A stretch of DNA of 37,814 nt, taken from positions 1 to 37,814 of the forward strand of contig JAFZDY010000038.1 in assembly GCA_017560945.1 (NCBI GenBank), written 5' to 3'. Below the pieces are notes generated by a model that saw only the letters and a list, made by a program, of their open reading frames with translations, was not told where the DNA came from and ran no database searches. Origin of the DNA: Bacteroidaceae bacterium (lineage in GTDB: Bacteria > Bacteroidota > Bacteroidia > Bacteroidales > Bacteroidaceae). This document shows positions 1-37,814 of this stretch, piece by piece (the stretch's first letter is position 1; each line of letters begins with the position of its first letter). A program made the translations under genes and the position numbers.

Positions 1-48
1 GACCCTCAGCTTGGAAGGCTAATGCTCTATCAACTGAGCTACTTCCGC
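1..48 (-). tRNA. tRNA-Gly(TCC), 3' part cut by window edge
   Basis: The reverse strand starts GCGGAAGTAGCTCAG at 48 and reaches the TCC anticodon and the variable region, then runs off the left edge. It is identical to the complete tRNA-Gly at 37677-37749 over the shared part. It lies 8 bases downstream of tRNA-Tyr in the same transcript. Confidence 0.93.
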
Positions 49-113
49 AATTTTAGTGGGCAAAGATGGATTCGAACCACCGAAGGCGTAAGCCAGCAGA
101 TTTACAGTCTGCC
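1..113. repeat. Left copy of 113-base terminal direct repeat
   Basis: Bases 1-113 are identical, base for base, to 37702-37814. The repeat contains the 5' two thirds of tRNA-Gly and the 3' part of tRNA-Tyr. It is what makes the contig appear circular (37,701 unique bases). It carries no inverted ends or target-site duplication that would suggest a mobile element. Either the genome has a second tRNA-Tyr/tRNA-Gly pair or the contig end was joined to itself. Confidence 0.97.
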
Positions 114-139
114 CCATTTGGCCACTCTGGTATTTGCCC
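57..139 (-). tRNA. tRNA-Tyr(GTA)
   Basis: The reverse complement folds as a class II tRNA of 83 bases: acceptor GGGCAAA/TTTGCCC, anticodon GTA in loop CTGTAAA, long variable arm, T-arm with GGTTCGAATCC and discriminator A. CCA is not encoded. It is the first gene of the tRNA-Tyr/Gly transcript and lies about 34 bases downstream of the predicted start site of the promoter at 180-210. Confidence 0.97.
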
Positions 140-179
140 AAGAGCAATCGAGTAAGAGGTCCCTTCCTCAATTGCGCTG

Positions 180-210
180 CAAAGGTACAACTTATTTTTT
201 TAACTTGCAA
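180..210 (-). promoter_or_regulatory. Promoter of the tRNA-Tyr/tRNA-Gly transcript
   Basis: On the minus strand TTG (210-208), a 20-base spacer and TACCTTTG (187-180) match the Bacteroidetes primary-sigma promoter (TTG at -33, TAnnTTTG at -7). Transcription would start near 173. The -33 element lies inside the last codons of ribH, whose stop is at 192-194, so promoter and gene end overlap. Confidence 0.85.
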
Positions 211-686
211 GTAAAATCAACCATTTTTATTGCAGTGATGGCACATTCGTCACCTTTGTTACCCAAAGTACCACCACAACGGTCCTCTGCCTGCTGCATA
301 TTGTTAGTGGTTATCAATCCGTAAATCACAGGTATATCGGACACTGTATTGAGTTGTGTAATACCATTGGTAGCACCCATACATACATAGTCGAAGTGTG
401 GAGTATCGCCACGCACTACGCATCCGATGGCAATCACGGCATCCACGTTGCCATTCTTTACCATTTGTGCCGAACCATAGGTCAATTCAAAACTTCCAGG
501 CACAGTCATCACCAGGATATTCTCTTCCTTGGCACCGTGTTTTTTAAGCGTGCTCACCGCACCATCGAGCAGGGCACTTGTAATGTTGCTGTTCCACTCT
601 GAGACAACGATACCAAATCGCATGCTCGACGCATCAGGAACAGAATCCGCGTCATAATCTGACAAATTGTGAAAGGCTGTAGCCAT
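192..686 (-). CDS. ribH: 6,7-dimethyl-8-ribityllumazine synthase
   Basis: Cytoplasmic enzyme of riboflavin synthesis that condenses 5-amino-6-ribitylaminouracil with 3,4-dihydroxy-2-butanone 4-phosphate to give lumazine. The 164-residue length fits the family. Visible family motifs are the aromatic/Asn pair near W31-N32, VPGSFEL (62-68), [14 protein letters not shown] with the catalytic His at 97, and QQAEDRCGG...GNKGDE with the phosphate-binding Arg at 136. The N-terminal ~20 residues are longer than in short homologues. It lies 203 bases downstream of the TPR gene on the same strand, with a hairpin between them. No FMN riboswitch is visible upstream, and the other rib genes are not in the window. 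Confidence 0.96.
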
Positions 687-797
687 ATAACTTTATTTTT
701 GTTGTTTATGTGATTATTCTTTTCTTGAAACAGATTCCCTATTTCTTGGTTCAAGGCAAGTACCAGGAATTTTGTACGATGGCACTACACCTTATTA

Positions 798-860
798 TAT
801 ATAAGAGAGGCCAGTTCTCCTCGACTCACATGGCAAGGAGAGGTCTGGCCTCTCTATATT
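798..860. other. Long imperfect hairpin between TPR gene and ribH
   Basis: Outer arms AGAGAGGCCAG (804-814) and CTGGCCTCTCT (845-855) are perfect complements, with ATATA-type flanks that extend the pairing. Inner arms TCTCCT (816-821) and AGGAGA (836-841) enclose a 14-base loop. Neither strand has a clean T-run after it, so it is not a textbook intrinsic terminator. It may end the TPR transcript, process the RNA or control ribH. Confidence 0.6.
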
Positions 861-889
861 CTATTGATTACATTCACTCTTTAAAGAGA

Positions 890-1567
890 TTATTTCATAG
901 AAGCACGCTCGATATACTGGTCGATATCGTATGCCTGCACTGAGTTGAAATACTTGTTTTTAATCTGATTGTAAGCATCCAAAGCCTTGTCGTTCTGACC
1001 CAACTTTTCGTAAATCAAACCAGCCTGCAACAAGTAAACGGGGCTGAGTGAGTGGCTATCAGACATAGCAGCGGCCTTCATCAACGTAGATACAGCCTTC
1101 TCGTTCTGACCCAACTGAGCATAGCAGTTACCCAAAGCACCCATAGCAGCAGGAGCCACCATAGTATCGTCACCCTTGAAATCAGCCAAGTAATTGATAG
1201 CCTCTTCGTATCTCTTCAACTGAGCCAAACTCATACCAGCGTATGCATTAGCCAAGTTACCAGCCTCAGTACCACCGAACTCTTCTGCTACAGCTACAAA
1301 GCCCATAGCCAAACCATCGCCATTGAGAGCCTGTTCGAAATCTCCATCACGGAAGAGTTGTTCTGCCTGGAACAAAGCCTCAGCAGCCTTCAACTCGCGG
1401 GGAGCCTTCACAAAGTTGTTGTAACAGAATACGGCTGCAATGATTACTACGATTGCTACCACACCACCCACAAGGATGTTCTTGTTCTTTGTCAAGAATG
1501 CTTCAGACTTGTTTACCATCTCTTCCACATTCACCAATTCTTCTTGTTTTTTTGTTTCTTTTGCCAT
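890..1567 (-). CDS. Membrane-anchored TPR protein
   Basis: A protein of 225 residues with a charged N-terminus, one transmembrane helix at about residues 29-50, and an extracytoplasmic region of helical TPR-like repeats (for example ANAYAGMSLAQLKRYEEAINYL and GNCYAQLGQNEKAVSTL). The arrangement resembles YfgM-type proteins, but no specific role can be assigned; scaffolding of envelope proteins is the usual inference. The start is set at MAKETKKQ because the 14 upstream in-frame residues are A-rich leader lacking domain sequence. It is divergent from recF across 176 bases, with a candidate promoter at 1620-1627. Confidence 0.88.
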   Translation of the reverse strand: MAKETKKQEELVNVEEMVNKSEAFLTKNKNILVGGVVAIVVIIAAVFCYNNFVKAPRELKAAEALFQAEQLFRDGDFEQALNGDGLAMGFVAVAEEFGGTEAGNLANAYAGMSLAQLKRYEEAINYLADFKGDDTMVAPAAMGALGNCYAQLGQNEKAVSTLMKAAAMSDSHSLSPVYLLQAGLIYEKLGQNDKALDAYNQIKNKYFNSVQAYDIDQYIERASMK

Positions 1568-1619
1568 TTTATTATGTTCTTTTTTATTGTTTTCCGTGTA
1601 AGTTTGCACATTCAGCGGG

Positions 1620-1627
1620 CAAATTTA
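1620..1627 (-). promoter_or_regulatory. Candidate -7 element for the TPR gene
   Basis: The minus strand reads TAAATTTG, matching TAnnTTTG, 53 bases upstream of the chosen TPR start. At the -33 position there is TTC rather than TTG, so support is only partial. Confidence 0.45.
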
Positions 1628-1713
1628 GCCTTTTTCCATAGATTGACGAAATTTGCAGGGCACTTTTTTACATTTATTCAATCATTTAGGGGTGTTCTAT
1701 AAAGAATTATGCC

Positions 1714-1721
1714 TATTTTTG
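1714..1721 (+). promoter_or_regulatory. Candidate -7 element for recF
   Basis: TATTTTTG matches TAnnTTTG and would place the start site near 1728, about 16 bases before the recF ATG at 1744. This also argues against starting recF at 1723. No clear TTG is present at the expected -33 position. Confidence 0.5.
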
Positions 1722-1743
1722 CGTGCAAATTCAAGAATTAAGC

Positions 1744-2853
1744 ATGATACTGAAGCAAATTTCCATATTGAACTACAAAAACATCCGACAGGCCGAGTTG
1801 GCATTCTCGCCCAAGTTGAACTGCTTCATCGGACACAACGGTGTAGGTAAGACCAACTTGTTGGATGCAGTTTATTATCTCTCCTTTTGCAAGAGCAGTA
1901 CCAATCCCATTGACTCGCAAATTCTCTGCCATGGCGAAGAGTTTTTTGTCGTACAGGGATTCTACGAGCAGGAGGATGGCACACCCGAGGAGATCTATTG
2001 CGGTATGAAGCGTGGTCGAAAGAAACAGTTCAAGCGTAACAAGAAGGAGTACCAGCGCCTGGCCGACCACATAGGTTTCATCCCCTTGGTCATCGTGTCA
2101 CCCGCCGACTCGGACCTGATAGCAGGTGGTAGCGAGGAGCGTCGCCGACTGATGGACGTGGTCATCTCGCAATACGACCGCTCGTACCTGGATGCCCTTG
2201 TGCGCTACAACAAGGCGCTTCAGCAACGCAACACCCTGTTAAAGAGCGAGGAAGAACCCGACCCCGAACTCCTCGGTGTGTGGGAAGAGATGATGGCCGC
2301 TACGGGTGAACTCATATTCCAACGTCGCGAGGCTTTCATCAACGAATTCATCCCCACCTTCCGCAAGTTCTACTCCTTCATCTCGCAAGATAGCGAGGAG
2401 GTCAGCCTCAACTACACATCTCACGCCCAGCGAGGTCCGTTGCTCGACATCATCCGTCAGAGCCGAGCCAAAGACCGCATCGTAGGATACTCACTACACG
2501 GCATCCACAAGGACGAATTGGAGATGAAGTTAGGCGAATTTCCTATCAAGCGCGAAGGCTCACAGGGACAAAACAAAACCTTCCTCATTGCTTTGAAATT
2601 AGCTCAGTTCGACTTCCTTCGACGTACAGGAAGCCGCACTACACCTATATTATTATTAGACGACATCTTCGACAAACTCGACGCCTCGCGCGTAGAGCAG
2701 ATTGTCAAGTTGGTATCTGGCGATAGTTTCGGGCAGATATTCATCACCGACACCAATCGCGACCACCTGGATCACATCCTCCACTCCATCGACCAACCCT
2801 ATTCCCTCTTTGTCGTGGAAAATGGAGAGGTAAAGGAACACATTGCAAATTAA
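1744..2853 (+). CDS. recF: DNA replication and repair protein RecF
   Basis: SMC-like ATPase that loads RecA at single-strand gaps during recombinational repair. The protein has 369 residues, normal for RecF. It shows Walker A GHNGVGKTN (30-38), the ABC signature region SQGQNK (273-278) and Walker B LLLDDIFDKLD (303-313). The start was chosen at MILKQISILNYKNI, the usual RecF N-terminus, rather than the ATG 21 bases earlier, because a TAnnTTTG element ends at 1721. It is followed after 39 bases by the DUF721 gene, a common Bacteroidetes pairing. dnaA and dnaN are not adjacent, unlike in many other phyla. Confidence 0.96.
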   Translation: MILKQISILNYKNIRQAELAFSPKLNCFIGHNGVGKTNLLDAVYYLSFCKSSTNPIDSQILCHGEEFFVVQGFYEQEDGTPEEIYCGMKRGRKKQFKRNKKEYQRLADHIGFIPLVIVSPADSDLIAGGSEERRRLMDVVISQYDRSYLDALVRYNKALQQRNTLLKSEEEPDPELLGVWEEMMAATGELIFQRREAFINEFIPTFRKFYSFISQDSEEVSLNYTSHAQRGPLLDIIRQSRAKDRIVGYSLHGIHKDELEMKLGEFPIKREGSQGQNKTFLIALKLAQFDFLRRTGSRTTPILLLDDIFDKLDASRVEQIVKLVSGDSFGQIFITDTNRDHLDHILHSIDQPYSLFVVENGEVKEHIAN

Positions 2854-2892
2854 CCAGAGTCATCGGACCTTAAAAAACAGATAACCAACAAG

Positions 2893-3183
2893 ATGAAACG
2901 AAGCAACGCCCTACCCATAGGCGACATGATTAACCGCTTCCTGCGCGAAGAGGGGTTGGAGTCGCCACTCAACGAGTACCGCCTCATCCAAGCCTGGGAG
3001 ACGGTACTCGGCAAAGCCATTGCCCGATACACTGGTCAGATGTTCATCAAGAACCAAACCTTGTACGTTCACATCACCTCCCCCGCCTTGCGACAAAACC
3101 TACAGATGTCGCGCAAAACCCTTGTTGCACGCCTCAACGAAGCCGTAGGCGCACAAGTCATCGTTGACATTGTAATGCGATAA
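2893..3183 (+). CDS. DUF721/DciA-like protein
   Basis: Small protein of 96 residues whose N-terminal motif (MKRSNALPIGDMINRFLRE, LNEYRLIQAWETVLG) and following KH-like segment match the DUF721 family. This family includes DciA, a loader/operator of the replicative helicase in bacteria lacking DnaC or DnaI. Function here is inferred only from the family. It lies directly downstream of recF, probably co-transcribed, and a terminator hairpin follows at 3215. A replication role for the pair is plausible. Confidence 0.88.
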   Translation: MKRSNALPIGDMINRFLREEGLESPLNEYRLIQAWETVLGKAIARYTGQMFIKNQTLYVHITSPALRQNLQMSRKTLVARLNEAVGAQVIVDIVMR

Positions 3184-3214
3184 AATTTCCCTCCCCCACA
3201 CATTATCCCCATCC

Positions 3215-3250
3215 AAGGAATCGCAAAGGGCGATTCCTTCTTACTCCTTT
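3215..3250 (+). terminator. Terminator of recF-DUF721 operon
   Basis: Perfect 10-base arms AAGGAATCGC (3215-3224) and GCGATTCCTT (3230-3239) around a 5-base loop, followed by a T-rich stretch (CTTACTCCTTTTT). Confidence 0.75.
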
Positions 3251-3322
3251 TTCCATTCTTTTATCATAATTTGGAATAATCGCCACAATTCCTTAATTCC
3301 TTTAACACTCCAAGTGTGTATA

Positions 3323-3341
3323 CCCCCTTTTACCCCCCCCC
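3323..3341. other. C5 and C9 homopolymer tracts upstream of the blaI-like promoter
   Basis: The sequence has CCCCC at 3323-3327 and nine C at 3333-3341, about 47 bases upstream of the -33 element. Such a tract could vary in length by slippage. No function is shown. Confidence 0.6.
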
Positions 3342-3374
3342 TATTTCTAAATATTTCTTAAAAACATTTCATCT

Positions 3375-3388
3375 ACTATTAAAATAGT
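3375..3388. promoter_or_regulatory. Dyad overlapping the -33 box, candidate repressor operator
   Basis: ACTATT (3375-3380) and AATAGT (3383-3388) form a 6+6 base inverted repeat with a two-base spacer, abutting the TTG at 3388-3390 of the blaI-like promoter. Its position is what autorepression by the BlaI-like protein would need. It does not match the staphylococcal TACA/TGTA operator. Confidence 0.4.
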
Positions 3389-3418
3389 TGCAAGTTATTT
3401 TTAGGTCATTTACCTTTG
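3388..3418 (+). promoter_or_regulatory. Promoter of the blaI-like gene
   Basis: TTG (3388-3390), a 20-base spacer and TACCTTTG (3411-3418) match the Bacteroidetes promoter consensus. The start site would be near 3425, upstream of the ATG at 3478, so any start before 3425 is excluded. Confidence 0.85.
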
Positions 3419-3477
3419 CCGACGTTAAGAGTGAAAAACTTAAAAGTAAAGAACCTAAAAAATCATATTCTAAAGTT

Positions 3478-3897
3478 ATGGATACCGATAACAAACACCG
3501 AAGCCTCACCAAGTCGGAATTGCACTTGATGAATCTTTTGTGGGACAAGGGCGAAGCCACCATCAACGAATTGTTGGAGATGATGCCCGAGCCACGCCCG
3601 GCCTACACCACCACACTCACCGTCATGCGCGTGCTCGTAAAGAAAGGTGTTGTAGAGGCCACCCCACAAGGCAAGGCACACATCTACACCCCACTCATGA
3701 CACGCGAAGAGTACACACAAGGTTTCATGGAGGAGACACGACACACCTTGTTCAAGGGTTCCTTCTCGAGCCTGCTCTCCTTCTTTGCCGAGCGCGAGCG
3801 ACTGGCTGCTGACGAGGTGGAGCACATCATAGCCCTACTGAGAAAGAATCAGACAGCCCCACCCCCAACCCCTCCCTCTATGGAGGGGAGTGAATAG
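3478..3897 (+). CDS. BlaI/MecI/CopY-family repressor
   Basis: A 139-residue DNA-binding repressor. Residues ~8-75 form the family winged helix (LTKSELHLMNLLWDKGEATINELLE, TTTLTVMRVLVKKGVVEA). Residues ~76-123 are the dimerisation part, which in staphylococcal BlaI/MecI is where the partner protease cuts. It is the first gene of a module with a secreted protein and an M56 BlaR1-like protease. Its last residues (TAPPPTPPSMEGSE) are encoded by a G/C-rich hairpin repeat also found at 9147-9183, so the tail is probably repeat-derived and not functional. The start follows the promoter position. Target genes are probably this module itself, by analogy with the bla/mec systems; no beta-lactamase is present. 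Confidence 0.93.
   Translation: MDTDNKHRSLTKSELHLMNLLWDKGEATINELLEMMPEPRPAYTTTLTVMRVLVKKGVVEATPQGKAHIYTPLMTREEYTQGFMEETRHTLFKGSFSSLLSFFAERERLAADEVEHIIALLRKNQTAPPPTPPSMEGSE
3857..3888 (+). repeat. G/C-rich hairpin repeat, copy 1 (inside blaI-like 3' end)
   Basis: The C-rich strand is plus. Four C-runs (CCCC, CCCCC, CCCC, CCC at 3857-3876) satisfy a G-quadruplex pattern on the minus strand, followed by a CCCTCC...GGAGGG-type hairpin. The core CCCTCCCTCTRTGGAGGGG is shared with the copy at 9147-9183, which lies in the same orientation relative to the gene it ends. Confidence 0.8.
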
Positions 3898-3976
3898 TTG
3901 TCCACTTTTGTGTGATTTTTCATCCACGGCATCATTTTCACACTTTTGGGTGACACACACATATTTGCTAAAACTA

Positions 3977-3984
3977 TACTTTTG
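3977..3984 (+). promoter_or_regulatory. Candidate -7 element for the secreted-protein gene
   Basis: TACTTTTG matches TAnnTTTG, 53 bases before the ATG at 4037. No TTG is found at the usual -33 position. The heptamer ACTTTTG also occurs at 3904 and 3942, so the interval 3898-4036 has three copies spaced by 38 and 36 bases. A regulated, activator-dependent or weak promoter is possible. Confidence 0.45.
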
Positions 3985-4036
3985 CAACAACAATAAAAAA
4001 AAGAATTATAGTCACAAATCATAAATCACAATCCTT

Positions 4037-5098
4037 ATGAAAACGAAACAAACTTACAGATTCGCAATGTTGGCCATGCTTCTTTGTGCCACATTCTATA
4101 CCAACCGTGCTATGGCACAAACTCCCGATGAAGGTGTGAGAGTAGCCTTTGCCACCACCATTACCATAGACGAGTCGGCCAACAACAATACTGAAGAGGA
4201 AGACCCCTACAAGGAGTTTGTCTCTCCACAATGGGGACTGAAGTGTCCCGAGGGCTACATCCGAATGACCGAGTACAAGGAATTGGCCAAGACGGATGCT
4301 ACCGCACGTGAGCAATTAGATGAATTGACCTCGTTGATGGACAAGTACAAGGCCAAGCGACAAAAGATGATGAAAAGAGCCTATAAGAAGATTACCACCC
4401 GTCACCCCGACGTAGAGGCAAAGGCGCAGAAGTATGCCAACCGCCTGTTCAAGCGTGCCAAGATTGAGATGATGGACTTAGGCGCTTATCGCCTCCCCGA
4501 TGGCACCATCGTGATAGAGGATGACAAGAGCGAACAATCATACGTGAAACGTCCTGTAGAGTGGCTCCAGGGAACTAACACTGACGAAGGTCGCCCCCTC
4601 AACAAAGCACCTATCCTGGAGCGCGACAAGTCACCCAACTACGATGCGCACAACGAGCAAACATGGCCCGTATACACCGATGTACAGACCGTGAGCGATG
4701 AGGAATATATGGATTTCCTTAGGAATGATGGAAAACCAATGGTATATCGTGGAAAGGATTGCACCTACGTGGTAGAGTATTGGGGACATCTGCACTACCA
4801 TCACTGGTTCCACCCCTGCTCCGATGACAAGTTGATAGACCCCAAAACTGGTACTCAATACATGGTGCGCTATTTGGAGCACTACCCCATGGATACTTAC
4901 TATTGGGTTCATAATGTAACAGGAAAATACATCCGTCAAGTCTATGTATATCCTCCTCTTCCCGAAGATGTAACCACCGTAGACTACATCCCTGGAAAGA
5001 TTCCCGCAGAAGAAAAGCTAAGCAACTCTTCTCCTTACCAAGAATACAAGGGTCTGAAAGTGCAAGACCTCAGACAAAAAGGTAAAGTGATATATTAA
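4037..5098 (+). CDS. Secreted protein, paralogous to the C-terminus of the next gene
   Basis: A 353-residue protein with a Sec signal peptide (basic start, hydrophobic core ~9-22, probable cleavage after AMA near 27-28) and no lipobox. I do not recognise the family. Residues ~62-353 align end to end with residues 764-1049 of the downstream M56 protein. Shared blocks are SPQWGL, (M/L)TEYKE.AKTD, ERDKSPNYDAHNEQTWPVYT, RG.DCTYVV, (H)WF.P and PPLP.DVTTVD.IPG, and both proteins end in VY. Residues ~100-155 are Lys/Arg-rich and helical. It lies between the repressor and the sensor-protease and is probably regulated by them. By analogy with BlaR1, whose sensor domain is homologous to a secreted beta-lactamase, it may bind or process the ligand that the sensor detects. 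Its activity is unknown. Confidence 0.85.
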   Translation: MKTKQTYRFAMLAMLLCATFYTNRAMAQTPDEGVRVAFATTITIDESANNNTEEEDPYKEFVSPQWGLKCPEGYIRMTEYKELAKTDATAREQLDELTSLMDKYKAKRQKMMKRAYKKITTRHPDVEAKAQKYANRLFKRAKIEMMDLGAYRLPDGTIVIEDDKSEQSYVKRPVEWLQGTNTDEGRPLNKAPILERDKSPNYDAHNEQTWPVYTDVQTVSDEEYMDFLRNDGKPMVYRGKDCTYVVEYWGHLHYHHWFHPCSDDKLIDPKTGTQYMVRYLEHYPMDTYYWVHNVTGKYIRQVYVYPPLPEDVTTVDYIPGKIPAEEKLSNSSPYQEYKGLKVQDLRQKGKVIY

Positions 5099-5123
5099 GT
5101 AAATTACATAATTCATAATTACC

Positions 5124-8100
5124 ATGACATCCCCCATTCTACTCATAGCAGGTCGTTTCTTGTTGGCTTCGACCTTGTTGATGGCTCTTTACTGGGTCGT
5201 ATGGCGCAAGCAATCCACCCATCGAGCCAAGCGTATGTATCTGCTTTCCATGCCCATAGTAGCAATAGCCATTGCTCTATTGCAAGTGGAGGTGTACCAG
5301 CCCGACCCCATGGTGATAGAGGTGGAAGTAACGTCTGCTCCCACCCTTTCCCAAGTGGAAGAGAGAGTAGATAACCTTTCCCAAAATTTTTCCCTGTTGG
5401 AAAAAAATTTTTTCCTAACGGAGAAAAAATCTGAGGCAGGTAATACCCTCTCGAAAGAGGCTGAAAAGGTAATGACCGAGGACACCTTGTCTGCTCCCCT
5501 TCAAGAGGAGAAGAAGGGGTGGTTAGCGTCCCTATCGCTCGACTCCATCCTTGGCATTGTCTATGTCGGCGTAGTACTCATCCTTTGCATCCCCTTCGTG
5601 GTAAACTTGGTGCAATTGCGCCAACTTCGTCGCAAGGTATCAATCGTCAATAAGGACGAGGAGAACCACATCTGCATCTTCACAGGTCAGGTGGTGGAGG
5701 CTCCCTTCTCGTTCTACCGCTACATCTTCATGCCACTCTCGCTCACCGATACTCAGCGTCGCGTGATACTTACCCACGAGCGAGCACACATCCTGCACCG
5801 ACACTACCTGGACGTGTGGATGGCCGAGGCCGTGACACGCCTCCTTTGGTGGAATCCCTTCGTATGGTGGGCGCGTGCCGAGTTACGCAACATACACGAG
5901 TTCGAGGCCGATGCCGACGTACTGACTTCGGGCGAGGACGTGTATATGTATCAGACAACCCTCATCGAGGAGGTGATGCACGGCGATGTGGTGATAGCCA
6001 ACGGATTCAACCACTCCTTCATACGTCGTCGCTTCATTGAGATGCTTCAGAGTAGCAATCGCCACATGACCACCTTAGGCAAAGCCGGCTCTATGGCTTG
6101 GATGCTACTAATAGCAGCTCTGATGTGTTGCACCGTGGGCGAGGCGGAAGTCATCTACAAGGAGACGAAACTCACCAACACAAACGACAATGGGGAATGG
6201 CATGAAGCCGAGTCCAAGCCCCTGTCGGAATATTTGCCCGACATGGTTACTAACCTGAGTGATGAAAGTGTCGAACCATTGATTCAAGCCCTTAGCATCA
6301 TAAACTCCATAAAAGAAGTGTCTCCAGAGGAATACGAGGAGTTGAAGAAAGCATACCCTGCAGGTACTATACCCAGCATGGAGAGCATCAACAAAAGCGT
6401 ACGCGAGATAAAGGATTCGCTGGAAGCACAAATATCGAAGGATATATGGGAAACGTACTTCGAGATGAACAAGACCTTGCGTAAGGAAATGAGAGACAAA
6501 GGGCTCGACACCCTCAGTAGTTCAAAGGAGCCCAAAGACAAGGTCTATCACTTCAATGTGCAGGGGAACCCTACCTTAATCGATGCAAATGGGAACATTC
6601 ACGAGTATACCATCAAAGGTAACGAAATCTCCGAAGAGGACATTGAAATTCTCATAAATAGCACATCACAATTCACTTTGGATTCCATGGAGGTTCAAGG
6701 AGCAATTATTAGTGCATTGGGTAGTTTTTTCAATAGTATGTTCGGTTCACTGATTGGCACTTTTACACCCTTAGAAAAAGAGACATACGATTCGATATTG
6801 AGTCTGTTTTCCCTTGGTGAAGAGGCACCAAGTTTGGAGGAGTTGAATAAACAATTGGAGTTGTTGAGAGATTCTATCCAAATGATGACGAACACATTTT
6901 CTTTAAAGCCAGGCGAAGTATATGAAGTTCCTATGGATGTTTACGTAGAGACTATATCCCCAGTACTTACTCCTGAATCAAAAATAAAGAACGACAATGC
7001 CTTGCATAGCTTTTTCTATCATTGGTTTGGATTAAGCGAGGATGTCAAAGTTCGTTCAAAGGAAGAATATGAAGCCATTTTGAAAAATTATCCTGAATTA
7101 CCCACATATTCTGAATACACCGAGATATGGACAAACCAAATAAATGAACATTCGGACATGATGGATGAAGCCTTGAAAAATATGGATACTTACATACGTA
7201 TCCAAGTGGAAGAGGCTCTTAATGAACATGGAAAATTTATTCGACGCGATAAACCATTGGAAATAGAAATTACGTACACAGTCAACAATAACGACAATCG
7301 GACAGACATTGTACATATTTTCAAAAAGGAACCTTATTCTTCTGGGGTAACACAGGAAGTTTCCGAAACAATTCATAACGAAGAAAAAAGTTCATCTAAC
7401 AAGAAGGACGAGGACATCATCTCTCCCCAATGGGGACTGGTGTTGCCTAAAGGCTCCATCCGCCTGACCGAATACAAGGAAATGGCTAAAACAGATGACA
7501 CGGTACGAAAGCAATACGACCAGTTGATGAATTGCATCCGCAATGCACAAGCCCTGCGCAACGATGCTTTGACAAATGCCTTTGGCAAAAAGCGTTCGCG
7601 TTACGTAACGGTGGAAGAATCGGTAAAGGAGAAAGTACGTAAACTTTTCCAAGATGCAAACATTGAAATGTTGGAGTTGGGTGCCTATCGTCTCCAAGAT
7701 GGCACCATAGTGATGGAGGACGACAGGCTCAACCTGATGCCACAAAGCGTGAACTATCACCACGGAACCACCGACCGAAGCGTACTCTTGCGCAACCAAG
7801 CCCCCACCATGGAGCGCGACAAATCGCCCAACTACGATGCACACAACGAGCAGACATGGCCCGTGTACACCAATGTGCAGAAGGTAACTAAGGACGAGTA
7901 CAAGGCTGAACCTCAAGTGTTCCGTGGCGAGGATTGCACCTACGTGGTCAAATACTATGCCATCTCCTTTGATTTCCATTGGTTCTATCCCAATTCAAAG
8001 GACATGTTGGTTGATCGTAAGACGGATGACCAATACATGATACGTTATAGAGAACACTTCCCCCTGGACACCTACCTGTGGATACATGGCCAAGAAGGAG

Positions 8101-8273
8101 AATACATACGCATGGTAGATGTATTTCCACCCCTTCCCAAGGATGTGACCACCGTGGACTTGATACCTGGGGAAATCCCATTCGGGATAAAGCTAAGCAA
8201 TGCTTCTCCCTATCAGCAATACGAGAATTTGAAGGTTCAAACCTTGAATAAAAACGAGAACATAGTATATTAG
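5124..8273 (+). CDS. BlaR1-like M56 metalloprotease-sensor with a very large extracytoplasmic region
   Basis: A 1049-residue membrane protein. Predicted transmembrane helices are at ~4-23, 39-55, 141-163 and 322-338, the BlaR1/MecR1 topology. The zinc protease sits in the loop between helices 3 and 4: HERAH at 218-222 is a complete HExxH, and Glu in HEFEADAD (258-265) is the likely third ligand, so the protease looks active. In BlaR1 systems this domain causes loss of the partner repressor after ligand binding outside. The extracytoplasmic part is unusual: residues ~340-763 match nothing I recognise and are more AT-rich at the DNA level than the flanks, and residues 764-1049 are a paralogue of the secreted protein encoded 26 bases upstream. 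No penicillin-binding motif (SxxK) sensor domain or TonB C-terminal domain is apparent. A terminator follows at 8316. Confidence 0.92.
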   Translation: MTSPILLIAGRFLLASTLLMALYWVVWRKQSTHRAKRMYLLSMPIVAIAIALLQVEVYQPDPMVIEVEVTSAPTLSQVEERVDNLSQNFSLLEKNFFLTEKKSEAGNTLSKEAEKVMTEDTLSAPLQEEKKGWLASLSLDSILGIVYVGVVLILCIPFVVNLVQLRQLRRKVSIVNKDEENHICIFTGQVVEAPFSFYRYIFMPLSLTDTQRRVILTHERAHILHRHYLDVWMAEAVTRLLWWNPFVWWARAELRNIHEFEADADVLTSGEDVYMYQTTLIEEVMHGDVVIANGFNHSFIRRRFIEMLQSSNRHMTTLGKAGSMAWMLLIAALMCCTVGEAEVIYKETKLTNTNDNGEWHEAESKPLSEYLPDMVTNLSDESVEPLIQALSIINSIKEVSPEEYEELKKAYPAGTIPSMESINKSVREIKDSLEAQISKDIWETYFEMNKTLRKEMRDKGLDTLSSSKEPKDKVYHFNVQGNPTLIDANGNIHEYTIKGNEISEEDIEILINSTSQFTLDSMEVQGAIISALGSFFNSMFGSLIGTFTPLEKETYDSILSLFSLGEEAPSLEELNKQLELLRDSIQMMTNTFSLKPGEVYEVPMDVYVETISPVLTPESKIKNDNALHSFFYHWFGLSEDVKVRSKEEYEAILKNYPELPTYSEYTEIWTNQINEHSDMMDEALKNMDTYIRIQVEEALNEHGKFIRRDKPLEIEITYTVNNNDNRTDIVHIFKKEPYSSGVTQEVSETIHNEEKSSSNKKDEDIISPQWGLVLPKGSIRLTEYKEMAKTDDTVRKQYDQLMNCIRNAQALRNDALTNAFGKKRSRYVTVEESVKEKVRKLFQDANIEMLELGAYRLQDGTIVMEDDRLNLMPQSVNYHHGTTDRSVLLRNQAPTMERDKSPNYDAHNEQTWPVYTNVQKVTKDEYKAEPQVFRGEDCTYVVKYYAISFDFHWFYPNSKDMLVDRKTDDQYMIRYREHFPLDTYLWIHGQEGEYIRMVDVFPPLPKDVTTVDLIPGEIPFGIKLSNASPYQQYENLKVQTLNKNENIVY

Positions 8274-8315
8274 TAACAATACTTTTTTGAGTTTAATTTA
8301 GTAAAATCGCGCGCA

Positions 8316-8356
8316 AAAGCTGGAGGACATCGTGAGATGTTTTCTGGCTTTTTTTT
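8316..8356 (+). terminator. Terminator of the blaI-M56 module
   Basis: A 16-base stem (8316-8331 with 8336-8351) using several G-U pairs, loop GTGA, followed by a run of T to 8356. Confidence 0.85.
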
Positions 8357-8392
8357 CACACAAACATTTCGTCAATACACGACATATATACT

Positions 8393-8458
8393 AAGGCTAT
8401 CAAAGTCCTATAGTTTGATGACCAAAGGTCTGTAGTTTGATAACCAAAGTTCAGTAGT
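8393..8458. repeat. Intergenic tandem repeat, 22-base period, about three units
   Basis: Units start at 8393, 8415 and 8437, each ending in TAGT. The second and third agree at 19 of 22 positions and contain TTGATRACCAAAG; the first is diverged. The rest of the 298-base gap 8274-8571 holds the terminator upstream and nothing else that I can recognise. Confidence 0.75.
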
Positions 8459-8571
8459 TTGGTTTTCCTTAATTTAGGGAGGGAATCTTTTACTGAATTC
8501 AATAGATGGCCTTCTGTTTTTTCGCCAAACAATGAGATAGCAACACCCTTATATCCAGACAAATATAGGAT

Positions 8572-9129
8572 TTATTTACTCATTAAGACCTCATCCACCT
8601 GACAATCATGCGGTTCGTGAGGAATCTCTTCGTCAAGGAATTGGAAGGGGAAACAGAGGCCAAGTTTGTAGGCGTGAGGAAGACGTGGGAGCAGGCGGTC
8701 GTAGTATCCCTTGCCACGTCCCAAACGATTTCCCATACAATCAAAAGCCATGCCAGGAATGATGGCCAGTGTTATGCGTTCATAGTCCATAAAAGGTTCA
8801 CCCGATGGCTCTAAGATGCCATAGTGCCCATGGACGAGACACTCGGGACCAACATAGTGGTGCAATTCCAAGTCATCACCCACTACGGTGGGGAGAAGAA
8901 TCTCCTTCTTTCCACACCAACGATTGATGAAAGCATGGGTATAAACCTCATCGGGCAAGGAGTGGTAGAGCAACACGGTACGAGCCTCCACAAAGCGAGG
9001 ATGGTGCTCCAATCGCTGAAGGAGGGATAAAGAAAGGGCTTCCAACTCCTCGGGGGAGTAGGAAGCCTTTATGGTTCGGACAGATTGACGAAGTTGATTC
9101 TTCTTCGCCCTTAATTCTTCACTCTTCAT
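8572..9129 (-). CDS. ygfA: 5-formyltetrahydrofolate cyclo-ligase
   Basis: A 185-residue cytoplasmic enzyme that converts 5-formyl-THF to 5,10-methenyl-THF with ATP. The family signature GRGKGYYDRLLP is clear near residue 140, preceded by the substrate-site segment LAIIPGMAFDCMGNRLGRG. It is the last gene of the dcp-to-cyclo-ligase run and starts 59 bases after the S41 protease stop. The first ~11 residues (MKSEELRAKKN) are encoded by AG-rich simple sequence that also occurs at neighbouring gene ends, so they look like added sequence. The core family N-terminus is LRQSVRTIKASYSPEE. metF, another folate gene, is at 23855. Confidence 0.94.
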   Translation of the reverse strand: MKSEELRAKKNQLRQSVRTIKASYSPEELEALSLSLLQRLEHHPRFVEARTVLLYHSLPDEVYTHAFINRWCGKKEILLPTVVGDDLELHHYVGPECLVHGHYGILEPSGEPFMDYERITLAIIPGMAFDCMGNRLGRGKGYYDRLLPRLPHAYKLGLCFPFQFLDEEIPHEPHDCQVDEVLMSK

Positions 9130-9146
9130 TCTTCACTCTCTTGTAT

Positions 9147-9183
9147 CTACTCCCCTCCACAGAGGGAGGGATAAGGGGGAGGG
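9147..9183 (-). repeat. G/C-rich hairpin repeat, copy 2
   Basis: On the minus strand this copy carries the same core as 3857-3888, CCCTCCCTCTRTGGAGGGG. The hairpin is CCCTCC (9153-9158) with GGAGGG (9165-9170). On plus, G-runs at 9164-9183 (GGG, GGG, GGGGG, GGG) fit a G-quadruplex pattern. It begins right after the S41 protease stop codon, in the same gene-relative orientation as copy 1. Confidence 0.8.
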
Positions 9184-9188
9184 TCCCC

Positions 9189-10814
9189 TCATTCTTTGCT
9201 CTTCACTACCTTGGGAACCGACTCACCCATCTCCAGCACATTCACGGCACGTAGCACGGCGGGGTCGGTATTGTTCAAGTACTTGACATACTCCTCCATT
9301 CCAAGGATGTTGTAAATGATGTTGCCATAGATAGCCTCTTCGAACAAGGCTCGTGACTTATAAAGCATATTGTTGCGACGCTTCAATCCACGCTCGTCGG
9401 CATAGCGGGAGAACTTTTCAAGCAGAGCCTGACGCTTCAAGTGATGCTCCAACTCCGTCAAGGTGGTGTACTCCTTCAAAAGGGGACGATTTTTATCCGT
9501 ATAGTCAAAAGAGAACTGTTGTATCAATCCACGCATGGCGGCCGTCTTGTAATAGGAGGTATAGTCACTGGTATCCTGAGGAACAAAGATGTCAGGCATG
9601 ATGCCTCCGCCTCCATATACAGGTCGGCCAATGGAGGTGTAGAATACCGAACTCTCGTCCTGATGGATGCTATCCTGAGAGAAGAACTCACCATGTTCGT
9701 AGCGGGTGACAAGGTCCAGTTCGTACTCATCATCATTGCCCTTGGTGTAAGGTTTCTGAATGCAACGTCCGGCAGGAGTGTAATATCGCGCTACGGTAAG
9801 ACGCATGGCTGAACCATCGCGGAACTCGAAGGGTTGTTGTACCAATCCCTTTCCGAAAGAGCGACGACCGATGACAGTTCCCCTATCATTGTCCTGAATG
9901 GCTCCTGCAAAGATTTCGCTGGCACTGGCCGAAGTCTCGTCCATGAGAACCACAATGGGCATCTGTTGCACGTTGCCTCGTCCATTGGAATAGTAGTCTT
10001 CACGGGGGCTATTTCGTCCTTCTGTATACACAATCAGGCGTTCTTTCGGCAAGAACTCGTTCACCATCTGTATAGCTGCTGCCATGTATCCACCAGTGTT
10101 CCCACGCAGGTCAACAATGATACCCTTGCAAGCATACTGGCCAAAGGAAGCCAGGGCAATGAGCAATTCGTGATAAGTAGTCTCACCGAACTTGTTTATT
10201 TTGATATAACCAAAATTGTCGGTAATCATATAGGCCGCATCCACGCTCTTGACAGGAATATCGCCACGGACAATGGTAAAGTACAATGGCTCCTTCTCGC
10301 CCTGACGATGAATGCCCAACTTTACTTCAGTACCTTTAGGACCTTTCAATCGGCGCATGGTCTCCTCGTTGGTCACTACCTTTCCCACAAAAGCCGAATC
10401 GTTCACAGATATAATGCGGTCACCAGCCATCAAACCCACCTTTTCCGAAGGTCCTCCCTTGATGACACTACTGATGTATACCGTATCGGACTGGATAGAG
10501 AACTGTACACCTATACCGCTGAAACTACCTTTCAACTCGGCATTCGTATCTTCCAACTCCTTTGCAGGGATATACATGGAGTGCGGGTCGAGTTCTTTTA
10601 ATACCTGAGGCATCACTTGCTCCACCATCTGATCCACATCCACGGAGTCAACATACATGTGATTGACAATGTGTAACAAGTCCCCCACCTTGTTGGTGGA
10701 AAGATTTATCACATTCAAATAGGGAGTCAGCATGCGACGTGTAAAAAAAGTACCCACGGCAATACCTGTCACCACACTGGCTATGATTATAATGGCAATA
10801 TTACGAGATTTCAT
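9189..10814 (-). CDS. S41-family carboxy-terminal processing protease
   Basis: A 541-residue periplasmic protease anchored by an N-terminal helix (~6-25). A PDZ domain spans ~94-175 (GIGVQF, GGPSEKVGLMAGDRI). The protease domain has DLRGNTGG (235-242), SASASE with likely catalytic Ser297, and FGKG with Lys322, the Ser/Lys pair of CtpA/Prc, 25 residues apart as expected. A C-terminal extension of ~150 residues is helical. It cleaves exported proteins at their C-termini; the substrate is unknown. Its coding sequence ends in the same AG-rich sequence seen at nearby gene ends, followed by the hairpin repeat. It lies 61 bases after the deaminase gene. Confidence 0.95.
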   Translation of the reverse strand: MKSRNIAIIIIASVVTGIAVGTFFTRRMLTPYLNVINLSTNKVGDLLHIVNHMYVDSVDVDQMVEQVMPQVLKELDPHSMYIPAKELEDTNAELKGSFSGIGVQFSIQSDTVYISSVIKGGPSEKVGLMAGDRIISVNDSAFVGKVVTNEETMRRLKGPKGTEVKLGIHRQGEKEPLYFTIVRGDIPVKSVDAAYMITDNFGYIKINKFGETTYHELLIALASFGQYACKGIIVDLRGNTGGYMAAAIQMVNEFLPKERLIVYTEGRNSPREDYYSNGRGNVQQMPIVVLMDETSASASEIFAGAIQDNDRGTVIGRRSFGKGLVQQPFEFRDGSAMRLTVARYYTPAGRCIQKPYTKGNDDEYELDLVTRYEHGEFFSQDSIHQDESSVFYTSIGRPVYGGGGIMPDIFVPQDTSDYTSYYKTAAMRGLIQQFSFDYTDKNRPLLKEYTTLTELEHHLKRQALLEKFSRYADERGLKRRNNMLYKSRALFEEAIYGNIIYNILGMEEYVKYLNNTDPAVLRAVNVLEMGESVPKVVKSKE

Positions 10815-10875
10815 ATATTGTTTCTTGTCGGACTCACCCTACCCCCTTCATAAAAGGACTTGAGGTGGTCTGTTT

Positions 10876-11316
10876 TTACTCTTCATTCTTCACTTCCAAA
10901 TAGCACACTTCGATGCCGGCACGCTCAAGCAAGCGGATACCATCCTCCAAGCGATACTTCTCGGAATAAACTACTCGGCGTACACCGGACTGGATAATGA
11001 GTTTGGCACACTCGATGCAAGGCGATGCGGTGACGTACATGGTCGCACCTTCGCTACTATTCCCCGAGCGGGCAATCTTGGTGATGGCATTGGCCTCGGC
11101 GTGGAGCACATACGGTTTGGTCACATTGTTCTCGTCCTCACACACATTCTCGAATCCTGAGGGGGTACCATTGTATCCGTCAGAGATAATCATATTCCCC
11201 TTCACCACCAGACAACCGACTTTACGACGCTGGCAATATGAATTCTCAGCCCAAATACTCGCCATGCGAATATAACGTCGATCAAGTTCCATTTGTTTTT
11301 TATCGATGTTGCTCAT
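10876..11316 (-). CDS. dCMP deaminase family protein
   Basis: A 146-residue zinc-dependent cytidine/deoxycytidylate deaminase. It has HAEANA (zinc His72, proton shuttle Glu74) and PCIEC (zinc Cys100 and Cys103), and the early GYNGTPSG segment typical of dCMP deaminases and ComEB. It makes dUMP from dCMP for dTMP synthesis. It starts 7 bases after the stop of the DUF4847 lipoprotein gene, so the two are surely co-transcribed. The final EVKNEE is encoded by AG-rich simple sequence. Confidence 0.93.
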   Translation of the reverse strand: MSNIDKKQMELDRRYIRMASIWAENSYCQRRKVGCLVVKGNMIISDGYNGTPSGFENVCEDENNVTKPYVLHAEANAITKIARSGNSSEGATMYVTASPCIECAKLIIQSGVRRVVYSEKYRLEDGIRLLERAGIEVCYLEVKNEE

Positions 11317-11323
11317 AGTTCTT

Positions 11324-11782
11324 TTATATCTCTAATTCATAAGGATGGAAAAGGATGTATGCTTTGTCCTCATCCACCAAATTAAGATAATTATAGTCAC
11401 CTCTGTATAAAACGGCTTCATTGAGGGACTTAATAAATTGCCGACTGATTGCATCGGTAGGAGTCATCGTTCCATTCAGACGTAACGAGATGGTTCGCTT
11501 CTCCAAATCGACACTCCACGTACCACTGAACTCTTTATTCAAAGTACGCCCTGTGAACTTGGACGAAGATTCAAATCTGATGTAGAAACAGTTCTCCTGT
11601 TCCAACACCTTCAAATCATCCGCCTTGGTATAAACCGGACCGGCCGGTCCAAAGAAGTTGCTCACCTTCCATGTACGGCCGACAAAGATGTCAATATCGT
11701 CCTCATCGTTGCAGGCAACCAGCGTAAAGCCAATGCCTACAACGATAAGAACAAATGATATGATACGATTTATCAGTCTCAT
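11324..11782 (-). CDS. DUF4847-like lipoprotein
   Basis: A 152-residue protein with a lipoprotein signal peptide ending in FTLVAC (Cys24), followed by acidic residues NDEDDID, a pattern compatible with surface or outer-membrane lipoproteins in Bacteroidetes. The mature part (GRTWKVSNFFGP, KFTGRTLNKEFSGTWSVD) looks like a small lipocalin-like beta-fold, and I recognise it as the DUF4847 type found beside dCMP deaminase. Function unknown. It sits 11 bases after the M3 peptidase stop and 7 bases before the deaminase. Confidence 0.8.
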   Translation of the reverse strand: MRLINRIISFVLIVVGIGFTLVACNDEDDIDIFVGRTWKVSNFFGPAGPVYTKADDLKVLEQENCFYIRFESSSKFTGRTLNKEFSGTWSVDLEKRTISLRLNGTMTPTDAISRQFIKSLNEAVLYRGDYNYLNLVDEDKAYILFHPYELEI

Positions 11783-11793
11783 GGGAAGGAGAA

Positions 11794-13947
11794 TTAACCT
11801 CTACGACTCTTGACACGAGTGGTGGGCTCGATGCCATTGCGACGCAAAAGGGCGTCGATAGAAGGCTCTTGACCACGGAAATCCTTATAGAGAGTCATGG
11901 GGTGAATGGTTCCACCTTTTTCCAAAATCTTACGACGGAACTCCTCACCTGCTTCACGGCTGAAGAGACCACGCTCCTTGAACACAGAGAATGCATCGGC
12001 ATCCAATACCTCGGCCCATTTGTATCCATAGTAACCAGCTGAATAACCTCCATCCATGATGTGAGAGAACATTACACTCATGCAGGTTCCTGGTACGGCA
12101 GGAAGTACTTGCAACTTAGCCCAAACATCCTTCTCGAACTTCTCTACATCACCTTGGAAGTCCTCGGTGAGTGTGTACCAAGCCATATCCAACATGCCAT
12201 AACGTACTTGTCCAATGCATGAGTAAGCCACATTGAAGTTTTGTGCAGCCTTCATACGCTCTACCAATTCATCAGGAATCAGTTCACCAGTCTGATAATG
12301 ACGAGCAAAGGTGTGAAGGAACTCCTTCTCGCTTGCCCAGTTTTCCATAATCTGTGAGGGGAGTTCCACGAAATCGCGGAATACACTGGTTCCACTCATC
12401 GCACGATAAGTAGTGTTAGCCATCATTCCATGGATAGCGTGACCGAACTCATGAAGGAAAGTCTCAACCTCACCCATAGTCAACAAAGCAGGGCGGTCAG
12501 CAGTAGGCTTCGTAAAGTTCATGGTGATAGAGACATGGGGACGACTGTTTGTTCCATCAGCCTCCTTCCACTGATCCTTGAATGCAGTCATCCAAGCACC
12601 ACTCTGCTTGCTGGCACGAGGATGATAGTCGGTATAGAGCACAGCCAAGAATGAACCATCCTCGTCCAATACATCATAAGCCTTTACATCAGGATGATAT
12701 ACGGGAATGTCCTTATTCTCCTGGAAAGTAATACCATACAAGCGAGTAGCCAAGCCGAATATACCCTCCTGTACCTTGCTCAATTCAAAATAGGGACGGA
12801 GCAACTCTGCATCCATATCGTACTTGGCCTTGCGCAACTTGTCGCTATAATAACTCCAATCCCAAGACTGCAATTGGAAATCTGCGCCCTCGGTTTGACG
12901 AGCAAAGGCTTCAACTTCTGCAGCCTCCTTACGTGCTACAGGCATATAAGCCTCAACCAATTGATCCAAGAGGTTATACACATTCTGGCTATTCTCGGCC
13001 ATACGCTGCTCCAGTACATACTCCGCATGAGTCTCATAACCCAACAAACCTGCCATCTGACGACGCAAAGCTACAATACGCTTAACGGTCTCTTTGTTAT
13101 CCAAAGAATCGCCTTTACTGCACTGAGTGTTGTAAGCCATGTACATCTGACGGCGCAATTCACGATCGGCGCAATAGGTCATGAAAGGAGAATAACTGGG
13201 TGCAGCCAAAGTGAATACCCAACCTTCCTTACCGCGTTCTTTAGCCATCTCAGCGGCACCGTCCACTGAAGTAGGAGGAAGACCTGCCAGTTGAGCGCTA
13301 TCGGTAATGTGGAGTTCAAAGGCATTGTTCTCCTTCAATGCATTCTGAGCAAACTTAAGACGGAGGGCACTCAACTCCTTGCTATATTCACGATAGGTTT
13401 CCTTTTCAGCCTCAGAGAGATTGGCACCGCTACGAACGAAACCAATATAAATTTTCTCCAACAACTCACGGTCTTCCTCGGTGAGTGCAGGGTCATTCTT
13501 CTGATTCTCATACACAACCTTTACACGTTGGAACAATTCAGGATTCAAACTGATATTGTTGCTGTGTTCGGTCAACACAGGAGACATCTTTTCTGCAATT
13601 TCCTGCAATTCATCGTTGGTATCTGCCTCCATCAAGTTATAGAATACGCTCAATACATTGTTCAACAAAGAACCACTGTTGGCATAAGGTACAATGGTAT
13701 TGGCAAATGTCGGTGCCTCGGGATTGTTGATAATATCTTCAATCTCCTGATTCTCGGCTTCGATGCCCTGCATCATTGCCGGTTCGTAATGAGCAACCTC
13801 TATCAAATGGAAGGGAGCTGTTCCGTGGGGAGTAGTGTACTCCACCAAGAAAGGATTCGAAGTCTGTTCTGTAGAATTCTTACAAGATTGTGTCATCATT
13901 GTCACACCAATTAGTAGAGCCGAAAGGCCCAAAGTCATTTTTTTCAT
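11794..13947 (-). CDS. dcp: M3-family peptidyl-dipeptidase (Dcp-like lipoprotein)
   Basis: A 717-residue metallopeptidase that removes C-terminal dipeptides or degrades oligopeptides. The zinc motif is HEFGH at 499-503, within FLHEFGHAIHGMMA, and the downstream family segments (FVELPSQIMENWA, YYGYKWAEVLDADAF) are intact. The N-terminus has a lipobox (MTQSC, Cys22), so it is probably periplasmic and membrane-anchored. It is the first gene of a five-gene run to the cyclo-ligase. I could not find a TAnnTTTG promoter with good -33 spacing in the 178 bases upstream. The length fits Dcp better than oligopeptidase A, but substrate specificity is inferred. Confidence 0.94.
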   Translation of the reverse strand: MKKMTLGLSALLIGVTMMTQSCKNSTEQTSNPFLVEYTTPHGTAPFHLIEVAHYEPAMMQGIEAENQEIEDIINNPEAPTFANTIVPYANSGSLLNNVLSVFYNLMEADTNDELQEIAEKMSPVLTEHSNNISLNPELFQRVKVVYENQKNDPALTEEDRELLEKIYIGFVRSGANLSEAEKETYREYSKELSALRLKFAQNALKENNAFELHITDSAQLAGLPPTSVDGAAEMAKERGKEGWVFTLAAPSYSPFMTYCADRELRRQMYMAYNTQCSKGDSLDNKETVKRIVALRRQMAGLLGYETHAEYVLEQRMAENSQNVYNLLDQLVEAYMPVARKEAAEVEAFARQTEGADFQLQSWDWSYYSDKLRKAKYDMDAELLRPYFELSKVQEGIFGLATRLYGITFQENKDIPVYHPDVKAYDVLDEDGSFLAVLYTDYHPRASKQSGAWMTAFKDQWKEADGTNSRPHVSITMNFTKPTADRPALLTMGEVETFLHEFGHAIHGMMANTTYRAMSGTSVFRDFVELPSQIMENWASEKEFLHTFARHYQTGELIPDELVERMKAAQNFNVAYSCIGQVRYGMLDMAWYTLTEDFQGDVEKFEKDVWAKLQVLPAVPGTCMSVMFSHIMDGGYSAGYYGYKWAEVLDADAFSVFKERGLFSREAGEEFRRKILEKGGTIHPMTLYKDFRGQEPSIDALLRRNGIEPTTRVKSRRG

Positions 13948-14125
13948 TTTACTTTTTTACGCTATTTATATTTCTATTTTTTCTCGTCTGGAATAAATTT
14001 GCAATCAACATACTGTTCCTCTGTCGATATTAAGGTGTAAAAATACTGTAAATGCTACAACCTATGCAGAAATAGCGGATTTTTTTAACAAAAGAATAGG
14101 AGGAATAAGCATATATTAACGATGG

Positions 14126-14809
14126 TTAACGGATAGAGAGCCAATGCAGTAGTTTTTCAAACGCAAGGACCTCTATCTCTTTTCTCCGAAGAACAAGCAA
14201 TCCTTCGGCTTGTAAATGATTCAACATACGTGAAACATTGATGCGTCTGTCATCCAAAAGCCGTGCTAAATCTTCCATTTTTATGCGTAGCACCTTTTGC
14301 CCCGCCAAACGCTCACTTCGCAAAAGAAGGAAACGGACAAAACGCACATAGAGGTCACCGACCTCATCTGCCCAAATCCGTTGATATAAGTTCTGAGCAC
14401 GTGAACAAACGATATTTGAATAATTCAATCTACAAGGAACATAACTATTCAAAATCTCGGGTAAATATTGTTTGGCAATAGTCAACACACCCACCTCGGT
14501 AACCGCACGATAGGATGCATGAAAACAGGGATAAATACCAAAAAGAGAATACAACTCTACCATGGAACCGCCACGAAGTAACTCGCAATACTGATACACT
14601 CCACCCCGCGATAGAGTTTCTGCCATCACTGTGCCATCCAACAGGAAAATGACATCGGAGCACACATCCCCCTGACGAAAAAGATACTCCCCTGGCGTAT
14701 GTTTCTTAAAATGAAACTTCACCTTCGAAAGTATGTCAGTTATATCATTCTTGCCCAACCCTTGAAAAAGAGGCAACTGCAACAGCATGTCATACATCGT
14801 ATAATCCAT
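14126..14809 (-). CDS. Crp/Fnr-family transcription regulator
   Basis: A 227-residue regulator with an N-terminal cyclic-nucleotide-binding-like beta-barrel (GEYLFRQGDVCSDVIFLLDGTV, a GG.M turn) and a C-terminal helix-turn-helix (MEDLARLLDDRRINVSRMLNHLQAEGLL). No FNR-type N-terminal cysteine cluster is visible, so an iron-sulfur oxygen sensor is unlikely; the ligand is unknown. A TAnnTTTG element at 14833-14840 puts the start site near 14826, inside any longer reading from 14845, so the start is set at MDYTMYDML. It is divergent from the marC-like gene and may control it. Confidence 0.9.
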   Translation of the reverse strand: MDYTMYDMLLQLPLFQGLGKNDITDILSKVKFHFKKHTPGEYLFRQGDVCSDVIFLLDGTVMAETLSRGGVYQYCELLRGGSMVELYSLFGIYPCFHASYRAVTEVGVLTIAKQYLPEILNSYVPCRLNYSNIVCSRAQNLYQRIWADEVGDLYVRFVRFLLLRSERLAGQKVLRIKMEDLARLLDDRRINVSRMLNHLQAEGLLVLRRKEIEVLAFEKLLHWLSIR

Positions 14810-14832
14810 AGCAAAGACCTTATTTACTGGTA

Positions 14833-14840
14833 CAAAAGTA
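14833..14840 (-). promoter_or_regulatory. -7 element of the Crp/Fnr regulator gene
   Basis: TACTTTTG on the minus strand fits TAnnTTTG. The upstream -33 match is weak (TTG 23 bases away). It decides the start codon of the regulator. Confidence 0.5.
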
Positions 14841-14924
14841 GCCATTTATGTCGTATGGAACAGCAAAAAAGCAAACCTTTTTCATCTTTTTATGGAATTC
14901 ACCACAACAAATTGGCTTTTTTAA

Positions 14925-14955
14925 TTGTTTATTGTATAAATATTGAATATATTTG
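14925..14955 (+). promoter_or_regulatory. Promoter of the marC-like gene
   Basis: TTG (14925-14927), a 20-base spacer and TATATTTG (14948-14955) match the consensus exactly. The start site would be near 14962, 18 bases before the ATG. Confidence 0.85.
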
Positions 14956-14979
14956 CAGAATCATCTCAAAATATAGTAT

Positions 14980-15576
14980 ATGTTTTCACAACTTAATCTA
15001 CAAGAAATTGCCAGCGCTTTCATTGTGTTGTTTGCTGTAATCGACATCATCGGCTCTATCCCTATCATTATCAGTATTAAACAAAAAGGGCGCAATCTTA
15101 ACACATTTGCTGCAACAAGCATATCCTTCCTATTGATGACCGGTTTCTTCTTTGCGGGAGAGATGTTGTTGAAACTTTTTCAGGTGGATATTGCCTCGTT
15201 TGCGGTAGCAGGTGCATTTATCATCTTTTTGATGTCATTGGAGATGATTTTGGATGTAGAGATATTCAAGAACCAAGGTCCCATCAAGGAGGCTACACTC
15301 ATTCCGCTGGTATTCCCATTGTTGGCAGGCCCCGGTTCCTTCACCACCCTACTCTCGTTGCGAGCAGAATTCTCGGCCGTAAACATCATCATCGCTCTTG
15401 TGCTTAATATGGTGTGGGTCTTCATTGTTTTGTCTATGACAAATCGCATCGAACACCTGCTGGGAAAAGGTGGAATCTATATGCTCCGTAAATTCTTCGG
15501 CATAATTTTGCTGGCTATCTCTGTACGTTTGTTCACCGCCAACATTTCCCAATTGATGGAGCAATTAGGGAAATAA
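14980..15576 (+). CDS. MarC-family integral membrane protein
   Basis: A 198-residue, almost entirely hydrophobic protein with about six transmembrane helices. The pattern (IVLFAVIDIIGSIPII near the start, LMSLEMIL, PLVFPLLAGPGSFTTL in the middle) is that of the MarC/UPF0056 family. The physiological substrate of this family is not settled, and the name does not imply multidrug resistance. It is a single-gene transcript, divergent from the Crp/Fnr-type regulator. A weak A-rich end follows; no convincing terminator hairpin is seen directly after the stop. Confidence 0.93.
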   Translation: MFSQLNLQEIASAFIVLFAVIDIIGSIPIIISIKQKGRNLNTFAATSISFLLMTGFFFAGEMLLKLFQVDIASFAVAGAFIIFLMSLEMILDVEIFKNQGPIKEATLIPLVFPLLAGPGSFTTLLSLRAEFSAVNIIIALVLNMVWVFIVLSMTNRIEHLLGKGGIYMLRKFFGIILLAISVRLFTANISQLMEQLGK

Positions 15577-15700
15577 AAAAAGGATTCATATTTATTGATG
15601 TCCGATAAAAACCTCCGTTGATTTATTCCCCTGTAAGTCATGTTGTCTTTGTCATTTTTCGTGCACTTTAGAATTGTATTATTCAACCCCTTTCAATAAT

Positions 15701-15788
15701 ACTTTATGCTTTTCCAACGAATATATACTTCGTTGGCCAAATAAGATAGCTTCTTTGGCCGATAAAGTATATCTTACTTTTTATGGAT
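15701..15788. repeat. Degenerate intergenic repeat, 22-base period
   Basis: Segments with CTTnnTTGGCC recur at 15733 and 15755, with weaker units before (15711) and after (15777), each 22 bases apart. The core CTTTGGNNATNAA resembles the reverse strand of the 8393-8458 array. This is the main content of the 299-base gap 15577-15875. Confidence 0.5.
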
Positions 15789-15825
15789 AGTTCATATCGA
15801 CTGAAGGAATACTAATCTTCTGTCT

Positions 15826-15843
15826 TGAAGAATGCATTCTTCA
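15826..15843. other. Perfect 18-base palindrome
   Basis: TGAAGAATGCATTCTTCA equals its own reverse complement. It lies 33 bases beyond the apbE stop. No T-run follows on either strand, so it is a possible protein-binding site or cruciform and not a clear terminator. Confidence 0.6.
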
Positions 15844-15875
15844 GCCCCTAATATTATTATGTATTTAAAAAACAC

Positions 15876-16901
15876 CTACTTCCTCATCCATTGCTCGAAT
15901 CCGTCGGAATAACAGGTTGCGAAATTCCCTTGTTCATCGGCATAGATGAAGTAACCCTGCAGGTGAGGATGACGATTGCAAATAGCCATAGCAGAATCTA
16001 AGCCCAAGACCATGAAAGAAGTGGCATAAGCATCGGCTGTAGCACAATTGGGAGCAAAAACAGTGGCTGATAAAATAGAATGCTGCACTGGATATCCTGT
16101 ACGGGGATCAATCGTGTGAGCATACTTCTGTCCATCTTTATAATAATAATTCCGATAATTTCCAGAGGTAGCCATAGCCACATCAGAAACGCGGACAATA
16201 GTCTGCAACTCCGAGGACTGCGCCAAAGAATCTTCCACAGGTTTGTTAATGCCAATGCTCCAACGATTCAGTTTGGAATTAATTCCCTTCACCACAATCT
16301 CACCACCAATCTCTACCATATAGTTACGAATACCCTTTCTATCAAACAATGCGGCTACGGCATCACTTCCGTATCCCTTGGCTATCGCACTACAGTCAAG
16401 TTTGACACAAGAGTCGGTCTTGACAATCTGTTCTCCATCAAAAAAGATATTTTCCATTCCCACGTATTGACGAAGAGAATCAATCGTAAGAGAATCTACC
16501 CCCTGACTATTTTCGAAACCAAACCCCCAAGCATTCACCAAAGGTGCTACAGTGATATCAAATGCTCCGTGAGTGTCAGTTGAAATTGTCTTCGCTAATT
16601 GAAAAACATGCAAAAACATACTGTCAGGCACAACCGTAGGATCGTTGCCATTGATGCGACTGATGATAGAGTGTTTCTGAAAGGGAGAAAGAGATGCATT
16701 CACTTTATCCAATTCACTCTTAATCTCGGTCTGAATATCTTCGGCATACTGATAGGTAATCTTATACACAGTGCCAAATATCATACCTTGATTGGTATGG
16801 TAAGGCGAGCGGTCCTGCTTGCTGAGGATAATAACTGTACCTACAATCAAGAGAATAAGAAATGGCAACTGCCAACGAAGTTTTTTATTTTTATCAGACA
16901 T
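15876..16901 (-). CDS. apbE: FAD:protein FMN transferase ApbE
   Basis: A 341-residue membrane-anchored enzyme (N-terminal helix ~11-27, no lipobox Cys) that attaches FMN from FAD to threonine of exported flavoproteins such as Rnf/Nqr subunits. Visible motifs are DCSAIAKGYGSD (169-180), VEIGGEI, HTIDPRTGYPV (262-272) and the metal-site segment ATADAYATS (287-295) with Asp290 and Thr294. Length is normal. It is the last gene of the operon that starts with DUF4199, 37 bases after mntP. Its target flavoproteins are not in the window. Confidence 0.95.
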   Translation of the reverse strand: MSDKNKKLRWQLPFLILLIVGTVIILSKQDRSPYHTNQGMIFGTVYKITYQYAEDIQTEIKSELDKVNASLSPFQKHSIISRINGNDPTVVPDSMFLHVFQLAKTISTDTHGAFDITVAPLVNAWGFGFENSQGVDSLTIDSLRQYVGMENIFFDGEQIVKTDSCVKLDCSAIAKGYGSDAVAALFDRKGIRNYMVEIGGEIVVKGINSKLNRWSIGINKPVEDSLAQSSELQTIVRVSDVAMATSGNYRNYYYKDGQKYAHTIDPRTGYPVQHSILSATVFAPNCATADAYATSFMVLGLDSAMAICNRHPHLQGYFIYADEQGNFATCYSDGFEQWMRK

Positions 16902-16938
16902 GGTTTTTATTTCTTTTCAACCTGAATTTAAAATCTAC

Positions 16939-17511
16939 TTATCCAATCAAGTGCTGATATAATATTCTGCAACCAATAGCAATGAGTATCAGTCCACCAA
17001 TGGGTTCTGCAGGGAGTTTTAGACGTTTTCCAAAACCTATCCCCACTACATAGCCAACGAATGCCAATACACAAGAGACCAAGGTAATGATTGACACAGG
17101 AAGACACAATTGCCCCCACTGGTTGATGCCGACACATGCAAAGGATATACCTACAGCCAAGGCATCAATACTGACTGCAACACCTAACAGAAGTATGGTC
17201 TTTAGTTTCGTTGGATCAAAATGATGGGGGCTTTCCTCACCTTTCAAACCTTCGTGCAACATACGACTACCCAAGAACATCAACAACCCAAAAGCAATCC
17301 AATGGTCAAATGACTCGATAAAGTTGTGCAAATAACGCGTCGCAATCCAACCAATGATAGGCATGAGACCTTGAAAAAATCCAAAAGAGAGGGAAACACG
17401 AAGAGCCGTACGACCATTCCACTTGCGCTGAATGATGCCACAAGTAATGGCCACTGTAAAGCAATCCATTGCTAATGCCAAAGCCAAAAGCCAAATTTCG
17501 AGTGTAGACAC
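16939..17511 (-). CDS. mntP: Manganese efflux pump MntP
   Basis: A 190-residue inner-membrane protein with six predicted helices in two related halves. Each half has a conserved acidic motif, AMDCFTVA (Asp17) and SIDALAVGISF, as in MntP, which exports Mn2+. No yybP-ykoY manganese riboswitch can be present directly upstream because the DUF6048 gene ends only 40 bases before the start. Expression therefore seems tied to the operon promoter unless an internal promoter exists. Whether Mn is really the substrate in this phylum is inferred from the family. Confidence 0.93.
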   Translation of the reverse strand: MSTLEIWLLALALAMDCFTVAITCGIIQRKWNGRTALRVSLSFGFFQGLMPIIGWIATRYLHNFIESFDHWIAFGLLMFLGSRMLHEGLKGEESPHHFDPTKLKTILLLGVAVSIDALAVGISFACVGINQWGQLCLPVSIITLVSCVLAFVGYVVGIGFGKRLKLPAEPIGGLILIAIGCRILYQHLIG

Positions 17512-17551
17512 AGTTCTCTATTTATGAATTATAGAATCTAATCTCCAAAAA

Positions 17552-18277
17552 CTACCTCTTCTTCCAAGGAATCTGGTACACCAAGTCATACGTAGCTCCG
17601 AAAGTAGTATTATCACTGACACCAAAACCTGGGATATACCATGGTGTTGAATTGGGACTATCCTTCACATTCAGACGCACCTTATAACGGAAACTCCATC
17701 CCATATGAAAATTCTTGTAAATTTGGGCACGTACTCCCACCAATAATTCTCCCCAGAAGGCATTTCCCTTGACATCCTCAAATCGGACCGGCAACTCACC
17801 ACCCCATATTGGATCCACCATAGAGGGGCCATCTATGTTGTATTTGAACGAAGTATATCCAAAACGAAGACCGCTATATATATACCCTGGTAGTCTCTTC
17901 TTATACTGCATATTGTAATTGAGACCTAATCGAAAATAAGGTGCATCCGTTTTGTAATGCAATTCCGTATCCTCGTTGATTGCATCCGTACGGCCATAAC
18001 CAACTTCCAAGATTGGGAAGAATCGTTTCAAAAGGTTTACTTCCAATGCGACTTCGCCGCTCAGGAAATCACCCCCCAAAGCGTACCAACCAGGACCTAC
18101 CATATCGGTTGTCACATTCACCCCTTGAAATACAGGTATAGTATCAGTCAAATCGAGCCACTTTGCAATTTTCCCTTGCGGTGATTCAACCGGTTGTCTT
18201 GTTTTCCTCTCTTGAGCCAACATAGGCAAGAAAGAGGAGAACAAACTAATTATTAACAGTAAAATAGATCTTGACAT
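17552..18277 (-). CDS. DUF6048-like predicted outer-membrane beta-barrel
   Basis: A 241-residue protein with a signal peptide (cleavage near MLAQ, 22). The mature part has alternating beta-strands with aromatic girdle residues (FRLGLNYNMQYKK, GYIYSGLRFGYTSF, WGELLVGVRAQIYKNFHMGWSFRYKVRL) and an aromatic-rich end, as expected for a small outer-membrane barrel. I recognise it as the DUF6048 type that is paired with DUF6452. Its start overlaps the end of the DUF6452 gene by 32 bases, suggesting translational coupling and a joint role. No function is known to me. Confidence 0.8.
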   Translation of the reverse strand: MSRSILLLIISLFSSFLPMLAQERKTRQPVESPQGKIAKWLDLTDTIPVFQGVNVTTDMVGPGWYALGGDFLSGEVALEVNLLKRFFPILEVGYGRTDAINEDTELHYKTDAPYFRLGLNYNMQYKKRLPGYIYSGLRFGYTSFKYNIDGPSMVDPIWGGELPVRFEDVKGNAFWGELLVGVRAQIYKNFHMGWSFRYKVRLNVKDSPNSTPWYIPGFGVSDNTTFGATYDLVYQIPWKKR

Positions 18278-18833
18278 TTTCCTTGGAAATATTTGTTACA
18301 TCCGAAGATACCACTTGTATGGAGTCTATCAAATGGGTAGTTGATTTAACCCCGACTATGTCATAATGCATCACTGTACCACAATCCATCGAAGAGAAAT
18401 AGGGATGATTTTGATGCTTTACCCATACAGTATCAGACAAACGTGCACTGTATTGAAAGAAAAAGGTATCGCACTCCGCCGTAAAAGACAAAGGCAATTC
18501 CAATTCATTGGCTCCAGTCATCCGATTGAGAAGAACACCCTGTTTGCGTTCAACCAACAATGAAAGGATATATCCCTTGACACTCAATGAATCCACAGGT
18601 GCCGAAGTTATTATCACATCGGTGTCGCACTGATACACATAGGCTGTATCATACTCATTCAAATTAACGAGTACCGAAAGGGTATCCAACAATTTGACAC
18701 TCTTGCCTTGAGCATCTACAAAAGACATGCTGCAATAAGACTCACTGGAGAGCATACAATCACCACTCTCGCAACCTGATACGCCAAAACACAAAGCCAA
18801 TATTAGAACTATGCAGCTCAGCAGTTTTCTCAT
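18246..18833 (-). CDS. DUF6452-like lipoprotein
   Basis: A 195-residue protein with lipobox FGVSGC (Cys21) and a Cys-rich start of the mature chain (ESGDCMLSSESYC). The rest is beta-rich and resembles the DUF6452 family. Its ATG overlaps the stop of the glycosyltransferase (ATGA at 18830-18833), and its 3' end overlaps the DUF6048 gene, so three consecutive genes are translationally linked. It may work with the barrel protein at the outer membrane. Function unknown. Confidence 0.8.
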   Translation of the reverse strand: MRKLLSCIVLILALCFGVSGCESGDCMLSSESYCSMSFVDAQGKSVKLLDTLSVLVNLNEYDTAYVYQCDTDVIITSAPVDSLSVKGYILSLLVERKQGVLLNRMTGANELELPLSFTAECDTFFFQYSARLSDTVWVKHQNHPYFSSMDCGTVMHYDIVGVKSTTHLIDSIQVVSSDVTNISKENVKIYFTVNN

Positions 18834-19813
18834 ATTTCTTTTTCTATCTGATATTTATTACGCTCAGGAGAATTTCGGGTCACCAACTCGGCTACAAAAC
18901 CAGTCAAGAACAATTGAGTTCCCAATATCATAGCAACTAAAGAGAGATAGAAATAGGGAGAGTCTGTCACCAACCGAGCAGGTTCACCCACCGATAGTGC
19001 ATAAAGTTTAGTGCCTCCCACCACACACACGGCAATAAAACCAAGCATAAACATGAGTGTACCCAACAGACCGAAAATATGCATGGGCTTCACTCCAAAA
19101 CGAGATAAGAACCAAAGAGAAAGCAAATCAAGATAACCATTCACAAAACGGTCGAGTCCAAATTTAGTCACACCATACTTACGAGCCTGATGCTGAACAA
19201 CCTTCTCACCAATTTTATTAAATCCTGCATTCTTTGCCAAATAAGGGATATAACGATGCATCTCGCCGTACACCTCGATGTTTTTTACCACTTCGTGACG
19301 ATAAGCCTTAAGACCACAATTGAAATCATGGAGGTTATGTATTCCTGAAACCTTACGCGCTGTAGCATTGAACAATTTCGTAGGAATAGTCTTTGACAAA
19401 GGATCGTAACGCTTCTGTTTCCAACCAGAGACCAAATCATACCCCTCCTCCACTATCATACGATATAATTCGGGAATTTCATCGGGACTATCCTGCAAAT
19501 CAGCATCCATAGTGATGACTACACGACCCTGTGCTCGTTCAAATCCACAAAACAAGGCTGGAGACTTTCCATAATTGCGACGAAACTTGAGACCTTTTAC
19601 ATTGGAAGATTGTTCTTGTAATTTTTCAATAACCTCCCATGAATGATCGGTACTTCCATCATTGACAAAAATCACTTCAAACGTATAACCATTGGCATTC
19701 ATTACACGCTCAATCCACGCATAAAGTTCGGGCAACGACTCATCCTCATTATAGAGAGGCACTACGACTGAGATATCCAGTTGCTTATTCTTTTCTTTCT
19801 CTATTATTTCCAT
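18830..19813 (-). CDS. GT2 glycosyltransferase, polyprenyl-phosphate type
   Basis: A 327-residue protein. The GT-A domain (residues ~14-235) has VVVPLYNEDESLPEL, NDGSTD (51-56), DADLQD (103-108) and a QHQARKYGVTKFG segment near 208-220. Two C-terminal transmembrane helices lie at ~243-268 and 287-312. This architecture is that of DPM1/GtrB-like enzymes that move sugar from a nucleotide to undecaprenyl phosphate at the membrane. The sugar and the final acceptor are unknown. It follows the DUF4199 gene by 44 bases and overlaps the DUF6452 gene. Confidence 0.93.
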   Translation of the reverse strand: MEIIEKEKNKQLDISVVVPLYNEDESLPELYAWIERVMNANGYTFEVIFVNDGSTDHSWEVIEKLQEQSSNVKGLKFRRNYGKSPALFCGFERAQGRVVITMDADLQDSPDEIPELYRMIVEEGYDLVSGWKQKRYDPLSKTIPTKLFNATARKVSGIHNLHDFNCGLKAYRHEVVKNIEVYGEMHRYIPYLAKNAGFNKIGEKVVQHQARKYGVTKFGLDRFVNGYLDLLSLWFLSRFGVKPMHIFGLLGTLMFMLGFIAVCVVGGTKLYALSVGEPARLVTDSPYFYLSLVAMILGTQLFLTGFVAELVTRNSPERNKYQIEKEI

Positions 19814-19857
19814 ATAGCATTATGTTCTAAATTCAATCCTAAGTTTATCTCATCTTT

Positions 19858-20400
19858 CTACTTACGAGAAGTAAGTAACAACGATACTACCAAAGCTGTA
19901 GGCAAAGCCAACAACATCCCATAAAAGATATTGTTCATTATCAACTGTATTGTCAATTCTATGGGAGTCATTGCTGCGACCAAATCGACGGCTTGATGAT
20001 ATTGTGCAACTGCCTCATTCATCTCGGGCATCGTATTTTGTAACTCATCCAATAGGCTTCTGTACGTAGCAATCATGAAGCCACCATCCACATATCGGAA
20101 AAATATATAATGAACAACAGAAACCAACAAGGCTGCAAAAGTATACATTAGCAAACAAAAAATCCATGCCTGCATAACTCCGATTCGTTTATTCGGGCAG
20201 TAACGATTACGATATTGACGAACAAAATATGCACCAAGGAAAGGAACAGCCACCGTCAAACCTAAAAAAATCAAAGAAGTGATGGGGACCGTAAAAATAA
20301 ATGGCACAAGCATAAATTTCAAAATCCAAAATAGACCCATCATTGTTCCATAGAACATGGCACTATTCACAACTTGATTGTTTGGACGAACTGCTTCCAT
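19858..20400 (-). CDS. DUF4199 membrane protein
   Basis: A 180-residue protein with four predicted transmembrane helices (~17-35, 38-60, 78-100, 150-175), matching DUF4199, a Bacteroidetes family commonly next to a GT2 glycosyltransferase. It is the first gene of the six-gene operon ending in apbE. A good promoter lies 39 bases upstream (20439-20468). Its role with the glycosyltransferase is an inference from neighbourhood. Confidence 0.87.
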   Translation of the reverse strand: MEAVRPNNQVVNSAMFYGTMMGLFWILKFMLVPFIFTVPITSLIFLGLTVAVPFLGAYFVRQYRNRYCPNKRIGVMQAWIFCLLMYTFAALLVSVVHYIFFRYVDGGFMIATYRSLLDELQNTMPEMNEAVAQYHQAVDLVAAMTPIELTIQLIMNNIFYGMLLALPTALVVSLLLTSRK

Positions 20401-20438
20401 TGATATAATAATACGTAATTAAATGGTAGTATTGCATG

Positions 20439-20468
20439 CAAAAATACGACAATTCAAGCAAATAACAA
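20439..20468 (-). promoter_or_regulatory. Promoter of the DUF4199-to-apbE operon
   Basis: The minus strand has TTG (20468-20466), a 19-base spacer and TATTTTTG (20446-20439). Confidence 0.75.
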
Positions 20469-20561
20469 GATAATTAACATAAGATAATACGTTTTTCCCC
20501 CTCTAAAACAGCAAAAATAGATAAAAACAACAAGAAATTAGATAAAAAAACTCGCATTTTC

Positions 20562-20592
20562 TTGCTCAAATGGATGAAAAGTTCTACCTTTG
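20562..20592 (+). promoter_or_regulatory. Promoter of SRP RNA and tRNA-Thr
   Basis: TTG (20562-20564), a 20-base spacer and TACCTTTG (20585-20592). The start site near 20600 coincides with the predicted 5' end of the SRP RNA. Confidence 0.85.
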
Positions 20593-20603
20593 CAGCGCAA
20601 AAC

Positions 20604-20699
20604 GGGTAAGTCCTATACGGTCAGCTCCTTTCGAATCCTCCAGGGCTTGACCGCAGCAAAGGCAGAAGGTTGTAGCGACGCGATATAGTCAGCTTGCCC
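20604..20699 (+). ncRNA. ffs: Small signal recognition particle RNA (4.5S type)
   Basis: The ~96-base RNA closes with GGGTAAG (20604-20610) pairing CTTGCCC (20693-20699). Its middle (20641-20666) carries CAGGGCTTGACCGCAGC followed by AAAGGCAGA, which resembles the Ffh-binding helix 8 of E. coli 4.5S RNA (CAGG...GCAGCCAAGGCAGA). The apical loop appears to be CUUGA closed by GG/CC, where E. coli has GGAA. With Ffh it targets membrane proteins to the translocon. It has its own promoter and is only 4 bases upstream of tRNA-Thr. The exact ends are estimates. Confidence 0.82.
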
Positions 20700-20703
20700 A
20701 CCC

Positions 20704-20777
20704 GCCTCTTTAGCTCAGTTGGCCAGAGCACGTGATTTGTAATCTCGGGGTCGTTGGTTCGAATCCGACAAGAGGCT
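20704..20777 (+). tRNA. tRNA-Thr(TGT)
   Basis: A 74-base cloverleaf: acceptor GCCTCTT/AAGAGGC, D-arm AGCTCAGTTGGCCAGAGC, anticodon TGT in loop TTTGTAA, T-arm with GGTTCGAATCC, discriminator T. One T-T mismatch is seen in the anticodon stem. It is co-transcribed with the SRP RNA just upstream and followed by a terminator at 20789. Confidence 0.95.
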
Positions 20778-20788
20778 CAGAAAAACAA

Positions 20789-20829
20789 GAAAGGGTGACT
20801 AAGATTTTAGTCACCCTTTCTTATTTTTT
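20789..20829. terminator. Bidirectional terminator between tRNA-Thr and gldH
   Basis: Perfect 14-base arms, GAAAGGGTGACTAA (20789-20802) and its complement (20807-20820), with loop GATT. T-rich sequence follows on plus (TTATTTTTTA), and the minus strand continues as TTGTTTTT. It ends the SRP/tRNA transcript and the metF-gldH operon. Confidence 0.9.
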
Positions 20830-21324
20830 ATCCTTATCTCGTCCTGAAATTGGGACACACTTTACTATCAAGCCCACATCAGAAATACCTCTTAACGAAT
20901 CGCTGGACATACAATGCACAATCTGTACCTGGGATTGACGACTACCATCAGATGATAATGTAAAGCAAGGACTCTCGATGGTATATACCCCTGCTAAGCC
21001 TTTACCTAATGGGGTTCCTTCATCATCATATAAAGAACAACAAATGGTATCGGTCTGCCAATTAAGAGAATCTCCCACATTATGGCGAAACAACAAACAA
21101 ATGTTACGATAAGTATATGTATCGGTATAACGAACCCCTACATTGAAACTGCACATGTGCCCGAAAGGTAATTCTGGAAGATTAAATCTCATTGTATCTT
21201 CCCGCGTCCACTCCTGCGGAACTGACGTATATGCATTATATGAAACATTATTCCAATTACAAGAAACTGAGGCGAGCCAGATACTCGCCATAACAATTCC
21301 CTTTATTTTGCGCAAGAACTCCAT
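20821..21324 (-). CDS. gldH: GldH-like lipoprotein
   Basis: A 167-residue lipoprotein (lipobox ASVSC, Cys22) with a beta-rich mature part. The sequence (LPELPFGHMCSFNVGVRYTDTYTYRNICLLFRH, GKGLAGVYTIESPC) is of the GldH family. GldH was named for gliding motility in flavobacteria, but it is widespread in non-gliding Bacteroidales and its role there is unclear. It starts 5 bases after the RicT-like gene, in the order RicT-GldH typical of the phylum. Its stop codon overlaps the T-tract of the shared terminator. Confidence 0.88.
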   Translation of the reverse strand: MEFLRKIKGIVMASIWLASVSCNWNNVSYNAYTSVPQEWTREDTMRFNLPELPFGHMCSFNVGVRYTDTYTYRNICLLFRHNVGDSLNWQTDTICCSLYDDEGTPLGKGLAGVYTIESPCFTLSSDGSRQSQVQIVHCMSSDSLRGISDVGLIVKCVPISGRDKDKK

Positions 21325-21329
21325 AAAAA

Positions 21330-22691
21330 CTATTGTTCACCACCTCCCTCAGGCTTCTGATGAGAAGTACGATTGGGATTATTCGAATGATTATTATGAT
21401 GTTTCTTGTGTTTACCACCGTTACCTTGCTTGGGATTATTATTCTCTCCCATGGAAGCAGAAGTTGATCGATCACCTTGCGGCTTGTGATGCTTATTTTG
21501 TCGAACATGTTGGGTGCTTTCCGATTTGGGTTGTTGGGGCTGCTTACCTTCATGCTTCTGTGATTGTTCATTGGCACCTTTAGTCTGTTGACCGTTTCCA
21601 CCACCTTTATTACTTTTTTTCTTTTTCTTCTTAGCACGGTCGAAACGATTGATATTGTCTTGTTCCAACAAATCTACAGGGCGTTTTTCTTCTACCTGCC
21701 CATCTTCGGAAAGGTTCTCAGGCTTTTCGCCCCTGCGATTCATATTGATGACTTCAAATGCACGACGAGCAGTCAATTCGACCAAATTGGCAGCCACATG
21801 TTTGTCTGTCGAATAGGTTACCATTCCCTTCAATATATCACTCTTGAAGAAATAATACTCTCCATCCTTGGATTCCAGAACAATCTCCTTCGATGGCAGA
21901 CGTCGCAGTGCCTCCACATATGAATCCACCTCATAGTTGAGACAGCACTTAAGTTTCGCACACTGTCCAGCCAACTTTTGCGGATTGAGAGATATATCTT
22001 GGAATCGAGCGGCACTTGTTGCAACCGAAACAAAACTTGTCATCCATGTAGCGCAACATAATTCACGCCCACAAGGGCCAATACCTCCAATGCGTCCAGC
22101 CTCCTGTCGAGCGCCAATCTGACGCATCTCTATGCGCACATGAAACGCATCAGCCAACACCTTGATGAGTTGGCGAAAATCAACGCGTTCGTCAGCGATG
22201 TAATAGAAAATAGCCTTGTTGCCATCACCTTGATATTCTACATCACCAATTTTCATATTCATGTTCAGTTCGTTTGCAATCTGACGTGAACGTATCATAG
22301 TCTCATGCTCGCGCAACTTCGCAGCCTCATATTTTTCCATATCAACAGGCTTGGCCTTTCGATAGATACGCTTAATCTCTGCATCAGGACGCAAATTGGC
22401 CTTTTTCATTTGCAGGGGGACAAGACGTCCCATCAGTGTCACGACACCAATGTCATGACCGGGTGTAGCCTCTACTGCTACAATGTCACCTTTTTCCAAA
22501 GGTATATGGTTACTATTACGATAATATCCTTTGCGAGTATTCTTGAACTGCACCTCCACAAGGTCGTTTTCCTCACCATTGTCGGGGATATCCGCCAAGT
22601 AATCATAGGTATTCAATTGCTTATCTTGTCGACCACATCCACGACAACATAAGTTTCCGCTTCCCCATTTAAGTTTTATTTCATCTGACAT
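21330..22691 (-). CDS. PSP1/RicT-like protein with a long low-complexity tail
   Basis: A 453-residue protein. Residues ~30-300 are the PSP1 domain with conserved Cys motifs: CCRGCG (15-20), GPCGRELCCATW and AGQCAKLKCCLNYE. In Firmicutes RicT works in the Y complex that assists RNase Y maturation of RNAs and carries an Fe-S cluster; the same is not proven here. Residues ~350-453 are a disordered tail rich in Lys, Asn, Gln, His and Gly, with a KKKKKK run, which could bind RNA. It lies 10 bases after holB, a linkage also seen in other phyla. Confidence 0.92.
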   Translation of the reverse strand: MSDEIKLKWGSGNLCCRGCGRQDKQLNTYDYLADIPDNGEENDLVEVQFKNTRKGYYRNSNHIPLEKGDIVAVEATPGHDIGVVTLMGRLVPLQMKKANLRPDAEIKRIYRKAKPVDMEKYEAAKLREHETMIRSRQIANELNMNMKIGDVEYQGDGNKAIFYYIADERVDFRQLIKVLADAFHVRIEMRQIGARQEAGRIGGIGPCGRELCCATWMTSFVSVATSAARFQDISLNPQKLAGQCAKLKCCLNYEVDSYVEALRRLPSKEIVLESKDGEYYFFKSDILKGMVTYSTDKHVAANLVELTARRAFEVINMNRRGEKPENLSEDGQVEEKRPVDLLEQDNINRFDRAKKKKKKSNKGGGNGQQTKGANEQSQKHEGKQPQQPKSESTQHVRQNKHHKPQGDRSTSASMGENNNPKQGNGGKHKKHHNNHSNNPNRTSHQKPEGGGEQ

Positions 22692-22701
22692 ATTATATTC
22701 T

Positions 22702-23817
22702 TTAATTATTCTTTAACAACATAATCATTTTTAGAGCAAAATCAAAGAACACCATCTTGGGATTCACATTCTGCTCAACATGTATTTGGGCCAAAGCCAA
22801 TTCATCCATAATTCCCATCACATTTCGTTCGTTGATAAACGGAGCAAAACGGGTAGAGAAATTCTGCTCTTCAGTCGACATATACACCAACTCGGAACAA
22901 TGAAAGTTATAAATAAAGTTTTCCCTAAGCAGGCGTTGACAATAAATCAGCAAATGTTTTTGTCGTTCGCGTCCAAGAGAGGCCACTTGTTCACTCCACA
23001 ACTTCATTTCTCGCAATTTCCGTTGATACGACAAACGCATCAGGCTAACAAACAAATCGAAAAACAAACGATTATCCTCATTGATATGCAGAACTTCTAG
23101 AGCCTTCAACATACTTCCACTGGCCAAGTGAGCTACATTGGTTACATCTGTGGGTTGCAATCCATACTTATCCAACAAGACTTCAGCAATTTTCTCTTCT
23201 GGCAATTTACGTAAGTCCATACGTTGTGTACGACTTTGTATGGTTGTCAACAACATCTCTGGTTGCTCGCTTACCAATAAAAAAATCGTCTGCCGAGGAG
23301 GCTCTTCCAACAATTTCAACAATTTATTGGAGCATTGGGCATTCATCTTTTCAGGCAACCAGATTATCATCACCTTATAGCCACCTGCACTCGATTTCAG
23401 ATTCAATTTACGAGTAATCTCATCACTCTCTTTCACCCCTATCAGAGGTTGTTGGTTTTCCACTCCCATCGTATCCAACCACTGATTGAAACTAAAATAG
23501 GGAGACTGCAAAAGCAACTCACGCCATTCACGGATAAAATCGTCACTCACATTAGTCGAAGACTTTACAGGAAAGGCAAAGTGTACATCTGGATGTACCA
23601 ACTTATTGAATTTTATACACGACGGACACGTACCACAAGAATCTGTACCCTGTCGATTGGTACAGCACAAGTAACGGGCGTAAGCAACGGCAAGGGCTAA
23701 TTTGCCAATACCCTCGGGACCACAAAATAGGCGTGCATGAGCAACACGTCCCTCAGCAACCTCTCGTATCAAACGCTGCTTTACCTCTTCTTGTCCGATA
23801 ATATCTCTGAAGTACAT
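22702..23817 (-). CDS. holB: DNA polymerase III delta-prime subunit
   Basis: A 371-residue clamp-loader subunit. It has the AAA+ fold with a P-loop-like GPEGIGKL (33-40), where the usual Ser/Thr after Lys is Leu, in line with delta-prime being a poor or inactive ATPase. Zinc-binding cysteines are at 52, 61, 64 and 67, followed by HPDVHF, LLKLLEEPP and the SRTQR sensor-type motif. It joins delta and tau/gamma in loading the beta clamp. It lies 37 bases after metF and 10 bases before the RicT-like gene. Confidence 0.95.
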   Translation of the reverse strand: MYFRDIIGQEEVKQRLIREVAEGRVAHARLFCGPEGIGKLALAVAYARYLCCTNRQGTDSCGTCPSCIKFNKLVHPDVHFAFPVKSSTNVSDDFIREWRELLLQSPYFSFNQWLDTMGVENQQPLIGVKESDEITRKLNLKSSAGGYKVMIIWLPEKMNAQCSNKLLKLLEEPPRQTIFLLVSEQPEMLLTTIQSRTQRMDLRKLPEEKIAEVLLDKYGLQPTDVTNVAHLASGSMLKALEVLHINEDNRLFFDLFVSLMRLSYQRKLREMKLWSEQVASLGRERQKHLLIYCQRLLRENFIYNFHCSELVYMSTEEQNFSTRFAPFINERNVMGIMDELALAQIHVEQNVNPKMVFFDFALKMIMLLKNN

Positions 23818-23854
23818 CTTTGTCCTATCTGTTTATACTTTTTTTAACTCTCTA

Positions 23855-24811
23855 TCAATATATTTCCTTTGCTACCTGACGAATACTGTCTACTGCAGAT
23901 ACCGTATAGAAATGCAAACTTGGAACACCGTGTGCCATCAATTCACGACACTGGGTAACACACCACTCCACACCTAAAGCCTGTGCCTCTGCATCAGTTT
24001 TACACTTAGCAGCCTCTACAGCTAATTCTTGAGGTAGGTCAACCTTGAATGTTTTGGGAATCATAGTCAATTGGGACATCTTGGCAAATGGTTTGATACC
24101 AGGAATAATTGGAATGGTGATTCCTGCCTCACGAGCCATCTCTACAAAACGGAAATAGCGTTGATTGTCATAGAACAACTGAGTTACAGCATACTCCGCT
24201 CCCATATCAACCTTATGCTTAAGCCATAGCAAATCGTTTTGCAAATTGGGCGCCTCTTCATGCTTTTCGGGATAGCAAGCAACACCATACGAAAATGGTT
24301 GACCAGGTGACTTAATAGGTAACCCATCCATAAAGAATCCACTATTGTAACGGTTAACCTGCTCAATTAACTCTGTTGTATGCTGATAACCACCCGGCAC
24401 GGCCGTAAACGAAGTTTCATGCTTGGCCTTATCTCCTCTAAGGAGCAAAAGATCCGTTATGCCTAAAAATTGCAAATCAAGCAATGCATATTCTAAATCA
24501 GCACTAGTAGAACCACTACATACCAAATGGGGAACTACAGTCAAACCATACTTGTGCTGAATAGAAGCAGCGACAGCGACTGTTCCCGGCCGACGACGCA
24601 CCAACTCGCGACGATAGAGGCCTTCGCCCATATCCTTATATACGTATTCTCCTCGGTGTGTAGTGATATTCACATATTTTGGAGCGAAGTCCATCAAGGT
24701 TTCAATGGTACGAAAGAGAGCCTCAGTACCAGTTCCCTTAAGAGGCGGAAGTACTTCAAAAGAGAAGGCCGTACGCCCGTCATTATTATTTATTAAGTCT
24801 ATTACTTTCAT
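23855..24811 (-). CDS. metF: Methylenetetrahydrofolate reductase
   Basis: A 318-residue flavoenzyme that reduces 5,10-methylene-THF to 5-methyl-THF for methionine synthesis. It has FSFEVLPP with catalytic Glu19 near the start, THRGEY, HLVCSG, LLLRGD and the VTQLFYDN segment. The start is set at MKVIDLINNND, because the upstream in-frame stretch is hydrophobic nonsense crossed by the promoter at 24878-24908, and GGAGG lies 15 bases before this ATG. The 60-base leader has a small GTATGC/GCGTAC hairpin but no recognisable riboswitch. It is the first gene of metF-holB-ricT-gldH. Confidence 0.95.
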   Translation of the reverse strand: MKVIDLINNNDGRTAFSFEVLPPLKGTGTEALFRTIETLMDFAPKYVNITTHRGEYVYKDMGEGLYRRELVRRRPGTVAVAASIQHKYGLTVVPHLVCSGSTSADLEYALLDLQFLGITDLLLLRGDKAKHETSFTAVPGGYQHTTELIEQVNRYNSGFFMDGLPIKSPGQPFSYGVACYPEKHEEAPNLQNDLLWLKHKVDMGAEYAVTQLFYDNQRYFRFVEMAREAGITIPIIPGIKPFAKMSQLTMIPKTFKVDLPQELAVEAAKCKTDAEAQALGVEWCVTQCRELMAHGVPSLHFYTVSAVDSIRQVAKEIY

Positions 24812-24877
24812 ATATCCTTTTGTCCTCCACGAAGAGTACGCACTGCGCATACCAATCCATAATAAGGTAACAAACGA

Positions 24878-24908
24878 CAAAAGTAAGTAAAATAGATTAT
24901 TTTCCCAA
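24878..24908 (-). promoter_or_regulatory. Promoter of the metF operon
   Basis: The minus strand has TTG (24908-24906), a 20-base spacer and TACTTTTG (24885-24878), with the start near 24871. It settles the metF start codon. Confidence 0.85.
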
Positions 24909-25001
24909 CGAAATAATAGAAAAATAAGGAATATTTCGAAAAATGACAATCAAGTCTCACACTTTATTTCTAATTTTTCTTCCAAAAAACGATATATTAT
25001 C

Positions 25002-25041
25002 AAAAAAAAATAAGTGAGTGTGTATTTCTACACACCCACTT
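25002..25041 (-). terminator. Terminator after rpoC
   Basis: The stem is 13 bases per side (25012-25024 with 25029-25041, one mismatch), loop of 4. On the minus strand it is followed by TA and a run of nine T. It lies 36 bases after the rpoC stop and ends the large operon. Confidence 0.9.
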
Positions 25042-25077
25042 ACCATGAATCTTCTATATAGAAGGAGAGCTGTAAAT

Positions 25078-28000
25078 TTACTCTACCTCGCTATAATCAA
25101 GTACGTTCTTACGGTTAGCAAGGATACGATCGTATTCCTCACGAGAACCAACGACAATCTTCTCGAACTCGCGCTGACCAGTTCCTGCAGGAATGAGGTG
25201 ACCACAAATCACGTTCTCCTTCATACCTTCAAGACGGTCAACCTTGCCATTGATTGCTGCATCATTGAGGACCTTAGTTGTCTCCTGGAACGAAGCAGCA
25301 GACATGAACGAACTAGTCTGAAGAGCTGCACGTGTGATACCCTGAAGAATTTGAGTAGAGGTAGCAGGCACAGCATCACGAACTTGAACAGGTCTCAAAT
25401 CGCGACGTTTCAACATAGAGTTCTCGTCACGCAACTTGCGAGCAGTTACAATCTGACCAGCGTGGAGAGTCTCACTATCACCTGCATCAGTTACTACCTT
25501 CTTACCCCATATGCGATCGTTCTCTTCCATAAAGTCGAGTTTATCCACTACCTGTTGCTCAAGGAAGCGAGTATCACCCGGCTCATTGATTTCAACCTTA
25601 CGCATCATTTGGCGTACGATAATCTCAAAGTGCTTATCATTGATCTTAACACCCTGTAAACGATACACATCTTGAACCTCGTTCACAATGTATTCCTGTA
25701 CAGCTGTGGGGCCCTTAATAGCCAAAATATCAGCAGGAGTAACAGCACCATCAGAAAGCGGTGTACCAGCACGAACATAGTCGTTCTCCTGTACAAGAAT
25801 CTGCTTAGACAAGGCAACGAGATACTTCTTCACATCACCAGTCTTTGAAGTAACAATGATTTCGCGATTACCACGTTTCACCTTACCCATTGTAATCTCA
25901 CCATCAATTTCTGAAACCACAGCGGGGTTAGACGGATTACGAGCCTCGAACAACTCAGTAACACGAGGAAGACCTCCGGTGATATCACCAGCCTTACCTG
26001 CTACACGTGGTATCTTCACGATGATATCACCCGATTTTACAGCTTGCTTATCTTCAACAACTACGTGACCACCCACAGGGAGGTTATAAGTACGGATAAG
26101 CTCTCCATCTTCAGTGAGAATGTGTGCAGAAGGCACCTTACCCTTATCCTTAGATTCTGTAATGATGATTTCACGCAAACCTGTAGCCTCGTCAGATTCT
26201 ACCTTGTATGTAACACCTTCTATTACGTTTTCAAATTCAATGCGTCCTGCAGCCTCAGTAACGATAACGGCATTAAACGGATCCCATTTTGCTATGAGTG
26301 TACCCTTTTCTACCACATCACCATCGTTAACATAGAGCTTAGAGCCATAAGGAACAAGCTGAGTTGAAATGATTATACCTGTGTTAACATCGATAAAACG
26401 TACCTCTGCCAAACGACCAACTACCACTTTCACTGCTTCTCCAGTCTCTTCTACACTGTCTACAGTACGAAGTTCGTCAAACTCAAGACGAGCATTATGC
26501 TTAGCCACAATTGTTGCATTAGCGGCAATATTAGCAGCTGTACCACCGGCGTGGAACGTACGAAGTGTCAACTGAGTACCCGGTTCACCGATAGACTGTG
26601 CAGCGATGACACCAACAGCCTCACCCTTCTGTACCATCTTGCTGGTTGCCAAATTTCGGCCATAACACTTCATGCAGACACCCTTCTTGCTCTCACAAGT
26701 GAGTACTGAACGAATTTCAACGCTCTCGATGGGAGAATCCTCAATCTTCTGAGCAACCTCTTCTGTGATTTCCTCACCACCAGCAACGATAAGTTCTCCT
26801 GTTGTCGGATGAACAATATCATGTACGGATACACGTCCCAAAATACGCTCGTACAAAGAAGCTATTACTTCATCGTTATTCTTCAATGCAGTACATACCA
26901 AGCCACGGAGAGTTCCGCAATCCTCTTCGTTGATGATAACGTCATGAGAAACGTCTACCAAGCGACGAGTCAAATATCCAGCATCGGCAGTTTTCAAAGC
27001 AGTATCCGCAAGACCCTTACGAGCACCGTGAGTTGAGATAAAGTACTCAAGCACACTCAGACCTTCCTTAAAGTTCGAAAGAATCGGATTCTCAATGATC
27101 TGCGCACCTTCAGCACCTGCCTTTTGAGGCTTAGCCATCAAACCACGCATACCAGAAAGCTGACGAATCTGCTCCTTAGAACCACGGGCACCTGAATCCA
27201 ACATCATATATACGGCATTGAAACCTTGGTCATCAGAAGAAATAGTCTTCATCAAGACGTTAGAGAGGTCATTGTTAACGTGTGTCCATGTATCGATAAC
27301 CTGATTGTAACGTTCGTTGTCGGTGATGAAACCCATGTTATAGTTCATGGTAATCTGTTCAATCTCCTCGTTACCACGCTTAACCAATTCTTCCTTTTCC
27401 TTCGGAATGATGATATCATCCAAGTTGAAAGACAAACCTCCTTCAAATGCCATCTGGTAACCCAAGTTCTTGATACCATCAAGGAAATCAGCTGCACGAG
27501 CAACACCGACAATCTTAATTACATCGCTAATGATATCGCGCAATGACTTCTTTGAAATAACGGTGTTAACGAAACCTGCTTCAACAGGAACAATTTCATT
27601 CACGATAACGCGACCTACAGAGGTTTCGCGCATTACCTTCTGAATCTTTCCATCAACAAGGTCATCAACCAACACCTTAACAGGAGCGTGTATATCTACC
27701 TTACCTTCATTGTAGGCAATCAAAGCCTCCTCTGGTCCGTAGAATGTGAGACCTTCACCCTTAGCACCCTTGCGCAATTTAGTGATATAGTACAAACCAA
27801 GTACCATATCCTGAGAAGGCACAGTGATAGGCGCACCATTTGCAGGATTCAGAATATTATGTGATTGAAGCATCAACATTTGAGCTTCCAATATTGCTTC
27901 ATTACTCAAAGGCAAGTGAACTGCCATCTGGTCACCGTCAAAGTCAGCATTGAACGCAGTACAAGCCAATGGGTGCAACTGAATAGCCTTGCCCTCGATC

Positions 28001-29355
28001 ATCTTGGGCTGGAAAGCCTGGATACCAAGACGGTGCAATGTCGGTGCACGATTGAGCAATACAGGATGTCCCTTCATTACATGTTCAAGAATGTCGAAAA
28101 TAACTGGTTCTCTACGATCCACAATCTTCTTAGCACTCTTTACAGTCTTTACGATACCACGCTCTATCAATTTACGGATAATGAATGGCTTATAAAGTTC
28201 TGCAGCCATCAACTTCGGCAATCCGCATTCACCCATCTTCAACTCCGGACCAACAACAATTACCGAACGAGCAGAATAGTCAACACGCTTACCAAGGAGG
28301 TTCTGACGGAAACGTCCCTGCTTACCCTTCAACGAGTCTGAGAGAGACTTCAAGGGACGATTGGCATCAGACTTCACAGCACTGCTCTTACGAGAGTTAT
28401 CAAAGAGTGAGTCTACAGCCTCCTGCAACATACGTTTCTCGTTACGGAGAATTACCTCAGGCGCCTTAATCTCGATCAATCGCTTCAAACGATTGTTACG
28501 AATAATTACACGACGATAAAGATCGTTCAAGTCTGAAGTAGCAAAACGACCACCATCCAGGGGTACCAAAGGACGAAGATCAGGAGGTGTTACAGGTACA
28601 ATACGAACAACCATCCACTCAGGCTTGTTACGGCCACGAGAAGCACGGAATGACTCTACCACCTGAAGACGCTTCAAAGCCTCATTCTTACGTTGTTGAG
28701 AAGAATCGTTACCGGCCTTATCACGCAACTCGTATGAAAGAGCATCCAAGTCGATACGAGTCAAAAGGTCATAAATAGCCTCTGCACCCATTTTCGCAAT
28801 GAACTTATTGGGATCAGAATCTTCCAAGTATTGGTTGTCTGCAGGGAGAGAATCAATGATGTCGAGGTATTCCTCCTCTGACAACAAGTCGTATGTATTG
28901 ATTTCTCCTTCCTTAATACCGGGTTGAACGACAATATATCGCTCGTAATAGATAACCATATCCAGTTTCTTGCTGGGAACACCCAACAAGTAACCTATTT
29001 TGTTAGGAAGTGAACGGAAGTACCAAATGTGGGCAACAGGTACCACCAATTGGATGTGTCCCATACGCTCACGACGTACTTTCTTTTCTGTAACTTCCAC
29101 ACCACAACGGTCACAAACGATACCCTTGTAACGAATACGCTTGTACTTACCGCAATGACACTCATAATCCTTTACAGGACCGAAGATACGCTCGCAGAAC
29201 AAACCATCACGTTCAGGCTTGTAAGTACGATAGTTGATTGTCTCGGGCTTCAACACCTCACCACTTGAATTCTCAAGAATCTCTTCGGGTGATGCAAGAC
29301 CAATCGAAATCTTCGTAAAGTTACTCTTTATCTTTGAATCTTTTCTAAAAGCCAT
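25078..29355 (-). CDS. rpoC: RNA polymerase beta-prime subunit
   Basis: The 1425-residue catalytic subunit. The N-terminal zinc site CHCGKYKR...CDRCGV (residues ~65-85), the Mg-binding NADFDGD at 469-475, the trigger-loop region and the second zinc site ([11 protein letters not shown]) are all intact. The length fits the Bacteroidetes form. It starts 31 bases after the rpoB stop and ends the operon before a strong terminator. No frameshift or inserted element is seen. Confidence 0.99.
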
Positions 29356-29386
29356 AAATTTATATATAATGTAAAGAGTTGTATGA

Positions 29387-32300
29387 TTAATCCAATGTGA
29401 CGCTCAATCCCAATCCTCTCAATTCGTGCAACAACACGTTGAGTGATTCAGGAATTCCTGGTGTAGGCATAGGTTCACCCTTGACAATAGCCTCATAAGC
29501 CTTAGAACGTCCAACCACGTCATCAGACTTGATAGTCAAGATTTCCTGCAAAACATGAGCAGCACCGAATGCCTCAAGTGCCCAAACCTCCATTTCTCCG
29601 AAACGCTGACCACCGAACTGAGCCTTACCTCCAAGAGGTTGCTGAGTAATCAACGAATATGGACCAATTGAACGAGCATGCATCTTATCTTCAACCATGT
29701 GACCGAGTTTCAACATGTAGGTTACACCCACAGTTGCAGGTTGGTCAAATTGTTGTCCGGTTCCACCATCGTACAGATAAGTCTTACCGAAGCGAGGCAA
29801 TCCTGCCTTGTCAGTCCATTCACAAAGGTCATCCAATGAAGCACCATCGAAAATAGGAGTAGCGAACTTAACACCCAACTTGGCACCAGCAGCACCCAAA
29901 ACGGCTTCAAAGATCTGACCGAGGTTCATACGTGAAGGCACACCCAACGGATTCAATACGATATCAACAGGAGTACCATCAGCAAGGAAAGGCATATCCT
30001 CTTGACGAACGACACGTGATACAATACCCTTGTTTCCGTGACGACCTGCCATCTTATCACCCACACCAATCTTACGTTTCTTGGCAATATAAACCTTAGC
30101 CATCTGGATGATACCTGAAGGCAATTCATCTCCAATGGTGATGGCAAACTTCTTACGCTTCAACTCTGCATCCACTTCTTTATATTTCTTAAGGAAGTTG
30201 ATAACAAGGTCGTGAATCATTTCATTCTTATGGGCATCAGCCGTCCACTTACTCAATTGGATGGTGGTGTAATCCAACATCATCAAATCTTTCTTAGTGA
30301 ACTTGGCACCCTTTGGAATGACATCAGTTCCCAAGTAATCCTTCACACCTTGAGAAGTCTTACCGTCAGTCAACACCATCAACTTATCAACCAAGATATT
30401 CTTCAAAGCCTGGAACTTAGCCTCAAACTCTTCATCAATCTTAGGCATCAAAGCCTTGTCTGCCAACTTAGAGCTACGTGTCTTGATTGCGCGAGAGAAC
30501 AAACGCTTACCAATAACCACACCACTCAACGAGGGAGAAGCCTTCAATGATGCATCTTTCACATCACCAGCCTTGTCTCCAAAGATAGCACGAAGCAATT
30601 TCTCTTCAGGTGAGGGATCTGATTCTCCCTTCGGAGTAATCTTACCGATCAAAATATCACCAGGTTGAACGCGAGCACCGATACGGATGATACCATTTTC
30701 GTCCAAATCCTTGGTAGCCTCTTCACTTACGTTAGGAATATCAGAAGTCAACTCTTCCATACCACGCTTGGTCTCACGAACTTCGAGTGAAAGTTCTTCT
30801 ACGTGAATCGAAGTCAATAAGTCTTCACGCACTACACGTTCATTCAGAACGATAGCATCCTCGTAGTTGTAACCCTTCCAAGGCATATATGCCACCAACA
30901 AGTTCTTACCCAACGCCAATTCTCCGGCTTCAGTAGAATAACCTTCAGTAAGAATATCTCCAGCCTTCACACGCTGTCCCTTTTCACAAATGGGACGGAG
31001 GTCGATGGTCATATTTTGGTTTGTACGACGGAACTTAGGAATCTGATACTCCTTCAAAGCAGGTTCGAAACTTACAAAATCTTCATCCTCGGTACGATCA
31101 TACAGGATACGGATAGTAGTAGCATCTACATACTCGATAACACCAGTACCCTCAGCAGTAATCTGAGTACGTGAATTCTCACAAACTTGACGCTCGATAC
31201 CAGTACCTACAATAGGAGCCTCAGTGCGCAACAAAGGAACTGCTTGGCGCATCATGTTAGATCCCATCAATGCACGGTGAGCATCGTCGTGTTCCAAGAA
31301 AGGAATCAAAGAGGCTGCAATAGATGCAATCTGCTGAGGAGCCACGTCCATGAGATCTACGCGAGCAGGTTCTACTACAGGGTAATCAGCATCTTGACGA
31401 GACTTAACCTTGGTACGAATGAAATGTCCGTCATCCTTCAACGGAGCATTACCCTGACCAATGATTTTATTTTCCTCTTCTTCTGCGGTCAAATATACAA
31501 CCTCATCGTTATTCAAGTTTACAACTCCATCCTTTACTTCACGGTACGGAGTTTCGATGAATCCCAAGTCATTTATCTTCGCATATACACACAAAGAAGA
31601 AATCAAACCGATGTTCGGTCCTTCAGGAGACTCAATCGGACACAAACGTCCATAGTGAGTGTAGTGTACGTCACGCACCTCGAAACCGGCACGTTCACGA
31701 GACAAACCTCCAGGACCAAGAGCAGAGAGACGACGCTTGTGAGTCACCTCAGCCAACGGATTGGTCTGATCCATGAATTGAGACAAAGCATTCGTTCCAA
31801 AGAAAGAGTTAATCACCGAAGAAATAGTCTTCGCATTGATCAAATCAGTCGGAGTGAACACCTCATTATCACGTACATTCATTCGTTCACGAATAGTACG
31901 TGACATACGAGCCAAACCGATAGCGAACTGGTTAGAGAGTTGCTCACCCACAGTACGTACACGACGGTTGCTCAAATGGTCGATATCATCAACTACAGCT
32001 TTTGAATTGATCAATTCAATCAAGTACTTGATGATTTCGATAATATCTTCTTTAGTCAAAACCTTTACAGACATGTCTGTAGTCAGTCCTAACTTTCTAT
32101 TGATTCTATAACGACCTACATCGCCCAAATCGTATCTCTTTTCAGAGAAGAAGAGGTTATTGATTACTTCACGTGCACTCGCATCATCAGCAGGATCAGC
32201 ATTACGCAATTGACGATAGATGTAGAGCACAGCCTCCTTCTCAGAGTTACTGGGGTCTTTCTGCAGGGTATTAAATATAATTGAGAAATCAGATTGATTT

Positions 32301-33199
32301 GCCCCTTCACGGTGAATCAATACATTTTGTACACCAGAAGCAATGATTTCATCAATATGTTCTTCTTCAAGCGGAGTCTCACGATCAATGATTACCTCAT
32401 TACGCTCAATAGAAACAACTTCACCGGTATCTTCATCTACGAAATCTTCTACCCAAGTTTTCAAAACACGAGCAGCTAACTTTCTTCCAACATACTTTTG
32501 CAAGTTGGTACGATTTACCTTAACTTCTTCAGCAAGGTTGAAGATTTCAAGAATATCCTTGTCGTTCTCAAATCCAATTGCTCTCAACAATGTGGTTACA
32601 GGCAACTTCTTCTTACGATCAATATAAGCATACATCACATTATTAATGTCTGTAGCAAACTCGATCCATGAGCCTTTGAACGGAATGATACGCGCAGAGT
32701 AAAGTTGAGTACCATTAGCATGTACACTTTGTCCAAAGAATACACCAGGTGAACGATGAAGCTGTGACACAACCACACGCTCAGCACCATTGATGATAAA
32801 GGTGCCGTTATTCGTCATATAAGGAATAGGACCTAAGAAAACATCCTGAATTACTGTATCAAAATCTTCATGATCGGGGTCAGTACAGTAAAGTTTCAGT
32901 TTTGCTTTCAAAGGCACACTATAAGTCAATCCACGCTCCAAGCAATCTTCGATTGTATAACGAGGCGGATCAATATAATAATCAAGAAACTCAAGAACGA
33001 AGTTATTTCTTGTATCAGCGATGGGGAAGTTTTCCGCAAACACTTTGTACAAGCCATCATTCTTACGCTTTTCGGGCGGAGTGTCCAGCTGTAAAAAGTC
33101 TCGGAATGACTTCAATTGCACTTCCAAGAAATCCGGATAAGGCATCGGATTCTTGATCGTCGCGAAATTAACTCTTTGATTTACAGTAGTTGAAGACAT
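29387..33199 (-). CDS. rpoB: RNA polymerase beta subunit
   Basis: A 1270-residue subunit, complete from [12 protein letters not shown] to GLSVTLD. The rifampicin region reads [26 protein letters not shown], with the usual wild-type Asp, His and Ser positions, so no common resistance change is present. The C-terminal [23 protein letters not shown] and [12 protein letters not shown] motifs are intact. It lies 107 bases after rplL; a terminator-like hairpin with a short T-run occupies the gap and may reduce rpoBC expression relative to the ribosomal genes. Confidence 0.99.
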
Positions 33200-33248
33200 C
33201 TGTTAAAAAGGATTTGAGAAGAACTTAAATTTAATATAGACACAAAAA

Positions 33249-33281
33249 GGTTAAGAACCCTCCTACTGAGGGTTCCTAACC
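33249..33281 (-). terminator. Attenuator-like hairpin between rplL and rpoB
   Basis: On the minus strand GGTTAGGAACCCTC (33281-33268) pairs along 14 positions with 33262-33249, including one G-U, with a 5-base loop, followed directly by TTTTTG. A small CCTGG/CCAGG hairpin lies just before it (33290-33299 region). Read-through must occur for rpoBC to be expressed unless an internal promoter exists. Confidence 0.75.
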
Positions 33282-33306
33282 GTATTACCTGGAAACCAGG
33301 CGTTTA

Positions 33307-33681
33307 TTACTTAAGTTCTACTTCAGCTCCAGCCTCTTCGAGAGTCTTCTTCAAAGATTCAGCTTCGTCCTTAGCAAGACCTTCCTTAACTACGCTAGGA
33401 GCACCATCTACCATGTCCTTAGCTTCCTTCAAACCAAGACCACAAGCCTCCTTAACGGCCTTAACTACTTGCAACTTAGCTGCACCAGCGCTCTTCAATA
33501 CTACATCGAAAGAAGTCTTTTCTTCAGCAGCAGCTGCACCAGCAGCGGCGGGAGCAGCAACAGCAACAGCTGCAGCAGCAGGTTCAATACCATATTCTTC
33601 CTTAAGGATAGTTGCCAGTTCATTAACTTCTTTAACTGTCAAGTTAACCAATTGTTCTGCAAAAGCTTTCAAATCTGCCAT
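33307..33681 (-). CDS. rplL: 50S ribosomal protein L7/L12
   Basis: A 124-residue stalk protein. The N-terminal dimerisation part ([17 protein letters not shown]-like) is followed by an Ala-rich hinge (about 36-53) and the C-terminal domain [25 protein letters not shown]...[13 protein letters not shown], which binds translation factors such as EF-Tu, encoded upstream in the same operon. It lies 39 bases after rplJ. Codon use is strongly biased, as expected for a highly expressed gene. Confidence 0.99.
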
Positions 33682-33720
33682 TTTCTTATAATTTTAATGT
33701 TTGTTTTTACTTATTTTTTA

Positions 33721-34236
33721 TTATTCTCTTTCACCAAGAGTCTTGAGAACTCCGTGAAGGGTGTTTCCACCTGATTGAAGAGCCGAAATAACGTTCTTGG
33801 CCGGAGATTGCAACAAAGCAATAACATCGGCAATAACTTCGTTCTTGCTCTTGATGCTTGTAAGTGCATCCAACTGTTCAGCTCCAATATAGAAGCTTTC
33901 TTCTGCATATGCAGCCTTAAGACCAGGAATACCATCCTTAGCAACCTTCTTAAGCATCTTAGCAGGTACGTTAGCTGTGTTAGTGAACAACACTGCAGTT
34001 GTACCCTTTAAGCAACCATAGAGAGGAGAGAAATCTCCTTCAAGGGTTTCAAGAGCTTTGTGAAGCAAGGTGTTCTTAACGAGCACCATCTTTACCTCAG
34101 ATTTGTAACATTCTCTTCTCAATGCACTTGTAGCAGCTGCATTCATAGCTGTAGCATCGATCAAGTAGAAATGTGCGTATTCGTTGATAGTCTCAGCAAG
34201 CTGAGCAATAATTGCGTTTTTATCTTCCTTTCTCAT
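33721..34236 (-). CDS. rplJ: 50S ribosomal protein L10
   Basis: The 171-residue base of the ribosomal stalk, which binds 23S rRNA and L7/L12 dimers through its C-terminal helix. The family N-terminus (MRKEDKNAIIAQLAETI) and the KNTLLHKALE and GCLKGTTAVLFT segments are present. It follows rplA by only 13 bases, so a long L10 leader of the E. coli kind cannot sit directly upstream of it. Confidence 0.98.
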   Translation of the reverse strand: MRKEDKNAIIAQLAETINEYAHFYLIDATAMNAAATSALRRECYKSEVKMVLVKNTLLHKALETLEGDFSPLYGCLKGTTAVLFTNTANVPAKMLKKVAKDGIPGLKAAYAEESFYIGAEQLDALTSIKSKNEVIADVIALLQSPAKNVISALQSGGNTLHGVLKTLGERE

Positions 34237-34249
34237 GATTTCCTACTAA

Positions 34250-34951
34250 TTAAATATTTTCATCAATAGACTTCGGGTCAACCTTGATACCCTTACTCAT
34301 TGTACTTGAAAGATAAATACTCTTAATATATGTACCCTTAGCCGCAGCAGGTTTCAATTTGATAATGGTAGAAATAAATTCTCTTGCATTATCACGAATA
34401 GCGTCAGCTGAGAAAGAAACCTTACCGATTGAAGTATGTACAATACCTGTCTTGTCAACCTTAAAGTCGATCTTACCCTGCTTTACTTCGCGTACAGCCT
34501 TAGCAACATCCATAGTTACAGTACCACTCTTAGGGTTCGGCATCAAACCACGGGGGCCTAACACACGACCGAGGGCACCAATCTTACCCATGATAGAAGG
34601 CATAGTGATGATTACATCAATATCCGTCCATCCACCTTTAATCTTCTCGATATACTCGTCGAGACCAACATAGTCAGCACCTGCTTCTTTCGCAGCAGCT
34701 TCAGCATCGGGTGTACAAAGAGCCAACACTCGAACTACCTTACCTGTACCGTGGGGCAATGAAACAACACCACGAACCATCTGGTTAGCCTTACGAGGGT
34801 CAACACCCAAACGTACGTCAATATCCAATGAAGCATCGAACTTGGTGAAAGTAATTTCCTTAACCAACTCAGCAGCTTCTTTCAGTGAGTATGCCTTCCC
34901 TGCTTCAATTTTAGCTGCAGCCAACTTTTGATTTTTTGTCAGTTTACCCAT
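34250..34951 (-). CDS. rplA: 50S ribosomal protein L1
   Basis: A 233-residue ribosomal protein of the L1 stalk. It begins [16 protein letters not shown] and shows [24 protein letters not shown] and the signature [25 protein letters not shown]-type region. It lies 14 bases after rplK. L1 is an autogenous repressor of rplKA in other bacteria; the rplK upstream gap is only 60 bases, and I did not identify an L1-binding mimic there. Confidence 0.99.
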
Positions 34952-34965
34952 CTTAATTGAAGTTT

Positions 34966-35409
34966 TTAATTGTTACCGGGGAACTCACCTTTTACAGCGA
35001 TACCCATACTTCTTGCTGTACCTGCTACCATAGTCATAGCAGCTTCTACTGTGAAACAGTTCAAGTCAACCAACTTGTCTTGAGCAATCGTACGAACCTG
35101 TTCCCAAGTAATCTCAGCAACTTTCTTACGATTAGGCTCTGCAGAACCAGTTTTCACTTTTGCAACCTCCATCAACTGAATAGCCACAGGAGGAGTCTTG
35201 ATTACGAAATCAAAAGACTTGTCAGCATAGTAAGTGATAATAACGGGCAACACCTTGCCAGCCTTATCCTGTGTTCTGGCATTGAATTGCTTGCAAAACT
35301 CCATGATGTTGATACCCTTTGAACCCAATGCAGGTCCTACGGGAGGTGATGGATTTGCAGCGCCTCCTTTAATCTGTAACTTGATTAGTCCAGCAACTTC
35401 TTTAGCCAT
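34966..35409 (-). CDS. rplK: 50S ribosomal protein L11
   Basis: A 147-residue protein. The start is set at [16 protein letters not shown], the family N-terminus with [11 protein letters not shown] following; the in-frame 14 residues upstream are AT-rich spacer. It binds the GTPase-associated region of 23S rRNA and is needed for the stringent factor response. It follows nusG by 60 bases. Confidence 0.99.
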
Positions 35410-35469
35410 TGTTTTTAATTTTATATATGAACATTTATAAGAAAAGAACAATACATGTAACAGAATGCA

Positions 35470-36012
35470 TTATTCCTTTTCAACTTGCATAAAGCCTAAT
35501 TCGAGCGGAGTCTTCCGGCCGAATATTTTCACCATAACCTTCAGTTTCTTCTTTTCAGTATTAACTTCCTCAATGATTCCATTAAATCCACTGAAAGGTC
35601 CTTCTGACACCTTAACGGTTTCACCAACTTCAAACGGAATATTTGTATCTTCCGCAATATCCTGAAGTTCGTCCACCGTGCCAAGAATACGATTAACCTC
35701 TGCTTGACGAAGGGGAGTTGGATGATCCAATCCTCCTAAGAAACCAAGCACATTAGGTGTATTTCTCAAACGATGTGCTACTTCACCCACCAATGCAGCT
35801 TCCACTAAAACGTAACCAGGGAGATAAGTTCTCTCTTTCACAACTTTTTTACCATTGCGAACCTGATATACCTTTTCAGTAGGAATCAATACCTGAGACA
35901 AGTATTCACCAAGATCGCTGTTTTTAGCATCAGCGTCAAGATATTCTTTTACCTTGGCTTCCTTTCCACTGATAGCACGCAATACGTACCACTTCTTTTC
36001 AATCTCAGACAT
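35470..36012 (-). CDS. nusG: Transcription termination/antitermination factor NusG
   Basis: A 180-residue elongation factor with the NGN domain (KWYVLRAISGKEAKVKEYL, PGYVLVEA, VLGFLGG) and a C-terminal KOW domain (GETVKVSEGPFSGFNGIIEEV). It links RNA polymerase to Rho or ribosomes. It is placed between secE and rplK, as in most bacteria, 9 bases after the secE stop. Confidence 0.99.
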   Translation of the reverse strand: MSEIEKKWYVLRAISGKEAKVKEYLDADAKNSDLGEYLSQVLIPTEKVYQVRNGKKVVKERTYLPGYVLVEAALVGEVAHRLRNTPNVLGFLGGLDHPTPLRQAEVNRILGTVDELQDIAEDTNIPFEVGETVKVSEGPFSGFNGIIEEVNTEKKKLKVMVKIFGRKTPLELGFMQVEKE

Positions 36013-36021
36013 CTCTACAAA

Positions 36022-36213
36022 TTAATTGGGATAAACCAACGACATGAATGATTCGAAAACCGAATCCATAGCAAATACTACCAACGCAATGAGCAGGGAA
36101 GCATATAAAACAACCACTGCGCTGCCAGCAAGCTCAGAACGAGAAGGCCATGTTACTTTATGAACAAGTTCTTCGTAAGATTTTTTACAATAATCTAACA
36201 CTCTCTTAAACAT
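36022..36213 (-). CDS. secE: Preprotein translocase subunit SecE
   Basis: A 63-residue protein with a single transmembrane helix (~37-55) after the conserved amphipathic segment ELVHKVTWPSRSEL. The start is set at MFKRVLDYCKKS; the longer reading would run into tRNA-Trp, whose 3' end is 16 bases upstream at 36229. It stabilises SecY in the translocon. Confidence 0.97.
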   Translation of the reverse strand: MFKRVLDYCKKSYEELVHKVTWPSRSELAGSAVVVLYASLLIALVVFAMDSVFESFMSLVYPN

Positions 36214-36228
36214 AATTTTCAAGATTAG

Positions 36229-36301
36229 CACGGGAAGAGAGGCTCGAACTCCCGACACCCGGTTTTGGAGACCGGTGCTCTACCAACTGAGCTATTCCCG
36301 T
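36229..36301 (-). tRNA. tRNA-Trp(CCA)
   Basis: A 73-base cloverleaf on the minus strand: acceptor ACGGGAA/TTCCCGT, anticodon CCA in loop CTCCAAA, GAGTTCGAGCC T-loop region, discriminator G as expected for Trp. It is embedded between tuf and secE and must be cut from the operon transcript. Confidence 0.97.
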
Positions 36302-36307
36302 ATGTAC

Positions 36308-36333
36308 CAGCTCTCAGGGTTAACTGAGAGCTG
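36308..36333 (-). other. Perfect hairpin between tuf and tRNA-Trp
   Basis: CAGCTCTCAG (36308-36317) and CTGAGAGCTG (36324-36333) form a 10-base stem with a 6-base loop. There is no T-run after it, and it lies 6 bases before the tRNA 5' end, so a role in RNA processing or in protecting the tuf 3' end is likelier than termination. Confidence 0.7.
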
Positions 36334-36350
36334 ATAAGACCTATTTAATA

Positions 36351-37535
36351 TTAGGCAAGGATTTCTGTAATCTGACCAGAACCTACTGTACGTCCACCTT
36401 CGCGGATAGCGAAACGGAGACCGATATTCAAAGCCACCTCATAAATCAACTCTACAGTGATCTCCAAGTTATCACCAGGCATTACCATTTCAACACCTTC
36501 GGGCAAAGAGATTTCACCTGTACAGTCCATTGTACGGAGATAGAACTGAGGACGATACTTGTTGTGGAACGGAGTGTGACGACCACCTTCCTCTTTCTTC
36601 AAAACGTAGATAGACGCCTTGAACTTAGAGTGAGGCTTAATCTGACCGGGCTTACACAATACCATACCGCGCTTGATTTCGTTCTTGTCGATACCACGGA
36701 GCAACAAACCTACGTTATCACCAGCCTGACCCTCATCGAGCAACTTGCGGAACATTTCAACACCAGTTACAACTGACTTCTTGTTCTCACCGAGACCGAG
36801 GATTTCTACTTCGTCACCAACGTGAATAACACCAGTTTCGATACGACCAGTAGCAACAGTACCACGACCAGTGATTGAGAATACGTCCTCAACGGGCATC
36901 AAGAAAGGTTTATCTACATCACGGGGAGGGAGGGGAACCCAAGTATCAACTGCGTTCATCAACTCCATAACCTTATCTTCCCACTCAGCAACACCATTCA
37001 ATGCACCGAGAGCAGAACCGCGGATAATAGGAGTATTGTCACCGTCAAATTCATAAGCTGACAACAACTCACGCATTTCCATCTCAACGAGCTCGAGCAT
37101 TTCTTCGTCGTCAACCATATCACACTTGTTCAAGAATACAACCAAGCGGGGAACGTTTACCTGACGAGCCAAGAGGATGTGCTCACGAGTCTGAGGCATA
37201 GGACCATCAGTTGCAGCACAAACGATGATAGCACCGTCCATCTGAGCAGCACCAGTTACCATGTTCTTAACGTAGTCGGCGTGACCCGGGCAGTCTACGT
37301 GAGCATAGTGACGAGTTTCAGTTTCATACTCAACGTGAGAAGTGTTAATAGTAATACCTCTCTCCTTTTCTTCAGGAGCGTTGTCGATCTGATCGAAAGA
37401 CTTAACTTCTGAGAAACCCTTCTTACCCAACACTGTAGTGATAGCGGCAGTAAGAGTAGTCTTACCATGGTCAACGTGGCCGATAGTACCAATGTTCACA
37501 TGGTCTTTTGAACGTTCAAATTTTTCTTTTGCCAT
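36351..37535 (-). CDS. tuf: Elongation factor Tu
   Basis: A 394-residue GTPase that brings aminoacyl-tRNA to the ribosome. It has G1 GHVDHGKT (19-26), DCPGH, NKCD and the SAL-type segment GSALGAL, with domains 2 and 3 complete to the end ([10 protein letters not shown]). It is preceded by three tRNA genes (Tyr, Gly, Thr) and followed by tRNA-Trp and secE, the usual tufB arrangement. It is the only tuf copy in the window. Confidence 0.99.
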
Positions 37536-37594
37536 AGCTTTTCTTACTTATTATAATAATGAATAATGTTTATCTTCTCTGCAATAGGAAAATG

Positions 37595-37666
<72 letters not shown>

Positions 37667-37676
37667 AACAAAAAAG

Positions 37677-37749
37677 AGCGGAAGACGGGGCTCAAACCCG
37701 CGACCCTCAGCTTGGAAGGCTAATGCTCTATCAACTGAGCTACTTCCGC
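37677..37749 (-). tRNA. tRNA-Gly(TCC)
   Basis: A 73-base cloverleaf: acceptor GCGGAAG/CTTCCGC, anticodon TCC in loop CTTCCAA, T-arm GCGGGTTTGAGCCCCGT, discriminator T. Bases 37702-37749 are inside the terminal repeat shared with 1-48. Confidence 0.97.
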
Positions 37750-37814
37750 AATTTTAGTGGGCAAAGATGGATTCGAACCACCGAAGGCGTAAGCCAGCAG
37801 ATTTACAGTCTGCC
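37702..37814. repeat. Right copy of 113-base terminal direct repeat
   Basis: Identical to 1-113. Together with the left copy it would give the order ribH - tRNA-Tyr - tRNA-Gly - tRNA-Thr - tuf if the ends were joined. Confidence 0.97.
37758..37814 (-). tRNA. tRNA-Tyr(GTA), 5' part cut by window edge
   Basis: The last 57 bases of the gene, from the anticodon region to discriminator A, are identical to the same part of the complete copy at 57-139. The 5' part and promoter of this copy are outside the window. Confidence 0.93.

Follow-up and report, generated by a model that had tools for sequence, protein, structure and literature searches.

Proteases of the BlaR1 type have been studied in detail in their role as antibiotic sensors. 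In the BlaR1/BlaI and MecR1/MecI systems of staphylococci, a BlaI-type repressor is located beside a four-helix M56 protein, whose HExxH motif is located between helices 3 and 4 and whose C-terminal region is extracytoplasmic. The regulated secreted enzyme of staphylococci is a class A beta-lactamase; with a class A effector and a class D-like sensor, the two are therefore not close paralogues there. The original prediction for the locus described here had taken the bla/mec plan, with a sensor homologous to secreted class D enzymes, as its precedent, which fails for the effector. The BlaR1 sensor domain does resemble a class D beta-lactamase (PMC7593790).

The window, the whole 37,814-nucleotide stretch of Bacteroidaceae DNA analysed here, contained a three-ORF operon on the (+) strand (Table 1), in which the predicted repressor, signal-peptide protein and 1049-residue M56 protein with a HERAH motif were all located. 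A small operon of the same build as the staphylococcal penicillin-resistance switch was present in some gut and rumen Bacteroidales. The sensor and the secreted effector carried related copies of one domain, which suggests that both recognise the same signal, and we infer a common ligand for the two proteins. The best reading, offered tentatively, is an autoregulated proteolytic switch of the BlaR1 type, in which sensor and effector are paired through a new domain. An alternative almost as likely as the shared ligand is that the secreted protein docks on the sensor.

Table 1. Positions of the operon features in the window
Feature	Coordinates	Strand	Description
Candidate BlaI operator, dyad ACTATT-AA-AATAGT (ACTATTAAAATAGT)	3375..3388	+	abuts the blaI promoter in its -33 region
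Bacteroidota-type -7 box TACCTTTG, blaI promoter	3411..3418	+	assigned from sequence; kept in relatives
blaI-type repressor	3478..3897	+	139 aa from ATG; Pfam Penicillinase_R E 2.2e-30, above cut-off
Secreted protein (signal peptide; charged segment, helix-rich by eye; core domain ~196-318)	4037..5098	+	353 aa
M56 (BlaR1-type) membrane metalloprotease	5124..8273	+	1049 aa; Peptidase_M56 PF05569 E 3.5e-13
HERAH zinc-site motif, M56 residues 218-222	5775..5789	+	between helices 3 and 4; invariant in 32 sequences
Paralogue of the secreted protein at the M56 C-terminus (residues 764-1049)	7413..8270	+	core domain ~898-1014; domain profile hit

Sensor protease, repressor and secreted protein

The M56 protein had hydrophobic helices at residues 5–23, 39–57, 142–160 and 321–339, and a weaker segment at residues 526–544. 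Residues His218, Glu219, His222 and Glu259 were invariant in the alignment of 32 M56 sequences, and the profile of these relatives matched the BlaR1 chain 8exp_A with an E-value of 5.3e-4, covering the helices and protease only. The window protein therefore had the M56 domain, HExxH motif, downstream glutamate and four helices of an M56/BlaR1 peptidase; its score against the BlaR1 equivalog NF000326 was 30.3 bits, below the cut-off of 400. Both HExxH and ExxAD were present in 50 of 53 M56 ORFs, the exceptions being cut or short (L056 and L084) or having a variant second motif (L053).

The repressor contained the winged-helix Penicillinase_R domain of BlaI/MecI repressors, and its sequence matched the MecI structure (PDB code 1sd6) with an E-value of 2.1e-11. 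Residue Phe102 of MecI was aligned with Phe103 of the window BlaI, which places a hydrophobic residue at P1′ of the predicted cleavage site. This position was phenylalanine in 26 and leucine in 27 of 53 BlaI proteins.

The secreted protein had a single hydrophobic segment (residues 9–23) followed by AMA-Q, did not match a lipobox, and gave nothing above cut-off in Pfam and NCBIfam. When it was compared with the M56 C-terminus, ~290 residues were aligned with 160/321 identities (50%, E 7e-106), which confirms the paralogy first noted for the last ~286 sensor residues. The shared region was composed of a charged section, helix-rich by eye (M56 residues ~764–890), and a C-terminal core domain of ~120 residues (M56 ~898–1014, secreted protein ~196–318). 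The domain had been placed after helix 4; it was C-terminal of this helix, with the matching part starting ~425 residues later.

Candidate operator and proposed switch

Across the 2.35 Mb genome, the dyad upstream of blaI had no second exact copy. In 15 genomes of the genus, six exact sites were found in six genomes, one in each, all just upstream of a blaI adjoining an M56 gene, whereas the reversed pattern gave one exact site in the same 15 genomes. Among 40 dereplicated upstream regions, eight contained the dyad, and in all eight it was 36 bp, start to start, ahead of a TAnnTTTG box, the Bacteroidota -7 consensus. In 100 plain letter shuffles, which served as the control, no dyad was common to more than two regions, compared with the eight observed. 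A second dyad, AACAT with a gap of 7, was common to five upstream regions.

The conserved dyad is a candidate operator at the blaI promoter, where BlaR1-type autoregulation would require one, and the operon is apparently self-regulated. As the dyad is unique in the genome and lies before blaI, the operon probably regulates mainly itself. Three one-mismatch dyads were present in the window genome, one inside an ORF, one between two other ORFs, and one 6–7 bases upstream of a presumably ilvC-like ORF; the reversed pattern gave one such site. They were provisionally taken as chance, and with one exact operator in the genome a dispersed BlaI regulon was rejected; further BlaI targets with divergent operators may exist. 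One locus (L128) had operator and blaI as in the window but an M56 protein without the domain, and another (L008, genome G004) had the order blaI, secreted-protein gene, M56, yet only a variant dyad. Both were counted against the best explanation, as was the mixture of Phe and Leu at P1′.

In the proposed mechanism, BlaI would bind the conserved, genome-unique dyad and repress its own operon. The M56 protein, by predicted topology, would span the inner membrane four times, with a cytosolic zinc protease and ~710 periplasmic residues ending in the domain. A periplasmic signal would meet the sensor domain and activate the protease, which, by homology to MecI/BlaR1, would cut BlaI near Phe103. 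Derepression would yield more secreted protein, the main output. With its own copy of the domain, this protein may bind the signal that the sensor meets and clear or buffer it, so that the loop would close as with a beta-lactamase.

Distribution and family of the shared domain

A genome survey had been proposed as a check on the association of the domain with blaI and M56. Of 44 loci found through the domain, 35 combined blaI and M56 with a separate gene for the domain, four had blaI together with an M56 to which the domain was fused, and five had the domain gene alone; the pair was therefore present in 39 of the 44. The M56 protein carried the domain in 31 of the 35 full trios. The gene order was blaI, secreted-protein gene, M56 in the window's group, blaI, M56, secreted-protein gene in Prevotellaceae-type loci, and secreted-protein gene, blaI, M56 in L057. 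This persistence of the trio despite differing order was counted for the best explanation, together with these locus counts, the dyad before blaI in all six genus genomes with the exact site, and the frequency of HExxH with ExxAD. An M56 match was found in 218 of 299 related genomes. The survey of loci and that of related genomes overlap (for example, L055 is G012, L059 is G014, L062 is G006 and L064 is G002), and the contigs of L008, L033, L056, L063, L064, L078 and L092, from metagenome-assembled genomes, end early.

In Paraprevotella, the stand-alone gene of L063, L074 and L098 directly followed a gene that we take to be PNPase-like, while L080 had blaI, M56 and the secreted-protein gene at that place. 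The genomes of L063, L074 and L078 (G060, G156 and G171) had two M56 matches each, on other contigs among the matches listed, and a distant M56 partner of the lone gene could exist there. The lone genes were counted for, and these M56 matches against, the best explanation.

These loci also bear on the docking alternative, in which the secreted protein would act as a regulatory partner, docking on the periplasmic region of M56 and keeping the protease inactive or activating it, the sensor copies being a built-in partner. This is quite possible, as direct contact would account for the fusion of domain and sensor no less than a shared ligand. In the M56 proteins of L059, L060, L062 and L064, a sensor-type domain was followed by one of the secreted type, and no separate domain gene was found adjoining, although the L064 contig ends 176 bases past M56. 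A lipobox-like signal, by a loose pattern, was present in 28 of 42 stand-alone proteins, and the sensor could be within reach of a lipoprotein anchored in the outer membrane and turned towards the periplasm. Docking is opposed by the lone genes without adjacent blaI/M56, despite the M56 matches in three such genomes, by the presence of both forms in the window, and by the mirror-tree comparison. In this test (25 of 27 triads, two near-copies dropped), the sensor and secreted domains gave a partial correlation of 0.49 (attained in 0 of 2000 permutations), not above the 0.58–0.60 of other gene pairs, and it was set aside as uninformative.

The core domain gave no match above noise in Pfam, NCBIfam or PDB by sequence. 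An immunoglobulin-like beta-sandwich was considered as a possible fold. Sub-threshold Pfam/NCBIfam hits (Phage_scaffold, Vault, ATP_synt_b), the best such hits among 43 relatives (Glyco_hydro_68, 0.0022, and aroD, 0.006, two relatives each) and PDB hits to 7p9b (0.024) and a designed ubiquitin (0.087) were taken as noise. The profile search suggested originally thus gave no family above cut-off, and the remote kin were the N-terminal domain of TlpA-like proteins (profile comparison, probability 99.1) and DUF5643 (PF18705). The latter matched the domains of 4 of 10 TlpA-like relatives (best 1.8e-5), and at least 6 of its 29 places coincided with places of the domain profile, among the matches listed; as none of 299 genomes exceeded its gathering cut-off, it was rejected as the family of the domain. 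Judged by profile comparison, the domain belongs, as one branch, to a larger superfamily of Bacteroidota, present also in TlpA-like and tandem-domain secreted proteins; of ten tandem-domain loci fetched, only L049 had blaI/M56 close by. The original interpretation is thus partly supported: the BlaR1-like plan holds, as does the recurrence of the domain with blaI/M56, whereas the domain has this wider kinship.

With some match in 93 of 299 relatives (the profile was built iteratively from these loci, which inflates member E-values), the domain could be a generic Bacteroidota envelope module without a matched ligand, shared merely because it is common there. Its occurrence in TlpA-like and tandem-domain proteins agrees with this. 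This reading is rather unlikely, as the closest subfamily is tied to blaI/M56 and the secreted and sensor copies of L057 are sisters (100/99).

The sequence searches also agreed with the predicted lack of a beta-lactamase or PBP domain, none being found for the domain in Pfam and PDB or for the three window proteins in Pfam. A true beta-lactam sensor with an unrecognised penicillin-binding domain would share the signalling parts of bla/mec, BlaI and M56, and SxxK strings and a single KTG occur in the secreted protein, none of them in alignment with a known active site. The M56 C-terminus had no SxxK or KTG; such a sensor is highly improbable, and beta-lactam sensing was rejected as the main reading on sequence evidence.

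Sensor evolution and comparison with known systems

In the tree of the window's group, secreted and sensor-borne copies were not sorted by gene, with at least three changes of location; shuffled labels were equally low in 48/500. The three changes may represent a single gain followed by two losses. Within the window, the two copies were not nearest relatives, and grouping them together was rejected (p 0.00015; AU tests picked after the tree was seen), so that the copies parted before the window/L055 split. In Prevotellaceae-type loci, the sensor domain was a remote paralogue of the secreted one, and close sensor/secreted identity was special to the window's group. The unsorted copies were counted for the switch with paired domains, and the separation of the window copies against it. 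Also counted against it were the mutually remote domains of Prevotellaceae-type loci, and the loci L059 and L062, where the sensor itself carries the domain of the secreted type and an MG2-matching protein (below cut-off in L059) follows instead.

A broader and more doubtful idea is that this sensor-protease family repeatedly renews its sensor with the domain found in the secreted protein under its control, keeping both matched to one changing periplasmic signal; Bacteroidales would then have a counterpart of the bla plan that does not depend on beta-lactams. If true, the transfer of a domain from effector to sensor or back would be an uncommon way for a receptor to evolve. The domain common to sensor and output makes the output protein a ready bait for the signal, and the switch can be tested through its dyad, which is conserved and unique in the genome.

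Acidobacterial DUF3738/TIGR03435 proteins have a secreted domain that occurs alone or, in some, fused behind M56. It is a different domain by name, and a precedent for both occurrences. The literature search found no paper on DUF3738, nor on TIGR03435 together with M56 or BlaR1, and, among the papers listed, none on the blaI/M56/shared-domain module; no signal was found described for M56 proteins of related genomes in the literature searched. PMC9045261 deals with BlaR homologues, and PMC12578637 was a false lead to this module.

The Bacteroidota BlaI–M56–TonB pairs (L033 in the window genome, and L100) share the blaI–M56 pair with the window module. Unlike the window protein, the two M56 proteins tested have TonB_C domains, and searches of the M56 proteins of such pairs for the shared domain detected none. 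Beside the L100 and L102 pairs lay a TlpA-like protein (thioredoxin hits) with a remote domain copy, and L099 and L101 were similar; the window proteins, in contrast to such TlpA-like proteins, had no thioredoxin match. Compared with staphylococcal BlaR1/MecR1, the window sensor had no detected class D beta-lactamase-like domain and had the long spacer that separates the matching part from helix 4, and its partner, of no recognised enzyme family, was a paralogue of the sensor's own end.

The trio and its genomic site

The window, contig C37 of a 2.35-Mb genome that was 82% complete, contained a repressor gene, a secreted-protein gene, and an M56 sensor-protease gene, as the original prediction had described, and the proposed paralogy between the sensor end and the secreted protein was borne out. 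The genes were separated by 139 and 25 bases, respectively.

Features of the module and of related loci
Feature	Position	Strand	Description
Dyad ACTATTAAAATAGT	3375-3388		Candidate BlaI operator upstream of blaI; conserved before TAnnTTTG box
blaI	3478-3897	+	Penicillinase_R, 2.2e-30
Possible second -7 box, TACTTTTG	3977-3984		Before the secreted-protein gene
Secreted-protein gene	4037-5098	+	50% identical to M56 C-terminus over 321 aligned positions
M56 protease gene	5124-8273	+	Peptidase_M56, 3.5e-13
Second blaI-M56 pair of the window's genome	G000:C45, L033:7100-10287	-	919-aa M56 with two TonB_C stretches
Fragment matching the secreted protein's end (third copy, truncated)	G000:C45:92636-92887 (L005)	-	79% identical; at contig edge
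Kinase, genome of the same order	L110:2936-5317		Remote domain match between kinase and TPR repeats
Secreted protein after domain-fused M56	L059:4133-6679		831-848 aa (both loci)
Secreted protein after domain-fused M56	L062:7833-10328		MG2 match above cut-off in this locus only

The operon was located between recF/dciA and the 5-formyltetrahydrofolate cyclo-ligase gene, with the same flanking genes at loci L055 and L062. The distance from recF to the cyclo-ligase gene was ~320-395 bp in six genomes of the genus (G001, G003, G008, G009, G010, and G011), with room for little beyond a presumed dciA, and 5.7-7.8 kb in the window's own genome (G000), G012, and G006. Among the remaining six genus genomes, the two genes were on separate contigs in four and recF had no match in two. 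The junction looks empty in the first six genomes and is occupied elsewhere in the genus by differing forms of the module.

The shared domain and its association with blaI and M56

The shared domain had a core of ~120 residues. It had been described as unrecognised, and searches of Pfam, NCBIfam, and PDB sequences with the domain of 43 relatives gave no match above noise. However, its profile gave remote matches in larger secreted proteins, to a domain close to their N-terminus, and direct comparison with ten such N-terminal domains gave a probability of 99.1 and an E value of 1e-18. DUF5643 matched four of these ten domains (best, 1.8e-5), and at least six of 29 independently found DUF5643 places were also found by the domain profile. 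This profile similarity and overlap make the domain one branch within a broad envelope superfamily of the Bacteroidota. Thioredoxin-type hits were present in seven of ten scanned proteins with a remote match, that of L108 being below cut-off; L104 and L115 gave no such hits, and L110 was a kinase with TPRs. Other blaI-M56 pairs (L099, L100, L101, and L102) adjoined large secreted proteins with a remote domain copy, with thioredoxin hits in those of L100 and L102.

A GTDB genome scan with the domain returned 44 loci, including some near-copies (L059/L060 and L067/L068/L071); by title, 42 were MAG or uncultured Bacteroidales sequences, and the other two came from strains of Paraprevotella xylaniphila and P. 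clara. The blaI, M56, and stand-alone domain genes occurred together in 35 loci, and blaI with a domain-bearing M56, no stand-alone gene being seen, in four (L059, L060, L062, and L064). The domain gene was found with no M56 in view in five (L063, L074, L078, L092, and L098), L092 lying at a contig edge. The M56 carried the domain in 31 of the 35 trios; in the other four, it was cut by the contig end (L056), had short or split frames (L084 and L094, the domain of L094 sitting in the next ORF), or was without the domain (L065). In a survey of 150 genomes, the blaI/M56 pair was close by in 13 of 24 loci around hits (the window, L008, L034, L035, L037-L042, L044, L049, and L053), and only one of ten loci for tandem-domain proteins (L049) had it nearby. 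On these counts, the tie to blaI/M56 is strong for the close subfamily, with 35 trios and four fused forms among 44 loci, but weak for the superfamily.

Relationships of the sensor-borne and secreted copies

In a 94-row domain tree, a sensor type (27 M56 ends, three first domains, and the detached piece of L094) was weakly parted from the remainder (78). The window's M56 end grouped with secreted domains, in sets of nine rows (98) and 13 rows (97). The M56 proteins of L059, L062, and L064 carried a sensor-type domain followed by a secreted-type domain, and the M56 ends of L044 and L058/L061 formed long branches outside the sensor type.

In the 13-row tree (302 columns), M56-borne and secreted copies interdigitated and needed three label changes, each of them imposed by branches with good support; a single change sufficed in none of 200 bootstrap trees. 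The two copies of L057 were sisters (100/99). Placing the M56 copies of the window, L055, and L057 in one group was rejected post hoc (AU p 0.0026). Counting against a simple history, the window's own two copies were also rejected as sisters (p 0.00015, post hoc), and shuffled labels gave equally few changes in 48 of 500 trials. Three histories fit the mixed pattern: copying on more than one occasion, gene conversion, or ancient duplicates of which some were lost.

The candidate operator and the BlaR1 plan

Among 40 dereplicated upstream regions, the dyad was located 36 bp (start to start) ahead of the TAnnTTTG box, the Bacteroidota-type -7 box of the blaI promoter, in all eight regions having it; in 100 letter shuffles, any dyad was common to at most two regions. 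It was aligned across ten loci, and L008 had a variant of it. The exact dyad occurred once in the window's genome, and six of 15 genus genomes had one each, always upstream of blaI beside M56. In several Prevotellaceae-type loci, ACTA-N6-TAGT closely followed the box. Five of the 40 regions, a higher number than in any shuffle, also had in common a dyad of AACAT with a gap of 7 bases. The possible box before the secreted-protein gene was read by eye, had no dyad, and was poorly spaced to a -33 element. In L128 (G005:C61), the same candidate operator and blaI were beside recF, with an 883-aa M56 having no detected domain copy.

By homology, BlaI would repress the operon and M56 would cleave BlaI; the domain would act in sensing and the secreted protein as an effector, perhaps, though somewhat short of probably, responding to the same signal as the sensor. 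The effector role is favoured by the candidate operator, which points to the trio operon itself, and by Paraprevotella stand-alone genes with no adjacent blaI/M56, at the site where L080 has blaI-M56-S (S, the stand-alone gene); as a caveat, M56 matches were found elsewhere in three lone-gene genomes among the matches listed. Alternatively, and only slightly less likely, the secreted protein could regulate M56 by docking on its periplasmic region; in favour of this, some sensors carry the secreted-type domain where no stand-alone gene lies next to them. Outputs of the module may vary, because a protein with an MG2 match, below cut-off in L059, follows M56 in L059 and L062.

Phe103 of the window's BlaI aligned with Phe102 of MecI. 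PMC9834060 places BlaI cleavage between N101 and F102, and according to it and PMC7593790, BlaI is cleaved directly by BlaR1. The window's M56 protein had hydropathy-predicted helices at residues 5-23, 39-57, 142-160, and 321-339 and HERAH at 218, a layout that matches the BlaR1 plan, although its topology in vivo is a prediction. When a profile of 32 relatives was compared with the cryo-EM structure of BlaR1 (chain 8exp_A), the match (5.3e-4) was confined to the helices and protease, and the HExxH motif and the EADR motif downstream of it were aligned.
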